Below the pieces are notes generated by a model. That model made no database searches and was not told where the DNA came from. It saw only the letters and a list, made by a program, of their open reading frames with translations. The position numbers were made by a program, and so were the translations under genes. This document shows positions 1 to 64,000 of a DNA stretch of 64,000 bases, one piece after another; the first letter of the stretch is position 1; every line of letters starts with the position of its first letter. This stretch comes from Sphingobacteriales bacterium (lineage in GTDB: Bacteria; Bacteroidota; Bacteroidia; Chitinophagales; LD1), in NCBI GenBank assembly GCA_018262795.1, contig JADFDM010000007.1, positions 124,001 through 188,000 of the forward strand, in the 5' to 3' direction.

Positions 1-287
1 AGCAATTCGCACAAGCGAAGTGTATCTACATTTTTCGCCTGCCTGGGTATCACCATCAAATCATAAATAGGTTCATTGTACACAATCAGTTCCCCTTTTC
101 GATCGTACACTAATCCGCGGGTGGGATATACGTCCAATTCCTTGATAGCATTGTTTTTTGCCAGGGTATCGTATTTCTGATCAATGACCTGTAAGTAGAA
201 GAGCCGCACTAGAAAAAGGGAGGCAAATGCAACAATGATAATTTGCATAATGCGATAACGGTTCTTAAATAAATCTTTACTACTCAC
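1..287 (-). CDS. mrdA: Penicillin-binding protein 2, N-terminal part (cut by window edge)
   Basis: Only about 95 codons are in the window; the rest lies beyond base 1. The start is a GTG at 287; the in-frame mreD stop lies seven codons upstream, so no longer start is possible. Visible are a short basic N-terminus, one membrane helix at about residues 14-30 and the motif YPTRGLVYDRKG, which is the conserved start of the periplasmic part of class B penicillin-binding proteins. PBP2 is the transpeptidase of the elongasome and works with RodA and MreBCD in the inner membrane. The position directly after mreD supports PBP2 rather than PBP3. Catalytic motifs are out of view. Confidence 0.9.
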   Translation of the reverse strand, partial: MSSKDLFKNRYRIMQIIIVAFASLFLVRLFYLQVIDQKYDTLAKNNAIKELDVYPTRGLVYDRKGELIVYNEPIYDLMVIPRQAKNVDTLRLCEL

Positions 288-308
288 GATGAAACAGAAT
301 TGAAGCGG

Positions 309-830
309 CTATACAAATCTGCGCTTCTTACGGGCAGAAAACAAGAAAAGAAAAATAAGCATAAAGGCGACAGACATTAAGGTGCTGAATACAATCTTCA
401 CCAGCAACAAAAAGAAGTTAAAAAAAGTAGCGGCCTCCAGCAGAAAATAGAAGGTAAGGTAAAATAGCATCGTGATTCCGGTGTAAAAAACAAACCAAGC
501 AACCCCTTGCGAATGGATGTTAGGGCTGATTTCAAATTCTGTTCCTTTTGGGGTGATAACGGAGATTAGAAAAGGACGCAGATAGCCTACTGCCAAGCAA
601 GCAGCCGCATGCATACCCGTAGAACCTAAAAAAATATCTAAGGTAAGTCCGGCAAACAGGCCAATGATCATCAATAGCCAACGAGGAGTTTCAAAAGGTA
701 AGAGCAGAATGAACAGTGGAAATACATAGGGGTTCACAAACGAACTGAAGTTCATATTGCTAAGTACCAGCACTTGAGCCAGCAACAGCAAAATAAAGCG
801 AAGAAGATTAACAGGTATCTGGTTAATCAT
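309..830 (-). CDS. mreD: Rod shape-determining protein MreD
   Basis: Integral inner-membrane protein of 173 residues, almost entirely hydrophobic, with about five predicted membrane helices and a basic C-terminus (ARKKRRFV). Sequence conservation in this family is low; the call rests on size, topology and position between mreC and the PBP2 gene, the usual order in bacteria. MreD is a membrane partner of MreC in the elongation complex. It overlaps the 3' end of mreC by 8 bases, so translation is probably coupled. Confidence 0.88.
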   Translation of the reverse strand: MINQIPVNLLRFILLLLAQVLVLSNMNFSSFVNPYVFPLFILLLPFETPRWLLMIIGLFAGLTLDIFLGSTGMHAAACLAVGYLRPFLISVITPKGTEFEISPNIHSQGVAWFVFYTGITMLFYLTFYFLLEAATFFNFFLLLVKIVFSTLMSVAFMLIFLFLFSARKKRRFV

Positions 831-1668
831 TGTTAGTAGTTTTAGTCAAACTATCTAATTGCTGAAGTTCCTGCTTTCTCAGGTTCTTTGCTACATACAC
901 ATAACTGATATTCCCGAAATCGGTGGAAAGTGCCACCGTCACATCTAAGAATGTTTTGTCAGGGTGCGATTTTATTTTTTTCACTACACCTATCATTATA
1001 TTTCGAGGAAACATTTGTGAATAGCCCGAGGTAACTACCGTATCACCTTCTTTCACCGGTACGTGCTTGGGAATCTCTTCCAAAATAGCCGTAGTGGAAC
1101 TCAAGCCGTTCCAATGCAGGTTGCCAAAGTATTCGTTCTTTTTAAAGCGGGCACTCACCTTAAAATCTTTGCTCAGAACGCTCATCACTGCTGCGTAATC
1201 ATCGGTGGCATCTATTACCTGGCCCACGATGCCGTTGGGAGCAATCACTCCCATTTGCGGAGTAATTCCATGCCGTCTTCCTTTGTCTAAGTAAATCAGA
1301 TTAGTAGATCTGTTCACCGAATTTCGAATAACCCGCGCGGTGATGTAAGTGTATGTTTGCACAAATCTTTTAGAAGTGTCACTGACCATCCCCGAATCTA
1401 CCCGATTGTCAAATTTTGATTCAAGTAATTGAGAGCGGAGATAAGCATTCTCCTCTACCAAGCTATCGCTGTATCGTCTCAAGTAAAAATAGTCGGCTCC
1501 TCCTTTATATACATCGTACACTTTTCCACTAATTCCATTTGCCACGCTGATGTATGCCGCTTTCTGATATTTCCCATTGCGGTAAATAAGAAAAAAGCAA
1601 AAAGCCTCTAACGCGACAAACAGAATAAAAAGATGATAGCGTATGAAAAAACGAAGGAGGTTATACAC
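823..1668 (-). CDS. mreC: Rod shape-determining protein MreC
   Basis: 281 residues. One N-terminal membrane helix (about 12-30), a helical stretch likely to be a coiled coil (about 60-90), then the beta-rich MreC core. Seen in the core: GVIAPNGIVGQVI and the later VVTSGYSQMFPRNIMIG, both typical of MreC (GDxVvTSG type motif). It bridges cytoplasmic MreB to periplasmic cell-wall synthases. The start appears to be GTG at 1668; I see no ATG nearby that keeps the membrane helix. It lies 103 bases after mreB and overlaps mreD, so the three form one operon. Confidence 0.95.
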   Translation of the reverse strand: MYNLLRFFIRYHLFILFVALEAFCFFLIYRNGKYQKAAYISVANGISGKVYDVYKGGADYFYLRRYSDSLVEENAYLRSQLLESKFDNRVDSGMVSDTSKRFVQTYTYITARVIRNSVNRSTNLIYLDKGRRHGITPQMGVIAPNGIVGQVIDATDDYAAVMSVLSKDFKVSARFKKNEYFGNLHWNGLSSTTAILEEIPKHVPVKEGDTVVTSGYSQMFPRNIMIGVVKKIKSHPDKTFLDVTVALSTDFGNISYVYVAKNLRKQELQQLDSLTKTTNND

Positions 1669-1771
1669 TTTTTGCAGTTAATGGTGAACCGTTGCCAATT
1701 ACAAAAAAATTTTAGCTCTGATAACGGGCAGCAAAGGCGATGAGGGCATGACCTTTCACCGCGGCTTTTAT

Positions 1772-2800
1772 TTACTCATCCATCAGGAAAGTAAACTTGT
1801 CAATATTTTTCAGCGCAATACCGGTGCCTCTCACCACAGCGCGCAATGGATCTTCGGCCACTCGTACCGGCAGTTTTGTTTTTTGGCTGATACGTCTGTC
1901 TAATCCGCGTAACAAAGCGCCTCCACCGGTTAGATATAAACCGGTTTTAAAAATATCTGCTGCCAATTCCGGAGGGGTGGTTTCCAAAGCTTTCAAAATA
2001 GCTTCTTCGATTTTCGAAATGGATTTATCAATAGCATGGGCAATTTCTGAGTAGGATACAATAATCTGCTTGGGAATGCCGGTCATTAAGTCGCGTCCGT
2101 TTACCGGGAAATCATCGGGAGGAGATTCAAGGTCAGTGAGCGCTGAACCGACATGAATTTTTATCATCTCGGCAGTTCTTTCGCCAATCAACATATTGTG
2201 TTGCCTGCGCATGTAGTCCACAATATCTAAAGTAAATTCATCACCGGCTACCCGAATAGACTGGTCACACACAATTCCCGAAAGAGCAATGACGGCTATT
2301 TCAGTAGTACCGCCACCGATATCAATAATCATATTGCCATTCGGTTCTTCTACATCAATCCCTATTCCTATGGCTGCGGCCATTGGTTCGTGAATCATTT
2401 TTACTTCCTGCCCACCTGCCTGCTCGGCACTGTCTTTTACCGCCCGCTTTTCTACTTCTGTAATGCCGGATGGGATGCAGATAACCATTCTGTAACGAGG
2501 AGGAAACAGCGGTTTCTTAGGGCCGTAAATCATGCTGATCATTTCGCGAATCATGCTCTCTGCCGCTCTGAAATCGGCAATCACTCCATCCTTGAGCGGT
2601 CGCACTGTTTTGATATTCTCGTGCGTTTTTTCGTGCATTTGCATGGCTCGTTGCCCCACGGCAATTACCTTGTCGCTTCTACGATCAATGGCCACAATAG
2701 AGGGCTCATCTACCACCACTTTATCGTCATGAATAATTAATGTATTAGCAGTGCCAAGGTCAATGGCAATCTCTTGCGTAAGAAAATTGAATAAAGCCAT
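1772..2800 (-). CDS. mreB: Rod shape-determining protein MreB (bacterial actin)
   Basis: 342 residues, full length. The actin/Hsp70 ATPase fold signatures are visible: phosphate-1 loop IDLGTANTLI near the N-terminus, phosphate-2 DIGGGTTEIAVI, and the adenosine motif LTGGGALLRGLD near the C-terminus. MreB forms membrane-bound filaments that position the elongasome. It is the first gene of mreB-mreC-mreD-mrdA. The 108-base gap to purH upstream could hold its own promoter: an AT-rich TACCTATTTTG lies about 30 bases before the ATG but does not fit the TAnnTTTG consensus well. Confidence 0.98.
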   Translation of the reverse strand: MALFNFLTQEIAIDLGTANTLIIHDDKVVVDEPSIVAIDRRSDKVIAVGQRAMQMHEKTHENIKTVRPLKDGVIADFRAAESMIREMISMIYGPKKPLFPPRYRMVICIPSGITEVEKRAVKDSAEQAGGQEVKMIHEPMAAAIGIGIDVEEPNGNMIIDIGGGTTEIAVIALSGIVCDQSIRVAGDEFTLDIVDYMRRQHNMLIGERTAEMIKIHVGSALTDLESPPDDFPVNGRDLMTGIPKQIIVSYSEIAHAIDKSISKIEEAILKALETTPPELAADIFKTGLYLTGGGALLRGLDRRISQKTKLPVRVAEDPLRAVVRGTGIALKNIDKFTFLMDE

Positions 2801-2908
2801 GCGTGGACTTAGGTTCTAAGGATTCGGAATTGCGGGCAAAATAGGTAAAAACTTGACAGAATTAACGCAAGTTTCCCAACAAAATTATCTAAAATGAAAC
2901 ATAAGGTG

Positions 2909-4429
2909 TCAATGTTTAAAATGGCGCACTCCTGTGAGCACCATTGCTTGACCTGCCATATTCGCTGCTTCAATGCTGTCAGTATCTTTAATGCTGCCTC
3001 CCGGTTGGGCTATAGCGGTAACGCCTGCTTGAGCTGAAATAGTGACACAGTCAGGGAAAGGGAAAAAGGCATCGGAGGCCATGACCGCACCGTGAAGGTC
3101 AAATCCGAATTCAGTCGCTTTTCGGATGGCATTCTGGAGAGCATCTACTCGGGAGGTTTGCCCACAATTGCTGCCGATTAATTGTTTGTTTTTTACTAAT
3201 GCAATTCCATTGCTTTTGAGGTGCTTCACGGCAATGATGGCAAAAGTTAGGTCGGCTATCTGCTCGGCAGAAGGGGCTTTTTCGGTGACAGTTTTGAAAT
3301 CTGATTTGCCTTCAGTTTTCCGGTCGGCATCCTGCTCCAAAATTCCATTCAACAAACTTTTAGAAACCTTTGCAGCCACTACTTTTTGTTTTTGTCTCAG
3401 AATTATCCGATTCTTTTTCGACTTCAGTAGTGCCAGCGCATCTTCGTCATAATCGGGGGCAATTACTACTTCAAAAAACAGCGTATTCATTTCCGTGGCA
3501 GTCGCCAAATCTAACTTTCTGTTGGTGGCAATTATTCCTCCAAAAGCAGAAACAGTATCGCAGGCAAAAGCGGCTTTGTAGGCCTCGCAAATGCTATCCC
3601 GCGAAGCCAAGCCGCAGGAGTTGGTATGCTTCATAATAGCTACGGTCGGCTCCTCAAATTCTGCGATTAGATTTACGGCTGCATCTACATCTACCAGATT
3701 GTTATACGACAATTCCTTGCCGTTTAGTACATCGAAAATCTCATAGAGGTTGCCATAGAAAATTCCTCGCTGGTGCGGGTTTTCGCCATACCGCAATACC
3801 TTTCCTTGCAGTTCACTTTTTTTGAAAACCTCGAACCCGAAACTGCGATTAAAATAATTGAAGATCAGCGTGTCGTAATGTGAGGAAAGCAGAAAGGCTT
3901 TTGCGGCAAATAGTTTGCGTTGCTCTATATCTGTTACTCCTCCTTTATCTTGCAAAAGTTGCAGTAAGTTTTCATAATCATTCCGAGAGGATATTACTAA
4001 TGTGTCCTTAAAGTTTTTCGCGGCTGCGCGAATCAGGCTTATTCCTCCAATGTCAATTTTTTCTATTATTTCCTCTTCGCTTTTTCTGGCTTTTACCGTT
4101 TCGTCAAAGGGGTATAAGTCCACAATCACCAAATCAATTTCCGGGATTTCGTACTGTGCCATTTCCTTTATGTCACTCTCATTATCTCTTCGACCCAGAA
4201 TGCCGCCAAATATTTTTGGGTGAAGCGTTTTTACCCGCCCGCCAAGAATTGAAGGGTAAGAAGTGATTTCCTCTACAGGTGTTACTTTAATGCCCAGGCC
4301 TTCTATAAAAGATTGAGTGCCTCCGGTAGAATAGATTTTGATACCTGACTTGTCTAATTCCTTTACAAGGAGGTCTAACTTGTCTTTGTAATAAACAGAG
4401 ATGAGGGCTGATTTGATTTTCTTTTGCAC
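2909..4429 (-). CDS. purH: Bifunctional AICAR transformylase / IMP cyclohydrolase
   Basis: 506 residues, the usual PurH length. It does the last two steps of IMP synthesis: formylation of AICAR with 10-formyl-THF, then ring closure. The N-terminal cyclohydrolase domain (about 1-190) shows KIYSTGGT and the conserved GGRVKTLHPKIFGGIL. The transformylase domain (about 200-506) shows the catalytic Lys-His in MKHTNSCGLA, with Ser where many homologues have Pro. The start is GTG at 4429; no in-frame ATG precedes the conserved N-terminus. A perfect TAnnTTTG box lies at 4447-4454, so it probably has its own promoter inside the purN-purH pair. Confidence 0.97.
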   Translation of the reverse strand: MQKKIKSALISVYYKDKLDLLVKELDKSGIKIYSTGGTQSFIEGLGIKVTPVEEITSYPSILGGRVKTLHPKIFGGILGRRDNESDIKEMAQYEIPEIDLVIVDLYPFDETVKARKSEEEIIEKIDIGGISLIRAAAKNFKDTLVISSRNDYENLLQLLQDKGGVTDIEQRKLFAAKAFLLSSHYDTLIFNYFNRSFGFEVFKKSELQGKVLRYGENPHQRGIFYGNLYEIFDVLNGKELSYNNLVDVDAAVNLIAEFEEPTVAIMKHTNSCGLASRDSICEAYKAAFACDTVSAFGGIIATNRKLDLATATEMNTLFFEVVIAPDYDEDALALLKSKKNRIILRQKQKVVAAKVSKSLLNGILEQDADRKTEGKSDFKTVTEKAPSAEQIADLTFAIIAVKHLKSNGIALVKNKQLIGSNCGQTSRVDALQNAIRKATEFGFDLHGAVMASDAFFPFPDCVTISAQAGVTAIAQPGGSIKDTDSIEAANMAGQAMVLTGVRHFKH

Positions 4430-4446
4430 CTGTAAGATTTTGCGCG

Positions 4447-4454
4447 CAAAAGTA
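4447..4454 (-). promoter_or_regulatory. Candidate -7 element for purH
   Basis: On the minus strand this reads TACTTTTG, an exact match to the Bacteroidota -7 consensus TAnnTTTG, 17 bases before the purH GTG. No good -33 TTTG was seen at the expected distance. The transcript leader would be short. Confidence 0.45.
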
Positions 4455-4499
4455 AAATCACTTTACAATACGAGGGCTAAGAATATAAACGCATGTTGA

Positions 4500-5063
4500 T
4501 TATGCTAAAACCTGTTCGATAGTTTTAGGGTACCATTCATGCTCTAACACCTGCACTTTGGTTGCCAGCGTGTGTGGGGTATCGGTTTTTTCGATGGCAA
4601 TTCGCTGTTGTAAGATTATTTCTCCCTCATCGTACTGTTCATTCACATAGTGGATGGTGATGCCTGTTTCCGTTTCATGATTTCCCAGCACGGCTTCGTG
4701 CACTTTTATTCCGTACATGCCTTTTCCCCCAAACTTAGGTAACAATGCGGGATGAATATTGACAATTTGACGACTGAATTTATGTAGAAGAAAAGCAGGA
4801 GCCTTTTGCAGAAAACCTGCTAAAACGATAAAGTCAATTTCTAAAGCATCTAACAAACGGCTCATAGTTGGTTCATCTTCCAGCGCTTTTTTACTCACAA
4901 TGGCCGAGATAATTTTGTAATGATGAGCAATTTGCAACACCCCGGCACCGGGCTTATTGGTGAGCACTAAGCTGACAGTTATAGAGGGATGATCTTTAAA
5001 ATATTCAATAATTGCCTGTGCATTTGTTCCCTGACCGCTGGCAAAAATGGCTATATGCTTCAT
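4500..5063 (-). CDS. purN: Phosphoribosylglycinamide formyltransferase (GART), PurN type
   Basis: 187 residues. Transfers a formyl group from 10-formyl-THF to GAR in purine synthesis. The N-terminal IAIFASGQGTNAQAI is the phosphate-binding loop of the family. The catalytic Asn/His pair is in VNIHPALLPKFGGKGMYG, and the catalytic Asp is in EQYDEGEII. It sits 70 bases upstream of purH on the same strand, so the two share a pathway and probably transcripts. A perfect -7 box at 5074-5081 lies only about 10 bases before the ATG, so its mRNA is likely almost leaderless. Confidence 0.96.
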   Translation of the reverse strand: MKHIAIFASGQGTNAQAIIEYFKDHPSITVSLVLTNKPGAGVLQIAHHYKIISAIVSKKALEDEPTMSRLLDALEIDFIVLAGFLQKAPAFLLHKFSRQIVNIHPALLPKFGGKGMYGIKVHEAVLGNHETETGITIHYVNEQYDEGEIILQQRIAIEKTDTPHTLATKVQVLEHEWYPKTIEQVLA

Positions 5064-5073
5064 GAGTAAAGTT

Positions 5074-5081
5074 CAAAAATA
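5074..5081 (-). promoter_or_regulatory. Candidate -7 element for purN, in the tail of a terminator
   Basis: Minus-strand TATTTTTG, a perfect TAnnTTTG match, ending 10 bases before the purN ATG. Its first base is also the last base of the terminator hairpin at 5081-5112, so the T-rich tail of the upstream terminator serves as the -7 region. Confidence 0.45.
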
Positions 5082-5112
5082 AAAAGAGGCGCAATAGTGA
5101 ACGCCTCTTTTT
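5081..5112 (-). terminator. Rho-independent terminator of the 5130-10472 gene
   Basis: Perfect 11-base inverted repeat (arms 5081-5091 and 5102-5112, AAAAAGAGGCG / CGCCTCTTTTT) with a 10-base loop, followed on the minus strand by ATTTTTG. It lies 17 bases after the stop of the large minus-strand gene and separates it from purN. Confidence 0.85.
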
Positions 5113-5129
5113 GTAAACCGTCATATTTC

Positions 5130-8100
5130 TTATTTGCCAACCACAAACTTTCGAGTTATTTTTTCGTCATTGTAATACACTCTGATAAAATACTCTGCTG
5201 CCCTCATTTTATCTACCGGAAGCGGATAGTCACTTCTCCCTTTCGGTAAATTGAGAGATAGTCCTTTGACCACATACTGACCTGCCAGGTCGGCAATATC
5301 AATAATAACGGAACCTGATTTCGGAAGAATTAATCCCAAATACGAAGCTCCTGCAACGGGATTGGGCGAAGGGCCTATCAACTGAATATGTTGATTAATG
5401 GCACTGCATTGGCTATTATTATCCACCCTTATTTCTGTTTCTCCGTGATTCACACTCACCGCTTCCACACATATATAAGAGTTGGCATTTTCGGGAGCTA
5501 CCACAAATTGTGCCCCGAAGATGGTATCCATAATTTGACCCGAATAAAGAATACCGTTCCATTCTTCCGAAATAATTCCTCCGCTGCCGATAGTGATATA
5601 AAACTTAGCCTGTGTAATAGTTCGAGTTCCCAAATTGGCAATTTTGGCCTTTGCGCCAATGAGGTACGAACCGTCTGTTTGCTGTGTTTGTATCACTGAA
5701 ACTTCTGTTACTGCTAAGTCGAGATCAGTCGGTTTCACGGTAAAGATTCGGGAAGAGCTATCCTCACAGCCCTCTGCGGAATAAGCAGTCAACTGAATTT
5801 GGAAAGAGTTGTTCTGCGTGTAAGTATGTATGGGGGTTTGCTCTGTTGAAATTTCAGAATCACCAAAGTTCCAGAGGTAAGAAGTGGCTCCGCTGCTTTG
5901 ATTAATAAAGTTTACGTCCACCGGTGCTTCTCCATAAAGTGGTGCGAAGTAAAACAAAGCAGTAGGGCGCGGCTTCACCGTGACCGCTTTAGTGATAGAA
6001 TCGGAACAACCGTTCAGGGTAGTCACCTTCAAGGTGACATTATAAATACCGGTGTCAGCAAAGAAATGTACCGGAGCGGGTTGAGTGTACTGAGTTCCGG
6101 CAATCGTCCATTTCCAGGTAGCGATGGTGTCATTATTCACCAAGCTGCTATCTAATGGAGTATAGTTTTCGCTGACGCAGGAAACCAAATCACCGAATGC
6201 CGCTTTCGGCTTCGTAACTATATTGATATTTTTTGATTCATAATCTACACAACCAATGGCGTTTTCAATTCGCAAACTCACATTGTAAGAACCCGGAACG
6301 GTGTACCTGTGCTTGGGGTTTTGCTTGGTAGAAAAGAAACTCAGATCGCCAAAATCCCATTGCCAGCTTACCACAGAGAAAGAGGCGGTGGCATCGGTGA
6401 ACAAGGTGCTGTCGCCCACACACACATTTCCAACATCAAAATTGGCTACCAATGGAGGAAACACATCTATTTTTTGGGTAATGGTATCAGCGCAGCCCGA
6501 CTTGGAAATAGCTTTCAGTTTTACCTGATAAGAGCCTACTCCCGGAAATTCATAAATAGGATTTTGGGCAGTGAGCGTATCGGTTCCATTGAAAGTCCAT
6601 ATCCAATGGGTGATCGAATCGCCAAAGAGGAAGATACTGTTATCTAAGAGTATAGTGGGCACTCCTGCACAAATAATATTCGGATAAGTAAAAGCCGGTA
6701 TCGGAGGCACCGATGAAGTAACCACCTTTGACTTAATACCTGTGCAGCCCGAATCGGTCACTATGCTCAGCGTCACGTAATAATCGCCTGGAGAGTTGTA
6801 GTAATGAGAAGGGTTGGGGATAGACGAACTCTGGCCATCTCCAAAATCCCAATGCCACGAAACGGTATTGTCCGGGCTAACCGGGGGGGTTATATCTGCC
6901 AACTGTGTGGTGTCGCCAAAGCAAACAACCGTTGAAGTGAAATTGATATTCGGAGCTATCCAACTGATGTTTACTTGAATGGTATCGCGATTCACGCATT
7001 GGTGATGGTTGGTAGCAATAGTGGAGTACTGACCCGATGTATTGAAACTCACGGTGGGAATCGAAGGTCCGTTGGACCATGCAATACTCGAAATAGAATA
7101 GCCCGCGGTATCTAACGCAATAGGGTTGCCGGAACACAAAGTGGTGTCATCGGGCAAGAGCGATTGGATAGAAAAACTATCAATCAGCACATGGATGGTG
7201 TCGGAGATAAATACACAAGTGTTGGTGTCGGTAATGGTGCAGAGGTAATAGCCACTGGAGTTGATGCTAATGCTTTGTGATGTTTCCAGCGTATTCCATT
7301 CAAAAGAATAAGGGGAAGCGGTGAGTACCGGGGCAATACTCAGCGGGCTGTAAAGGCACACAACTGTATCTTTTGGGCTAACTCCCAAATACGGAATAGT
7401 CACCTGTATCGTGTCGGAACTCACTCGGTCAAACACATCGGTGGTTTGCACCCAATACGCCCCTGCTTTTCGAGCCTGAATTTGTGAAGTGGTTTCACCG
7501 GTGGACCATAAATAGCTGACAAACCGATTACTCGCATCTAAGGTGACGGGGCACAGGCTATAGGCTTGATGAATATCGGGGCCGAGATTGACGGGAGGGG
7601 CATATTTGTTGTAAATGTAGCCTTCCACTTTTTGGCGCTCTAAGGAATCCAGTGCTTTTGTGTACACAATTATTTCTGCTATTTCTCCATTCCAGAATTG
7701 GGTGTTACCATCCCCTATATGGTAAGAGCCGGAAGTAAAAGGACTACTATATAATGTGCTATTACTTTTGCCAAGAAAAGTAGAATTCATGTAATAGTCA
7801 ACGGACGTCTGGTAAGTTTTAATTACTTCAACTAATGTATTTTGATAACCGGAATTCGGCATGGGCAGGTTTGTTGTCAGGTTGTTTCCATTGTTTCGAA
7901 TGACTAATGTATTTGCACTGCCTTGATACAAAATAAATCCGCTTCCTAAGCTACCAAGGCCTAAAAGATATTTGGCATTTGTCATCGAGGTATTAATCCC
8001 TTTGCTTACAATGAAAACTGATAAGGAGGAGGAATCTGCACCTATTATTGTTCCACCATTTAGAAAATCGTCAACGCCATCAAAACGTACAGCGGGATAG

Positions 8101-10472
8101 TTATTCAGTTCTGGAACGGAACTAACAATATTAGGTCTAAAAAGAGGGTTGCTGTTTTGGAAAGCGTCATTATTGCTACTGCTACCATCCTTCCACTGGC
8201 TAATTGCCCCCCCCGTTAAAATAACACCAGTGTCTGACCGAAGCCATAAAGAAAGACCACTTATGTTCGATGGATTAAAAATAGAAAATTGCCAAGTTGA
8301 GCTTTCGGAAGAATCATTGCAAATGTTGAAACTCTTTATTTTCCAAAAATAGGTTTGATTCCCCGGAAGTGTTAATTGGTAATCGGTATTGTAAATGTTA
8401 GAGTAAATTGACGCGTTGGTGAAGGAAGAGTCGGCAGATATTATCAATGAATATTTGTAGGCATTCAAAGATGACTCCCACTGGAAATTTGTTTGTGATG
8501 AGATAGTACTGGAGTTGTTAGCCGGAAGAGTAAGTAGGGGGGCTTGAGGAGAGTTATAAGTGCTAACAACTAGAATATTTCCAGCAGCAGTATCTGTACA
8601 GCCATTGGTAGCATGGACAACTAATTGTAAAAGAAAGTTACCTACAGAAGAATAAGCATGAGACGGATTCTGTTGTATGGAACTGCTATTATCTCCAAAG
8701 TCCCATTCCCACAAAGTAATACTGTCTCCCAATACAGGTATGCTAGAATCAAAAAACTGGTAGTCTGCTTGCAAACAAGAAGTGCCTCCTGAAAAACTTG
8801 CTTGAGGAATGGGCTTTACTTGTACGGTTTTAACGGAACTATTGCTACAACCCGCACTTGTTATAGCGGTTAAAGATACTTGGTATGTGCCCGGTACCGA
8901 ATAATTGTGTGTAGGATGAGCTGCTGAAGTCGTATTGCCATCCGCAAAGTCCCACTGATAACCTATAATAGTTGAAGTATCAACAGATTGGGAAGTGTTT
9001 TGAGGAACATAGGTGGTGCCGTAACAGAGGGTGTCCCCGGTAAAAGTAACGACCGGTGCGGTTCCTGAAATAGAGACCATTATAGAGTCCATGCCAATAC
9101 ACCCGAATGTATCACTAACGATTACACTCAACGGCCCGGGGGTGATTAAAGTTGTGAAAGGGGTTGTAGAGCCGGTAGACCAATTGAAATTGAGAGAGGG
9201 AAGTCCTGTTGAAGGTGAATTCAAGCCAATCGTTGTTCCCGAACAAATAGTGGTATCAGCGCCAAGAGAAACCGTGTAAGCGAAAGTATCAGTGGAAAGA
9301 ATTATGCTATTTGATGTGTTAGAGCACCCGTCATTTGTACTGGTTACAGTTACACTGACAGGAGTAGTGCCCGGAGTGGCATATATCCCTGGTGAAACTT
9401 CGCCATTGGACCATAAAAAGGCATAACCGGATCCTAATAATTGCGTCTGTAGTAAAATTGAATCTCCGGCACATAAAGTTGTGTCTACATGATTTAGTAA
9501 AGGGTGAAGAAGGCTAACATTTATGGTATCGGAGCTCATGTGCCCAAAAACATCCGTTGTTGTTACACTGTATGTGTTACTGCTATTTGCTGTAATTTGA
9601 TCAGTAGAACTTCCCGTTGACCATGCATAATTAGAGAATCTGCTACCTGCATTGAGATCTATGGGGCAGAGGCTATAAGTCTGTGTGGTATCAGCACCTA
9701 AATTTACCGGAGGGGAGTATTTATTAAACAGATAATTTTCTACTAAAATTCTATTGGCACTATTTAAAGCAGACTGATATACTATAATTTCTGCAATTTC
9801 CCCGCTCCAAAATTGACCATTACCATCTCCGATATGATAACCTCCATCTGTGAATGAAGCACTATTAGAAGCGGAAGTATTGCTATTTACAAATAACGAA
9901 TTTTTAAAATATTGGACACTTGTATTTAATGTTTTAATTATCTCAATAAGGCTATTGGGATAGCCTGAGTTTGGAATTGGAATACCTGTTGACAGATTGC
10001 TGCCTTTATTACGTATTACCAATTCGTTACCGCTACCTTGGAATAAGGTGTACCCGGTACTTAAATCGCCTATAGCAAATAAATATTTCGCATTAACTTG
10101 AGTGGTATTTATCCCCTTGCTTATAATAAAAATTGAAAGGGAAGAGTTTCCCAAACCCGACATAGTGGTTCCATTTAATAGATCATCTATTCCATCAAAA
10201 TGAACGGCCGGGTATCCATTGAGTTCGGGGACCGAAGGGTTGAGTGTAGGGCGATAACTAGAATCAGTATTTTGAACTGCATTATTATTATTACCACTAG
10301 CATCGAGCCATTGACTTACTCCTCCGGAGGTTAATACTACTCCACTATCAGCTTTAAGCCATAACGAAAGCCCGGCAATCTGATCTGGGGTAACCCCTTG
10401 CGCGGAAAGTCCAGCACCAACTAAAAGGATAAAGCATAACGCAACAATTTCTCTTCTGTAATTTTTTACCAT
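5130..10472 (-). CDS. Very large T9SS-secreted multidomain surface protein (LamG-like, PKD, CARDB-like)
   Basis: 1780 residues from the ATG at 10472 (a GTG two codons upstream is less likely). Signal peptide 1-24 ending LSAQ. Two LamG/concanavalin-like modules (about 35-255 and 738-960) share long near-identical stretches such as YHIGDGN and GEIAEIIVY, each followed by a PPVNLG linker and Ig-like repeats. PKD domains with the W-DFGD motif follow in both halves (about 490-640 and 1190-1610), then a CARDB-like domain (DLAVTEVSVI) and a C-terminal T9SS type A sorting domain (PSPNPVAG... ending KITRKFVVGK). It is expected at the cell surface, possibly binding carbohydrate or acting as an adhesin (inference). 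It lies 78 bases after the glycan operon on the same strand. The two halves are clearly an internal duplication. Confidence 0.9.
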   Translation of the reverse strand: MVKNYRREIVALCFILLVGAGLSAQGVTPDQIAGLSLWLKADSGVVLTSGGVSQWLDASGNNNNAVQNTDSSYRPTLNPSVPELNGYPAVHFDGIDDLLNGTTMSGLGNSSLSIFIISKGINTTQVNAKYLFAIGDLSTGYTLFQGSGNELVIRNKGSNLSTGIPIPNSGYPNSLIEIIKTLNTSVQYFKNSLFVNSNTSASNSASFTDGGYHIGDGNGQFWSGEIAEIIVYQSALNSANRILVENYLFNKYSPPVNLGADTTQTYSLCPIDLNAGSRFSNYAWSTGSSTDQITANSSNTYSVTTTDVFGHMSSDTINVSLLHPLLNHVDTTLCAGDSILLQTQLLGSGYAFLWSNGEVSPGIYATPGTTPVSVTVTSTNDGCSNTSNSIILSTDTFAYTVSLGADTTICSGTTIGLNSPSTGLPSLNFNWSTGSTTPFTTLITPGPLSVIVSDTFGCIGMDSIMVSISGTAPVVTFTGDTLCYGTTYVPQNTSQSVDTSTIIGYQWDFADGNTTSAAHPTHNYSVPGTYQVSLTAITSAGCSNSSVKTVQVKPIPQASFSGGTSCLQADYQFFDSSIPVLGDSITLWEWDFGDNSSSIQQNPSHAYSSVGNFLLQLVVHATNGCTDTAAGNILVVSTYNSPQAPLLTLPANNSSTISSQTNFQWESSLNAYKYSLIISADSSFTNASIYSNIYNTDYQLTLPGNQTYFWKIKSFNICNDSSESSTWQFSIFNPSNISGLSLWLRSDTGVILTGGAISQWKDGSSSNNDAFQNSNPLFRPNIVSSVPELNNYPAVRFDGVDDFLNGGTIIGADSSSLSVFIVSKGINTSMTNAKYLLGLGSLGSGFILYQGSANTLVIRNNGNNLTTNLPMPNSGYQNTLVEVIKTYQTSVDYYMNSTFLGKSNSTLYSSPFTSGSYHIGDGNTQFWNGEIAEIIVYTKALDSLERQKVEGYIYNKYAPPVNLGPDIHQAYSLCPVTLDASNRFVSYLWSTGETTSQIQARKAGAYWVQTTDVFDRVSSDTIQVTIPYLGVSPKDTVVCLYSPLSIAPVLTASPYSFEWNTLETSQSISINSSGYYLCTITDTNTCVFISDTIHVLIDSFSIQSLLPDDTTLCSGNPIALDTAGYSISSIAWSNGPSIPTVSFNTSGQYSTIATNHHQCVNRDTIQVNISWIAPNINFTSTVVCFGDTTQLADITPPVSPDNTVSWHWDFGDGQSSSIPNPSHYYNSPGDYYVTLSIVTDSGCTGIKSKVVTSSVPPIPAFTYPNIICAGVPTILLDNSIFLFGDSITHWIWTFNGTDTLTAQNPIYEFPGVGSYQVKLKAISKSGCADTITQKIDVFPPLVANFDVGNVCVGDSTLFTDATASFSVVSWQWDFGDLSFFSTKQNPKHRYTVPGSYNVSLRIENAIGCVDYESKNINIVTKPKAAFGDLVSCVSENYTPLDSSLVNNDTIATWKWTIAGTQYTQPAPVHFFADTGIYNVTLKVTTLNGCSDSITKAVTVKPRPTALFYFAPLYGEAPVDVNFINQSSGATSYLWNFGDSEISTEQTPIHTYTQNNSFQIQLTAYSAEGCEDSSSRIFTVKPTDLDLAVTEVSVIQTQQTDGSYLIGAKAKIANLGTRTITQAKFYITIGSGGIISEEWNGILYSGQIMDTIFGAQFVVAPENANSYICVEAVSVNHGETEIRVDNNSQCSAINQHIQLIGPSPNPVAGASYLGLILPKSGSVIIDIADLAGQYVVKGLSLNLPKGRSDYPLPVDKMRAAEYFIRVYYNDEKITRKFVVGK

Positions 10473-10550
10473 TTGCACATATCTTTTACAGCATCCAACT
10501 GAAGGATCACGGTTGGTAAATATAATCTTATGCCTTTTAATTTTCTCACA

Positions 10551-11447
10551 CTAGCTAATAGGGGTTGCCCTTTTGAAGAGCACAATAAACCCGGCTGAAA
10601 TGAAAAAAAGAAATTCTCCCAAAAGAAACCATAATCGGCTAGCAACAGAAATAGTTAAAGCGTCTTTAAGTGGAATACCACATTGTGTAAGAAAGAGTAC
10701 AAGCATTCCTTCCCGAACTCCCACACCACCAGGGGCAAAAACTGCCAGTATTCCTATGGTAGCTGCAAAAGCAAAACCAAGCCCGGTATAATAAGGAACA
10801 TTTTCAGGGTATAGCGAAACTGTAAAAAGATAAAAGGCGATACACCATATCCCCCAGTTTATGAAAAACCACGGCATAAGGGTTAGGGTTTCTCTAAATG
10901 AAAGCCGTGGAATATAAACCGTCTTTTTCAAAATATAATTTAGTGACTTTTCAAGTAAGTGATTAAAATATGGTGTGTAAATAATAAAGCTGAAAAGTAT
11001 AAAGCCGATAAGCCCTAGCCAGCCCCAATAACCGAATTTTCCTGAAAAAAGTAACCCGATCATACCCAGCAAAAGCCCTACCCATAATGTGATGATTTGG
11101 GAGTGGAAGGAGAGAGTAGATAAAGTGGTTTTTGAAACTCTGTATTGCTGTGCTATGTAACCTACCCTGCCTATAATTGTCCAAACAAATCCGGGAATAT
11201 ACTTGCCGAAAATACTAATGCCAATGGAAGTATAGGCCGCTTTGAAACTGGCAGGAACCTTTATACACTGCAGCATATTTAGCCAATTCATGGCATTAGC
11301 GCAATTGGCAACGCCCAGCAAAATAACGGAAACGACTAAAAGTGACCAAGAGTGAATAATGGGTATGTCCATGTATTTACCCCGATAGAGTTTATACCCC
11401 AGAAAAAGGAGTGAAACCCAAATGAAATATGTGATCCATTTTCGCAT
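10551..11447 (-). CDS. Flippase-like / LPG-synthase-type integral membrane protein (UPF0104)
   Basis: 298 residues from ATG 11447; a GTG three codons earlier is possible. About eight membrane helices. The patterns GKYIPGFVWTIIGR and FAPGGVGVREGMLV are hallmarks of the UPF0104 / lysylphosphatidylglycerol-synthase membrane-domain family (YbhN, AglD relatives). No soluble aminoacyl-transferase domain is attached. Members often sit in glycan and glycolipid clusters and are thought to move lipid-linked substrates. Last gene of the glycan operon, 23 bases after the acyltransferase. A transport role here is inference. Confidence 0.82.
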   Translation of the reverse strand: MRKWITYFIWVSLLFLGYKLYRGKYMDIPIIHSWSLLVVSVILLGVANCANAMNWLNMLQCIKVPASFKAAYTSIGISIFGKYIPGFVWTIIGRVGYIAQQYRVSKTTLSTLSFHSQIITLWVGLLLGMIGLLFSGKFGYWGWLGLIGFILFSFIIYTPYFNHLLEKSLNYILKKTVYIPRLSFRETLTLMPWFFINWGIWCIAFYLFTVSLYPENVPYYTGLGFAFAATIGILAVFAPGGVGVREGMLVLFLTQCGIPLKDALTISVASRLWFLLGEFLFFISAGFIVLFKRATPIS

Positions 11448-11470
11448 ACACAGCACTAAAGAAAATAAAG

Positions 11471-11995
11471 TTAATCGCTAAAAGTAGCGCCCTTATACGC
11501 CTGTTTTTCTTTGATGGGCTTGCACGGGTTGCCGACAGCGATACAATTATCAGGTATGGATTTAGTGACCACTGAATTAGCTCCGATAATCACGTTGTTT
11601 CCGATTTCTATACCAGGCATCACCACCGTATTCATACCTATCCAAACATTATCACCAATTTTTATGGGTTCAGTTTCTGTCCAAATGTCATAATCGTCAT
11701 TGGAGTGATTGGAGGAAATTAAACCCACATTGGGCCCCATTCGCAAATTATTACCTATGCTTATCCCATTTCGTGCTTGTATATAACAGCCTTGGCTCCA
11801 CCCGGGAAAACTTCTTTTCCCAAGCGTAATGTTTTTGTGATACAATACTCGTGAGGTGAAATGAACTGGCCAAGGAACAAATCGGTTGAAGCCTAAAATT
11901 TTTTGTGAAAAAAACACCGTTCCTAAAACGTATAAAGGATTAGCACCGTCAATATGCCGATAGAAAAAGCGAAGTATAAATCGTAGAAAAGTCAT
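11471..11995 (-). CDS. Left-handed beta-helix acyltransferase (hexapeptide family)
   Basis: 174 residues. Several hexapeptide turns are visible: IGNNLRMGPNVGLI, IKIGDNVWIGMNTVVMPG, IEIGNNVIIGANSVV. The likely catalytic His is in SSNHSN. The C-terminus (VGNPCKPIK) is typical of sugar O-acetyltransferases of the WcaF/Maa/NodL kind, which use acetyl-CoA in the cytoplasm. The ATG overlaps the sulfotransferase stop by 4 bases (ATGA). The acceptor is probably a sugar of the glycan made by this operon (inference). Confidence 0.87.
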   Translation of the reverse strand: MTFLRFILRFFYRHIDGANPLYVLGTVFFSQKILGFNRFVPWPVHFTSRVLYHKNITLGKRSFPGWSQGCYIQARNGISIGNNLRMGPNVGLISSNHSNDDYDIWTETEPIKIGDNVWIGMNTVVMPGIEIGNNVIIGANSVVTKSIPDNCIAVGNPCKPIKEKQAYKGATFSD

Positions 11996-12897
11996 AGATC
12001 AACAAATTTTTCGCTTTCTTTTAATAATAGCTCATTTTCTGCAGTAGTTGCACTTTTCCCTTCACTGTATTTCACTTTAGCGGTTAGCACTTTGTTTCCT
12101 TTCTTTTCTAAGCCTAATTTACAGCAAATCAGATCAATGGTTTCTATAGGATTTTGGCACAAGGCCTGGTAATCAATGGTCACGTGGACATACTTAAAGT
12201 TGTATAAGTCCTTCTCAATTTGCTTATTTATAGCATCTATTTGCCATAAAACTTGATACTGCGGATTCATATCTAAGACTTTTTCATACCCCTTTGGTTT
12301 TAAGCTCCACCAAGTATTGACGTCTCCATTAATATCTAACCGAGCTTTCAGGATAGACTTGGCTGTATTGAAAGCATCTCTTTTGATGAAAATAATTTTC
12401 GCATTCGGGAAATATTCCATTAATGTATCAAGTTTTAGAGATACCCCCATACTTTTCACCAATAGTGGGCGCTTCGATTGCTTGCTGATTTTATATACCG
12501 TAGTCTTTACTGCATCCGTGATGATAGAACTAGGAGAGTTGAAAATCCAAAAATCAAAAATTTTACTGGCTTCATTAGGCGAATGAAGCCCTGATATTAT
12601 TCCATAATTGCTGTTCTTAACGTCTTTATTGCTATCTATTCTATGTTTCGTGAGCCGGTGTATGAATGCCATGTATCTAGGAAATAAAGCCATCAAATTA
12701 GAAATGTAGGTCACTTTGGTATAGCAAGACAATATTTGAAACAAGAGGGTGGATCCCGTGCGTGGAGCTCCAACAATAAAAATAGGGGCATTAGTAGATA
12801 ATCCTTGACATCTTGCTATTATATCTTGATCCGGGTTCTCGTAGCGCAAAAAAAGCTTCTGGATTAATAGTATAATTTTTTTGATTTTTAAAATCAT
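11992..12897 (-). CDS. PAPS-dependent sulfotransferase
   Basis: 301 residues. The 5'-phosphosulfate loop GAPRTGSTLL is at about residues 43-52. A 3'-phosphate-binding segment follows (IIFIKRDAFNTAKSIL, about 170-185). This is the Sulfotransfer family that moves sulfate from PAPS to a hydroxyl or amine of a sugar or lipid. It is cytoplasmic and lacks a signal peptide. Both ends overlap neighbours by ATGA. A sulfotransferase in a Bacteroidota glycan cluster points to a sulfated surface glycan or glycolipid; the acceptor cannot be read from the sequence. Confidence 0.86.
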   Translation of the reverse strand: MILKIKKIILLIQKLFLRYENPDQDIIARCQGLSTNAPIFIVGAPRTGSTLLFQILSCYTKVTYISNLMALFPRYMAFIHRLTKHRIDSNKDVKNSNYGIISGLHSPNEASKIFDFWIFNSPSSIITDAVKTTVYKISKQSKRPLLVKSMGVSLKLDTLMEYFPNAKIIFIKRDAFNTAKSILKARLDINGDVNTWWSLKPKGYEKVLDMNPQYQVLWQIDAINKQIEKDLYNFKYVHVTIDYQALCQNPIETIDLICCKLGLEKKGNKVLTAKVKYSEGKSATTAENELLLKESEKFVDL

Positions 12898-13943
12898 AAA
12901 ACTATTTTTTTGTATTTCGCAACAGCTAAGCTAACGGAAAAGGAGTGGTAATTATCCTTCAAATCTTTCACTCCCGAAAATGCACAGAGCCTTCCAACAT
13001 TTTCAATAGGACTGGCATATTGTAAATGCATCTCTACATGCTTTAGTTGTATCTCTTTTGATACGAGTACTTTTGTTAGTAACGCTCCGTTTGCATGGTC
13101 TAGAGTAGACGGGATGCCTTTCGCTATCAACTGTTTGTGTAAATAATCCTGAAAAGCAACAAAGGTGCTTTTTTGCAGATTGAAACATTGCAATGCAAAG
13201 AGAAAAGCACTTATTGATCTATATGAAGACCGAATATCTTCATGGCTGTTGTACTGTGAGCTATCATCTCGTGGTAGAAAATTTCTCAACAACGCATAAA
13301 TTAACTTAGATTGACAAGCAATATGAATGATTACTTTCATAAAGGTTTTAAAGGCAAAATCATTCGTTATTTCTACTTTAGATAGCGGGTATTTGTTACT
13401 CATGGCTATGCCTAATCCGAAAGAAGAAACCGGTTTTGAAAAGCCTCCACTATATAATTCAAAATCTGCATCAAGTGAGTCAATAGCACTTAAATTTCTG
13501 GCGGCAAGGCTGTAGTCCAAGAGGGTTACTATGTTTTTACTTTTGAAAAAATCTATTTCAGCCTGATTATACAGGTTCCCATTTTCACAGATCAGTAGGA
13601 TACAATCAATTTTTTTGTGCTTGGAAACCATTGTAAAGTAATCCAAATCAATTTTCAAATCATTGGGTCGTATGTCGAGAAGTATTTTTTCTAAAGGCAA
13701 TGATTCTATCACGGCATGAACAATAGAGCAACACCATGCAGGAACCGCTATGGTTCTAATATCTTGTTGTTGAATGAGGTTTTTGAGAATATGGAATAGT
13801 GCATGTCTTCCTTGTGAGTAAAGCGAATAATATTTCCGTGATGGCATAATTTCCAAAAGGGAATTAATATCTGACTTCTGATAAAATACATATTTCATCA
13901 ACTGCCTAAAAGAATAATGGCCCACCAACCGAGAATATATCAT
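12894..13943 (-). CDS. DegT/DnrJ/EryC1-like PLP enzyme (divergent)
   Basis: I take the ATG at 13943 (349 residues), which gives the same ATGA overlap as other joints in this operon; an upstream start at 14015 would overlap the previous gene by 76 bases. The fold pattern of sugar aminotransferases is visible: YSLYSQGRHALFHIL near the N-terminus (phosphate-binding helix region), DCILLICENGNLYN, LLDYSLAARN (PLP-contacting Asp) and SGGFSKPVSSFGLG, whose Lys fits the PLP-binding lysine. Family members make amino sugars. It is divergent, so dehydratase-like activity or loss of activity cannot be excluded. Confidence 0.72.
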   Translation of the reverse strand: MIYSRLVGHYSFRQLMKYVFYQKSDINSLLEIMPSRKYYSLYSQGRHALFHILKNLIQQQDIRTIAVPAWCCSIVHAVIESLPLEKILLDIRPNDLKIDLDYFTMVSKHKKIDCILLICENGNLYNQAEIDFFKSKNIVTLLDYSLAARNLSAIDSLDADFELYSGGFSKPVSSFGLGIAMSNKYPLSKVEITNDFAFKTFMKVIIHIACQSKLIYALLRNFLPRDDSSQYNSHEDIRSSYRSISAFLFALQCFNLQKSTFVAFQDYLHKQLIAKGIPSTLDHANGALLTKVLVSKEIQLKHVEMHLQYASPIENVGRLCAFSGVKDLKDNYHSFSVSLAVAKYKKIVL

Positions 13944-14923
13944 TTGCCGTATAAAATGTTTTTGGCCTTTACGATAAGTGTTTGCTTCATTAAATTGAGA
14001 ATACCGGGAGCCCAAATTCTATAATACGGGGTGAGTTCTCCGCCAAATTTTCTGTAGAAAGATTCGACCGGCTTCAACATAGAGCCTTCAAAATCAAAAA
14101 TATTTGTTTGGTCGCTATAGAAATTTATTATCTCATGTACGAGATACTCATTAGCTGCACGTTGTACCTCAAGGTGATTAATGCCATTAAACAGAAAATT
14201 GGCTGTTTGATCATCCTTTAATATTCCGGCAACCGCCATACAGGTATCCCCATTAAATACCCCGAATAAATCAACAGCTTTCTTTTCATGGAGTCGCTCA
14301 TACCAGCTTTTTAAAAATATTTTTTTGTATGGAATAGGCCCACCCTGTCTCTTATAAGTTAAATGCAAAACTTCGTAAAACAGGTCAAACGGAATATCTT
14401 TTTGAAAAAGATAGCCTTGCTTCTCTGCATATTTTATTTCACTTCGCAGTTTACCATGAAATCGTTCTCTAATCTGCTCCAAGGTAAATTTGCCAAAGTC
14501 AATTCGATAAGTATAATTAATCCTCATATTATACCCCATCCAATAGAAATTCAGCCAATTTTTATAAGCGGGATGAAAGGTATAATCGAAGGTTTTATAT
14601 TTCTTCAGAACGGATAAAAGTTCATTTAAGACATCTCTTCGTGCACTTTCCGCGGTGTACTCATTTCCTTTAAAATTTTTAAAGCAGATTCCCAAATACT
14701 TGCAAAGAAGGGGGTTACTGTACATCTTTAGTTCATTCTTCATGAGTACAATGCCCCCCTGAATTTCACCGGTCTCATTTTTGGCTACTAGTATTTTGTA
14801 CTTCTTATTTAAAGAATCTAAATACCAGCTATTAAGATAGATGGAGTATTGAGGGGAATCAGCGATAAAATCATTCCACTCATTCAGTTCTTCACGAGAC
14901 AAAAGTATCGCTTGCAACTTCAC
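13940..14923 (-). CDS. FemAB/GNAT-like acyl or aminoacyl transferase
   Basis: 327 residues. The C-terminal half has the pattern of the GNAT-6/FemAB-like family: FHGKLRSEIKYAEKQG, then LTYKRQGGPIPY, then AVAGILKDDQTANFLFNG and FDFEGSMLKPVESFYRKFGG. Relatives transfer acyl or aminoacyl groups to amino sugars or peptidoglycan-type substrates and are common in polysaccharide loci. The start is a GTG at 14923 that overlaps the upstream stop (GTGA). With the neighbouring amino-sugar-type enzyme it may acylate an amino sugar (inference). Confidence 0.78.
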   Translation of the reverse strand: MKLQAILLSREELNEWNDFIADSPQYSIYLNSWYLDSLNKKYKILVAKNETGEIQGGIVLMKNELKMYSNPLLCKYLGICFKNFKGNEYTAESARRDVLNELLSVLKKYKTFDYTFHPAYKNWLNFYWMGYNMRINYTYRIDFGKFTLEQIRERFHGKLRSEIKYAEKQGYLFQKDIPFDLFYEVLHLTYKRQGGPIPYKKIFLKSWYERLHEKKAVDLFGVFNGDTCMAVAGILKDDQTANFLFNGINHLEVQRAANEYLVHEIINFYSDQTNIFDFEGSMLKPVESFYRKFGGELTPYYRIWAPGILNLMKQTLIVKAKNILYGK

Positions 14924-15687
14924 CGTACTATTGTTTTTATAGCGTTTATTAGAATATCCTGTGCATGTTGCATAGAATTAGCCCAAAACTTATCACTCCA
15001 CCTTTCGGGATGAATTTGAAAGATCATTTTGGGATGTGGGTTTTGTTGTAAATAGGCCAGTAATTGTTCTCCACTGCCGAAATCGGCAACAATATTCGAC
15101 TCTACCTTATCTCTTCTATTGCTTTCTCCCGATGTCCAGTTTCTACCTGTATCGTTGATGTAGGCAATGTCGGTATAATTAATATCTAAGTACACCTCGC
15201 CCAGCAAAGCAAACTTGTATGCCAGCAAATCGTGATTTTCAGGTATTCGCCAAATATCGCGGTTGTCGTATGGCTTTAAAGGCCGCCCGTGCATCGAAAT
15301 AGTTTTTATGGGAACAATTCCTCTGAACATGGCTAAGTTCTTTTCAAAATCTTCCAGTGCATTCGCCAGGTCTCCATTCGAGTCGGACAAGGATTCATAA
15401 TGATAGCCGATTTCGTGACCTAAAGCAGCCACTTTTTGTATAATGTCGGGCTTAAAAGTATTTGGCTTGGCGCGGAAATAATAGGTGGCGCGAATCCCCA
15501 TCTGCTGCTCCAGCATGGCCATCTGAAGAGCATTTTGCGGCTTGCGATCCACATCGTGCCGAGCCATGCAAAACTTGGATGGTTGCTCCTTTAGAGGCAT
15601 CAGTTCATCGAACCTGAGAAAAGGTATTTCTTTCTGCTGTATGGCTTCGATGTAGCTGCGGTAGGCTTTTAAGGTAAAATCTCTCAA
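14920..15687 (-). CDS. Polysaccharide deacetylase-like protein
   Basis: 255 residues. The NodB-type metal motifs are visible in shortened form: CMARHDVDRKP (catalytic Asp and metal Asp) and GHEIGYHYESL (metal His), plus ISMHGRPLKPYD and MIFQIHPERW later in the chain. This is the cytoplasmic type of deacetylase-like protein often found in glycan gene clusters, with no signal peptide. The start seems to be TTG at 15687, because a stop codon lies in frame just upstream and no ATG fits. It is 11 bases after the GT2 gene and overlaps the next gene by 4. Confidence 0.8.
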   Translation of the reverse strand: MRDFTLKAYRSYIEAIQQKEIPFLRFDELMPLKEQPSKFCMARHDVDRKPQNALQMAMLEQQMGIRATYYFRAKPNTFKPDIIQKVAALGHEIGYHYESLSDSNGDLANALEDFEKNLAMFRGIVPIKTISMHGRPLKPYDNRDIWRIPENHDLLAYKFALLGEVYLDINYTDIAYINDTGRNWTSGESNRRDKVESNIVADFGSGEQLLAYLQQNPHPKMIFQIHPERWSDKFWANSMQHAQDILINAIKTIVR

Positions 15688-15698
15688 GGGTCTGTATG

Positions 15699-16802
15699 TT
15701 ATTTATAAAGGCGCTCGTTATCCTGAATATCCATCCACATGGCGAATAAAAAGGCATTAAAGCTGCTGATAAAAAGAAACATGAACGCTAAAATAGTAGC
15801 CTCTGATATAGGCCGAACCTTTGTCAGGCTCAAGTAAATTATTTTATAAGCAAAGGGCAAGCAGGCTATAAACAAAAGCAAGGCAAAATTGTATAGCAAA
15901 AACAAGGGGTGAAAATCTCGGAAAAGATATTTAATCCACAGTCTTTTAAAGAAGGATTTGAAGAGCAGCCATGAAATACGAGGAATGACCTTGAATATTT
16001 TCATTTTTGATTTCTCGCCTACATTGTAAACCGGTTTTATCTCCACTTCTTTCAGCGTGCAGAAGGCGATGTTCAGCTTTACTAACATGTCATTGGGCAT
16101 GCCGTAGCTTTTATAAATATCATACAGGCGAATGGCGTTAATCGCTGATTTTGAAATAGCCGTATAGCCGGTTTGGGTATCGCTCACATGCCAATAGCCC
16201 GAAGCTACTTTGGTAAGGATGGATAAAATGCTATTGCCAAAGTATCGGGTTTTAGGGATCACCAACCAGGCACTTCGGTGAATGAGCCGATTGCCTTTTA
16301 CATAATCTATCCCGTCCTGAATTACCGGCAGGCAGATAGATTCTAATTCGGCCGGATCCATTTGCCCGTCTCCGGCCATCACGGCTGTGCAATCCATGCC
16401 GTGATCTTTCGCCCATTTATACCCCCGGGCTATAGCCGCTCCCACGCCACCATTCTCCAATTGATTTATTAAAACAATACGATCGGTCGTGGACGGGCCA
16501 TTTACCACTTCTGAGGGTAGAAATTTATCCGCTTCTGCCAAGGCCATTTCTCGTAAAACGTGATCTGCCCGGTTATAAAGCGTCTTCTCGATTTCCTGAT
16601 CAAATATGTTGAGAATGCTTACGCCTGCTGTGGTATCTTTATCAATGTAGGCGCGAACTACCTTCGCAGTGTCATCGGTGGAGCAATCGTTTACTATAAT
16701 AATTCGATCAACAAAAGCCGGCATTGTTTCTATTACAATACCGATTTGCCCGGCTTCATTATATGCCGGTATTACTACCCCAACCGTTTTGCCATTTATC
16801 AT
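15699..16802 (-). CDS. Family 2 glycosyltransferase (DPM1-like) with C-terminal membrane helices
   Basis: 367 residues. Begins VGVVIPAYNEAGQIG, the GT2 nucleotide-sugar loop, followed by IIIVNDCSTDDTA. The DXD-type metal motif is in AVMAGDGQMDPAEL. Compared with typical DPM1-like enzymes there is an insertion of about 45-50 residues between DDTAKVV and NGGVGAAIARG. Two membrane helices close the protein. Such enzymes move a sugar from a nucleotide donor to polyprenyl phosphate or a lipid-linked acceptor. The start overlaps the stop of the upstream membrane glycosyltransferase by ATGA, which suits donor synthesis for that enzyme. Confidence 0.88.
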   Translation of the reverse strand: MINGKTVGVVIPAYNEAGQIGIVIETMPAFVDRIIIVNDCSTDDTAKVVRAYIDKDTTAGVSILNIFDQEIEKTLYNRADHVLREMALAEADKFLPSEVVNGPSTTDRIVLINQLENGGVGAAIARGYKWAKDHGMDCTAVMAGDGQMDPAELESICLPVIQDGIDYVKGNRLIHRSAWLVIPKTRYFGNSILSILTKVASGYWHVSDTQTGYTAISKSAINAIRLYDIYKSYGMPNDMLVKLNIAFCTLKEVEIKPVYNVGEKSKMKIFKVIPRISWLLFKSFFKRLWIKYLFRDFHPLFLLYNFALLLFIACLPFAYKIIYLSLTKVRPISEATILAFMFLFISSFNAFLFAMWMDIQDNERLYK

Positions 16803-18178
16803 ACGCGCTTATTCTTTGTAAAGAAATAATAAAGTCCGATACCTGCAATGAGATATACCACAAACTCGCTCACATGGATATATCGGAGTTGAAAACGGCT
16901 GTGAATAAAAGGCAACAAAAATAAAGAGGGGAGATGCACTGTGGAAAGAAGGAGAATAATCAGTTGAATCTCATTTCCCGATCGAAGAAAAAAGATTTGA
17001 TAAACGGCATAAAACACAAAAAGCCAAAACAGCAAATAGAAAATGTAGTTCAGTTTAAGCGTAGAGAAAGTCTGATAAACTATATGGTTTGCAAAAATCC
17101 AGAGATTTCTTGGCCGGTGCTGGTAATTAATTGCATCCGCGTAAACGGCATTTTCAAATTTGCGGGAATCATAGTTCTCAAAAATAAATTTTTGCAAGCC
17201 GGGGCTAAAGCTGTCCACGTTCATCTTGTTGTTAAACATTCTTAGCGTGGAGTCTTCGGGCATTTTAGCAGCTATCACCTGCCGGTAATTTGCATTTAAA
17301 AGAGAATAGTAAAACGAAGGCTTGGCATCTACGATGCTCCAAAAATATTTTTTAAACATACCTGCGGAGGTGTTTTCAGGGGGTAGCGGTGCTGTTACAG
17401 GGGCAGTAGAAGAAACCCCGGAGTATCTCTTTTCAAGATTTGAAATCACTTTTTCAATTCTTTTCGAATCGGCAAACGAGATGGTTCCCTTTAAAAAATA
17501 GTTTAAAGAAATATCTGCCAAAACAAGCGTTAAAAAAGCCAGCGCAAATAATTTGTAGTCTGTCTTTACGAAGTAGCTATGTAGGATTAATAAAGCCGGA
17601 ATAAGGAGCATAACAATGCCGTTAGAGCGAACAAACATGGCCCAAAAAACTCCCGCTAAAACTGCGCAAAACGCCCACAGTGTTTTCCTTCTAAAAAAGA
17701 ATAAGATACTACCTACCAAAAAAAGCAAGCCCGAAGTATATAAGGACTCTGTATAGAGGGTCAGATTATGCCGCAGCGTAAAAGGGTTAAGGGTAAAGAA
17801 CATTAACCCGATGGCTGCTATGAGCCCTCCAAATTTTAAAGTTTTTGAAAACTGAACAATCAGATAGCTGCCCGCTGCGGTAAAAATGAATACTTGGGTC
17901 AAAACGACTTGGGTAATGTTGCCCCCGAACCATTTTAAGAGGGTGAGAAACAAGGGATACCCAAGCGGAAGATCAATAGGAGAGTTGGTGAGGGGTAAAT
18001 GATGCCGGTAAATTTCTAAGGCAGCCCAGTAGTACCCAAATGTATCCATACCAAAACCCGGAACTGGAATGAATAGAAAAAAAGGAGCGTGAGTAAAAAA
18101 TACCGTCAGTATAAAAATGAAAATCCCGATAGCCGTATTGTGATTTTCAATAAATGGACGAAGTGGAGTTTTCCTCAT
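16799..18178 (-). CDS. Polytopic membrane glycosyltransferase, GT39/ArnT-like
   Basis: 459 residues with about ten or more membrane helices and a large loop (about 230-370). The first periplasmic loop has FGMDTFGYYWAA and DLPLGYPLFLTLL, matching the Asp-containing loop and PxGYP motif of PMT/ArnT-like glycosyltransferases that use polyprenyl-phosphate sugars. First gene of the operon; its promoter should lie in the 243-base gap shared with the divergent moxR gene, but I see no clean TAnnTTTG box there. The acceptor could be a lipid or a secreted protein (unknown). Confidence 0.78.
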   Translation of the reverse strand: MRKTPLRPFIENHNTAIGIFIFILTVFFTHAPFFLFIPVPGFGMDTFGYYWAALEIYRHHLPLTNSPIDLPLGYPLFLTLLKWFGGNITQVVLTQVFIFTAAGSYLIVQFSKTLKFGGLIAAIGLMFFTLNPFTLRHNLTLYTESLYTSGLLFLVGSILFFFRRKTLWAFCAVLAGVFWAMFVRSNGIVMLLIPALLILHSYFVKTDYKLFALAFLTLVLADISLNYFLKGTISFADSKRIEKVISNLEKRYSGVSSTAPVTAPLPPENTSAGMFKKYFWSIVDAKPSFYYSLLNANYRQVIAAKMPEDSTLRMFNNKMNVDSFSPGLQKFIFENYDSRKFENAVYADAINYQHRPRNLWIFANHIVYQTFSTLKLNYIFYLLFWLFVFYAVYQIFFLRSGNEIQLIILLLSTVHLPSLFLLPFIHSRFQLRYIHVSEFVVYLIAGIGLYYFFTKNKRV

Positions 18179-18421
18179 TCGGTATTTTCGGTTAATTAAT
18201 GCTGCAAATAAGCAAAGAAAAATTTACACAAAAACTCGTAGGAGAGGGGCCTCTCAAAACATAGCACCACCTGTTGTATCATTTTGTCACTACAAACAAG
18301 TAGCTCAATTTACCCTTTAACCTTTTTTACTCTTTGGCCATCCTTCGCGACTTCCCCAAATTTCCTTTCTTTGCTCGCATCAATACTGAAATCAACCTTT
18401 CATCCATACTAATCAGCAACC

Positions 18422-19381
18422 ATGTATAACTCCGATGTAGAAGCGCTCGATGCCTTCGCCACAAAATATAAAGAACTGAAAAGCGAAGTAGCCCGCGTGA
18501 TCGTGGGGCAGGACGAGGTGGTGCGGAATATCCTCATTTCAGTTTTCTGCGATGGCCATAGTTTGCTGATAGGAGTGCCGGGCTTGGCAAAAACGCTGAT
18601 GGTGCATACCATAGCCGATGTGTTGGATTTGAGTTTTAACCGAATTCAGTTTACGCCCGACCTGATGCCGAGCGATATTGTCGGCTCCGAAATCTTAGAT
18701 GAAAACAGAAGTTTCCGTTTTAATCGGGGGCCGGTGTTTGCCAACATTATCTTGGCCGATGAAATAAACCGAACTCCGCCCAAAACCCAATCAGCTTTGT
18801 TAGAAGCTATGCAGGAACGCAGTGTAACTATTGCCGGACAACGGCACCTTTTAGAGTTACCCTTCTTTGTGTTAGCTACTCAAAATCCTATTGAGCAGGA
18901 GGGTACCTACCCCTTGCCGGAAGCGCAATTAGACCGTTTTATGTTTTCTATTAACCTCGATTATCCAAGCTATGAGGAGGAAATATCGGTAGTAAAAAAC
19001 ACCACTACGGGAACGAAAGCCGAATTGAGCAAAAAAATGCACGCACAAGAAATATTGTATTTCCAACAACTCATCCGCAGAATACCTATTGCTGACAATG
19101 TGCTCGAATATGCGGTAAAGTTAGTGACCAACACTCGTCCCAACCGGGATGGCGCACCGGCAGCTATCAATAATTATATCAGTTGGGGGGCAGGACCTCG
19201 CGCCTCTCAGTATTTGGTGCTGGGGGCTAAATGCCATGCCGCTGTGCGTGGTAAATACTCTCCCGATATTGAAGATGTGCAAGCCGTTGCTTTGCCGGTG
19301 CTTCGCCATCGGGTGTTTAAGAACTATAAAGCCGAGGCCGAAGGCTTAGACGTTGAAAAAATTATCAGCGATCTTTTATAG
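18422..19381 (+). CDS. MoxR-family AAA+ ATPase
   Basis: 319 residues. Walker A GVPGLAKT at residues 51-58, Walker B IILADEIN at about 109-116, and the MoxR signature ATQNPIEQEGTYPLPEAQLDRF-type region (sensor and arginine region). MoxR ATPases are chaperone-like and normally sit with DUF58 and von Willebrand factor A genes. Here none of those partners is adjacent: upstream is the divergent glycan operon and downstream a PurF-like gene. The protein looks intact. Its client is unknown. Confidence 0.95.
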   Translation: MYNSDVEALDAFATKYKELKSEVARVIVGQDEVVRNILISVFCDGHSLLIGVPGLAKTLMVHTIADVLDLSFNRIQFTPDLMPSDIVGSEILDENRSFRFNRGPVFANIILADEINRTPPKTQSALLEAMQERSVTIAGQRHLLELPFFVLATQNPIEQEGTYPLPEAQLDRFMFSINLDYPSYEEEISVVKNTTTGTKAELSKKMHAQEILYFQQLIRRIPIADNVLEYAVKLVTNTRPNRDGAPAAINNYISWGAGPRASQYLVLGAKCHAAVRGKYSPDIEDVQAVALPVLRHRVFKNYKAEAEGLDVEKIISDLL

Positions 19382-19461
19382 TCGCCTTGTTTAAGGAAGG
19401 AGAAAATTTCTGATATTTAAGGGCAAATTTAATTTCCCTTCTCCACTGCCAACTTCTTCAC

Positions 19462-19469
19462 TATATTTG
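19462..19469 (+). promoter_or_regulatory. Candidate -7 element for the PurF-like gene
   Basis: TATATTTG, a perfect TAnnTTTG match, ending 10 bases before the ATG at 19480. Transcription would start within a few bases of the start codon. No clear -33 TTTG is visible. Confidence 0.45.
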
Positions 19470-19479
19470 CGCCCTCTGT

Positions 19480-21378
19480 ATGAGCGACCCAATAAAACAC
19501 GAGTGTGGTATCGCACTTATCCGCCTTCTCAAACCACTCGATTATTATGCCGAAAAATACCGCACTGTTTCGTATGGGCTGAACAAGCTGTACCTGCTGA
19601 TGGAAAAACAGCATAACCGAGGTCAGGATGGAGCCGGAATAGCGGTGATTAAACTTGACCCGGTACCCGGCAGCCCGTTTATTAATCGAGAGCGAAGTGT
19701 GGATAGACAAGCGATTGTCGAAATTTTTGAAAGGGTGTTTAGCACTTTTCCTAAAGACAGAAAACCCTTAGATAATCCCAAAGCAGAAGCGGAATGGTAT
19801 AAACAGAACAATCCCTATGTCGGGGAATTGCTGTTGGGACATTTGCGCTACGGCACTTACGGCAAAAACACCGATAGTTCCTGCCACCCATTTATCCGTG
19901 AAAACAATTGGATGACTCGCAATTTGGCTATTGCCGGCAACTTCAACATGACCAATGTAGATGAGCAATTCAAATTACTTATTCAGCTTGGTCAGCATCC
20001 GCGCGAAAAGAGCGACACCATCACCGTGATGGAAAAAATTGGTCACTTTCTGGATGATGAAGTGCAAAATATTTTCAATCGCTACAAAGACCAAGGCTAT
20101 AGCAACAAAGAGATCACTGCTTTTATTGTAAAAGAACTCAGTGTGCGCAGAATTTTATCGCGCTCGGCTAAAGATTTTGATGGAGGATACGCCATTGCCG
20201 GTATGCTGGGGCATGGCGATGCCTTTGTTCTCCGCGATCCAAACGGTATCCGCCCCGCTTATTATTACTATGATGAGGAGATAGTAGTAGTAGCCTCCGA
20301 AAGACCGGCTATACAGACCACTTTTAATGTTCCTTTCGATAAAATAAAGGAAGTGCAACCGGGTTGCGCCTTAGTGATAAAGAAAGATGGGCGAGTAAAA
20401 CTTGACTTGGTGCGAGATCCTGAAGAAAAAAAATCGTGCAGTTTTGAGCGCATTTATTTTAGTCGTGGTACCGACTTGGAAATTTATGAGGAGCGAAAGC
20501 AACTCGGATATTTATTGACGGGCTCTGTTTTGAAAGCCATTAATCACGACTTAGAGAATACTGTATTTTCTTTTATTCCCAACACAGCTGAAGTCGCTTT
20601 CTATGGTTTAATGAAAGGAGTAGAAGATTATCTGAATGAGTATAAGAAAGATCAGATAGTGCGCTCTAAGAAACTGACCGATGATCAGGTGCTGAATATT
20701 TTGAGCATGAGAGTGCGCTGGGAAAAAATAGCAGTTAAGGACGTGAAAGCCCGAACCTTTATTGCAGATGATACCTCCCGCGATGAAATGGTGAGCCATG
20801 TGTACGATATTACTTATGGTTCTGTTCGCGGGCACACCGATACCATAGTAGTAATAGACGACTCTATTGTGAGGGGAACTACTTTGCAAATGAGTATCCT
20901 TTCCATCTTGGATCGGCTCAATCCCAAGAAAATAATCGTTGTTTCATCTGCTCCTCAAATCAGATATCCTGACTGTTATGGAATTGATATGAGCCGCATG
21001 AATGATTTTATCGCTTTCCGGGCACTCATTGCGCTGCTGAAAGATAGAGGACTGGATGAAAAGATTCAAGAAACCTACGAAAATTGCAAGGCTTCACTAT
21101 TAGCTCCCAATGAAGGCATAAAAAACTACGTTAAAGACTTATACGATTTGTTCACGGCTGAAGAAATATCACATAAAATTTCGGAGATCGTTCGCCCGCA
21201 CCATATCTTTGCCGATGTAGAGATTATTTACCAAAAGGTGGAAGACTTGCATAAAGCTTGTCCGCAAAATTTGGGCGATTGGTATTTCACCGGAAATTAC
21301 CCAACTCCCGGAGGAACCAGAGTGGCTAATCGCGCTTTTGTGAATTATGTAGAGGGGAATGGAGAAAGAGCTTATTGA
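19480..21378 (+). CDS. Amidophosphoribosyltransferase-family protein (PurF-like, long form)
   Basis: 632 residues, longer than usual PurF (about 470-510). The N-terminal glutaminase domain starts with the likely nucleophile Cys9 after a short propeptide (KHECGIALI) and has QHNRGQDGAGIAV and GHLRYGTYG. The phosphoribosyltransferase domain has the PRPP loop VVIDDSIVRGTT (about 457-468). PurF makes phosphoribosylamine from PRPP and glutamine. Extra length sits in the middle and C-terminus (about 540-632). Bacteroidota often carry a long PurF paralogue beside a normal PurF, so this may be the paralogue and not the pathway enzyme; the window does not decide. A -7 box sits just before the ATG. Confidence 0.85.
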   Translation: MSDPIKHECGIALIRLLKPLDYYAEKYRTVSYGLNKLYLLMEKQHNRGQDGAGIAVIKLDPVPGSPFINRERSVDRQAIVEIFERVFSTFPKDRKPLDNPKAEAEWYKQNNPYVGELLLGHLRYGTYGKNTDSSCHPFIRENNWMTRNLAIAGNFNMTNVDEQFKLLIQLGQHPREKSDTITVMEKIGHFLDDEVQNIFNRYKDQGYSNKEITAFIVKELSVRRILSRSAKDFDGGYAIAGMLGHGDAFVLRDPNGIRPAYYYYDEEIVVVASERPAIQTTFNVPFDKIKEVQPGCALVIKKDGRVKLDLVRDPEEKKSCSFERIYFSRGTDLEIYEERKQLGYLLTGSVLKAINHDLENTVFSFIPNTAEVAFYGLMKGVEDYLNEYKKDQIVRSKKLTDDQVLNILSMRVRWEKIAVKDVKARTFIADDTSRDEMVSHVYDITYGSVRGHTDTIVVIDDSIVRGTTLQMSILSILDRLNPKKIIVVSSAPQIRYPDCYGIDMSRMNDFIAFRALIALLKDRGLDEKIQETYENCKASLLAPNEGIKNYVKDLYDLFTAEEISHKISEIVRPHHIFADVEIIYQKVEDLHKACPQNLGDWYFTGNYPTPGGTRVANRAFVNYVEGNGERAY

Positions 21379-21478
21379 TGGGAAATTATCGCCCCATATC
21401 GGATTTCGGCAGGTTTTAACTATCTCTGAATAAAAGTTGATGTTTTTATTCTTTTCCACATTTTATCAACTCATTTTT

Positions 21479-21506
21479 TTTGTTTTAATTTGCCAACTTA
21501 CATTTT
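21479..21506 (+). promoter_or_regulatory. Weak candidate promoter for the OmpA-family gene
   Basis: TTTG at 21479-21482, a 16-base spacer, then TACATTTT (one mismatch to TAnnTTTG) at 21499-21506, about 70 bases before the ATG. The spacer is shorter than usual, so this is tentative. Confidence 0.22.
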
Positions 21507-21576
21507 AGTAAGCCTTTGGCAAAATGTTATTTTACAGAGGGATAATAGGACATTGATACGTAAAAAATAATTGTGT

Positions 21577-23652
21577 ATGAAAAACTTTACCAGACTGGGA
21601 TTACTTTTTCTCTTTTTATCGGTAACCGCATTGGTATTTGCACAAGATGGAAATACTTCGAAAAAGAAATCGAAAAAGAAGGAGAAGCAAAATACCGAAA
21701 CAGAATCGGTAGTAGAGGAAGTAAAATCTCCTGAGGAAGCAGCCACTACTTCCTCAAAGGATACATCCAAAACAGTGAAGGATAGTCAGAACCAAACACA
21801 GTTTCTGAAACCTGATATGGAGGCCGAACGGTATAGTTACTACAGCCGCAAGCGGATTTCAACACCCTTAATGATGCGCTATGACTTGGATTCTGCCGCT
21901 TATCAAAAGGGTAAGAAAAAGACCAAACAACAGCAAGCCTACATGGACAAGCAGTACTATTTTCCGGCAAAGCCAAAGGACATGTGGGAAATAGGAGTCA
22001 ATTTTGGTTCGGCTTTTATCAGTGGAGATGTGAAGCCCTACGTTCAACCCAAAGGAATTATTCAGAACATTGGAGTGGGGGCAACTATCCGCAAGTCCTT
22101 AGGGTATTTCGCTTCCCTGCGATTCGGTTATAACTTTATGATGATGACCGGACGCAACTGGGAGCCGGATGCTAACTTACAATTTAACCCGGCACTTACC
22201 GGCAAATACGACCCCAGAGTGAATTATTGGAATAATACGCGATTGAATAAAGAGAATACTACCGATTCCCTCAACATGAATAAAATGTTCTTTTATAATT
22301 ATAGAACTTATGTGCACGAAGGGCATTTGGGTTTGGTGCTAAATGTTGGGAACGTGAGGTTTCATAAAGAAAGGAATCTTGTGAATTTTTATTTGGTTGC
22401 CGGGGTGAGCGCCATTTTCTCCACTACATACATGGATGCTCTGAACGCAAATGGAGATGTGTATGATTTTTCACACGTGCATGAACTGTTCTATAATCAA
22501 GGAGGTTCGGCTGTAAACTCAAGGTTAGACAAACGCAAGGAAGCACTAAAGCGTATTGACAATATTCTGGATGGTAAATATGAAACACATGCTGAACACG
22601 AAAATAATGTACCGGGTATTAAAAACTGGCAGTTCATCCCCGGAGGCACGGTGGGCGTGGGCATTCAAATTCACGCCTCTAAGTGGGTAACAGTAGGCTT
22701 AGAAGAGAGATTAATTTTTACGGGAAGCGATTTATTAGACGGTTACAGATGGCAACAAGATGAGCACAGCGGGTTTACACGTAATCTGGATAACATCTCC
22801 TATACTTCTATCGGCTTATTCTTCCATATTGGAAATCCTAAAAAGCGCACAGAGCCGTTATATTGGCTGAATCCGATTGCCCATACCTACAAAAAACTGG
22901 GAGATGTGGATCCTGCCGCTTTAGCAGATGATATTTTGAAAGATGATGATGAGGATGGAGTGCCAAATAAATTGGATAAGGAACCAAATACCAAGAAGGG
23001 TTGCCCGGTTGATACACACGGGGTGGCGTTGGATAGTGATAATGATGGAATCATTGATTGTGAGGATAAGGAACCTTACTCTCCACCGGGATTTCCGGTA
23101 GATTCAGCAGGGGTGGCAATTGTTCCGCCTAATCCTTGTTGCGACACTACCGGTTATGGTGCGGATGGTGCAGGTGGCCCAGGTGGTCCCGGAGGGCCTG
23201 GCGGCCCCGGAGGTACCGGTGGAAGGCATAAGGGCGGCTCCTATGATTGCTCCAAGATAGAATTGCCTTCGGTGATGTTTGATAATGACAAATACTATTT
23301 AGATCCGCAATACTTCGGTAACCTGCATCAAGTAGCAGAGAGAATGCAAATGTGTCCAGATATGAAATTAGTAGTAACCGGTTATGACGAATCTCGGAAT
23401 GACCAGAAATACAATGAACAGTTGAGTTGGAATCGAGCGAATGCAGCGGTGGACTATTTGGTGGAGAAGTATGGCATTTCGCGTGACCGCTTCATCATTA
23501 ATTATGTAGGTGGAAAGAAAGCTGCAAGCGGAACTGCTTACGAGAAGAAAATGAAAAATAAAGTGGAGTTCCGATATGCCAATGAAGGGGAAACAGGAGA
23601 CAGTAACCCTCCTGCACCACACCCCGGATTAAAAGCCGGATCGAATAAGTAA
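21577..23652 (+). CDS. OmpA-family outer-membrane protein with TSP3 repeats and Gly-Pro linker
   Basis: 691 residues from ATG 21577 (a TTG two codons upstream is less likely). Signal peptide ends VFAQ (about 22). Then a highly charged Lys/Glu region, a predicted beta-barrel (about 120-430), calcium-binding thrombospondin-type-3 repeats (DDEDGVPNKLDKEP, DSDNDGIIDCEDKEP), a collagen-like GGPGGPGGPGG linker and a C-terminal OmpA/MotB domain (about 565-670). In the latter the usual GHTD is GYDES, so peptidoglycan binding may be altered; the conserved Arg is in NRANAAVDYL. It is likely an outer-membrane protein tethered to the wall. A bidirectional terminator follows. Confidence 0.88.
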   Translation: MKNFTRLGLLFLFLSVTALVFAQDGNTSKKKSKKKEKQNTETESVVEEVKSPEEAATTSSKDTSKTVKDSQNQTQFLKPDMEAERYSYYSRKRISTPLMMRYDLDSAAYQKGKKKTKQQQAYMDKQYYFPAKPKDMWEIGVNFGSAFISGDVKPYVQPKGIIQNIGVGATIRKSLGYFASLRFGYNFMMMTGRNWEPDANLQFNPALTGKYDPRVNYWNNTRLNKENTTDSLNMNKMFFYNYRTYVHEGHLGLVLNVGNVRFHKERNLVNFYLVAGVSAIFSTTYMDALNANGDVYDFSHVHELFYNQGGSAVNSRLDKRKEALKRIDNILDGKYETHAEHENNVPGIKNWQFIPGGTVGVGIQIHASKWVTVGLEERLIFTGSDLLDGYRWQQDEHSGFTRNLDNISYTSIGLFFHIGNPKKRTEPLYWLNPIAHTYKKLGDVDPAALADDILKDDDEDGVPNKLDKEPNTKKGCPVDTHGVALDSDNDGIIDCEDKEPYSPPGFPVDSAGVAIVPPNPCCDTTGYGADGAGGPGGPGGPGGPGGTGGRHKGGSYDCSKIELPSVMFDNDKYYLDPQYFGNLHQVAERMQMCPDMKLVVTGYDESRNDQKYNEQLSWNRANAAVDYLVEKYGISRDRFIINYVGGKKAASGTAYEKKMKNKVEFRYANEGETGDSNPPAPHPGLKAGSNK

Positions 23653-23656
23653 ATCA

Positions 23657-23685
23657 AAAAGAGCCGCTCCTTGAGTGGCTCTTTT
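23657..23685. terminator. Bidirectional terminator between convergent OmpA-family gene and pdxH
   Basis: Perfect 9-base arms AAAAGAGCC (23657-23665) and GGCTCTTTT (23677-23685) with extra pairing in the loop, T-rich on both sides. It lies 4 bases after the plus-strand stop and about 40 bases after the pdxH stop. Confidence 0.85.
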
Positions 23686-23724
23686 GTTTTATGGGTGGCA
23701 AAGCCAGTAATTTTCGATGTTACA

Positions 23725-24363
23725 TCAAGGGGCTAATCTTTTGGTTTCCCACGTACCTTGAACTGCTTCGTAAATAATCCTGTCGTGCAATCGGCTGGCT
23801 CTTCCCTGCCAAAACTCAAAGTAATGGGGCTTTAAAATATAGCCCCCCCAATTATCAGGACGGTGAATGTTCTCTGACGCTCTGGCTTGTTCTAATTTAT
23901 CTTCCAAATATTGTCGGGAAGGAATCTCTGAACTCTGCTCTGAAATGGTAGCGCCCAACTGACTTTCAAAAGGTCTGCTCAAGAAATATTCTTCCGACAG
24001 ATTTGCAGCCACTTTTTCTACGCATCCCTCTATGCGCACCTGCCTTTCCAACTTATCCCAAAAGAAAAGAAGACAAGCTTGATTGTTTTCTTCCAGTTCC
24101 TTGCCTTTTCGGCTGTGATAATTAGTGTAGAAAGTAAAGCCCGTTTCATCAAAGGCCTTCAACAAGACGACTCGCGAGGAGGGCTTGCCGCTTTTGGTTG
24201 CCGTAGATATAATCATGCTGTTCGGCTCTATAATTTCAGACTTAGAGGCCTCTTCAAACCACCGTTCAAATTGTTCGTAAGGGTTGAGAGAAATTTGATC
24301 TTCACTTAATTCATTCAGTCGGTAATTTCTTCGGTGATCATGCAAATCTTTAGAGAAGGCCAT
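23725..24363 (-). CDS. pdxH: Pyridoxine/pyridoxamine 5'-phosphate oxidase
   Basis: 212 residues from ATG 24363. An upstream TTG at 24381 is rejected because it falls in the -7 box. The enzyme oxidises PNP or PMP to PLP with FMN and oxygen. Seen motifs: RVVLLKAFDETGFTFYTNYHSRKGKEL (FMN and substrate region), LLFFWDKLERQVRIEG, and the C-terminal signature EFWQGRASRLHDRI with the final WETKRLAP. Cytoplasmic. It is monocistronic between two terminators. Confidence 0.97.
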   Translation of the reverse strand: MAFSKDLHDHRRNYRLNELSEDQISLNPYEQFERWFEEASKSEIIEPNSMIISTATKSGKPSSRVVLLKAFDETGFTFYTNYHSRKGKELEENNQACLLFFWDKLERQVRIEGCVEKVAANLSEEYFLSRPFESQLGATISEQSSEIPSRQYLEDKLEQARASENIHRPDNWGGYILKPHYFEFWQGRASRLHDRIIYEAVQGTWETKRLAP

Positions 24364-24378
24364 AGCTGAAATTTTAGT

Positions 24379-24386
24379 CAAAACTA
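24379..24386 (-). promoter_or_regulatory. Candidate -7 element for pdxH
   Basis: Minus-strand TAGTTTTG, a perfect TAnnTTTG, 15 bases before the ATG at 24363 and just after the tail of the upstream terminator. No good -33 box seen. Confidence 0.42.
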
Positions 24387-24397
24387 CTAAAACAAAA

Positions 24398-24428
24398 AAC
24401 CTCTTGAATTGATTTTGATCAAGAGGTT
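24398..24428 (-). terminator. Terminator after the small lipoprotein gene
   Basis: Perfect 10-base arms AACCTCTTGA (24398-24407) and TCAAGAGGTT (24419-24428), followed on the minus strand by a run of T (TTTTTTGTTTT). Lies 25 bases after the stop at 24454. Confidence 0.85.
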
Positions 24429-24453
24429 AGATGGGGAATATTTTCGCGTGCTG

Positions 24454-24930
24454 CTACCTTACATCTATCCGAAACTCCTTGCTGCCGGTAACAATACCTG
24501 CCGGATAATTTTGTCCGGTAGTGAAAGTGGATTTGCCGGCCTCAAAAGTTACTTTGAAGCGCACAATGTCGTAAGGATCTAAAAAATCAGGAACGCTGTA
24601 AGAGCCGGTGTAGGTGTATAAATTTACGCGAGGTTCGGCAGTGTCGAGTTTTACTAAAAACAAAGTGTCGGGATACGTAGCCGAGTAGCCGGAGGTATGC
24701 GAGGAATCAATATCATACATCCCTTTTATCCAGTTGATAGGCCGGTCTGTGGTAAATTGAATTTCGATCGGCATCACATCACCGGGAAACTGACGCACAA
24801 TAGCCGTGTCGGGCAGTGTCAATGAAATGGGTTCAAGTGGCAGGCTTGTGTCCTCCTTTTTGCAGGAGTGAACAAGCATCAAAATAGCGATAGACGAAAT
24901 GCCCAAAAAGGCCAGAAAGATTTTTTTCAT
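24454..24930 (-). CDS. Small secreted lipoprotein of unknown function
   Basis: 158 residues. Lipoprotein signal peptide with lipobox LVHSC (Cys at about residue 23), followed by charged KKEDTS. The rest is beta-rich, with no motif I recognise; the acidic/Thr-rich layout resembles small Bacteroidota lipoproteins with a beta-sandwich. Monocistronic: a promoter (TTG-N20-TATGTTTG) precedes it and a strong terminator follows. No functional claim is possible. Confidence 0.85.
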   Translation of the reverse strand: MKKIFLAFLGISSIAILMLVHSCKKEDTSLPLEPISLTLPDTAIVRQFPGDVMPIEIQFTTDRPINWIKGMYDIDSSHTSGYSATYPDTLFLVKLDTAEPRVNLYTYTGSYSVPDFLDPYDIVRFKVTFEAGKSTFTTGQNYPAGIVTGSKEFRIDVR

Positions 24931-24949
24931 TCTTCTTGTTGTATAAACG

Positions 24950-24980
24950 CAAACATATAAATAGCCATGTAAACCACCAA
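24950..24980 (-). promoter_or_regulatory. Promoter of the small lipoprotein gene
   Basis: On the minus strand TTG (24980-24978), a 20-base spacer and TATGTTTG (24957-24950, perfect TAnnTTTG), ending 19 bases before the ATG. This is the best full match to the Bacteroidota sigma consensus in the window. Confidence 0.55.
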
Positions 24981-24985
24981 TCTAC

Positions 24986-26437
24986 TTATAAATACTTCAA
25001 CATGATATTGGCTAATGTCTTTTGGAAACTCTTATAAGGAGGCAGCAGCAAATTCGATGGCGGATTCCATGCTTTGAGGATGGGGCGCTCATTTACAAAC
25101 TCTTTAAATCCGTAGAACCCATGACTCTTCCCGATCCCTGAATTATTTACCCCTCCAAATGGTAAATTGCTGTGCGCATTGTGAATCATTGTTTCATTGA
25201 TGCAGGTAGCACCGGCAGATGTGCGCTCAATGATATAGCGCTGATTCGTATCACTTTTGCTGAAGATGTATAGCGCAAGTGGTTTTTCTTTTAAGTTGAT
25301 GATGCGAATGGCTTCATCTAACTTTTTATAGGTAATAATAGGAACAATGGGGCCAAAAATCTCTTCCTCCATCAGCAACATGTCGGGTGTAATGTTGGTG
25401 AGCACTGTGGGCGAAAGGTAGTTCTGCGACTCGTCCGTGATGGCACCGATTTCTACTTTAGCCCCTTTTGAAATAGCATCGTCCAGCAAATTCTTTACCC
25501 TGCCAAAATGTTTTGCATTTACAATCCGACAATCATTTGGCGAACTCTCCGGGTTCTCTCCATACGCATTCTTAATGGTTTCTTTCAGGATAGAAACAAA
25601 CTCGTCCTTCTTCTTTTCATCAATCAGCACATAATCTATAGCGATGCAGGTTTGTCCCGAATTGAGAAATTTTCCCCACAAAAAATTCTTGGCGGTGGCT
25701 TTGAGATTCGCTGTATCATCAATAATTGTGGGGGACTTGCCGCCCAACTCAAGGGTAACACTGGTCAGTGTTTCAGCCGCTTTTTTCATCACTGACTTTC
25801 CGTGTAAGGGGCTACCTGTAAAATGGATATGATCAAATCGAAGATTGAGAAGCTCTGCAGAGACGGTGTGATCGCCCGAAATAACGGCTACCTCGTTTTC
25901 ATCAAAAACTTCTTTCACTATTTCACGAATCATTTCATCTGTATTCGGAGTGTACTCAGAGGGTTTAATAATCACGGTATTGCCGGCAGCATAAGCCGCA
26001 ATCATATTTTTTAAAGGAATTTGGAAAGGATAGTTCCAGGGGCAAAGCAGCAAAACGGCTCCTTTTGGCTCGTGAATAATTTTTGAGTTAGTGCCCAATA
26101 ACATCAGCGGAGTATCCACTTCTTTCGGAGAAATCCAATCATAAAGATGAGATTCAAAATTCTTGGCTTCGGCAATTACAGGATAAATTTCACTTACGTC
26201 CACCTGAAGAGCCGGTTTATGAAAATCATTCCACAGTGCTTGCTGAATTTTCTCCCTCTTTTGCAATACTAATTTGCGCAACTTCTTGATTTTCTTCAGC
26301 CGGTCTGCCACACTCGTATCTTTCACTTTCTGAAAATTCTTCTTCTGCGAATCGTATATTCTGAGTATTTCTTCCAACTTGGTATTTGGAGCAATTGGGA
26401 TGCTCGTAACGCGGTCCATAACAGTTTCCATAGTCAT
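24986..26437 (-). CDS. Aldehyde dehydrogenase, class 3-like (fatty/aromatic aldehyde type)
   Basis: 483 residues, NAD(P)-dependent oxidation of an aldehyde to an acid. Seen: LLCPWNYPFQIPLKNMIAA, KPSEYTPNT, TLELGGKSPTI (general-base Glu), the catalytic Cys264 in SGQTCIAIDY, and EEEIFGPIVPI. The short chain, early start of the catalytic core and C-terminal hydrophobic helix after SHGFYGFKEFVNERP fit ALDH3-type enzymes, which often act on long-chain or aromatic aldehydes. It is divergent from the glutamine-synthetase-like gene with a 355-base gap. TATTTTTA at 26452-26459 is a weak -7 match. It could serve the neighbouring cluster but is not in its operon. Confidence 0.93.
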   Translation of the reverse strand: MTMETVMDRVTSIPIAPNTKLEEILRIYDSQKKNFQKVKDTSVADRLKKIKKLRKLVLQKREKIQQALWNDFHKPALQVDVSEIYPVIAEAKNFESHLYDWISPKEVDTPLMLLGTNSKIIHEPKGAVLLLCPWNYPFQIPLKNMIAAYAAGNTVIIKPSEYTPNTDEMIREIVKEVFDENEVAVISGDHTVSAELLNLRFDHIHFTGSPLHGKSVMKKAAETLTSVTLELGGKSPTIIDDTANLKATAKNFLWGKFLNSGQTCIAIDYVLIDEKKKDEFVSILKETIKNAYGENPESSPNDCRIVNAKHFGRVKNLLDDAISKGAKVEIGAITDESQNYLSPTVLTNITPDMLLMEEEIFGPIVPIITYKKLDEAIRIINLKEKPLALYIFSKSDTNQRYIIERTSAGATCINETMIHNAHSNLPFGGVNNSGIGKSHGFYGFKEFVNERPILKAWNPPSNLLLPPYKSFQKTLANIMLKYL

Positions 26438-26792
26438 TATTTATGAGTTGCTAAAAATAGGAATTATTCTGCGTGATTTAAACGCTTATTGGATGTTCTA
26501 AGTTTATTGCACAAGCGGTGGGCAGGTAAGCAAATGAAAAATATGGGGAAGATGGGTGCTTAGCTTTGTTATCGGCTGTATATTTTTCCATGAGAAAGTG
26601 GTCTTAAAACAGAGAAAGGGGGAGAGCGGGAAGTTGGTTTTTTACCTATTGGCCGCTCCGCAAATAAATCGCCTCCTCCGAGGTGTCTTAAATCATTATT
26701 ACCGATAGAAAGTTATTTTTTGAAATTATGACAGCAGCCTTTGTAAATTTCCGCATTGAAAAAATACTTTAAATCTTTAGCTCAACTGCCAC
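26438..26792. other. 355-base divergent intergenic region
   Basis: Between the minus-strand aldehyde dehydrogenase and the plus-strand ligase gene. It holds a candidate promoter on each strand (weak TATTTTTA at 26452-26459 minus; 26719-26751 plus). I see no ORF, RNA gene, riboswitch core or repeat in it. Confidence 0.5.
26719..26751 (+). promoter_or_regulatory. Candidate promoter of the gamma-glutamylation/isoprenoid cluster
   Basis: TTTG at 26719-26722, a 21-base spacer, and TAAATTTC at 26744-26751 (one mismatch to TAnnTTTG), about 41 bases before the ATG of the ligase gene. Confidence 0.35.
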
Positions 26793-28148
26793 ATGACTGA
26801 AAAACAGATACTCGACTACGTGAAAAACCACCCTTCGCGCAAAGTAAAATTAGCCGTCACCGATTTAGATGGAGTGTTGCGAGGCAAATATATTTCTACA
26901 GAAAAATTCTTTTCGGTAGTGCAAGGGAATCTCGGTTTTTGCGATGTAGTGTTCGGATGGGATAGCAGTGATGCCGCCTACGATAACACGACCTATACCG
27001 GATGGCACACCGGATATCCTGATGCCAAAGCAAAGTTAGACCTGAGCACTTTTCGGAAAATACCTTGGGAAAATGATCTGCCGTTTTTTCTCGGTGATTT
27101 TATTGTAGATAAAAACACACCACTGCCCGTATGCCCACGTCAGTTGCTGCGCAAGGTGATTGGGGATGTAGAAAAGGCCGGTTACTCAATTGTTATTTCG
27201 CAAGAGTTTGAATGGTTCAATTTTGAAGAAACACCTCAATCGGCAGCGGAGAAGGGCTACAAAAATCTTTGTTCGCTCACCCCCGGCATGTTTGGTTATT
27301 CTATTCTCAGAAGTACACTCCGAAATGATTATTTCACAGCGCTGTTTGATGAGTTGAGCAAATTTGATGTGCCCATTGAAGGGTTGCACACCGAAACAGG
27401 CCCCGGTGTTTACGAGGCAGCCATTGCTCATGGAAAACCTTTACAAGGAGCAGACCGAGCCGTATTGTTCAAAAGCGGAACGAAGGAAATTGCTTATCGC
27501 TTTGGCATTCTTGCCACCTTCATGGCTAAAGTCAGTGAAAATCTTCCCGGTTGTTCAGGGCACGTACATCAAAGTCTCTGGGATAAAGCAGGCAAGAAAA
27601 ATTTTTTCTACGATGAAAAAAACAAGGATAAAATGAGTGAAGTGATGAAGAGTTACATGGCCGGTCAACTTTATTGCTTGCCTTTTATTCTGCCTATGAT
27701 TGCGCCTACGGTCAATTCGTATAAGCGATTAGTAGAAGGAGCCTGGGCACCCACCACTTTAACATGGGGGCTTGATAACAGAACGGTGGCTTTGCGTGCC
27801 TTGCCCGGCAGTTCTAAATCGAGCCGAGTAGAAACCCGCATGGTTGGGAGTGATAGCAATCCCTACTTAGCTTTTGCTGCTTGCATGGCTGCCGGACTCT
27901 ATGGAGTGAAAAATAAACTCAAACTACAAACCCCCACTAAAGGGAATGGCTATCGCGATACTTCGCATGGTATTCTCCCTTCTAACCTTTGGGAAGCTAC
28001 GCAGGCGATGAAGAATAGTGCAGTGAGTAAAGAATTATTTGGAGAGAAATTCGTAGAGCATTTTGCTCAAACTCGCGAGTGGGAATGGCGGCAGTTTCAG
28101 CGAGTGGTAACCGATTGGGAAACCAAACGCTATTTTGAAATTATTTAA
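26793..28148 (+). CDS. Glutamine-synthetase-family ligase (PuuA/GlnA4/FluG-like)
   Basis: 451 residues. The GS fold is intact: N-terminal beta-grasp with AVTDLDGVLRGKYI, metal-binding Glu in ISQEFEWFNFE (about 135) and TETGPGVYEAAI, metal/substrate His in CSGHVHQSLW, then APTVNSYKRLVEGAWAP and RVETRMVGSDSNPYLA. The sequence is of the type that ligates glutamate to organic amines (gamma-glutamylputrescine, ethanolamide, isopropylamide) rather than housekeeping GlnA (family inference). It is the first gene of a plus-strand cluster with a gamma-glutamyl hydrolase and two dehydrogenases, which strongly suggests gamma-glutamylation of an amine. Substrate unknown. Confidence 0.88.
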   Translation: MTEKQILDYVKNHPSRKVKLAVTDLDGVLRGKYISTEKFFSVVQGNLGFCDVVFGWDSSDAAYDNTTYTGWHTGYPDAKAKLDLSTFRKIPWENDLPFFLGDFIVDKNTPLPVCPRQLLRKVIGDVEKAGYSIVISQEFEWFNFEETPQSAAEKGYKNLCSLTPGMFGYSILRSTLRNDYFTALFDELSKFDVPIEGLHTETGPGVYEAAIAHGKPLQGADRAVLFKSGTKEIAYRFGILATFMAKVSENLPGCSGHVHQSLWDKAGKKNFFYDEKNKDKMSEVMKSYMAGQLYCLPFILPMIAPTVNSYKRLVEGAWAPTTLTWGLDNRTVALRALPGSSKSSRVETRMVGSDSNPYLAFAACMAAGLYGVKNKLKLQTPTKGNGYRDTSHGILPSNLWEATQAMKNSAVSKELFGEKFVEHFAQTREWEWRQFQRVVTDWETKRYFEII

Positions 28149-28160
28149 CCCATTTACGCT

Positions 28161-28616
28161 ATGCCATTCAGTAAACACCGCAGGGGGCACACCCTTTTCA
28201 TGATTGTTTTTTTCGTGTGTTTTGGAATGACATCCGAAGTCTTTTTTACGGCATTCTTATCGCTATATACCGGAGTCGCTATCAATAACAAACCTTTAAT
28301 AGCGCTGGCGGGTACCACTTATGTGTGGATGGCTTTTATCTATGCGTTGATTCCTGTTCTTGGCTTTTTCTTCTACGATAAAGTAAAAAACATTCCCTTC
28401 TATTTTCGTCTGCCGATGTATGTGGTGATATTGTATGCTGTGGAATTTACTTCAGGCTATATACTTCGCGCCACCACTGGTTCTTGCCCGTGGGAATACA
28501 AAACGGGATGGAGCATCATGGGACTGATTCAGTTGGAGTATTTCCCGGCTTGGCTATTTTTTGTATGGATCGTAGAGCGTCTTTATGTATTTGTCAACAA
28601 CAAAATTATTCAGTAA
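28161..28616 (+). CDS. Small four-helix membrane protein, CmpB/ABC-transporter type IV-like
   Basis: 151 residues with four predicted membrane helices. The segment VEFTSGYILRATTGSCPWEY and the following LIQLEYFPAWLFF resemble the conserved part of the PF06541-type family (putative ABC-transporter permease, CmpB), which has a Glu-Tyr near the start of helix 3 and a Trp-(Asp/Glu)-Tyr motif. No ATPase partner is nearby. It begins 12 bases after the ligase gene, so it is co-transcribed. Function unknown; it might handle a substrate of the cluster (inference). Confidence 0.6.
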   Translation: MPFSKHRRGHTLFMIVFFVCFGMTSEVFFTAFLSLYTGVAINNKPLIALAGTTYVWMAFIYALIPVLGFFFYDKVKNIPFYFRLPMYVVILYAVEFTSGYILRATTGSCPWEYKTGWSIMGLIQLEYFPAWLFFVWIVERLYVFVNNKIIQ

Positions 28617-28840
28617 CTCTTTCGTGAAATAGTCTTCTGCTTTACCCCATTATCAAAGTTCATTTTTTTGAAGTGGAATTACTGCTGCGCCAAACATGAA
28701 GGGTCGCTAATATTCTTGCCTTGCGTGTCGGTAGTAGTGCGTGAATTGCTAATTGACCTAAATCATGCAAATAATCTTCCCGGTGCGTTGATTATTTCGT
28801 TAACATCGCAACCTTATTCATCTGACTGTACGAAATTTTA

Positions 28841-31111
28841 ATGAAGAAATCTGCTATTCTGCCATCCCCTACCTTTTTCGCTGCTGACTGGCCGCAAGAA
28901 GGTCCCATTGATTTGAAAATTCACGACTTGCCACATGCATCTTCGTCCACTGAGTGGTGGTATATGCATAGTCACATTAAGACGAAAGGCGGGAAACAAT
29001 TTTCACTTTTTACTTCTTTTTTTCGCCATGCTATCGGCTTCGATAAAAAAACAAAAGTGCCCGATTATGCGCATTCAATTATCTGGGGAATATCGGATCT
29101 CGAGAACAAGAAATACTACACCGTTTCGCTGGTGGATAAGCGCGCACCTAAGCTCGGATTGCAGCGATTGAAGAAAGGTGAAATAGTGAAGGACTCTCAC
29201 ATTAAAAGAGCCGCTATAGAGATGCTCAAGAAAGGGGTAATGCCTTATCCGGATGAGTTGCTAACCAAAGACCCAACCATCTCCAATACTCGTTTATCGC
29301 TTGATTTTGATGGGAACACTTTCAAAAAATTACCGGATGGTTCGTACGCATTGCATCTGAAACACAAAGAACTTGAGTTAGAGGTGGATCTCAATTTTAA
29401 GCCACAGAAACCTCCGGTTCGTCATGGTGATAATGGAGTGGTGCGCGGGGTATCGGCAGAGGATATGTTTTACTATTTCATTCCGAAATGTAAAGTGACA
29501 GGCAGTTTGAAAATAAAGAAGGAGAAGTTGGCAGTGCAATCGGCCACCGGCTGGTACGATCATGAGTTTGGATGCCACCCTCCGGGAAAGGAAGATCAGA
29601 AGGACGACATGAAGAAGGATGTGTCATGGAACTGGATTGCCATGCAGTTGGATAATGGTTGCGAGTTGACTGCCTATGATTTAATAGATTTAAAAACCGG
29701 AGAAGACTGCGGCTCCTTTATTATCATGATTGATGCAAAAGGCAAGCGGCACTATTCCAACAAATTCCACTTGAAACCATTAGGTGACTTGTGGACGAGC
29801 ACCCGCACCTTTAACGAATATCCTCAAGCCTGGATAGTAGAAGCTCCGGAGTTCGGATTGAAAGTGAAAGCAGAAGCGGCTTTCCCCAATCAAGAGTTTG
29901 CCACTGTTATTTCTAAACCCGCTTTTTGGGAAGGGCGAATGAACATTACCGGAACACTGAAAGGAAAAAAGGTGAGGGGCCCGGCTTATATCGAGCGCCA
30001 CGGTTTTGTGAACAGCAGCAACATGAAGGAGTTTCTGAAAGCTGTTTCAAAAGCTACCCTCAACTCGGTGAGTCAAATATTACCACTTGAGTTTGGAGAG
30101 GAAAAGTTTGAAGAGTTGGTTTCAAAAAAAGGGAATCGTCACTTAGTGAAAGGCTTAGACAAGAAAGCGTATGTCGAAAAATTTATAAAGCCAATTCGTG
30201 AAATCACCGACCGCAGCGGGAAGAGTTGGCGCAGCTATGCCACCATTGCTTGTTGCGATGCCGTAGGCGGAAACTCGCAGGTAGCTATTGACTGGCTGGC
30301 ACTGCCCGAACTGATGCACGTAGGTTCGCTGATGGTGGATGATGTGCAAGATAAATCATTAGTGCGCAGAGGCGGCCCGGCTGCTCATGTGGTACACGGA
30401 GATGCGATTGCTATCAATTCCGGAACGGGTGCTTATTTCATCGGGCAGTACTGCATCTACAACGTGGACAAATCATGGGAAGAAAAAGTGCAAATCTACA
30501 ACTGGTATTTCGAGGCCATGCGAGCTTCTCATAGCGGGCAGGCGATGGATATTTACGGCTTGGACTACCTGATGCCGGCTGCGTTGAAGGATGATAAAGT
30601 GGCGGCACTTTTACAAGAAAGAGTCATTGCTACCCACCGCTTAAAGAGTGCTGCTCCCGCTGCATACTTGGCGCGTATTGGGGTATTGCTGGGCGAGGGA
30701 ACAAAGGAACAAACCGAGGCAATGGGCAGTTATTTCGAAGCGCTTGGAATTTCCTTCCAAATTATTGATGATACACTGAATTTGAAAGGATTTAAAGATA
30801 ACCTGAAAACGAAAGCCGAGGATATTACCGCAGGCAAAATCACTTACCCGGTAGCAAAAGCAATGGCAGTGCTGAGCAAGAAAGATCGCGCGCGCCTTTG
30901 GGAAATTGTAAGTGCTAAAACCTCAGATATAAAGCTGATTAGCGAAGCCGTTGCTTTGATGGATAAGCATCAGGTGATTGAAACCTGTGAGAAAGAAGCT
31001 AAAGCTATCCTCGAACGCGCTTGGAAAAAAGTGGATCCGCTATTGCGCGACAGCATGGTAAAACTCAACCTCCGTGCCTTTAGTTGGTTTGTGTTGGAGC
31101 GGACATATTAA
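28841..31111 (+). CDS. Fusion: CrtC/AttH lipocalin-like domain + trans-polyprenyl diphosphate synthase
   Basis: 756 residues, no signal peptide. Residues 1 to about 385 match the CrtC/AttH (carotenoid 1,2-hydratase-like, double lipocalin) family: EWWY at 38-41, GWYDHEFG at 237-244, WNWIAMQLDNG, and PAYIERHG near 385. Residues about 400-756 are an all-helical prenyl synthase: GKSWRS, first Asp-rich motif DDVQD at 500-504 followed by RRGGP, GQAMDIYG, second motif DDTLN at 643-647 (Asn replaces the last Asp), and GKITYPVA. Both halves look intact in one reading frame. CrtC-like domains hydrate, cyclise or rearrange terpenoids or polyketides; the second half makes allylic diphosphates. A self-contained terpenoid-forming enzyme is inferred. 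It lies 224 bases after the membrane protein gene and may have its own promoter. Confidence 0.85.
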   Translation: MKKSAILPSPTFFAADWPQEGPIDLKIHDLPHASSSTEWWYMHSHIKTKGGKQFSLFTSFFRHAIGFDKKTKVPDYAHSIIWGISDLENKKYYTVSLVDKRAPKLGLQRLKKGEIVKDSHIKRAAIEMLKKGVMPYPDELLTKDPTISNTRLSLDFDGNTFKKLPDGSYALHLKHKELELEVDLNFKPQKPPVRHGDNGVVRGVSAEDMFYYFIPKCKVTGSLKIKKEKLAVQSATGWYDHEFGCHPPGKEDQKDDMKKDVSWNWIAMQLDNGCELTAYDLIDLKTGEDCGSFIIMIDAKGKRHYSNKFHLKPLGDLWTSTRTFNEYPQAWIVEAPEFGLKVKAEAAFPNQEFATVISKPAFWEGRMNITGTLKGKKVRGPAYIERHGFVNSSNMKEFLKAVSKATLNSVSQILPLEFGEEKFEELVSKKGNRHLVKGLDKKAYVEKFIKPIREITDRSGKSWRSYATIACCDAVGGNSQVAIDWLALPELMHVGSLMVDDVQDKSLVRRGGPAAHVVHGDAIAINSGTGAYFIGQYCIYNVDKSWEEKVQIYNWYFEAMRASHSGQAMDIYGLDYLMPAALKDDKVAALLQERVIATHRLKSAAPAAYLARIGVLLGEGTKEQTEAMGSYFEALGISFQIIDDTLNLKGFKDNLKTKAEDITAGKITYPVAKAMAVLSKKDRARLWEIVSAKTSDIKLISEAVALMDKHQVIETCEKEAKAILERAWKKVDPLLRDSMVKLNLRAFSWFVLERTY

Positions 31112-31252
31112 AAATGGAAAAAGCCGCCAACCGGCTGGTGTTTATGCCTCTGGCCGTATTACTGAAAGTTTTCTTTCAGAATTTCGCAATCCCATTCTCC
31201 TCGCGTAAGTTCACACCACAATTTCTTATGGTCTAACTACTAATTACTACGC

Positions 31253-32392
31253 ATGCCTATTTCTCAATTCAACTTTCCTACCACCATCCGTTTCGGAGCA
31301 GGGGTCATCAAAGAACTTCCTGATTATTTAAAGAAGAACCACCTGAGCCGACCTTTGGTAGTGACCGACCCCAATGTGGCGCAATTGGGTTTCTTTAAAG
31401 CGATTATTGAAGACTTAAAAGCAAAGGGGCTGGCGGTAGAAGTGTTCGGCAACATTCATAAAAATCCTGTAAAAAGCGATGTGTATGCCGGAGCCGATGC
31501 GTATGATGCGCACAAAGCAGATAGCATTGTCGGTATTGGTGGCGGGGCAGGATTAGATGTGGCGCGCTCTATTTTGCTGCGCATCAACCATCGTGAAGAC
31601 TTGTTTAAGTATGATGATTTGATTGGAGGCGATGTGTATGTGACCAATGAAGTGCCGCACTTTGTCACAGTTCCTACAACTTCGGGCACCGGAAGCGAAG
31701 TGGGCCGCAGTGCTATTATTGCGGATGATGTAACGCATGTAAAGCACATTTTGTTCTCTCCCAAGCTACTCGCAAAAATTGTATTTGCCGATCCGATGCT
31801 CACGATGGAGCTTCCCGGATTTATTACCGCAGCCACCGGCATGGATGCACTTACGCATAACATGGAAGCATTTCTTGCCAAAAATTATCATCCGATATGT
31901 GACGGCATCGCCTTAGAAGGAATGCGGTTGATTTCACTTTCGTTAGAGAAAGCGACCCACCAACCCGACCTCGAATCGCGCTCGCAGATGTTATTGGCAA
32001 GTATGATGGGAGCCATTGCTTTTCAGAAAGGATTGGGAGTGGTGCACTCGCTGGCGCATCCGCTCTCGAGTTTGCTCGATACGCATCACGGATTGGCCAA
32101 TGCGGTAAATATTCCTTATGGTATGAAATACAACATCGAAGGGTTTGAAGAAAAATTCAGACGGATGGCGCGCGCCTTAGACCTGAAAGATGAAACCGGT
32201 GAAGGGGTAGTGAATTATTTGTTTGAGTTGAATACGAAAGTGGGAATACCTCACAAGTTGCGGGAAATAGGAGTGAAAGAAGAACACTTGGAAACCTTGG
32301 CCGACCTGGCCTTTGCTGATTTCGCTCATCCGAATAACCCGAAGCCGGTGAGTAGAGCTGATTTTCGTGCATTATACGGAGAAGCACTTTGA
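31253..32392 (+). CDS. Iron-containing alcohol dehydrogenase
   Basis: 379 residues, group III ADH. NAD-binding GIGGGAGLDVARSI (about 95-108), PTTSGTGSEVG, metal-binding region MDALTHNMEAF and the His-rich GVVHSLAHPLSS followed by THHGLANAV. These enzymes interconvert alcohols and aldehydes with Fe2+ or Zn2+. No aldehyde-dehydrogenase domain is fused. Same strand as the ligase and hydrolase genes; it would fit oxidation of an alcohol group on a gamma-glutamylated amino alcohol, or of a prenyl alcohol (inference). Confidence 0.94.
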   Translation: MPISQFNFPTTIRFGAGVIKELPDYLKKNHLSRPLVVTDPNVAQLGFFKAIIEDLKAKGLAVEVFGNIHKNPVKSDVYAGADAYDAHKADSIVGIGGGAGLDVARSILLRINHREDLFKYDDLIGGDVYVTNEVPHFVTVPTTSGTGSEVGRSAIIADDVTHVKHILFSPKLLAKIVFADPMLTMELPGFITAATGMDALTHNMEAFLAKNYHPICDGIALEGMRLISLSLEKATHQPDLESRSQMLLASMMGAIAFQKGLGVVHSLAHPLSSLLDTHHGLANAVNIPYGMKYNIEGFEEKFRRMARALDLKDETGEGVVNYLFELNTKVGIPHKLREIGVKEEHLETLADLAFADFAHPNNPKPVSRADFRALYGEAL

Positions 32393-32471
32393 TAATGTGA
32401 TGATTTGCTAATGAAAACTCAGTTGCTTAAGAATTTCTTACTACTCATTACACACTACTAAATATCATCTC

Positions 32472-33179
32472 ATGAAAATAGGAATCACCTTCACCGAATC
32501 GCGCTGGGACAATTACCCGAAATGGATACAGGGCAATGACGCTACGATTGAGATTGTTGCATTGCATTGGGATAAACACGGATTGACCGAAATATGGGAT
32601 GCGGTGGCAAATTGCGATGGTATTGTGCTGACCGGAGGGGTAGATATTCATCCGAAGTTTTATGAAAACGAGCGGTTGGTATTTCCGAATGGCGATGGCG
32701 AGTTTAACGAAGCCCGCGATGAATTTGAAATGCACGTGTTTGAAACTGCCCTTAACTTGGAAGTGCCGGTGTTGGCTATTTGCAGAGGGCTGCAATTGGT
32801 AAACGTAGCACTGGGAGGCGATTTGATTCAGGACTTGGAAGAAGCCGGGAAGAAAAACCACCGCAGAATGAATGAAGCAGATGATGAACATGCTATCACC
32901 GTAACTGAAAATACCCTTTTGCGAGAGATAACTGGAGTAGCTTCGGCTTTGGTGAATGGGGCGCATCATCAAGCGATTGGAAGATTGAGCGATGAGTTAA
33001 TTGTGTCGGCTCTTTCACCTGATGGAGTAGTAGAAGCGGTAGAGTGGAAACATAAAGAGGAGGACCCCTGGATGCTGGCCGTGCAGTGGCACCCTGAACG
33101 AATGAAGGACCAAGACTCCAACCCTTTTTCAAAGAATATCCGCGAAGCGTTTCTCAAAGAGATAAATAAGAAGCGGTAA
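32472..33179 (+). CDS. Class I glutamine-amidotransferase-type gamma-glutamyl hydrolase (peptidase C26, PuuD-like)
   Basis: 235 residues. Nucleophile Cys104 in LAICRGLQLVN, His207 and Glu209 of the triad in QWHPERM, oxyanion region IVLTGGVDIHP. This family cleaves gamma-glutamyl amides, as in gamma-glutamyl-GABA hydrolysis of the Puu pathway. It has no synthetase domain, so it acts alone. Lies 79 bases after the alcohol dehydrogenase and 38 bases before the four-helix protein, in the same cluster as the ligase that could make its substrate. Confidence 0.92.
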   Translation: MKIGITFTESRWDNYPKWIQGNDATIEIVALHWDKHGLTEIWDAVANCDGIVLTGGVDIHPKFYENERLVFPNGDGEFNEARDEFEMHVFETALNLEVPVLAICRGLQLVNVALGGDLIQDLEEAGKKNHRRMNEADDEHAITVTENTLLREITGVASALVNGAHHQAIGRLSDELIVSALSPDGVVEAVEWKHKEEDPWMLAVQWHPERMKDQDSNPFSKNIREAFLKEINKKR

Positions 33180-33217
33180 GTTTTAAGTGCTGAGTGGCAA
33201 GTAAAATGTAATAAGTG

Positions 33218-33604
33218 ATGAACGAAAAGAAAAGCATTGTGTCGGAAAAAAGTTTTGCTTTCTCTTTAGAAATTCTCTCTCTTTATAAGGAATTGATGGC
33301 AGTGAATGAGTTTGTGATTTCTCGGCAACTACTCAAAAGCGCTACGAGTATTAGGGTCAACGTTGAAGAAGCATTAGCAGGGCAAACAAAAAAAGATTTT
33401 GCGACTAAAATGTCCATCGCCTCAAAGGAGGCAAGAGAAACCAGGTATTGGTGGCCTCTGCTCAATAAAAACCTATTAGTGCCAACTAATTACTCGGAGT
33501 ATTTACTGGATATAGAGGAACGGATAAACACGCTAACTGCGATAGTAAAAACAACCCAAAGTAATCTTTCACCCAAAACTTATCACTTAAAACTTCTGAA
33601 ATGA
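33218..33604 (+). CDS. Four-helix bundle protein (23S rRNA intervening-protein / S23 family)
   Basis: 128 residues from ATG 33218 (GTG one codon upstream also possible). Typical layout of the family: FALEIL-type first helix (SFAFSLEILSLYKEL), ISRQLLKSATSIRVNVEEA, FATKMSIASKEARETRYWWPLL, then a C-terminal helix. Members occur in rRNA intervening sequences and as stray genes in many Bacteroidota; their role is unclear. Here the gene is not in rRNA. It overlaps the start of the aldehyde dehydrogenase by 4 bases (ATGA) and lies between two enzymes of the cluster. Confidence 0.88.
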   Translation: MNEKKSIVSEKSFAFSLEILSLYKELMAVNEFVISRQLLKSATSIRVNVEEALAGQTKKDFATKMSIASKEARETRYWWPLLNKNLLVPTNYSEYLLDIEERINTLTAIVKTTQSNLSPKTYHLKLLK

Positions 33605-34965
33605 AAATTATCAATCCCGCGACTGAAGCAATCATTGCCCATGTGAAGGAAGACAGCAAAGCCTCTTTGAAGAAGAAACTATCCCTACTTCGCGAAGGGC
33701 AGAAGAAATGGAGCAGGGTTTCTTTAAAGAAGCGAATCGCTATCCTCCAAAAATTTTCTGCTTTACTAAAAGCAAATACTGAGCAATGTGCTCAAGTGCT
33801 TACCCGCGAAGTGGGCAAGCCCCTGCCACAAAGCCGCAATGAAGTGAATGGCGCTTGCGGTCGCGCTAAGTGGCTTACGGAGAACGCAGAAAAATATCTC
33901 AGCGATGAAGTGATGAGCGATGAGGGCAACACCAAAGAAGTGATTCGCTACGAGCCACTGGGAGTGGTGTGCAACATCAGCGCATGGAACTATCCGTACT
34001 TGGTGGGTACTAATGTTTTTGTTCCCGCATTACTTGCAGGCAATGCGGTGTTGTATAAGCCTTCGGAATACGCGACTCTCACCGGCTTCGAGATTGAAAA
34101 GCTGCTGAAGAAGGCCGGGGTACCCGACCATGTTTTTCAGGTGGCTGTGGGTGCGCGCGAAGTGGGGGCTGCCCTGCTCGACATGGATTTTGATGGTTAC
34201 TTCTTTACCGGTTCGTATGCTACCGGAAAATTTATCTACGAAAAAATTTCTCCCCGAATGATTCCCTGCGGTTTGGAACTGGGGGGCAAAGACCCGCTGT
34301 ATGTGGCTGCCGATGTGAAGGATATTAAGAGCGTGGCCGCAGGCACTGCCGATGGCGCTTTTTACAACAACGGACAAAGCTGTTGTAGTGTAGAGCGCAT
34401 TTATGTGCATGCAAAAGTGTTCGATAAATACGTGGAGGAGTTTGTGAAGGAGGTGAAGAGTTATAAGCTGGGCAAGCCGACTGAAGAGGGAGTTTACATA
34501 GGCGCGCTTACCCGCGAAGCACAACTGAAAGTGGTGGACGCGCAGGTGAAAGACGCGGTGAAGAAGGGAGCAAAGGTTTTGACCGGAGGGAAGAAACTTT
34601 CGGGCAAAGGTCACTTTTACGAGCCTACGGTGCTGGTGAATGTGAACCACAAAATGAAGGTGATGCGCGAGGAAAGTTTCGGGCCGGTGATCGGCATACA
34701 GAAAGTGAAGAGTGATGAAGAAGCACTGCAACTGATGAACGATACCGAATACGGATTAACGGCTGCGGTGTATTCCTCCTCACTATCGCGAGCCGAAAAA
34801 CTGCTGGCGCAAACCAACTCTGGCTCCGGCTATTGGAACTGTTGCGATCGGGTAAGCCCCGCACTCCCGTGGAGCGGACGCAAGCACTCCGGCTTTGGCT
34901 CCACGCTTTCGCATGTGGGCTTGCGGGCATTTACTAAACCTAAGGGCTTGCATTTGAGAGGATAG
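33601..34965 (+). CDS. Aldehyde dehydrogenase, NAD(P)-dependent
   Basis: 454 residues. Catalytic Cys261 in NNGQSCCSVERI, general-base Glu226 in CGLELGGKDP, NAD-binding ISAWNYPYLVG and KPSEYATLTG, and REESFGPVIGI. The family oxidises aldehydes such as gamma-glutamyl-aminoaldehydes, succinate semialdehyde or glyceraldehyde; the closest subgroup cannot be set by eye. The ATG overlaps the four-helix gene stop (ATGA), so translation is coupled. Last gene of the cluster. It would turn the aldehyde made by the alcohol dehydrogenase into an acid (inference). Confidence 0.94.
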   Translation: MKIINPATEAIIAHVKEDSKASLKKKLSLLREGQKKWSRVSLKKRIAILQKFSALLKANTEQCAQVLTREVGKPLPQSRNEVNGACGRAKWLTENAEKYLSDEVMSDEGNTKEVIRYEPLGVVCNISAWNYPYLVGTNVFVPALLAGNAVLYKPSEYATLTGFEIEKLLKKAGVPDHVFQVAVGAREVGAALLDMDFDGYFFTGSYATGKFIYEKISPRMIPCGLELGGKDPLYVAADVKDIKSVAAGTADGAFYNNGQSCCSVERIYVHAKVFDKYVEEFVKEVKSYKLGKPTEEGVYIGALTREAQLKVVDAQVKDAVKKGAKVLTGGKKLSGKGHFYEPTVLVNVNHKMKVMREESFGPVIGIQKVKSDEEALQLMNDTEYGLTAAVYSSSLSRAEKLLAQTNSGSGYWNCCDRVSPALPWSGRKHSGFGSTLSHVGLRAFTKPKGLHLRG

Positions 34966-35020
34966 GCAGGAGGCAATAGATATTAGACAACAGACGCTGA
35001 ACGATTAACGCCCCAATGCT

Positions 35021-35126
35021 TTCACCACAAAGGTCACAAAGAGTGGATACACAAAGCGCACGATGAGTTTCTCTTGTGATCATCGTGCATTCTTTGTGTG
35101 CTTAGTGGTTCAATATTTTTTGTCGG
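35021..35126 (+). repeat. Interspersed palindromic repeat, copy A
   Basis: About 106 bases beginning TTCACCACAAAGGTCACAAA and ending TTTTTTGTCGG. It contains an inverted repeat: ACACAAAG then GCACGATGA on the left, TCATCGTGC then CTTTGTGT on the right, forming a long hairpin. Almost identical to copy B (37317-37422) and very similar to copy C (37727-37831). The flank TTAGACAACAGACG before it also recurs before copy C. Confidence 0.85.
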
Positions 35127-35168
35127 CAATTGAAGATAGCTCTACACCATTAACGATAAAGAGAAACA

Positions 35169-36665
35169 TTATTTTATCAATAAGGAATTTGTCCATTCTT
35201 TGAAATTGAAATAGGCAAAGTAATATTTCACATAGGGCTTTTCGAGTAAATCAGCGCTCAAGCCTTTAGCGATATACCTTTTGAGAATACGAGAGAACTT
35301 AAGTGGGGTAGTATCACTTCTTAAATTTGACATGAACGTACTCAGTTGAATCTCAAATGCATATTCGCCTATATTTTTCTTTCTAAACAAATCCTTTGTT
35401 CTTTTCGCCTGCAAACTCAAAGCTTCATTATTCACTTGAAGGCTTCCTTTTTTTATCACTACTGCTTCATCAAAAAGCACAAAAAGTTCAAATAGCCGAT
35501 AAGTGGTGCTATAGCTTTCGTTCCATTCAAAGTCAAAATGGTTGGTTGCAACGAAGCTATGAAGGGAGGCTCTACATGATTTGCTGAGGTTTAAACTTAA
35601 AAGCATTGCTCGGTATAAATAAGAGTAACGACTTCTTTCTGCCAGTGATTCAAATGATTTAGAGAAGTGAGTGATAAAAGTGTGGAACTCATTATCCGCT
35701 TCGGTCATATTTTTTTCTTGAATAAACTTCCAACATTGAAACAGTGAAATGGCGGTTAGTATAGATGTGTCTTTTGGAAACCAAGTGCGGCCGTACTGGC
35801 AAAATAAATTTACATGAGTGTTTATCAAGGAGGCGTTATGAGAAAGTAGTGCATTTTGACATTGTTGCTCGTATATGTTGGCAATCTCTTGAGAAGCGGT
35901 GTATGGTGGCTGCCCATATCTTTTTTTCAAGACGGGAATGAAAGTGTCAATCGCATGTTTGAAATCACAAACAAGAGTGCGGTAACATGATATGGCAGTT
36001 AACATCATGTACTGGCCGAAAACTGTTGCGGACTGGTGTTTCTTTGTTAAGAACTCATTAGAGGCTAGATTTTCTATTGTTGTTCTGTTATCGTTTTTTC
36101 TTAGGCCAGGGTCATGAATCATAATGTCGTTTATGCGCATAGAAAAAGTCATGACGGGTAGGGTGGACAGTTCATCTCCTATAATACCTTCTAATTCTAG
36201 TAGCATAGGGAAAATAGAATTGAATCGGGTTCTTTGATTAAATACCACACTCCAAAGCTTAAGCCCCAATGCAATGGCTGCATACAGGCCAGACCCACCT
36301 GCGATAGCCTGTTTAATAAGTTCCTCCAGTTGCCTATTTCCTTCTTCAATAAAACCTCGTTTTAGCAGACCTTGGGCTATGCTTATTCTTTCAATAACTA
36401 TCTGATTAACAACTCTGACCTGATAGCCGGAGGTACTCAACAAATAGCTTTTCAAATCAGACTTTATCTTTTGGTAAGATTTCTTCGTGTAGCCGGTCTT
36501 CTTTATTAAAAGCGGCTCGTTGTATTTCGTTTCTGACAGGATTGCTTTCATCAATTTTACTTCACTGATTTTATCATCCGCTTGAAGTAACAGTAGTAGT
36601 CTTTTTACTTCGTTTTTAGTGAGTGCATGTAAGTATGCATGTATAAATTCTGAAGGCTTTTGCAT
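35169..36665 (-). CDS. Unrecognised helical protein (TPR-like layout)
   Basis: 498 residues, no signal peptide or membrane helix, rich in Leu, Lys and Ser, predicted almost wholly alpha-helical. The first 80 residues (FIHAYLHALTKNEVKRLL and a later KKTGYTKKSYQKIKSDLKSY) look like a small helical or HTH-like module; the rest has amphipathic helix pairs in the style of TPR repeats without a clear consensus. I have a vague sense of similar anonymous ~500-residue proteins in Bacteroidota but cannot name a family. It is isolated, flanked by interspersed repeats on both sides, with a candidate TATCTTTA -7 box at 36701-36708. Confidence 0.8.
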   Translation of the reverse strand: MQKPSEFIHAYLHALTKNEVKRLLLLLQADDKISEVKLMKAILSETKYNEPLLIKKTGYTKKSYQKIKSDLKSYLLSTSGYQVRVVNQIVIERISIAQGLLKRGFIEEGNRQLEELIKQAIAGGSGLYAAIALGLKLWSVVFNQRTRFNSIFPMLLELEGIIGDELSTLPVMTFSMRINDIMIHDPGLRKNDNRTTIENLASNEFLTKKHQSATVFGQYMMLTAISCYRTLVCDFKHAIDTFIPVLKKRYGQPPYTASQEIANIYEQQCQNALLSHNASLINTHVNLFCQYGRTWFPKDTSILTAISLFQCWKFIQEKNMTEADNEFHTFITHFSKSFESLAERSRYSYLYRAMLLSLNLSKSCRASLHSFVATNHFDFEWNESYSTTYRLFELFVLFDEAVVIKKGSLQVNNEALSLQAKRTKDLFRKKNIGEYAFEIQLSTFMSNLRSDTTPLKFSRILKRYIAKGLSADLLEKPYVKYYFAYFNFKEWTNSLLIK

Positions 36666-36700
36666 GGTAAGCTGAGGTTATATGGATTCAACAATTGGAT

Positions 36701-36708
36701 TAAAGATA
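36701..36708 (-). promoter_or_regulatory. Candidate -7 element for the 498-residue protein gene
   Basis: Minus-strand TATCTTTA, one mismatch to TAnnTTTG, about 35 bases before the ATG at 36665. Confidence 0.28.
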
Positions 36709-36744
36709 GGCTTACTTTTTCCCTTTTTTCAAATCCATTTTTTT

Positions 36745-36752
36745 TATCTTCG
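36745..36752 (+). promoter_or_regulatory. Candidate -7 element for the small secreted protein gene
   Basis: TATCTTCG, one mismatch to TAnnTTTG, preceded by a T-rich stretch. It would start a transcript with a leader of roughly 95 bases, which holds the hairpin at 36761-36823. Confidence 0.35.
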
Positions 36753-36760
36753 CCTCCATA

Positions 36761-36823
36761 ATTCTTCATAACCCGTAAAGCCCGGGCCGTAAGAAGATGA
36801 TCATCTCCGGGGCTGTGAAGAAT
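36761..36823 (+). promoter_or_regulatory. Structured 5' leader (nested hairpin) before the small secreted protein gene
   Basis: Outer arms ATTCTTCA (36761-36768) and TGAAGAAT (36816-36823) pair perfectly. Inside them AGCCCGGG (36779-36786) pairs with CCGGGGCT (36807-36814) with one mismatch, and the centre holds AGATGATCATCT. There is no T-run after it, so it is not a simple terminator. It may control mRNA stability or translation; it resembles no riboswitch that I know. Confidence 0.5.
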
Positions 36824-36855
36824 CTGATTCATTAACCAGTTAAAACAAAAAAGTT

Positions 36856-37176
36856 ATGAAGATGATTCTCACTTGCCTATTAGGCATAGCTATGCTGCTT
36901 GGTCAAACGGCATGGACTACCGCTCCAAAGACCGCTCACCGTATTGTTGATTGTGATCTGGAAGGTCACGTGTTGCTGGCTTCCAGTCAGTCGGAGGATG
37001 GGCATATTACCCTGATCCGGGTTTATAACCTCAACGGTCCTACTCTTGCTATCGAGAAGGAATGTTACAGTTATTCCGAAGAGGTGGACATATCGGGCTT
37101 GAAGCATGGAAGTTATCAAGCCAAGATATTGACGGAGTACGCTCCCGTGCATTCGGAATTCTTTACGGTGGATTAA
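36856..37176 (+). CDS. Small secreted protein with beta-sandwich/sorting-domain-like C-terminus
   Basis: 106 residues. Signal peptide (about 1-22, LLGQTAWTTA). The mature part has IRVYNLNGPTL and later DISGLKHGSYQAKI, a pattern close to T9SS type A sorting domains and to the small DUF3244-like secreted proteins of Bacteroidota. It lacks any other domain, so it is a stand-alone fold of that kind. Preceded by an A-rich stretch, a structured leader and a candidate promoter, and followed by a strong terminator: a complete monocistronic unit. Function unknown. Confidence 0.8.
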   Translation: MKMILTCLLGIAMLLGQTAWTTAPKTAHRIVDCDLEGHVLLASSQSEDGHITLIRVYNLNGPTLAIEKECYSYSEEVDISGLKHGSYQAKILTEYAPVHSEFFTVD

Positions 37177-37202
37177 AGCACTGTTCGGAAGTTCTACTTT
37201 GT

Positions 37203-37240
37203 AAACCTATAGGGTCTTTATGGCCTTATAGGTTTTTTTT
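37203..37240 (+). terminator. Rho-independent terminator of the small secreted protein gene
   Basis: Arms AAACCTATA (37203-37211) and TATAGGTTT (37227-37235), with further pairing (two G-C pairs plus wobbles) down to a TTTAT loop, then a run of T up to 37240. It lies 26 bases after the stop. Confidence 0.85.
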
Positions 37241-37316
37241 GTCTTAGACGATGAACGATTAACCAATAACCATTACCTCAATAACGAATAACGCTTAGCC
37301 AATAACGAATCAATAG

Positions 37317-37422
37317 TTCACCACAAAGGTCACAAAGAGTGGATACACAAAGCGCACGATGAGCTTCTCTTGTGATCATCGTGCATTCTTTGTGTGCTTA
37401 GTGGTTCAATATTTTTTGTCGG
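37317..37422 (+). repeat. Interspersed palindromic repeat, copy B
   Basis: Nearly identical to copy A (one visible change, GAGCTTCTC for GAGTTTCTC) with the same hairpin of GCACGATGA / TCATCGTGC extended by ACACAAAG / CTTTGTGT. It is the first 106 bases of the larger duplicated unit 37317-37609. Just upstream, CAATAACGAAT occurs twice (37280-37311 region). Confidence 0.85.
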
Positions 37423-37609
37423 ATGAAGTCTTCGCCTGCGGAATGTTTCGACCCTTGAAACTTCGACCGATAGAAAATTATTAACTCCGTCATTTATGGC
37501 GGAGAGAAACGCCCCCTATCGTATCGGCTTTAGCCATGACTCCGCGCACCATCAGGGCTAAAGCCCGGGATGTTTGTTTGACTTCTTCTCCAGCCTAAAG
37601 GCCGGAGTT
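37317..37609 (+). repeat. Long repeat unit 1 of a 293-base duplication
   Basis: 293 bases, repeated at 37727-38019 at an offset of 410 bases with scattered differences. After the palindromic part it holds GATGAAGTCTTCGCCTGC, TAACTCCGTCATTTATGGCG, an inverted pair GGCTTTAGCC / GGGCTAAAGCCC, and CTAAAGGCCGGAGTT. No ORF runs through it. Confidence 0.88.
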
Positions 37610-37726
37610 AATCGAATGTCGAATACTGAATGTATAATGTCGAATAACGATGGCGCGTTTCCTCATCCTAAAGCATAGACGATAGGTCTTAGACAACAGA
37701 CGATTAACTCATAACGCCTCAATGCT

Positions 37727-37831
37727 TTTCCCACAAAGGTCACAAAGGTGGATGCACAAAGGTCACGATGAGTTTCTCTTGTGATCATCGTGCATTCTTT
37801 GTGTTCTTAGTGGTTCAATATTTTTTGTCGG
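37727..37831 (+). repeat. Interspersed palindromic repeat, copy C
   Basis: More diverged than A and B (CACAAAGGTGGATGCACAAAGG instead of the AGTGGATACACAAAGCG form), so the outer hairpin arm is weaker, but the TCATCGTGC arm and the end TTTTTTGTCGG are kept. Preceded by TTAGACAACAGACGATTAAC as at copy A. Confidence 0.82.
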
Positions 37832-38019
37832 ATGAAGTCTTCGCCTGCTGAAGGTTTCGATCGGTGAAATCTTGGCAGATAGAAAATTATTAACTCCGTC
37901 ATTTATGGCGGAGAGAAACGCGACCTATCGTATTGGCTTTAGCCATGACTCCGAGCACCATCGGGGCTAAAGCCCGGGGATGTTTGTTTGACTTCTTCTC
38001 CAGACTAAAGGCCGGAGTT
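37727..38019 (+). repeat. Long repeat unit 2 of a 293-base duplication
   Basis: Second copy of 37317-37609, same length and order of parts, with substitutions clustered around 37850-37880 and small changes elsewhere. The 117 bases between the units (37610-37726) contain two AATGTCGAATA stretches, a simple motif common in intergenic DNA of this phylum. Confidence 0.85.
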
Positions 38020-38146
38020 TACCACATGCAACAGCGGTTCTAATAATAATGGTATTGTAAATAATTTAATTTCGAATTCAGTTAACCCGCTGAAGTCTAA
38101 TTCAACCCTATCCTAAAAATGGGGTGCTTACAAGATTTATGGGGAA

Positions 38147-38335
38147 TTGTATTATACTTCAGGTGAAGTTTGTTATGGGAAATTTGAAAACAATAAATTC
38201 GTTTTTGGCTATTATATCCAAACAGATAGAATCGGGTTTAAAACTACATTCCTCATTAAGGGAGATGCTAAAACTCAGGTGGCCATTAAAGATTCAGAAG
38301 ATTTTATTTCGAAACTTCAGGAGGCTCGTAAATAG
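38147..38335 (+). pseudogene. C-terminal remnant of an unknown gene
   Basis: A 62-codon open stretch (from a TTG) that reads like real protein: LYYTSGEVCYGKFENNKF then GYYIQTDRIGF and a clean end KLQEARK with TAG. The same frame can be read back only to a TAA just before (38113-38115), and no ATG fits, so the 5' part is missing. Upstream is the end of repeat unit 2. I read it as a decayed gene tail left by rearrangement; it could also be a tiny gene with an odd start. Confidence 0.35.
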
Positions 38336-38359
38336 AAACCTCTACTTTCTCATTACCCC

Positions 38360-40381
38360 TCACCTCACCAACACATCCACAATTTCCACTCTTCTTTCCA
38401 AAGCGGCTGCGGGACTGTAAACCGAGTTGCGGACATCTTCGCGACTGTCGCTGATTTTTGAGGGAGCGGTTTCCTCTCCAAACGATTCATTTTTTAGAAC
38501 TAATTGCCCGGAGGCAATAAATGGAAGCAACATCCCATCGCGATAATGGAAAAAATAATTGCGCAGCGAGGCCACTCTGCGATCGCCCAATCGAAGATTG
38601 TATTGATTAAAGTTGAGGGGAGAACAGTAACCCTTTATGGTTACCTCCACCTTATTCCCCGTTTGCAGAATGTCTGTAAGTTGAGAGGCAAAAGCGACTA
38701 AATCATGAAATCCTTCATCCACCTTATCAGCAAAGAACGATTCAATTTGTTCTTCCGCTTTTTGTTTGGCCTCGCCCTTCAGCCCTTTCGCAAATTCTCT
38801 TTCATACTCGCTTACTAAAGCAACATACGCCTCATAGCTTTCTTTGTAATCTAAGGAGGTCGTATCACTCATGGTGCGGGCATCCGGCTCATCGTTATGG
38901 AAATAAAGCCTTACCGGAAGTTTCTGTTTTATGTTCTTGATTTTCTCGTCAATAAAAGTTTTTGTTTTTTCTATGGAGGTAGTGCTTGGCGTAACTGGTG
39001 CTACTGCGGTATCCACTTTTGCGGTAGTGATGGAGTCACTTTTCTGCACTTTCTTGTTCGTCACATAAGCGTAAATATCATTGCAGCAGGTTTCTGCTTC
39101 GATAAAATAAGAGCCTTTGCGATTAGAAGTGATGTAGGCTTTGGAATTGTCTAAGGCAAGAGAATAATACAAATCGTTCTGAGGAGTGTTGATAGGCTGC
39201 ATTAAATTCTGTGGCACCATCCAGTTGGTGTATTCGCCTTCGGTTTTAAAAATATCGTAAGCGCCAAAACCGTAATGCCAATCGGAAGAGAAAAATAGCC
39301 GGTGATAATTGATGTCGTAAAAGGGAGTGATCTCATTGCCCGGTGTATTGATTACATCCCCGGTATTCACGGCCTCTCCGTAAGTCCCGTCCGCATTTTT
39401 TTTACTCACCCAAATATCCATTCCTCCCTGTCCACCGCTCCGATCTGAAGCAAAAAACAGCACTTCATTTCCTTCCTTATCATAACCAACTGAAGGTTGT
39501 GTGTTCGTAGCGGAAGGATTATTTATGGCACTGCTTAGTTTTTGAGCGGGTTGCCATTTGAAGTTTTCATATTTAGTCAGATAAATATCGCAACGCGAAG
39601 TGGTTTTGCCATTTGACTCACACTCCGTAAAGAAGAAATCTTTGGAGTCGGGGGAGTAAGCTCCATTCCCGATGTGCATTTCAGGATTTGCTCCGTTGGG
39701 CATAAATATTTTTTGAGGAGTAGGCGGCTCATTATAGATACGCACCTTGTAATCTTCTTTTTTGTCATCCGCAGAAATATTTCGCAGTGCAGAAAACTGA
39801 AGTTTGTCGGGGAACACATGAATAGCATTAAACTCTGACTGCTCCGTGTTCACCTCTTTGCCGAGGTGCTCAATCTTTACTGAATCATTTGGAGTTTGGT
39901 GGTCAAGCACCCAAGCACAGGCTTCCAGTTCCTGCTGGCACTTAGCCGAGTAGTAATCCTTCTTTCGGTATTTAGCTCTAAACTTTCTTAACTCGCGAAC
40001 TGCCTCATTAGTTTTGCAATCGCAAGTGCTGCGCAGCATTTCGCCCAACCAGAAATAAGCCAACGGGAACTCATTGCTTTTATCGAGACGAGTTACTTCT
40101 CGATATGCCTTTGATGCATTTTCATAATCATTAAACATGCGCAACGCTTCAGCATACTTAAAGTTCAGCGCGGCATTCTCTTCGTCCTTTTTCAACGCAT
40201 CTTTATAATAAAGCGCAGAGGCGTAAAAATCCCCCTCAGAAAATTTAGTATCCCCAGCTTTTGTCAGTTGATGCACTGTTTGCGCAGAAGCAGATAGACT
40301 GGAAAGGGCAAAACATAAGAACAAGAAGGCCCCTTGCAGGTGACTTACTTTGAACAGTAGATTTTGGAATTTATATTTCAT
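38360..40381 (-). CDS. PorE-like OmpA-family protein (TPR, PD40 propeller, OmpA C-terminus)
   Basis: 673 residues from ATG 40381, which overlaps the upstream stop by one base (TGATG). Signal peptide ends SASAQ. Domains: TPR-like helices (about 20-135), WD40-like PD40 propeller (about 190-425, repeats such as SVGYDKEGNEVLFFASDRSG and RLFFSSDWHYGFGAYDI), a helical linker with LPVRLYFHNDEPD, and an OmpA-like domain (about 555-673, IKGYCSPLNFNQYN with GDRRVASLRNYF). T9SS PorE has the same order plus a carboxypeptidase-regulatory domain, which I do not see here. It should anchor a surface complex to the cell wall. Made together with PorP/SprF and a type-B cargo. Confidence 0.85.
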   Translation of the reverse strand: MKYKFQNLLFKVSHLQGAFLFLCFALSSLSASAQTVHQLTKAGDTKFSEGDFYASALYYKDALKKDEENAALNFKYAEALRMFNDYENASKAYREVTRLDKSNEFPLAYFWLGEMLRSTCDCKTNEAVRELRKFRAKYRKKDYYSAKCQQELEACAWVLDHQTPNDSVKIEHLGKEVNTEQSEFNAIHVFPDKLQFSALRNISADDKKEDYKVRIYNEPPTPQKIFMPNGANPEMHIGNGAYSPDSKDFFFTECESNGKTTSRCDIYLTKYENFKWQPAQKLSSAINNPSATNTQPSVGYDKEGNEVLFFASDRSGGQGGMDIWVSKKNADGTYGEAVNTGDVINTPGNEITPFYDINYHRLFFSSDWHYGFGAYDIFKTEGEYTNWMVPQNLMQPINTPQNDLYYSLALDNSKAYITSNRKGSYFIEAETCCNDIYAYVTNKKVQKSDSITTAKVDTAVAPVTPSTTSIEKTKTFIDEKIKNIKQKLPVRLYFHNDEPDARTMSDTTSLDYKESYEAYVALVSEYEREFAKGLKGEAKQKAEEQIESFFADKVDEGFHDLVAFASQLTDILQTGNKVEVTIKGYCSPLNFNQYNLRLGDRRVASLRNYFFHYRDGMLLPFIASGQLVLKNESFGEETAPSKISDSREDVRNSVYSPAAALERRVEIVDVLVR

Positions 40382-41424
40382 CAAAGAAATGACGGGCAAA
40401 CGGGTTTACTAATCTTTTTTACTTTGGCGATCATGTATATCACACTCATTTCAAAGCCACCATTGTAACGGCTGGCCACTTTCAATTTGGTTAAGTTTAC
40501 ATCATAACTCATGTTGAATTGCAGGTTGTCAAAATCTACTCCGGCCATCAGCCAGCCCGCATCCACTATTCTTCCATACACCCCCAGATTCAGTGCTACT
40601 GTGTGAGGAATTTTTACCGGCAGATGATACTTTACATGCGTGCCTAACAGAAATTCCTGCTTCACATCCTGTCGCTGAAACATGAATTCGGGAACAAGGT
40701 CAAAGCGATCCGAAATTTTTACCTGTGCTCTGGCGTGAACTGTAAATCGGGGGTCCAACTTAACGGTGTGGTCGTTGTAAAAAGTTTGTCGCGGCTGATT
40801 GAGATGCATCACTGAAAACCCGATGGTAATATGGGTGCGTTCGCTCTTATCCCAACGATAAGCAATGCCGGAGCCGAGGTCAAAAAAATTGATTTTGGTG
40901 TTGCTGAAATTTTCATCAATGGCAATGTTGGGATCAAATGAATCGCCATTCCACTGATTGTCGAAATTTAATTTGTCGTAGCTGAAACTGCGGTTCACCA
41001 GTCCGAATTGAATACCATAAGAAAGAGAGTGCTGTGAGTTTTTTCCTAAGGTGAGGATGTACGACAGGGATAGTGCAGTATTTAAAGAAGTGAACCTTGA
41101 ATCTCCCGCCCGGTCGAAATAAAATAGTAAACCGCCACCCACTCTATCGTTATTATTGAGAGTCACGAAATTCATTTCGACTGATGCAGAAAAGGTGTTG
41201 AATTTCACCGGCACAGTAGGCCATTGATTTTTATAATTCCCCACAAACCGAAAGTCGCCATTGAACAAATTGGTATTAGCCGGATTTTGATTAAGCGGGG
41301 AAAAGTTGAACTGAGAGAAATGAATATCCTGCGCTGATAAATGCAAATTCCATAGCGATAGACACAGCATCATCACTGCGGCCATGCTGCTAAACGACTT
41401 TGGATATTTCGTTCCTCTACTCAT
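40381..41424 (-). CDS. PorP/SprF-family T9SS outer-membrane protein
   Basis: 347 residues from ATG 41424, giving an ATGA overlap with the upstream cargo gene. Signal peptide ends LHLSAQ. The mature start DIHFSQFNFSPLNQNPANTN is the hallmark of PorP/SprF proteins, followed by FRFVGNYKNQWP, then a beta-barrel (FKTNxS-type strands). SprF-like proteins are outer-membrane partners needed for secretion or anchoring of cargo with type-B (CHU_C) sorting domains. The adjacent upstream gene encodes just such a cargo, so they are very likely a pair. Confidence 0.95.
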   Translation of the reverse strand: MSRGTKYPKSFSSMAAVMMLCLSLWNLHLSAQDIHFSQFNFSPLNQNPANTNLFNGDFRFVGNYKNQWPTVPVKFNTFSASVEMNFVTLNNNDRVGGGLLFYFDRAGDSRFTSLNTALSLSYILTLGKNSQHSLSYGIQFGLVNRSFSYDKLNFDNQWNGDSFDPNIAIDENFSNTKINFFDLGSGIAYRWDKSERTHITIGFSVMHLNQPRQTFYNDHTVKLDPRFTVHARAQVKISDRFDLVPEFMFQRQDVKQEFLLGTHVKYHLPVKIPHTVALNLGVYGRIVDAGWLMAGVDFDNLQFNMSYDVNLTKLKVASRYNGGFEMSVIYMIAKVKKISKPVCPSFL

Positions 41425-44400
41425 CTTAGCAGGGTTATATTTCCTTTCTTTAGAAACTTCTCTCCACTCGGGCACAAGCCCTCTACATAATAACCGAAAA
41501 CAGCCGGGTCTAATTTTCTTCCCTTAAATGAACCATCCCAACCTTTAGCAATATCTTTTGTTTCAAATACTCGCTGCCCCCATCGGTCGTACACTGCAAA
41601 ATACAATTCGGTGATTTGGTTTCCCCGCACATAAAGCACATCATTCTTTCCATCGTTGTTAGGAGAGAAAGCGTTGGGGATGTAGAGGTTCGCCTCCTCA
41701 CAAGGTTTTTTCAGCACCACTATAATTACCGTATCTTTTTTACGGCAGCCTTGTGAGTCAAACACTTCAACAAAGTAAGGGTGAGTTTCAGTGGGGAAAG
41801 CATACGGGTTCATGATGTCGGTAGCACTCAAGGTGCTGTCTGCCCGCCATTGAAAGCCGGCCACCGAAGCGCTGAAGGTGATGTTCAATTGCGCAGTATC
41901 GCCAAATAATATGGTATCAGGAACGGCATACGCATTTACATTGGGCAGTGCCGATAGCACACTAATCTGTATGGAGTCGCTAAAAGTGCATCCAAGTTGA
42001 TTCGTTACCGTGACGGTAAATGTGGTATTGCCCGAAGGACTTACTAAAGGTGTAGCGGTGTTGCCTCCCGAAATAATTTGCGATGAAGGTTCCCACGAAT
42101 AGCTTAGCTGCTGATTGGGTTGTGAATTTTGAACCGTTAGTTGTAGTGTGTCGCCCGCACATAGAATATCGGAACCTTGTAAGGAAAGCGCATCGGTGAA
42201 AACAATGACTGTTTGTTTCAGTGTATCTGTGCAAATGCCGTTTGATACCAACAAAGTGTAAATGGTAGATTGAGTAGGAAATGCCAGCGGGTTAGATACG
42301 GTGGCTGCGCTTAGTGTAGTAGAAGGAGTCCATAGATAGCTGATAGCAGAATCATTACTCGGAGGAACTCCAATTTGAACACTTTGTGTATTGCAAATGG
42401 TCAGGGTAGGAAGTGTGTCTGTTCCCTGACTGCCTATCACTAAAATCTTTTTGATGATGGTGTCGGTAAAGTTGCAGCTACCCGGATCGGTAATTACTAA
42501 TGTGACATCAAACAATCCTGTTTGCGAATACTGATGGGAGGGATTTACTTGAAAAGAACTTTGGCCGTCTCCAAAGAACCATTGGTAGGAAGGAGTTTGA
42601 ACAGACGAACTCAAATTTTGAAACTGTACCGGAATATTCTTGCAGGCATTGGGTACCGTAAAGTCTGCCAGACAAATAGGTAGATCTAAATCGAATTTGA
42701 AAATAGCATTGTTGCAATTATTCGATTTGTTAGTGGAGGAAACTGCTCCGGGAGTGGTAGGGAAATCGCTGTGCCCGCCACATCCGGCACACACCGATTG
42801 ATATACAATACCTCGTTTATCAAAACGGCTGGTTCCACCATCCACATGCTCTTCACTTTGGTTGCCCCCCATAAAGGTGGCGTAGGTCAGTTGCGATGCG
42901 TCATCTTTAAGCACCATCAAATAAAAATCCTGCCCATCGGTAGTGGCTTTAAAAGCGTTGGAGGTCACATCTAATCCGGTAGTGCCACCGGTTCCGCCCA
43001 CAATATTATTTACTCCTTGGCTGCCCCAGCCGCAGGCGTAAATACTGTTGCACACATCTACCAAAAATGCAGTGGGTGAAATATCAGTAACCCCTAAGCC
43101 TCTTCCAAAAGAAGTGGACCAAATAATGCTGTCCAACGGTGCCGTTAGTTTGGAAATAAATTGTCCACCATTCGGTTTGTTGTACCCTGCGTTTTTAATG
43201 TAATTGCTGGCTGAGTTATCTGCCTGACCAAGCACATATACGTGGTTGCTCTTATCCAATTCCACAAAATAAATTTGATCGTAATCGGCATAGCCATAAT
43301 AAGTAGAGGCAAGATTTTGTTGCCCGTTTTTGTCTATGTGAATCAGAAATCCATCCGCCTCGCCACCGGCAAATGAACTTTGTAGGGTGCCGGTAGTGGT
43401 GGGGAAATTTAAGGAATGAGTTCCTCCCGCCACGTAGAGGTTCTCCGCATTGTCAATCGCTACGGAATAAGCTGCATCGTCATCACTGCCGCCAAAAGTG
43501 GTGCTCCATACCATCGTGGAAAGATTGGCATCCATTTTAAATATGCAAGCATCTAACCCTCCGCCAAACGTATTTTGAAAAGTACCGGGCGTTCTGGGAA
43601 AATCAGCCGAACGGGTACAAGAAGCCACATACACATTGTTGTTGGCATCAATGTCAATCTCTCCTCGCACTTCGTCCGCGTAGTTATGTCGTAAAAATCC
43701 CGGAGAGCTGTAAGGTTGACCGGCTCGGTAGTTAATGCCATCATTATCGGAGCCGCCTACATAAGTAGAGGATAATAGTTGTGTGCCATCTGCACTCAAT
43801 CTCGAAATAAAAATGTCCGATCCATTTTTAAAATGTGCGGCTATACCATCAAATACTCCCGGATCATTTCCTCCATTAAAAGTAGTATCGAAAGCCGAAG
43901 TGGTAACCGGGAAATTAGAACAACCGGTAGTGCCCAGAATATACAGCTCATCGTTATTATTAACGATAAGGCTGTGTGGTAAATCCTGCCCATATCCTCC
44001 CAAGTAAGTCGAAAAGATGCGCTGCGTGCCATCTCCTGAATATTTAGTAATGGCAATATCATCTCCCGGATATTGACCGCCACCCGTAAAAATTATGGTA
44101 GGCCCACCGATATAACTCATTTGATAAGCGCCTATGGTAGTAGGGTACCCCACTCCAAAAACAGTACCTGCGGCAAAAGCATTTCCATTCTTATCATAAG
44201 TCGCGGAATAGCCGAAGTTATCTGCCGTAGAGCCGGAATAGGTAGAGAAAATAAGTGTGGGATCAATCACCAATTCGAGATGAGGGTCATACCCATTTGG
44301 GAATTCATAACTCAAATTTTTTCTGGTTAAGGAGAACCGGCACTCGACTGTTTGCCTTTTACCATTTATTACTTGATAGGCAATGGGCTTTAGGTCGGTA

Positions 44401-45014
44401 ATAGTGCCTATGCTGGTGGCTATTTGCAAATCTCCAGCTTCGTTAAGCGATAGCCCTTCCACCCCTTCAAATTCACTTTGAATCTGAGCCGGATTTGCTC
44501 CTGCTTTTACGTGGTAATAATATTTCAAGTGCCCACTCTCCGAAGAAATCTCTAATTGAACCCCCGGATAGATTTCTCGATAGCTTAATTCCTGAAAGGC
44601 GCGAACTCCTGAAGCCCACTGTGATTTATCATTCCCTACAAAATAGTTGAAGTATTCTTTTACAGGCTGATTCCCTGAAACTGCCACCTCCGGCTGTGAA
44701 TGCAGAAAATTAATTCTAAACGAATGATAGTGAAGAGTGTAATCAATTTGAGGCTTGTAGTTCTCTAATTTGTGATGGTCGCCTTTGATTCGGATGATAT
44801 CACGGGTGTCCATTAAGTTGAAGGTGATTCTGTTCTTTTCAAAGAATATGGCTCCGCTTTTTATCTCTGCTTTAAAAAGCACTTCTTGCTCCCATTGGCG
44901 CTTATTCTCCTTAAACAAATATGGAGAACACGATTGGCACACCTCCTGTGAATAAATTACACCAGAGAATAATAGAGTAAAACTAATTAACAGTATTTTC
45001 GTATAGTAACGCAT
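41421..45014 (-). CDS. T9SS type-B cargo: SBBP propeller, PKD and CHU_C domain surface protein
   Basis: 1197 residues from ATG 45014. Signal peptide ends VIYSQ. An N-terminal DUF7948-like domain (about 25-240, NYFVGNDKSQWASGV), then SBBP beta-propeller repeats (about 245-750; YLGGYGQDLPHSLIV, YVGGSDNDGI, TFGGSDDDAAYSVAID, FMGGNQSEEHVDGG), a PKD domain (about 790-870, WFFGDGQSS), Ig-like repeats with CAGDT, and a gliding-motility-associated C-terminal domain (NLYIPNAFSPNNDGKNDVL ... GYYVEGLCPSGEKFLKKG). The last is the T9SS type-B sorting domain. Surface-exposed adhesin-like role inferred. Divergent from the twin propeller genes. Confidence 0.92.
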   Translation of the reverse strand: MRYYTKILLISFTLLFSGVIYSQEVCQSCSPYLFKENKRQWEQEVLFKAEIKSGAIFFEKNRITFNLMDTRDIIRIKGDHHKLENYKPQIDYTLHYHSFRINFLHSQPEVAVSGNQPVKEYFNYFVGNDKSQWASGVRAFQELSYREIYPGVQLEISSESGHLKYYYHVKAGANPAQIQSEFEGVEGLSLNEAGDLQIATSIGTITDLKPIAYQVINGKRQTVECRFSLTRKNLSYEFPNGYDPHLELVIDPTLIFSTYSGSTADNFGYSATYDKNGNAFAAGTVFGVGYPTTIGAYQMSYIGGPTIIFTGGGQYPGDDIAITKYSGDGTQRIFSTYLGGYGQDLPHSLIVNNNDELYILGTTGCSNFPVTTSAFDTTFNGGNDPGVFDGIAAHFKNGSDIFISRLSADGTQLLSSTYVGGSDNDGINYRAGQPYSSPGFLRHNYADEVRGEIDIDANNNVYVASCTRSADFPRTPGTFQNTFGGGLDACIFKMDANLSTMVWSTTFGGSDDDAAYSVAIDNAENLYVAGGTHSLNFPTTTGTLQSSFAGGEADGFLIHIDKNGQQNLASTYYGYADYDQIYFVELDKSNHVYVLGQADNSASNYIKNAGYNKPNGGQFISKLTAPLDSIIWSTSFGRGLGVTDISPTAFLVDVCNSIYACGWGSQGVNNIVGGTGGTTGLDVTSNAFKATTDGQDFYLMVLKDDASQLTYATFMGGNQSEEHVDGGTSRFDKRGIVYQSVCAGCGGHSDFPTTPGAVSSTNKSNNCNNAIFKFDLDLPICLADFTVPNACKNIPVQFQNLSSSVQTPSYQWFFGDGQSSFQVNPSHQYSQTGLFDVTLVITDPGSCNFTDTIIKKILVIGSQGTDTLPTLTICNTQSVQIGVPPSNDSAISYLWTPSTTLSAATVSNPLAFPTQSTIYTLLVSNGICTDTLKQTVIVFTDALSLQGSDILCAGDTLQLTVQNSQPNQQLSYSWEPSSQIISGGNTATPLVSPSGNTTFTVTVTNQLGCTFSDSIQISVLSALPNVNAYAVPDTILFGDTAQLNITFSASVAGFQWRADSTLSATDIMNPYAFPTETHPYFVEVFDSQGCRKKDTVIIVVLKKPCEEANLYIPNAFSPNNDGKNDVLYVRGNQITELYFAVYDRWGQRVFETKDIAKGWDGSFKGRKLDPAVFGYYVEGLCPSGEKFLKKGNITLLR

Positions 45015-45114
45015 AAAAATTTCGCATCGGCAAATTACCAAATTATTAATGGCAATCTCGGTTCATTTATCAGCGGTAAACAAAACATTTTCTATCCAAG
45101 CTAATCCTTTAACT

Positions 45115-48100
45115 ATGTTGCGAAATTTCAAGATCTTTTTGGGGTCTATCCTGCCGATTCTTTTTTTCTCCTATAACTTGGCTCAAGCACAAGCTGGGTA
45201 TGTAGATACTTCTTTTTACCAAGGGGTAGGTATAGATTATAAATGCACGGGCGGTTTAGTGTTGCCGGATTCATCCGTAATTGTGATAGGCAGGTTTGCT
45301 TATGTAAATGAAAGACTGATTAACGGTATTGCTAAGTTGAAAAGAGATGGGAGCATGGATTATAGTTTTAATCCCGGAACCGGTGCTGATGAACACGTGA
45401 ATCAGGTAGTGCGCCAACCCGATGGAAAATTAATTATAGGAGGAGATTTTAAAACTTTTAATGGCGATTCCGTTTATCACATCGCTCGCCTGAATCCGGA
45501 TGGAAGCAGAGATTACACCTTCAATACCGGTACCGGATTCACGGCTAATGGCACTATTTATAGTCTCTATCTACAGTCCGATGGAAAAATTATGGCCGGA
45601 GGGATTTTCAATGATTACGATGGCACGGCAGCGAATTACCTTATCCGCTTAAATCTGGACGGTACCGCAGACAGTACTTTCAATATGGCAATCGGGTTTA
45701 ACGGATATGTGTACTCCATTGACCGGCAGACGGACGGGAAATACATCATTGCCGGTCATTTCACTTCCTTTAATAATGATACTACCGTTATCCGAATAGC
45801 AAGGCTAAATTCGAATGGAACACTTGATCCTTCCTTCCAAGTAGGTGATGGTTTCGATAATATTGTCACTACAGCTCGTATTCAAACAAACGGTAAAATT
45901 ATTGCGGTTGGTTTCTTTACGCTGTACGATAGCGTGAGCAGAAATAGAATAGCTCGGTTGAATACGGACGGTTCGTTGGATTATACTTACAACGTTGGGA
46001 GTGGGTTTAACAGCAACGTCAATGATCTGACATTTCAACCCGATGGGAAAGCTATAGCGACTGGCAACTTTACCAAATTTAATGGAAGCAACATCAATAG
46101 AATTATCCGAATAGATACATTAGGAGCAAGAGATATCACCTTTGCCCCCGGCACCGGCCCTAACGTAAGTTGTAATGCTGTGTTCCTAAACCAAGAAGGT
46201 AGGGTTTATGTCGGAGGATTTTTTACCCAAGTGGACTCCTTCGTTCGGTTCAGGTTTGCACGATTGCTCAACACAGGCAAAGTGGATCACACTTTCTTCC
46301 TCGAATCAAAGTTGAATGCTCTATCCAGAGCTATTGAAACTCAAAGTACAGGCAAAGCTATTGTGGCAGGTCAGTTTACCCGGTACAATCAGATGATGGC
46401 GAACCGGATTGTACGTTTAACTGCCGATGGATCGGTGGATATTACTTTCAACAGTGGAGCAGGCGCAAATAATACCATACGGACAGTGAAAGTATTACCC
46501 AACGATAAAATTTTGATAGGAGGAGATTTTACGAATTACAATGGCAAAGCAATAAACAGAATTGCTAGACTGAATGCGGACGGAACTTTAGATTCGACTT
46601 TTAATGTAGGCTCCGGAACAAACGGTGTAGTATATAAAATTACAACTGATTCGGCCGGTAAGGTATATGTAGGAGGTAATTTTACCATTTACGCAGGGGA
46701 TACCGTGAATAGAATTGTAAGGCTGAATTCAAACGGATCGAGAGACGCTTCATTTAATACAGCACCGGGGTTCAATAACTATGTGTTTGATATTGCACTT
46801 CAATCCGATGGAAAGATACTCGCAAGTGGAGCCTTTACTACCTATAAAGCAGTAAGTGGTAATAACCGCATTATTCGCCTAAACACAGATGGATCGCCTG
46901 ATATTTCGTTCGGTTCAGGAGTTAGAGCTAACAATGTTATTTATTCCATTTCATTGACAGATAGTGGTAGAATATTAATCGGAGGGTCTTTTACCAAGTT
47001 TAATAACGTGGCAAAGAACAGAGTGGCTCGCTTAGAGCCGGACGGCTCCCTGAATACTTCATTTATCGCCAGTGTTACGAACGGTATTGTGTATGACATA
47101 GTGCAGGTAAAAAAGGGGTCGTTGATCGGTGGCACATTTACTACCGTGAACGGCACTTCTAAGCCTCGAATAGCATTTCTCGATCAAAGTGGAAGCAGCA
47201 CAAGCAGCGCTTTCTACACCGGCACCGGAGCCAACGCTGTGATTTACAATTTTTTTGTAGATGACGTTCAGCGAACCGTTTACCTTACAGGAGATTTCAC
47301 AACACTTCAGACCCACCTCTACAATCGTTTTGCTAGACTTAGAAATACAGATATCCACCTTACTAAAGTAGCCACGGTGCTTTGCCCCGGAGCTATTACA
47401 AAAGTGTACTTCCGGAAAATGCAGACCTTCAATGCCGGCAATACTTTCACCTTCCAGTTATCTGATTCTACCGGATCTTTTTCGGCCGCTAATAACATTG
47501 GAGCTTCTGCTAACAGTAGTCAAGGAAATGATTCCACTACCATTTATCTGCCAAATAACTTGCCTTCAGGAAGTAAATACCGTGTTCGTATTATTTCCAC
47601 TAATCCGACAGATACCAGCAATGCGTCAGATTTTATTAGCATTTCAGCACCGCAGGTACCGGTTGTTATAGCTAACGGAGCCACTACATTTTGTTTGGGC
47701 GATAGTGTTCTATTATCAGTTGCTGAGGGCAATAGTTTTAACTGGAGCACCGGAGCTACTACTTCACATATCTTGGTAAAGCAAAGCGGAAGCTATTGGG
47801 TAACGGTGAATAACAACAACTGCATTGCTACTTCAAACCCTGTTGCAATAGCCACCTTATCCGCTCCTGATTCAACAATTAGTATTTCTGCAACTTCGCT
47901 GTGCAATGGCGGTAGTGTGAAGTTGCAGGCAAAACCAAATTTATTTTATCAATGGAGTGTTGGTCCTACCACGCCATCAATTACCATCAGCCAGTCGGGA
48001 CTTTACTCTTTAACAGTGACCGACTCTATTGGCTGCCATTCCAGCAGTGCGCTTACCTTAGACTTGAATGCATATTTCAATACTCTAATTACTCCCGACA

Positions 48101-48768
48101 GTTCAATCAGTTTATGTGATGGCGATAGCATCATCTTGTCATCTATTTCAGGAGTTACTTATCTGTGGAGCAATCAGCAAACGAGCCAGAATATTGTAGT
48201 CACCGCTTCCGGCACTTATTCAATTACTATCTCTGATGGGATATGTCAACTTTCGGCAGGCCCGGTGAGTATAACCGTGAAGCCACGACCAACGGTAAGT
48301 TTTAGTTTACCTGCCGATACCTTTTGCAGTAATGGAAACAGTATCCCACTCGTGGGTTCTCCTACAGGAGGTCAGTTTTCTGGCAATGGAGTTTCAGCAT
48401 CTACCTTCAACCCATTGGGGTTAGGTAATTCTACAGCGGTTGTTACCTACTCTGTTACCGGCTCAAATGGTTGCACTACAAACTTATCTGACTCCGCTTT
48501 TGTGGCTATTTGCACCGGGCTTGCAGAACTGACCAGCAACCATCTGCGGCTATTCCCCAATCCGGCAAACGATAGAATATTCCTTTACAAGGACTACACA
48601 AGCCCTGAACCGGTGATGATATTCTCTGCTTTTGGAAACAAAGTGATGGAATTGAATGGGTCAGATATGCGCAATACTCAGGAAATTGATATTTCATCTT
48701 TAGCGCAGGGGAACTATTTTGTTTCAATCGGAAAGCACCACTTGTCATTTACTAAGGGAAGCCGATAA
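45115..48768 (+). CDS. Delta-60-repeat (DUF5122) propeller protein with T9SS sorting domain, twin 1
   Basis: 1217 residues from ATG 45115, chosen because the signal peptide (FLGSILPILFFSYNLAQAQ) follows directly; an ATG 22 codons earlier would bury it. About twelve delta-60 repeats of the form RLNxDGSxDxTFNxGxG ... QxDGKIxxGGxFTxxNG fill roughly residues 30-670. Then an Ig-like domain (STNPTDTSNASDFI), three or four short domains with FCLGDSVLL / LCDGDSIIL, and a type A sorting domain (RLFPNPANDRIFLYKD ... GNYFVSIGKHHLSFTKG). A secreted surface protein of unknown ligand. Tandem paralogue of the next gene. Confidence 0.92.
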   Translation: MLRNFKIFLGSILPILFFSYNLAQAQAGYVDTSFYQGVGIDYKCTGGLVLPDSSVIVIGRFAYVNERLINGIAKLKRDGSMDYSFNPGTGADEHVNQVVRQPDGKLIIGGDFKTFNGDSVYHIARLNPDGSRDYTFNTGTGFTANGTIYSLYLQSDGKIMAGGIFNDYDGTAANYLIRLNLDGTADSTFNMAIGFNGYVYSIDRQTDGKYIIAGHFTSFNNDTTVIRIARLNSNGTLDPSFQVGDGFDNIVTTARIQTNGKIIAVGFFTLYDSVSRNRIARLNTDGSLDYTYNVGSGFNSNVNDLTFQPDGKAIATGNFTKFNGSNINRIIRIDTLGARDITFAPGTGPNVSCNAVFLNQEGRVYVGGFFTQVDSFVRFRFARLLNTGKVDHTFFLESKLNALSRAIETQSTGKAIVAGQFTRYNQMMANRIVRLTADGSVDITFNSGAGANNTIRTVKVLPNDKILIGGDFTNYNGKAINRIARLNADGTLDSTFNVGSGTNGVVYKITTDSAGKVYVGGNFTIYAGDTVNRIVRLNSNGSRDASFNTAPGFNNYVFDIALQSDGKILASGAFTTYKAVSGNNRIIRLNTDGSPDISFGSGVRANNVIYSISLTDSGRILIGGSFTKFNNVAKNRVARLEPDGSLNTSFIASVTNGIVYDIVQVKKGSLIGGTFTTVNGTSKPRIAFLDQSGSSTSSAFYTGTGANAVIYNFFVDDVQRTVYLTGDFTTLQTHLYNRFARLRNTDIHLTKVATVLCPGAITKVYFRKMQTFNAGNTFTFQLSDSTGSFSAANNIGASANSSQGNDSTTIYLPNNLPSGSKYRVRIISTNPTDTSNASDFISISAPQVPVVIANGATTFCLGDSVLLSVAEGNSFNWSTGATTSHILVKQSGSYWVTVNNNNCIATSNPVAIATLSAPDSTISISATSLCNGGSVKLQAKPNLFYQWSVGPTTPSITISQSGLYSLTVTDSIGCHSSSALTLDLNAYFNTLITPDSSISLCDGDSIILSSISGVTYLWSNQQTSQNIVVTASGTYSITISDGICQLSAGPVSITVKPRPTVSFSLPADTFCSNGNSIPLVGSPTGGQFSGNGVSASTFNPLGLGNSTAVVTYSVTGSNGCTTNLSDSAFVAICTGLAELTSNHLRLFPNPANDRIFLYKDYTSPEPVMIFSAFGNKVMELNGSDMRNTQEIDISSLAQGNYFVSIGKHHLSFTKGSR

Positions 48769-48990
48769 CTGCTGGCCGAGTCGCCTCTTTCAAGGATAAC
48801 AGATGGGGAGGCGATAATTATTCCCCAATGCCCTTCATAAGTAAAGGGCTGATTTACTGCATTTTCTATGCACTTTATAAGGTTCGCTCCTCTTCAAATC
48901 CTTGTTAGGTAAGCTTCTTCATAACAAAATGCCGCGTACAACGTAAACGTGAAAGGAAATCCTGTTTTACTAACTGTAAACACACCGAGT

Positions 48991-51900
48991 ATGTTTGCTT
49001 TTTCGATTAAAAAATATTTTGGGCTATTGTCAATAGCCGTGTTGCTGAGTTCAACGAGTCAAGCTCAAATTGGACAAATAGATTCGCAGTTTTATAAGGG
49101 CATGGGGATAGATTATAAATGTACCGGTGGGCTTGTGCTACCCGATTCTTCTATTGTGGTAACGGGTAAATTCAAATATGTCAATGATGTTTCTATCAAT
49201 GGAATAGCCAAACTGCATCCCGATGGAACGATAGACAACTCATTTGATGTAGGTTCGGGAGCCGATAACTATGTGAATGTGGTGGTGCGTCAGCCGGACG
49301 GCAAATTGGTTATAGCCGGAGAGTTTGTGAAATTTAATGGAGCCACTGTAAAACGGATAGCAAGACTGAATCCAGATGGCTCTCTTGACCTTACATTTAA
49401 TACCGGTACTGGATTTAATGGAGCGATATACGCTTTGTATTTACAACCCGATGGAAAGATTCTTGTAGGGGGTAGTTTCTCTTCCTTCAACGGAACGGGC
49501 ATTCGCAACATTGCCCGCTTAAACCAAGATGGAAATATAGATAACTCGTTTACCACCGGAGCCGGATGCGATGGAGCTGTATTTTCAGTGGATCAGCAGA
49601 GCGATAGTAAAATTATCCTCGCAGGAAGTTTTAATAATTATGCCGGTGTTGCAAGATCTAAGGTGGTGAGAATTGAAAACAACGGAAGTATTGATTTGAG
49701 TTTTCAGATAGATACCCTGGGCCCTAACAACACGGTAACAGGTACTGCGATGTCGGTCAACAATACAATATTAGTCACCGGTTTCTTCACGGCTTATGGC
49801 AACCATCCTTGTGGTCGTATAGTGCGGTTAAATACGGACGGTTCCGAAGACACTACATTTTTTTCGGGTGTTGGTTTCAACGATTATATCAATGAAATGA
49901 TTACCCAACCCGATGGAAAAATTTTAGTGGACGGAAACTTTACACAGTATAATGGCACTGCCATTCAGCGGGTAGCCCGCTTAGAGACCAGCGGCTTGTT
50001 GGATAATAGTTTTCAGCCTTCAGATGGCCCCAACCAAAGATGTAATGCGCTGTTTCTCGATCAAAGTAACCGCGTTTATATCGGAGGTTTCTTTACTCGC
50101 TGCGGCTCTTATACTCGTCTTCGCATAGCTCGATTAGAAGCAGATGGCTCGCTCGATCATTCTTTCTTTGGAAACTCCAAACTAAACGGTACCGTTTTGA
50201 CCTCCGCATTTCAGAGCGATGGTAAAATCATTATTGCCGGTCAGTTTACTATATACAATGATGTAGTTGTAAATCGCATTGCTCGCCTGGATGACAATGG
50301 AAATCTTGACAATAGTTTTAACTCCGGCTTAGGAGCCAATAATATTATCCGGGCAATGAGTATTCTGCCGAATAACAAAATAGTTATAGCCGGTGATTTT
50401 ACCTCTTACAATGGGACTACTTGCAATCGCATTGCTCTTTTAAATGCAGATGGCACTTTAGATGCTGCTTTCAATACGGGGACAGGCGCTAACAATAAGA
50501 TTTATGCCCTATCAGTAGATAGCTCCGGAAAGATTTATGTGGGGGGAGCTTTTACGAAATTTAATGGTGTAACACGGAACAGAATTCTTCGCTTGAATGC
50601 GAATGGTAGTTTGGATAATTCATTTCTGTTTGGTACCGGCTTTAATAATATAGTGTATTGTATCGCGCCTGAAGCAGGAGATAAAATTTTAGTCGGGGGT
50701 GCATTTACCACTTATGCGGGGCAGCCTGCGGGTCGTATTGTTCGTTTGAATGCAGATGCTACTCGTGATAATAGTTTTTCCGGTAGCGTGAATAACATAG
50801 TTTATGCTATCACCGTTCAGGCAGATGGTCAGTTAGTGGCAGGAGGCTCCTTTACGCAGTATAACGGAGGGAGTGCAAAGAGGGTAATCCGCTTGAATCC
50901 AGATGGTTCAATAGATCCATCGTTTACCTGTGATATTAATAATGGCGCAGTTTATAATTTATGTATGGTGAATAACTGGGTGGCAGCCGTAGGAAGTTTT
51001 ACAAATGTAAATGGCACTGCTCAAAACCGAATTACTTTTCTGAATACTTCGGGTACAGCAAATACCACGCAGTGTTTGGCAGCTAATGGAACCAGTAGTA
51101 CTGTGAATAGTATTGTCTTTAACCGCGACTCTCGCAAGATATTTATTGGCGGTTCTTTTGAATCGGTTCAGTCGCAGCTCTCTCCCGACTTTGCAAAATT
51201 GGAGGGGACTAACATTGGATTGAGTACCATGCCAAATATTCCTTGCCCCGGATTAACGATCCCATTGACTTATGATAAGAGAGTAGATTTTAATACTGGG
51301 AACACCTTCTTTGCCGAGCTTTCTGATGCGAATGGGAAGTTCGATTCTATTCTGAATATCGGAGTGGTTACCTCTACTCAATCGGGTAGCGATGTGATGC
51401 CTATTGCTGTTCCTTACGGAGTTTTAGCGGGAGGTAATTATAAAGTGAGAATTGTCTCTACCGACCCGGTGGATACCAGTGTAATTTCTAATTTCTTCTC
51501 GATCCAAATTCCACCTGCACCAACGGTGAGCTATAGTGGCTCTACCACCTTTTGTACGGGAGAAAGTCTGACACTTTCCACCGGCTCAGGAATTGCATAT
51601 CAGTGGAGCAATGGAGATAGTGCTCAAAGCACACAGGCAACAAGCAGCGGATATTATCGCGTTTCAGTAACTGACAATAATAATTGTACTACTACTTCGG
51701 CACCGGTCACTGTGATTGTGAACCCCGTGCCCGATTCTTTGATACAGGTGGCTTCGGCTTCTTTGTGTAACGGAGGAAGTGTGCGAATTGAAGCCGCTCC
51801 GGGGTATCTCTATCAATGGAGTAACGGAGGCATCGGCAGTTCAATTATTGTAAATCAATCAGGCAATTATGCCGTCACTATTTCCAATGTTTATGGCTGC

Positions 51901-52623
51901 AAGTCCGATTCGAGTGTGGCGGTTGATTTGAGTGGGTTTTACAGTGACCTCATTCATGTGGAAGGCAATAGCACCTTCTGCCCCGGAAACAATGTAACCC
52001 TGAAAGCTACTTTGCCGAATTATACTTATGAGTGGAATAACTTGGCCACTACACAGGGTATTGTGGTCGCCTCCTCGAATGTTTATTCCGTCACTATATC
52101 GGATGGTAACTGCTCTATGACTGCTTCGTCACCGGTAACGGTGTATCCGAAGCCGGATTTGAAAGTTACACCGGGGGCGCAGGCTACTTTTTGTCAGGGT
52201 AGCGATGTTACGCTCGCTGCCACCGGTGGACTCGATTACCACTGGAATACCGGCCAAGCTTCACAGAGCATTACAGTGAATACCCCGGGAACTTATTTCG
52301 CTACATTGGTAGATCCGAATACCGGATGCACCTTTATTTCGGATACCGTGCAGGTGACTGCGCAGAACTGTTCGGGCATCAACGAAGTGACCGAAACTGC
52401 GCTGAAGATTTATCCAAATCCGGCAAAGAATCAGATAAGTGTTCTTAGCAGCAATGCTTTCCTCGGATCCGTAGCGGTGTTTGATATGGTGGGTCATAAA
52501 GTGATGAGCATTGATGATCTCGCTGCTTCCACTATTGCCTCTATCAATATTTCAGAGCTGGCAGCCGGTCCTTATTTTATTCAAACAGGCGGGCAAATGT
52601 TGCGCTTCGTGAAGAGTGAATAA
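48991..52623 (+). CDS. Delta-60-repeat (DUF5122) propeller protein with T9SS sorting domain, twin 2
   Basis: 1210 residues from ATG 48991 (the GTG at 48949 would hide the signal peptide, which ends STSQAQ). Same architecture as twin 1, with near-identical openings (GIDYKCTGGLVLPDSS in both), delta-60 repeats, Ig-like domain (STDPVDTSVISNFFSI), FCTGESLTL and FCPGNNVTL domains, and a type A sorting domain (KIYPNPAKNQISVLSS ... FIQTGGQMLRFVKSE). The two genes clearly arose by tandem duplication and have diverged throughout. The stop is one base from that of the convergent amidase gene. The 222-base gap to twin 1 has small inverted repeats (48781-48814, 48831-48850) without T-runs. Confidence 0.92.
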   Translation: MFAFSIKKYFGLLSIAVLLSSTSQAQIGQIDSQFYKGMGIDYKCTGGLVLPDSSIVVTGKFKYVNDVSINGIAKLHPDGTIDNSFDVGSGADNYVNVVVRQPDGKLVIAGEFVKFNGATVKRIARLNPDGSLDLTFNTGTGFNGAIYALYLQPDGKILVGGSFSSFNGTGIRNIARLNQDGNIDNSFTTGAGCDGAVFSVDQQSDSKIILAGSFNNYAGVARSKVVRIENNGSIDLSFQIDTLGPNNTVTGTAMSVNNTILVTGFFTAYGNHPCGRIVRLNTDGSEDTTFFSGVGFNDYINEMITQPDGKILVDGNFTQYNGTAIQRVARLETSGLLDNSFQPSDGPNQRCNALFLDQSNRVYIGGFFTRCGSYTRLRIARLEADGSLDHSFFGNSKLNGTVLTSAFQSDGKIIIAGQFTIYNDVVVNRIARLDDNGNLDNSFNSGLGANNIIRAMSILPNNKIVIAGDFTSYNGTTCNRIALLNADGTLDAAFNTGTGANNKIYALSVDSSGKIYVGGAFTKFNGVTRNRILRLNANGSLDNSFLFGTGFNNIVYCIAPEAGDKILVGGAFTTYAGQPAGRIVRLNADATRDNSFSGSVNNIVYAITVQADGQLVAGGSFTQYNGGSAKRVIRLNPDGSIDPSFTCDINNGAVYNLCMVNNWVAAVGSFTNVNGTAQNRITFLNTSGTANTTQCLAANGTSSTVNSIVFNRDSRKIFIGGSFESVQSQLSPDFAKLEGTNIGLSTMPNIPCPGLTIPLTYDKRVDFNTGNTFFAELSDANGKFDSILNIGVVTSTQSGSDVMPIAVPYGVLAGGNYKVRIVSTDPVDTSVISNFFSIQIPPAPTVSYSGSTTFCTGESLTLSTGSGIAYQWSNGDSAQSTQATSSGYYRVSVTDNNNCTTTSAPVTVIVNPVPDSLIQVASASLCNGGSVRIEAAPGYLYQWSNGGIGSSIIVNQSGNYAVTISNVYGCKSDSSVAVDLSGFYSDLIHVEGNSTFCPGNNVTLKATLPNYTYEWNNLATTQGIVVASSNVYSVTISDGNCSMTASSPVTVYPKPDLKVTPGAQATFCQGSDVTLAATGGLDYHWNTGQASQSITVNTPGTYFATLVDPNTGCTFISDTVQVTAQNCSGINEVTETALKIYPNPAKNQISVLSSNAFLGSVAVFDMVGHKVMSIDDLAASTIASINISELAAGPYFIQTGGQMLRFVKSE

Positions 52624-52624
52624 A

Positions 52625-55600
52625 TCAATATTTCAAAAAGGGGCTGGCAATCACAGGTGCTCCACGCTTATAAAATGAAACCAAATATACACCGGCAGAA
52701 AAAGTGCCGGTGTTTATTTCAAAACTGCGGGAGTTAGTGCTGGATTGAAACACCACTCTTCCGGTGGCATCTATCACTTTCATGATTGCGTTGATGTAAC
52801 TATCCGGAATTTCTACGCTCAATTTATCTCCCCTGTTTGGGTTGGGGAACAGTTTCAGTGCTTCATTATTCTCCTCCGTTGTCAATCCATTAGCATTACA
52901 ACCCGGATAACTTACATACAGGTCGGATGATTGGGCGCTACAGAAATTTGAATCGGCCAGCAACACATAATAATACCCTGCCTGACTCACCGAATAGAAG
53001 CGACTGTTGGCTCCACTAATACTACTTCCATTCACATACCATTGATACGACACTCCCGGAACATAGTCTGCTGCGAGATCACAGAAATTGATTTGTATAA
53101 CGGGAGTCGCTATTGGCGGATTGCACGGGTCGGGATGCTGCCCATCTTGCACAACGAGAATATTTTGGCCACCCGTGAGGGCCAAATTGCAACTTCTCGA
53201 CAACGAATCGGTATTCTGATGAACCACAAATAACAACCATCCATTGCCTGTGTGAGGTAGTGGAGGTGTCATTAAGTTTATCCATCCGCAACTGCTTACA
53301 TTCCACGCTGCGCAAGAAGTATCCGACACGTACACATAGAAGGAGTCGGTTCCTCCATCCGAAGAAAAATGAAAATAGTTGGGCGCGGTAGCGTAGCTGC
53401 ACACGGTGGTGGTTTGAATAAAAAGTGAATCGGCCGATGCGCATCCATGCGAATCGGTAACGATGACGGCATACGATACCGATGACAAAAGATTTGATGC
53501 CACAGGGTTGGCCACATTAGCTGCATCTAATCCTGAAGCAGGCGACCATTGATAAGTATAGGGCGGGCTGCCTCCCATTGCGGTAGGCGAGCCGCCAATA
53601 GTGATGCTGTTATTCGGCACTAATAAAAAATTCTGATCGGCTCCGGCTGACGTTATCGGATTGGGATACACCGTAACCATCACCGAACTATCGGCAGAGA
53701 TGTTGGCATTGCAACCCCCGGGATTCACTACGGTCACATCATAAATCCCCGATTGATTTACGGTAATGCTTTGTGATGTTGCCCCGTTGCTCCACAGGTA
53801 CGAAGCTCCTTGCGTAGCGATGAGCGTCACGCTGCTTCCCTCGCAAAAAGCAGTGGTTCCGTTAGCGCTTATATGAACTGATGGGCTGGATGAAACAGTG
53901 GTGGTTTCTGTCGCAGTGCCGGTGCATCCATTCTGCGAAACGGAATAAGTAATAGTGTGGGTGCCTGCTCCGGCCGTTGAAGGAGAAAAAATAATTCCAT
54001 TGATGCCCGCTCCTGATAGTGTTCCTCCGGAGGGTGAAACACTCAAAGTTACATCGCTACTCGCTGCGCAATACGCATTAGACAGGTTAGTAATTACCGG
54101 TTGAGGGGTGGGCGTAACGGTGACCCCAAATGAGTTAGAAGAGTTGTTTCCGCAAGTATTGGTGGCCGTTACCGTATAGTTTCCCGAAGTAGCAACGGTG
54201 GTTTGAGTGCCCGTGTTTCCGTTGCTCCAAACAAAAGTGCAAGTGCTGCAAGGATTAGAAACCGTAAGCGATACCGATTGCCCTGAACAAAAAGTTTGCG
54301 TGCCGGTGATGATGGGCTTTGTGGGGGTAGTACAGGGAGTGGTCACGCATATTGTAAAAGTAGTAGTGGTGGGAGGGTTGCCGGCTCCCGAGTAATCATA
54401 CACCCGCACATAATAAGTAGTGCCAACAGTAAGGCCGGTGGCATGAAGCACTTCGGTGGCTCCTTCTCCTCCGCCAGTATCTTCGCAATCAATAGTGCTG
54501 CCGGGGCAGGCTGTTCGCAAATCTACCACCGCATCTAAACCACCCGATGGCACCACTGTAATGTCGTGTGAAGTAGCTGTAGCTACAAAAGTGTACCACA
54601 CATCATTGGCCTGCGTAGAAGCATAGCCATCGCAGTTAGTTGGAGTAGCCGATTGAGTAGCGCCATTTATATCGCCACTCACAGGGCCTCCGCAGGTGTT
54701 GGTGTAAACAGTGAGCGGTATGGCATTTCCGCAATAATCATTAGCCGGTTGCACCGGAGGTTGTGCATTACAATTTCCACTGTTGAAGTAAGAGAACCAA
54801 GTAGCCCAGGGGATGGTGCCGGGGCAATCGGTATTTGTGCCCGGCATGTTTTGATGACCGCAAATTCCGGGAGAGCTGTGATTTTGATTGGTAGGAATAC
54901 TATACAAACCGCAGAAGTAGCAAGCCATTTGTGCCGAAGCCTGCAACATCGCAGTGCTATTCCACAGCGAAGGATTAGATACCGTAGCCTCGTGTTCTTC
55001 CCCTATACTTCTGCCATTGTTATACGGATAGCCCGATACGCCACAATGCCAAGCCGTTTTTGCCACCGGCACTACCTGATAAATAGTGCCGTTATTAGCC
55101 GTTACAAAATGAGCACTCACCTGTGCCGAGCAATTCTGAAACCACGACACCGCCCCCGCTGCGGTGCCGGTTCCTATCCAGTGATTTACCCAAGTATCAA
55201 TGGTGTGATTTCGGGTGGAAGAAAAATTGCAGGTAGTGAAACTGGCCACTGCAGGGCCATAGTCGGCACTGCGCAAATCTTTGTGTTGGTGAGAAATATT
55301 TTTAAACCGTTGGGCAATGAAGGCCAAATCAATGAGCTTCTTTTTTTCAATCACAATAGTTTCTCCCCACAGAGTGCTGCTGGTGTTGCCATCTTTCAGC
55401 ACCGTATAATATCGGTCGGCTTGAATGGTGCGAAGTTCATCGCTGATTAAGCCCGAAAACTTTTTGGCAGCCGCATACCAATCTTCCACTTTGGAGGAGG
55501 GGATGCGCTTTTTCCCGTAATAGTTTCGCAGCAAAGCAGCCGCCCCGCGAATGTTCTGTTGAGCATCGTCTTTCAGTGTTTGTTCGCTGATGCCTAAGAG

Positions 55601-55999
55601 TGCAGCGGCTTCGGGCAACGTGTGGCAATAGTTGTTTTCTACTAAGTGCATAATTCCCCAACCCTGATCAATAGAAGGCCCCATTTGCGTCCAGTTATTT
55701 TCTACCTGACCAATGGCTTCGAGCAACATTTCGGGTACTCCAAATTCTTTGGCAGCCTGCGCAAAATACTTTCGCACGGTGGCTACTGATGGGTGCGGTT
55801 GATTCAGATAATAGGCCCATTCGTTATGCGCATGTGATTGTTGTCCTTCGTTCAAATGCGAGGCGACTAATTGCAACTCAGCACTCAGATTTTTTTGTAG
55901 AAATAAATCGCCTTGCTTATAAACGGTATCGCAATGACTTTGGGCGAATGTGAAATCAATTCCCGCGAACAGAAGAATTAAGAGTGTAGCCTGCTTCAT
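52625..55999 (-). CDS. Secreted N-acetylmuramoyl-L-alanine amidase with lysozyme-like N-terminus and T9SS sorting domain
   Basis: 1124 residues. Signal peptide ends FTFAQ (about 19). Residues about 60-190 look like a transglycosylase/lysozyme-type fold (FGVPEMLLEAIGQVENNW, SIDQGWGIMHL). Residues about 250-420 are an Amidase_2/PGRP domain: VSAHFVTANNGTIYQVV, KTAWHCGVSGYPYNNGRSIG (zinc His) and HQNMPGTNTDCPG (third zinc ligand and following Pro-Gly). A bacterial pre-peptidase C-like domain follows (about 430-560, CGNAIPLTVYTNTC ... TYYVRVYDYSG), then Ig-like/PKD-like repeats, a BACON-like module (about 880-960) and a type A sorting domain (KLFPNPNRGDKLSVEIPD). It should cut peptidoglycan outside the cell: prey or host wall, or wall debris (inference). 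Confidence 0.88.
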   Translation of the reverse strand: MKQATLLILLFAGIDFTFAQSHCDTVYKQGDLFLQKNLSAELQLVASHLNEGQQSHAHNEWAYYLNQPHPSVATVRKYFAQAAKEFGVPEMLLEAIGQVENNWTQMGPSIDQGWGIMHLVENNYCHTLPEAAALLGISEQTLKDDAQQNIRGAAALLRNYYGKKRIPSSKVEDWYAAAKKFSGLISDELRTIQADRYYTVLKDGNTSSTLWGETIVIEKKKLIDLAFIAQRFKNISHQHKDLRSADYGPAVASFTTCNFSSTRNHTIDTWVNHWIGTGTAAGAVSWFQNCSAQVSAHFVTANNGTIYQVVPVAKTAWHCGVSGYPYNNGRSIGEEHEATVSNPSLWNSTAMLQASAQMACYFCGLYSIPTNQNHSSPGICGHQNMPGTNTDCPGTIPWATWFSYFNSGNCNAQPPVQPANDYCGNAIPLTVYTNTCGGPVSGDINGATQSATPTNCDGYASTQANDVWYTFVATATSHDITVVPSGGLDAVVDLRTACPGSTIDCEDTGGGEGATEVLHATGLTVGTTYYVRVYDYSGAGNPPTTTTFTICVTTPCTTPTKPIITGTQTFCSGQSVSLTVSNPCSTCTFVWSNGNTGTQTTVATSGNYTVTATNTCGNNSSNSFGVTVTPTPQPVITNLSNAYCAASSDVTLSVSPSGGTLSGAGINGIIFSPSTAGAGTHTITYSVSQNGCTGTATETTTVSSSPSVHISANGTTAFCEGSSVTLIATQGASYLWSNGATSQSITVNQSGIYDVTVVNPGGCNANISADSSVMVTVYPNPITSAGADQNFLLVPNNSITIGGSPTAMGGSPPYTYQWSPASGLDAANVANPVASNLLSSVSYAVIVTDSHGCASADSLFIQTTTVCSYATAPNYFHFSSDGGTDSFYVYVSDTSCAAWNVSSCGWINLMTPPLPHTGNGWLLFVVHQNTDSLSRSCNLALTGGQNILVVQDGQHPDPCNPPIATPVIQINFCDLAADYVPGVSYQWYVNGSSISGANSRFYSVSQAGYYYVLLADSNFCSAQSSDLYVSYPGCNANGLTTEENNEALKLFPNPNRGDKLSVEIPDSYINAIMKVIDATGRVVFQSSTNSRSFEINTGTFSAGVYLVSFYKRGAPVIASPFLKY

Positions 56000-56126
56000 G
56001 AAGGGAAATTACAAAAACATTTAAGCCGCAACGAATGAGCGAATTGCGAATGGCAGGTTGCACCTACCTGACCAGCCGGGCAGAAAGAGACAGTTTGGAC
56101 TGAATCAGAGCAAAATTTTCTTCGGC

Positions 56127-56369
56127 TTACTTCCCTTTTGTAGGCGGCTTTAAAAAGTCTTTAAAGCCCAAATACATCCCTACGAAAACAAACAGCAGTG
56201 CAAAGAAGGCAGTGAAATAGGGTTTTGTTGTTTTGAACTGCCGGTCGAGAAACCAACCGATAAGTACTCCCGCAGCTATGGTTCCGGCAATTTGAAAACC
56301 AAGCCCGGAATAGCGCAGGTAACTTTCCCCTGGTTTCTTATCGTCTTTCTTTTCTTCTGGCTGGCTCAT
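56127..56369 (-). CDS. AtpZ/AtpI-family small membrane protein
   Basis: 80 residues from ATG 56369; an upstream TTG at 56387 lies against the terminator hairpin and is rejected. Hydrophilic Lys/Asp-rich N-terminus, then two membrane helices with YSGLGFQIAGTIAAGVLIGW and DRQF between, ending FKDFLKPPTKGK. This is the F0F1-ATPase-associated AtpZ/AtpI type (possible Mg2+ or Ca2+ channel / assembly helper). In Bacteroidota this gene commonly stands before atp genes or next to bactofilin, but no other atp gene is visible here. Confidence 0.85.
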   Translation of the reverse strand: MSQPEEKKDDKKPGESYLRYSGLGFQIAGTIAAGVLIGWFLDRQFKTTKPYFTAFFALLFVFVGMYLGFKDFLKPPTKGK

Positions 56370-56389
56370 TTGGTACGGTTGGGTCAAAT

Positions 56390-56422
56390 AAAAAAGCCAA
56401 TGTACGAATCACTGGCTTTTTT
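56390..56422 (-). terminator. Terminator after the bactofilin gene
   Basis: Perfect 10-base arms AAAAAAGCCA (56390-56399) and TGGCTTTTTT (56413-56422) with a 13-base loop; the minus-strand product ends in a T-run. It lies 28 bases after the bactofilin stop and ends just before the AtpZ-like gene. Confidence 0.85.
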
Positions 56423-56450
56423 TCTTATTTCATTGGCTCTGCTATTTCTA

Positions 56451-56867
56451 TTATAGAGCGGCAGTAGTAGCTTTTGGTTTTGCCATAGGCTGATCGAGAG
56501 ATTGATTGCGATTCACGCTCATTCCCATGCTGCATTTGCCGTTAAATTTGGCTCCCTCTTCCACTACTAATTTCTTGATTTTGAGATCTCCGGTAATATG
56601 GCTGCTCTTACTCAGTATCAGCAATTCCGACACTTCCAGATTCCCTGACACGCGACCGTCTATGTAAGCATTTACACAAACAATATCGCCTTCTACAACT
56701 CCGTTGGCTCCTAAAACCACCTTGGCTTTAGAAGTAAGGGTGCCGGTAATTTTACCGTCTATTCGGATATCGCCTTCGGTAGTCACATCGCCATTAATCA
56801 CCGTGCCTTGACCAAACTGATTCATGGCATTTGGGCTAACTATTCTCTCTTCTTTTTTATTGAACAT
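56451..56867 (-). CDS. Bactofilin (polymer-forming cytoskeletal protein)
   Basis: 138 residues, the usual size. Central right-handed beta-helix of the bactofilin family: GTVINGDVTTEGDIRIDGKI, GDIVCVNAYIDGRVSG, ITGDLKIKKLVVEEG. Flexible basic/acidic tails on both sides. Bactofilins assemble into filaments without nucleotide and help local wall remodelling, often with M23 peptidases. Here an M23 peptidase gene ends 37 bases upstream on the same strand, so they are one operon. Confidence 0.94.
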   Translation of the reverse strand: MFNKKEERIVSPNAMNQFGQGTVINGDVTTEGDIRIDGKITGTLTSKAKVVLGANGVVEGDIVCVNAYIDGRVSGNLEVSELLILSKSSHITGDLKIKKLVVEEGAKFNGKCSMGMSVNRNQSLDQPMAKPKATTAAL

Positions 56868-56904
56868 TCGCTTGAGTTTAAAACTGTTTTCTGAAAAAGG
56901 AGGA

Positions 56905-57780
56905 CTAAAATACTATATAATCTTGGGGATTCAAAGGTCTTCCCTCGTGCCACAATTCAAAATGGAGGTGTGGGCCGGTAGAGTTTTCGCCCGTGCTTCC
57001 CACAAAAGCAATCACATCTCCGGAGCGAACTAATTCTCCGGTTTTTTTCAAAAGTTTAGAGTTATGCTTATAAAATGAAACAAGATTGTTGGTGTGTTGC
57101 ACTGCAATCACGTACCCATTATCTACCGAAAAAGAGGCGGAGATAACCTTGCCATCTAACACTGCCAATACCGGGGCATCTTGCTTAGCGGCTATATCAA
57201 TTCCAAAGTGCTCTTTTTTCAAATCAAATCCATCGGTCACATAGCCTTCCACCGGATCTATCATGTGCATTTGGCGCACTTCTTCCACCATTCTGCTGCC
57301 CGCACCTGAATTAGCGCTGAGGGCATAGTTGTCTTCATCTTCCACTTCTTTGCGAAGTTGCTGATCGGCTTGTGAAATCTCGTTGAGTTTTATATTCCCT
57401 TTATCCATATTCCCCGGCTGGTCGGGAGCCGGAATGGTGGTGTCCACTTTCCCCTCCATCACGTTTATCAAATTTTTGACCCAAAGCTGGCGTGCCTGCA
57501 TGGTTTGCACCAGTGAGTCGGTTTTGAATTGCAGTTGAAGAATCTCTGAACGATAGTTGTAATCGCCAAAGCCCGGAATAAAGTATTTGAGAGGAGTGTA
57601 GATAATGGCGGCAGCCGTAAAGAATATGAGTATAAAAGCTGAAGTGCCTATAAATACCCAAGCATTGTTTCTACTTAGTGAAAGAGAAAATTTCTCTTCA
57701 AAGGTTTCATCGTTCAGAATAACAAATCGAAACCTGTTTTTTGGCTTTTTACTTTGTTTCGTCTTTATAATCTCCGACAT
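56905..57780 (-). CDS. M23-family (LytM) peptidase, membrane-anchored
   Basis: 291 residues. One membrane helix (about 32-58), a helical coiled-coil-like stem (about 70-150), then a LytM domain (about 180-285). Zinc ligands appear intact: KEHFGIDIAAK (His and Asp) and the HxH in GPHLHFELW; the catalytic region SFYKHNSKLLKKTGE is also typical. It should be an endopeptidase acting on the wall from the periplasmic face. Upstream of bactofilin in the same operon, and divergent from the SprE/PorW gene. The pair resembles bactofilin-M23 modules known to affect cell shape. Confidence 0.93.
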   Translation of the reverse strand: MSEIIKTKQSKKPKNRFRFVILNDETFEEKFSLSLSRNNAWVFIGTSAFILIFFTAAAIIYTPLKYFIPGFGDYNYRSEILQLQFKTDSLVQTMQARQLWVKNLINVMEGKVDTTIPAPDQPGNMDKGNIKLNEISQADQQLRKEVEDEDNYALSANSGAGSRMVEEVRQMHMIDPVEGYVTDGFDLKKEHFGIDIAAKQDAPVLAVLDGKVISASFSVDNGYVIAVQHTNNLVSFYKHNSKLLKKTGELVRSGDVIAFVGSTGENSTGPHLHFELWHEGRPLNPQDYIVF

Positions 57781-57858
57781 CTACTAATCTCATTATACTT
57801 TTTACTTCAAAGTGCTTCATCTTGTGCGGTTCCGGCTTTTATTTTCTCCGAAACGAAA

Positions 57859-57866
57859 TATTTTTG
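57859..57866 (+). promoter_or_regulatory. Candidate -7 element for the SprE/PorW gene
   Basis: TATTTTTG, a perfect TAnnTTTG, 17 bases before ATG 57884. A TTTT at 57837-57840 lies at about the -33 distance. It supports ATG 57884 over the GTG at 57812, which would lie upstream of the transcription start. Confidence 0.45.
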
Positions 57867-57883
57867 CTATTTCCGTGTTTGTA

Positions 57884-60800
57884 ATGACGTTTAGCTCTAA
57901 ACCCTCACTAAAATTGAAGCTGCCAAAAGTATCAAATATTTATTCTACCCACTTCCCGTTCTCAAATTTTAAGCCTGTCGAAAAGTCTTTCGGCCAAGGC
58001 TACAAGTGGGGTTGGCGTTCGGTAAAGGCTCTTCTGTGGGTTTCTATATTGAGCTTATGGGGTTGCTCTACTACTAATCACGCCATCTTGCCCACTCAGG
58101 CATTTCACGATATCACCTCGCATTACAATGCTTATTTCAATGCGCACGAAAAGTTGAAAGGAACGCTTCAATCTGCCGAAGCTTCGCATAAGGATAAGTT
58201 CGACTCGGTAATTGCAGTGTATCCATACAATGATTCAAAAGAGTTTGCCAGCTATAGCAGTGATTTGGAGGATGTGGTGAAACGATCTACCCAAGCCATA
58301 CAGTTGCACAATATTTCAAACTGGAGCGATGACCACATGCTTTTAATTGGCGAAGCCTATTATTTGAAAGGTGACTACGATAAGGCTTCCAGCAGTTTTA
58401 AATACATCACCACCGAATTTAAAGATGGGGTGGACTATGTAAAAGTGATGCGAGGACTGGGAAAACCACTGCACAAATATGTTCGTGCTAAAAAGAAGAA
58501 AAAGAAACCCAGAGTAAAGGTGGTCACGAATGCGGATGGCACTAAAACGTTGGAGAAGGAAGATATGCGCCCCAAGTATTCGATCTGGGTACATGAGCCG
58601 GCTCGAAGTGAAGCACTTATTTGGTTGGTAAAAACATATACTCGCCAAGGGAATTTTGACAAAGCCGGTTCGGTAGTCACTTTTGTGCGAAGCGATGACA
58701 ACTTCTATAAAAACTTGGATCCCAAATTAGATTTGGCTGATGCCGACTTGAAGGTTAGTTCTAAGAATTATTCCGGAGCCATTGAGCCGCTTGAAAATTA
58801 TTTAAAAGCAAAATCTATACGGAAGAAGAAGCGATTGAAAGGTCGCCCGCTGTTTGTATTGGCCCAATGTTATGAGATGATCGGCAACTATCCCAAAGCC
58901 ATATCCAATTATAAGTTGGTGCTTAAAAATAGGCCTACTTACGACATGGAATTTTACGCCAAACTGAAAATGGCGAAACTCGGTAGAGCCGCCAGCAAAG
59001 ACAATGCAGCCATTCGTTCCCTCTTGGCTAAAATGGCTAAAGACGGTAAATACAAGGATTACTGGGATCAGATTTACTACGAGTTAGCGCTAATTTCACT
59101 TCAGGAAACTAACAGAGACCAAGCTCGAATTTTTCTGCACAAGTCAGTTAATTTCTCGGTAGGCAATGACGACCAGAAAGCGCTTTCCTATCTTCAATTG
59201 GCCGAAATGGATTACGAGGATGAAGCCTATGTCAATTCAAAATTCTTCTACGACTCTACACTTACCTTTATGGCGAAGAATGATAGCCGCTACTCTAATA
59301 TTGAGGAGAGAGATAAATTGCTCGAAAACTTAGTGACTCAGTTAAATATTATTGCCGAAGAGGACAGTCTGCAAAAATTAGCGGCTCTTCCAAAAGATCA
59401 GCAAGAGCAGATGGTGAAAGAGGCGATGGCTAAAAAAGAAAAAGAAGCTGAGGATAAGAAAGCGGCAGAAGATGCAAAAAAGCAAGAACTGCAACTCAAC
59501 AATTTTGCCAATTCAAATCAGACGAAAGGAGCCTCTCCACAAACCAATACGCAAAGCAGCGGCAGTAGCTGGTACTTTTATAATACCACTGCAAGAGCAG
59601 CCGGTTACAATGACTTTCTCAAGAAATGGGGTCGCAGAAAATTAGAACCGGACTGGCGCAGAAAAGATAAAACCGCTGTAAGTGCTGATGAGGTCGAACT
59701 ATTCAACGCTTCTGAAGGAGACACCAGCTCTTCCGCAACAAAGGAAGAGAAAGTAGTGGCGGGTAGCCCCGAAGAACAAATGATGGCAGGGATCCCTAAC
59801 TCACCGGAAAAACTGAACAAAAGTAATGAGCGCTTAGTGGATGCTTACTACACGGCAGGAACCATTTATAAAGATGGGCTGGAAGCGTATGACAAAGCCA
59901 AAGAAATGTTTGAAACATTGAACGACCGTGTAAAGAAACACCGCCTATTGTTAGAAAGCTATTATAACCTATACCTGATTGCACAGCAAAAACAGGATAA
60001 TGCAGGGATGGAAAAATATAAGAATCTCATATTGGCAGAATTTCCTGAAAGTGTAATTGCTAAAATCTTAAAAGACCCTAATTACATCAAACAGTTGATG
60101 CAGAAAGACCTTGCTGTAAACACATACTATGAAGAGGTATATAATGACTACAACTCCGGCAATCTCGATTCCGCCTGGTATAAATGTAAGATGAGCAGTA
60201 CCATTTTTAAGTCAAATCCATTGGAGGGTAAATTTGATTTGCTTCTTGCGCTCATTCTATCCAAACAGAATAAACTAGACGAATACGTACAGGCCTTAAA
60301 TAAAATTGTGAGCAAAGGAGAAGATGTGGAAGTGCAGAAAGTCGCTTCTGATTTATTGGCTCTGCTCAATAAGTCCAAACTTCCACAAGTAGATTTGAGT
60401 AAGGATACATTAATGAGAGACTCTTTAAATGCTCAATACACAGCTACCGCTCCAAAGTCTGTACCTGCTGTGGGAACCAATCAACCCGCTGTGGCAAATA
60501 ACCAAACAAGCGGAACGGACACTTCAGGGGCGGTTAAATCTGAAGCGAATGCTATAAATGCAGACACCTCCGGCAAAGCAATCGGCACCTCTAATGTTGC
60601 AACAGACACTGCCGGGAAAGCTGCTCCGGTTGTAATCAATGTAATGACCGAGGATACTACTTCACCCTATCAGCGATCCGATAACTTGCCACATTATTTC
60701 ATTGTTTATATAAAGGATCCGGCAGCACCGCAAAATGCAGTGATGAGTATTCTTGCCAAACTCAACGCCTTCAACTCTACACAGTTCGATTCGAAAAGGC

Positions 60801-61042
60801 TTCAGACCAAGCAAGTGATTATTGATAGCAAGAACAAACTTCTCAATGTAAGAACTTTCAAAAATCGGGAAGATGTAATGGAGTATTACAAAGTGATTAA
60901 GAATCAAGGGCAGCTTTTCAGCGATTTGCAGACGGGGCAATATGCGATCACTTGCATCTCTACACTCAACTTTGGCACACTGCTTTCTGAGAAAGATATT
61001 GATGCTTACAACAAATACTTTAATAGAGTGTACGGCAAGTAG
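57884..61042 (+). CDS. sprE: T9SS component SprE/PorW-like TPR lipoprotein
   Basis: 1052 residues from ATG 57884. A lipobox LSLWGCSTTN (Cys at residue 61) is followed by HDITSHYNAYFNAHEKL, the conserved opening of SprE/PorW proteins. TPR repeats (about 130-560), a charged Lys/Glu coiled-coil stretch (EEMVKEAMAKKEKEAEDKK-type), a second TPR block (about 655-830), a low-complexity Thr/Ser/Ala linker and a conserved C-terminal domain (LPHYFIVYIKDPAAPQNAV ... NFGTLLSEKD). SprE/PorW is a periplasmic outer-membrane lipoprotein that links T9SS core to trans-envelope parts. The 60-residue lead before the lipobox is unusually long. Confidence 0.9.
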   Translation: MTFSSKPSLKLKLPKVSNIYSTHFPFSNFKPVEKSFGQGYKWGWRSVKALLWVSILSLWGCSTTNHAILPTQAFHDITSHYNAYFNAHEKLKGTLQSAEASHKDKFDSVIAVYPYNDSKEFASYSSDLEDVVKRSTQAIQLHNISNWSDDHMLLIGEAYYLKGDYDKASSSFKYITTEFKDGVDYVKVMRGLGKPLHKYVRAKKKKKKPRVKVVTNADGTKTLEKEDMRPKYSIWVHEPARSEALIWLVKTYTRQGNFDKAGSVVTFVRSDDNFYKNLDPKLDLADADLKVSSKNYSGAIEPLENYLKAKSIRKKKRLKGRPLFVLAQCYEMIGNYPKAISNYKLVLKNRPTYDMEFYAKLKMAKLGRAASKDNAAIRSLLAKMAKDGKYKDYWDQIYYELALISLQETNRDQARIFLHKSVNFSVGNDDQKALSYLQLAEMDYEDEAYVNSKFFYDSTLTFMAKNDSRYSNIEERDKLLENLVTQLNIIAEEDSLQKLAALPKDQQEQMVKEAMAKKEKEAEDKKAAEDAKKQELQLNNFANSNQTKGASPQTNTQSSGSSWYFYNTTARAAGYNDFLKKWGRRKLEPDWRRKDKTAVSADEVELFNASEGDTSSSATKEEKVVAGSPEEQMMAGIPNSPEKLNKSNERLVDAYYTAGTIYKDGLEAYDKAKEMFETLNDRVKKHRLLLESYYNLYLIAQQKQDNAGMEKYKNLILAEFPESVIAKILKDPNYIKQLMQKDLAVNTYYEEVYNDYNSGNLDSAWYKCKMSSTIFKSNPLEGKFDLLLALILSKQNKLDEYVQALNKIVSKGEDVEVQKVASDLLALLNKSKLPQVDLSKDTLMRDSLNAQYTATAPKSVPAVGTNQPAVANNQTSGTDTSGAVKSEANAINADTSGKAIGTSNVATDTAGKAAPVVINVMTEDTTSPYQRSDNLPHYFIVYIKDPAAPQNAVMSILAKLNAFNSTQFDSKRLQTKQVIIDSKNKLLNVRTFKNREDVMEYYKVIKNQGQLFSDLQTGQYAITCISTLNFGTLLSEKDIDAYNKYFNRVYGK

Positions 61043-61071
61043 ATCGTCTCCATCTCCCGTGGTTTTATTTT

Positions 61072-61079
61072 TACTTTTG
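61072..61079 (+). promoter_or_regulatory. Candidate -7 element for the PBP1A gene
   Basis: TACTTTTG, a perfect TAnnTTTG, 17 bases before the ATG at 61097. No clear -33 TTTG is visible. Confidence 0.42.
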
Positions 61080-61096
61080 ACCCCATTTACACGGAA

Positions 61097-63322
61097 ATGA
61101 GCAAGCGATTTTTTATAGGTTTTTGGAGTTTGTTTTTAGTTGGAATAGCGGCTACAGTACTGCTCTTTTATTTGTTGGCTGCCGGCAAGTTGGGCTACAT
61201 GCCCTCATTTTTGGAGTTAGAAAACCCGCAAAGCGATTTGGCTACCGAGGTGATTGCCACCGATAATGTAGTGCTGGGGCGGTACTATGTGGAAAATCGC
61301 AGCAATATCAGCTACGAAAACATTAATGCCAATCTTCGCGATGCGCTTTTAGCTACGGAAGATATTCGCTTCTTTAAGCATACCGGAGTGGACCTTCGCG
61401 CCCTTTTAAGAGTAGTAAAAGGAGTGGCGAGTGCCGACTTACAGGGAGGCGGTTCTACTATTACACAGCAACTCGCCAAAAATCTATTTCCGCGCGAGCG
61501 ACTCAATAAAATCCAGTTGGTGTTCAGAAAGCTGAAAGAGTGGATTATAGCCGTGAAGTTAGAGCGCTCGTACACCAAAGAGGAAATAATGGCCTCTTAC
61601 TTTAACACAGTCCCTTTTAGTGATAACGCCTATGGCGTAAAATCAGCCGCCTATGTTTACTTTGGTAAGCCTATTGATTCTCTCAAGTTAGAAGAAGCTG
61701 CCGTGTTGGTGGGTATGCTTAAAGCCCCCTCCACCTATAACCCGCGTGCACACCCAAAAACTTCATTAGAAAGAAGGAATGTTGTGATTGGGCAGATGTA
61801 TAATTATCGCTTCATTAATAAAGCCCAGCGAGATTCTCTTATCAAAATCCCCCTCACGCTTAACTTTCACTCGGCTTCACATGCGGATGGTAGTGCGGCT
61901 TATTTTCGGGAGTACCTGCGGTTGTGGTTAAAAGACTGGTGCGACAAAAACCCCAAACCGGACGGCAGCAAATACAATATCTATAGAGATGGATTAAAGG
62001 TGTACACCACCATTGATTCAAGATTGCAAAAATATGCCGAGGAAGCTCAACGGGAACATCTTTCGGAAATGCAGGCCATATTTTTTAATTATTGGAAAGG
62101 GAAGAACCCGTGGAAACACTTCCCTGACGAGTGGGAAGCAGTGTATCATCATTGCCCCGAGTACATTGATTTGAAAAAGACTGGTAAGTCAGACGAAGAA
62201 ATTGATAAAATAATGAAGACCCCTATTCCGATGCAGATATTTAGTTATGACGGAGGAACCAAGGATACTATCATGTCTCCGTTCGACTCTATCCGCTATC
62301 ATCGGATGATATTGCAAAATGGATTTCTGGCCGTGAACCCTGAATCGGGCTTCATAAGAGCTTGGGTAGGAGGGGTGGACTACCGTTTCTTTCAGTACGA
62401 CCATGTAAACATTAATACTAAAAGGCAAATAGGTTCCACCTTTAAGCCTTTTGTGTACACGGTTGCCATTCGCGATAAGGGCTACTCTCCTTGTTTTAGA
62501 GTGCCCAATGAGCCGGTGACTTTCGAGAAAAGCGATCCGCGTTTTCATCTGTTGCAGGACTGGACCCCCCGAAACAGTGATGGGAAATACGGAGGCACGC
62601 TTAGTCTCAAACAGGCTTTAGCCAATTCTGTAAATGCGGTAACAGCTTACCTGATGCATGAAATGACTCCCGAAGCGGTCATTACCTTAGTTAGAGGAAT
62701 GGGAATTAAAAGTGACATTCCCGACCAGCCGTCTATTTGTTTGGGCACTGCTGATGTTTCATTGTACGAAATGGTAGGAGCTTATACCACCTATGCGAAT
62801 AAAGGCGTGCATACGGAACCGCTTTTTGTAACTCGCATTGAGGATAAAAACGGAAATGTACTCCAAGACTTTATAGCCAAGCAGAATGAAGCATTGGATG
62901 AGCAAACTACTTATGTGATGGTGGAGATGCTGCGCAATGTTGTATTGGGAGGAACCGGCTCGCGAGTTCGTTATCGCTTTAATTTGTTAAACGATATTTT
63001 TGCAAAAACCGGCACCACCCAGAATTACAGCGATGGTTGGTTCATTGGCTGCACCCCCGATTTGATTGCAGGATGCTGGGTAGGGTGCGAAGATCGTTAC
63101 ATCCGCTTTAATAGTATGCAATACGGACAGGGGGCAAGCACCGCCTTGCCCATCTGGGCCAAATTTTTTCAGAAGGTGTATGCCGATAGCCTGAACTTTA
63201 AAAATGAAATCAACCCAGAGCATCGCTTTGAAGCTCCCGAAGGGAAGTTGACCATTGAATTAGACTGTAGCAAGTATAAGAATGGCTCTGCTGCAAAGCC
63301 GTCTGTCAATGAATTTGAGTAG
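61097..63322 (+). CDS. mrcA: Class A penicillin-binding protein 1A (glycosyltransferase/transpeptidase)
   Basis: 741 residues. One N-terminal membrane helix. Transglycosylase (GT51) domain: catalytic Glu88 in ATEDIRFFKHTGVDL, QGGGSTITQQLAKNL, and the later motif AYGVKSAAYVYFGKP. Transpeptidase: SxxK at Ser447-Lys450 (GSTFKP), SVN of the SxN motif, and KTG at 637-639 (KTGTTQNYSDGW). It polymerises and cross-links peptidoglycan. There is an insertion between the two domains (about 280-400) with an Asp/Lys-rich stretch. It lies 54 bases after the SprE/PorW gene but with its own -7 box. Confidence 0.95.
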   Translation: MSKRFFIGFWSLFLVGIAATVLLFYLLAAGKLGYMPSFLELENPQSDLATEVIATDNVVLGRYYVENRSNISYENINANLRDALLATEDIRFFKHTGVDLRALLRVVKGVASADLQGGGSTITQQLAKNLFPRERLNKIQLVFRKLKEWIIAVKLERSYTKEEIMASYFNTVPFSDNAYGVKSAAYVYFGKPIDSLKLEEAAVLVGMLKAPSTYNPRAHPKTSLERRNVVIGQMYNYRFINKAQRDSLIKIPLTLNFHSASHADGSAAYFREYLRLWLKDWCDKNPKPDGSKYNIYRDGLKVYTTIDSRLQKYAEEAQREHLSEMQAIFFNYWKGKNPWKHFPDEWEAVYHHCPEYIDLKKTGKSDEEIDKIMKTPIPMQIFSYDGGTKDTIMSPFDSIRYHRMILQNGFLAVNPESGFIRAWVGGVDYRFFQYDHVNINTKRQIGSTFKPFVYTVAIRDKGYSPCFRVPNEPVTFEKSDPRFHLLQDWTPRNSDGKYGGTLSLKQALANSVNAVTAYLMHEMTPEAVITLVRGMGIKSDIPDQPSICLGTADVSLYEMVGAYTTYANKGVHTEPLFVTRIEDKNGNVLQDFIAKQNEALDEQTTYVMVEMLRNVVLGGTGSRVRYRFNLLNDIFAKTGTTQNYSDGWFIGCTPDLIAGCWVGCEDRYIRFNSMQYGQGASTALPIWAKFFQKVYADSLNFKNEINPEHRFEAPEGKLTIELDCSKYKNGSAAKPSVNEFE

Positions 63323-63436
63323 TCAGTAGGCCATTTTCAACATTTCAATGAAGTATTTATTGTACAGGAGCACTAGTATTTGCTTCTACATCAGATGAGT
63401 TTCTACTAAGGAATAAATTTTTATTTTCGTTTGCCC

Positions 63437-63465
63437 TTGACACGCGGCACAGTTGTTGTTATATT
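63437..63465 (+). promoter_or_regulatory. Promoter-like sequence resembling a sigma-70 promoter
   Basis: TTGACA (63437-63442), a 17-base spacer and TATATT (63460-63465), 27 bases before the ATG of the next gene. This fits the E. coli sigma-70 consensus rather than the TAnnTTTG type of Bacteroidota, so it could be chance. Confidence 0.35.
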
Positions 63466-63492
63466 AATAGTCCTGACTAAATAAAAGGCATT

Positions 63493-64000
63493 ATGAAAAG
63501 AAATGTACTCCTGACATTCTTGGCAATTCCCATCTTGGGCTTCAGCCAAAACGAATTTTACAACAAAGGCGCTGAGGTGACTATTCAAGCCGGAGCCTTG
63601 TTGCACGTTCAAGGCACTTTTACCAACGATAACGGCACTACGAATGGCGACATCGAAAATGATGGAACCTTAGAAGTAAAAGGCGACTTTGATAACAAAG
63701 CCAACACTACTTTTAAATCTTCTGGTTTTTCCAGCGATGCGGTCGTTAAGTTTGTGGGCAGTGGCACCCAACACATCAAAGGTTCAATGAATACTGTTGG
63801 TACTTCCAGTTTTTTCAATATGATTGTTGACCAAGTTTCTGCAGCCGATACGGTAGAAATGCAAACGGATGCCACGGTTGAAGGATCCTTGATGTTTGGT
63901 TCTAATCAAAGCACTTTGTCTTATTTCGCATCGGTGGCATCTACCGATAATGGAAACCATGGAATTTTGAAGACCTACGATAATACATCTGAGCACATCT
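63493..64000 (+). CDS. Secreted beta-rich surface protein, N-terminal part (cut by window edge)
   Basis: Starts at ATG 63493 and stays open to the window end (169 codons). Signal peptide MKRNVLLTFLAIPILGFSQ. The mature part has repeated short beta-strand units with Asn/Gly/Asp and Thr (TFTNDNGTTNGDIENDGTLEVKG, DFDNKANTTFKSSG, KFVGSGTQHIKGS), typical of the parallel-beta-helix-like front part of Bacteroidota T9SS cargo. The C-terminus, where a sorting domain is expected, is out of view. Function unknown. Confidence 0.8.
   Translation, partial: MKRNVLLTFLAIPILGFSQNEFYNKGAEVTIQAGALLHVQGTFTNDNGTTNGDIENDGTLEVKGDFDNKANTTFKSSGFSSDAVVKFVGSGTQHIKGSMNTVGTSSFFNMIVDQVSAADTVEMQTDATVEGSLMFGSNQSTLSYFASVASTDNGNHGILKTYDNTSEHI

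Follow-up and report, generated by a model that had tools for sequence, protein, structure and literature searches.

CrtC, represented here by the Rubrivivax and Thiocapsa enzymes and four relatives, is encoded by a gene of its own (290 aa in R. litoralis) and acts on a carotenoid. As reported by Hiseni and co-workers (PMC4717167), alanine mutants of its His239, Trp241, Tyr266, and Asp268 are inactive, Asp268 is the proposed proton donor, and the mechanism is set side by side with that of squalene-hopene cyclase. A review (PMC6013536) adds that CrtC converts some geranylgeraniol (C20) and is inactive on shorter chains. Kievitone hydratase and AttH are single-domain proteins that lack a prenyl synthase, and the human and yeast GGPP synthases are stand-alone enzymes. 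A prenyltransferase joined to a domain that acts on its product is found in the fungal bifunctional copalyl diphosphate synthase PvCPS, where the partner domain is a class II cyclase.

Here we describe a bacterial chain in which the partner of the synthase is instead a CrtC/AttH-type lipocalin, encoded in a 64,000-nucleotide stretch of a Sphingobacteriales genome (hereafter the window). Each half comes from a known family, and the novelty lies in their combination, above all in the four-domain form presented below; for the terms searched, we found no description of a lipocalin-prenyl synthase fusion in open-access PMC titles and abstract openings.

A lipocalin and a prenyl diphosphate synthase in one reading frame

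Translation of positions 28841-31111 on the forward strand yields one frame of 756 residues followed by a stop (protein P0001). The sequence-only reading had described it as a CrtC/AttH lipocalin fused to a prenyl diphosphate synthase, and Pfam agrees, assigning residues 37-386 and 448-707 to the two halves; EWWY, GWYDHEFG, DDVQD, and GKITYPVA (residues 665-672) all occur in the translation where that reading had placed them. Scores lie well above the curated Pfam cut-offs for the CrtC lipocalin domain (76.8 bits vs. 22.5), for Lipocalin_9, and for the polyprenyl_synt domain PF00348 (147.5 bits vs. 27). The features discussed below, all on the forward strand, are:

28841..31111, +, lipocalin-prenyl diphosphate synthase fusion ORF, 756 codons, intact in one frame at 54 of 66 homologous loci
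28949..29572, +, CrtC N-terminal lipocalin domain, residues 37-244 (Pfam PF07143, E 4e-21)
28952..28963, +, EWWY motif, residues 38-41, invariant in 41/41 aligned proteins
29459..29485, +, EDMFYYFIP, residues 207-215, with D208 and F210 at the places of CrtC H239 and W241
29549..29572, +, GWYDHEFG, residues 237-244, with W238 and D240 at the places of CrtC Y266 and D268
29615..29998, +, Lipocalin_9, second lipocalin-like domain, residues 259-386 (Pfam PF17186, E 5e-20)
30002..30223, +, junction between the halves, residues 388-461, 74 residues long in 41/41 aligned proteins
30182..30961, +, trans-prenyl diphosphate synthase domain, residues 448-707 (Pfam PF00348, E 5e-43)
30338..30352, +, DDVQD, first Asp-rich motif, residues 500-504, with D500, D501, and D504 in 41/41
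30434..30439, +, Y532-F533, 41/41, at the place of the yeast GGPP synthase chain-length floor by alignment
30530-30532, +, H564, 41/41, at the same yeast GGPP synthase floor by alignment
30767..30781, +, DDTLN, second Asp-rich motif, residues 643-647, with D643, D644, and N647 in 41/41

One reverse-strand frame of the same region was also translated and contains many stops. The genome that holds the window, 98.4% complete, carries the fusion gene in one copy and has two further genes for prenyl synthases and one further gene with a CrtC domain.

The fusion is genuine, widespread, and patchily distributed

Relatives were collected by searching a set of genomes for exact matches to six peptide patterns, which recovered 66 loci, a biased lower bound because one of the six patterns had to be present. 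The fusion is an intact single frame at 54 of these loci, is ended by a contig edge at 10, and is frame-broken at two, near the start in L032 and in the junction in L067. The latter is the one locus out of 66 that speaks for two separate genes having been joined through a sequencing or assembly error. Set against it are the 54 intact loci and matches in 38/282 and 24/30 genomes of two groups searched as a whole, and we consider the probability of such an error negligible; loss of a stop codon between two genes, named in the sequence-only reading as what might overturn its claim, is ruled out by the same intact frames. Chance or an assembly artefact as the origin of the fusion is likewise refuted by these locus and genome counts.

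These whole-genome searches used a threshold of E 1e-60, and their counts include the centre genome (that of the window or of the query) and some partial matches at contig ends. Matches were detected in 24/30 genomes of the window's family (18/22 good genomes), in 4/395 genomes of its phylum, two of them just 26% identical, in 38/282 genomes of the phylum to which the Myxococcales locus L036 belongs, and in 1/292 genomes of the phylum of Iningainema, namely Iningainema itself. Judging by record titles, the 66 loci come from several groups of Bacteroidetes, from Deltaproteobacteria/Myxococcales, from Iningainema (a cyanobacterium), from a MAG assigned to Verrucomicrobia, and from a single contig that had been binned with Thermoplasmata. 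This last bin is perhaps wrong, since the contig has a GC content of 0.71 and, in both trees described below, clusters with the two Myxococcales rows, though only weakly supported. A plasmid search added further fusions from Tolypothrix, Streptomyces canus, and Nitrosomonas stercoris. The same fusion, which had been suggested for a search in related genomes, is thus real and widespread, yet patchy.

The two halves diverge in step. Across 41 sequences, the pairwise identities of one half correlate with those of the other (Spearman rho 0.82, a coefficient whose p-value is without meaning because the sequences are related), and the distance from G388 to K461 across the junction is the same in every aligned protein. 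An AlphaFold2 model of P0001, built from the 41 sequences (pLDDT 89.2, pTM 0.87), places helices in this junction at residues 395-413, 420-427, and 441-456.

Trees of each half were computed from 12 of the 41 rows of the alignment, leaving 29 out, with five distant fusions added for the synthase half and four for the lipocalin half, from which N. stercoris was excluded because its domain is decayed. In the synthase-half tree, the 17 fusions fall into a single group together with two unfused Streptomyces synthases (support 99/96), apart from the window genome's two other synthases and from R. litoralis CrtE, while the outer joins are unsure because of long branches. The unfused Streptomyces synthases inside the group make losses or separate fusions possible. 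The lipocalin-half tree recovers a single fusion group in 30% of bootstrap trees and leaves the distant fusions unplaced.

The synthase half resembles GGPP synthases

P0001 has every feature that we looked for in a trans-prenyl diphosphate synthase, including the PF00348 domain, a helical fold, both Asp-rich motifs, and the Lys, Arg, and Gln residues. When the model was compared with the PDB, its second half resembled many prenyl synthases, best of all 1wy0 (Z 36.8, 326 residues, rmsd 2.3). Positions R458, K461, R464, D500, D501, D504, R509, R510, K602, Q640, D643, D644, N647, and K656 are invariant in 41/41 proteins, and K666 is retained in 39/41.

The best PDB sequence match varies with the query chosen. 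For residues 485-670 it is the prenyltransferase of PvCPS (6v0k, 1e-17; see also 8v0f), followed by human and plant GGPP synthases; for the whole chain it is a plant GGPP synthase, and for the family profile the archaeal GGPP synthase 1wy0. The fusion and PvCPS also share a second motif of the form DDxxN, found in yeast GGPP synthase as well, and in both the prenyltransferase is joined to a domain that acts on what it makes, a role which for the fusion is proposed here; PvCPS differs in being fungal, in its longer chain, and in a partner that is not a lipocalin. The human (9hjz) and yeast (2dh4) enzymes have the same synthase motifs and the same Tyr-Phe and His at the chain-length floor, and differ in standing alone. 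Y532, F533, and H564 align with the Tyr-Phe and His of PvCPS and of yeast GGPP synthase, whose Tyr107, Phe108, and His139 close off the bottom of the chain pocket, and this correspondence suggests GGPP (C20) as the product. The scores against the NCBIfam equivalogs for GGPP synthase are below cut-off (GGPP_syn, 81.8 bits vs. 500; IdsA_Meth, 121.4 vs. 468).

The lipocalin half keeps an acid and an aromatic site

The two-part lipocalin fold of the AttH/kievitone hydratase superfamily spans the whole first domain of P0001. In the PDB comparison, the first half of the model matched AttH (2ich) over 304 residues (Z 35.8, rmsd 2.6) and kievitone hydratase (7a0q) over 301 (Z 32.2, rmsd 3.0), so that, among the matches listed, the closest solved structure of an enzyme whose reaction is known is that of a prenyl hydratase. 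Both halves therefore have the folds claimed for them in the sequence-only reading, on which model, PDB matches, and Pfam agree, and their active-site positions are conserved. The Diels-Alder-type role which that reading mentioned for fungal relatives finds no support here beyond the shared domain family; that Diels-Alderases are absent among the structure matches listed carries no weight either way.

To relate the site to that of CrtC, we took four CrtC sequences out of plasmid records (annotated as carotenoid 1,2-hydratase in two cases, as hydroxyneurosporene dehydrogenase in one, and unannotated in one), all of which show H-x-W, 24 residues, and Y-x-D in the published spacing. A MAFFT alignment of these with 17 fusions and three AttH-like proteins puts CrtC H239, W241, Y266, and D268 in the columns of D208, F210, W238, and D240, with a three-residue length difference between the H-x-W and Y-x-D stretches that bears on the placement of D208. 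A first mapping of D268 to D280 was dropped, because the spacing in the four CrtCs puts D268 at D240. All four fusion residues are invariant in 41/41 proteins, as are many aromatic residues. P0001 thus lacks the full set of four essential CrtC residues: Asp alone is identical, Trp and Tyr are replaced by other aromatics, and His has become Asp. By this alignment, the fusion has kept the acid, kept the aromatic lining in kind, and swapped the His for a fixed Asp.

The same comparison sets the fusion beside its other relatives. Ala or Tyr occupies the position of D208 in the three AttH-like proteins, and AttH proteins likewise keep an Asp at the place of D240. Kievitone hydratase and AttH share with the fusion both the whole-domain fold and the Trp and Asp of W-x-D, and differ from it in an Arg at the place of H241. 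R. litoralis CrtC has no Pfam match at E 0.01, whereas the fusion has the CrtC lipocalin domain. Among distant fusions, the acid position is kept in the Tolypothrix form, is Glu in S. canus, and is Ser in N. stercoris, where the lipocalin domain is also shortened.

Our preferred reading, which we hold tentatively and at somewhat less than an even chance, is that of a two-domain tail-modified diterpenoid enzyme that makes GGPP and hydrates its tail, leaving it ready for glycosylation. The C-terminal half would condense IPP with an allylic primer to GGPP, and the N-terminal half would receive the GGPP chain, or an alcohol or glycoside derived from it. D240 would then protonate the terminal isoprene double bond, with D208 assisting and aromatic residues lining the site, and water would quench the tertiary cation to a tertiary alcohol. 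This alcohol could be used by glycosyl- and sulfotransferases, both of which lie on the same chain in two homologues. We infer the C20 length, hydration as the reaction, a substrate common to both halves, and any channelling between them. The activity of CrtC on C20 geranylgeraniol, as given in the review (PMC6013536), fits a lipocalin fed C20 chains. Weighing against this reading are the Asp at the place of the essential CrtC His, the Asp that AttH proteins share at the place of D240, the amine-type genes around the fusion in the window, the unfused Streptomyces synthases, the lost acid of N. stercoris, the dependence of the synthase's best PDB match on the query, and the NCBIfam scores below cut-off.

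Protonation of the GGPP tail by the lipocalin could also end differently, with internal double bonds quenching the cation to give a cyclic diterpenyl diphosphate. The fusion would then be a new bifunctional terpene cyclase, filling by analogy the role of the class II domain of the fungal copalyl diphosphate synthase in an unrelated fold. The closeness of the 485-670 core to PvCPS, the retention of D240 with the CrtC His gone, the comparison of CrtC with squalene-hopene cyclase in PMC4717167, and the downstream FkbM methyltransferase and P450 genes described below are consistent with this. The lipocalins of known reaction among the matches listed are, however, a hydratase and a phosphate lyase. 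Unlike PvCPS, P0001 has no class II cyclase domain in Pfam up to E 0.1 and no DXDD, which occurs in the lipocalin half of just 3/41 proteins, at differing places. We consider cyclisation less likely than hydration, though a serious rival to it.

Gene neighbourhoods and the substrate

In the window, the fusion gene stands among genes for a glutamine-synthetase-like protein, an Fe-ADH, an amidotransferase, and aldehyde dehydrogenases, which look like amine catabolism, and a Pfam scan of eight neighbours found no crt gene. Good matches to these neighbours occur at only two of the 66 loci: L006 shares the Fe-ADH, the amidotransferase, and the second aldehyde dehydrogenase, and L024 the glutamine-synthetase-like protein, a small membrane protein, the first aldehyde dehydrogenase, and a small 158-aa protein. 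Weak aldehyde dehydrogenase matches (26-31%) at four other loci are distant relatives. A gamma-glutamylation/terpenoid cluster in the window was rejected on the basis of this scarce recurrence.

Other relatives have different surroundings. At L007, HMG-CoA reductase, GHMP kinase, and diphosphomevalonate decarboxylase genes divergently adjoin the fusion by direct scan, and the same mevalonate genes lie beside it at L008 and L031 by cluster; all three loci belong to the window's genus by coordinates. HMG-CoA synthase follows downstream at L047. A glycosyltransferase is the next co-directional gene at 7/66 loci, five by Pfam (L014, L038, L039, L047, L068) and two by cluster (L057, L065), in raw counts from a scan of about a third of 81 co-directional neighbours. 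The order glycosyltransferase, fusion, LMF1-like, FkbM methyltransferase, P450 is found at L038 and, by cluster, at L057, and a P450 gene also lies downstream at L065. A protein of ~205 aa follows the fusion at five loci, and the one tested had no Pfam or NCBIfam match. The scanned neighbours of L078/L119 are housekeeping-like, and two pairs of L118/L119 neighbours, when compared, were unrelated.

The most telling context is a single protein. Tolypothrix WP_096622351 (1509 aa) has the same lipocalin-synthase pair as P0001, to which it is 35% identical, and differs in carrying an additional sulfotransferase and a glycosyltransferase (GT28 N, EryCIII-like C) ahead of it. A homologue of the same length and domain order, 36% identical to the Tolypothrix protein, occurs in genome G549, from the phylum of L036, where the gene stands behind a sulfatase gene. 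Taken together, the mevalonate, glycosyltransferase, and P450 genes of some relatives and the glycosyl- and sulfotransferase domains fused in others point to terpenoid tailoring. The earlier proposal that the fusion makes and modifies a terpenoid is in this respect partly borne out: folds, conserved sites, and the relatives' tailoring genes favour it, whereas the flanks in the window are unlike a terpenoid cluster.

Could the lipocalin be an enzyme for some other substrate, be it a carotenoid, the side chain of a sterol, or a prenylated compound of foreign origin, with the fusion serving co-expression only? The window genome encodes an HMG-CoA reductase and a single SQS/PSY gene, which adjoins squalene epoxidase and SQHop-type cyclase genes away from the fusion, as well as three CrtD/CrtI-like genes (68, 29, and 29% identical to that of L024), and a 25-phosphosteroid lyase appears at rank 20 of the Foldseek list. 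The lyase aligns poorly (TM 0.27/0.49, rmsd 10.5), and the junction length is constant. Given its place beside squalene epoxidase, the sole SQS/PSY gene is most likely a squalene synthase, which leaves no obvious phytoene synthase and makes a carotenoid substrate unlikely, and not more than unlikely because of the three CrtD/CrtI-like genes. For this group of substrates as a whole, we judge the probability to be very low.

P0001 does not sit among carotenoid genes, judging by the eight neighbours scanned, and the layout is, as the sequence-only reading had noted, unlike the usual carotenoid operon: in R. litoralis, crtC is a gene distinct from that of the polyprenyl synthetase, and the window genome has its SQS/PSY gene beside squalene epoxidase. 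A CrtD-like gene follows the fusion at L024 and was rejected as strong evidence, because the genome that holds the window has a similar operon, the one with the 68% identical CrtD-like gene, at a distance of about 80 kb from its fusion. A CrtI/CrtD-like gene was also seen beside a distant fusion (L077/L118), and we regard it as weak evidence.

Transporter genes raise a further alternative, in which the lipocalin half performs no chemistry and is a pocket from which the prenyl product passes to an exporter or to an enzyme in the membrane. Genes for ABC transporters border the fusions of Tolypothrix, whose neighbours carry the annotations ABC exporter membrane fusion protein and DevC, and of S. 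canus, where a divergent ABC transporter pair is present that also stands beside the lone synthase of Streptomyces NBC_01431; in Caballeronia, an AttH-like gene adjoins an FtsX-like permease gene. The loss of the acid in N. stercoris points the same way and, together with the unfused Streptomyces synthases, suggests that the lipocalin is not always needed. Full conservation of D208, F210, W238, D240, and many aromatics in the 41 proteins nevertheless seems more than binding would need, and we regard a pure carrier as less probable still than cyclisation, though also a serious rival.

Implications for bacterial terpenoid biosynthesis

If the lipocalin indeed modifies the tail of GGPP made on its own chain, the fusion would represent an unrecognised route to modified diterpenoids in Myxococcota and Bacteroidota, and one that genome mining for terpene synthases likely misses, since no canonical terpene synthase flags the gene. 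The poorly understood mechanism of CrtC/AttH lipocalins would become testable with a defined substrate, and the four-domain form would serve directly as the catalyst for a terpenoid bearing sugar and sulfate. In its broadest form, which we consider possible though doubtful, the proposal is that of a new class of bifunctional terpene enzymes in several phyla, in which the lipocalin would protonate the tail of GGPP made on the same chain, leading to hydration or to class II-like cyclisation, and in which each four-domain protein may be an assembly line on one chain that builds a diterpenoid, modifies it, and adds sugar and sulfate.

Genes adjoining the fusion

The fusion is flanked in the window by genes for a glutamine-synthetase-like protein, an Fe-ADH, a C26 amidotransferase and aldehyde dehydrogenases (26793-28148 and 31253-34965). 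Because an ethanolamine permease gene (TIGR00908, over cut-off) precedes the glutamine-synthetase-like gene at locus L024, these neighbours may form a gamma-glutamyl-amine catabolic cassette without relation to the fusion. A 129-aa ORF (33215-33604) ends just within an aldehyde dehydrogenase gene that begins at 33601.

Elsewhere, two protein families were observed immediately downstream of the fusion: one of ~205 residues (five loci), of which the one member searched, from L035, had no Pfam or NCBIfam match, and a 760-aa lipase-maturation-factor-1-like protein (three loci).

~205-residue family:
L035:10299-10907
L036:10241-10954
L043:2583-3200
L045:6394-7143
L062:1773-2405

760-aa lipase-maturation-factor-1-like protein:
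L038:10264-12546, identified by Pfam
L057:10246-12528, assigned by cluster
L065:10208-12502, assigned by cluster

Extended, decayed and broken homologues

Two 1509-aa homologues carry four domains, ordered sulfotransferase, glycosyltransferase, lipocalin and prenyl synthase.

L094:9607-14133, cyanobacterium (Tolypothrix)
L127:5075-9601, genome from the phylum of the Myxococcales locus L036

On a Nitrosomonas stercoris conjugative plasmid, the fusion (L096:5449-7398) has a decayed lipocalin half, with Ser replacing the acid at the place of CrtC D268, and is followed by FMO-like monooxygenase and LCM-type methyltransferase genes. The fusion of Flavobacterium sp. Root935 (L067:7974-10246) contains a single frame break, located in the junction, which may be either an error or a real split.

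Probable sterol biosynthesis genes

Outside the window, three adjoining genes were observed in the same genome (L114, G000:C14:218000-232000).

4064-6217, minus strand, SQHop-type cyclase
6393-7622, plus strand, squalene/phytoene synthase
7619-8998, plus strand, squalene epoxidase

This group probably represents the sterol biosynthesis of the window's genome.
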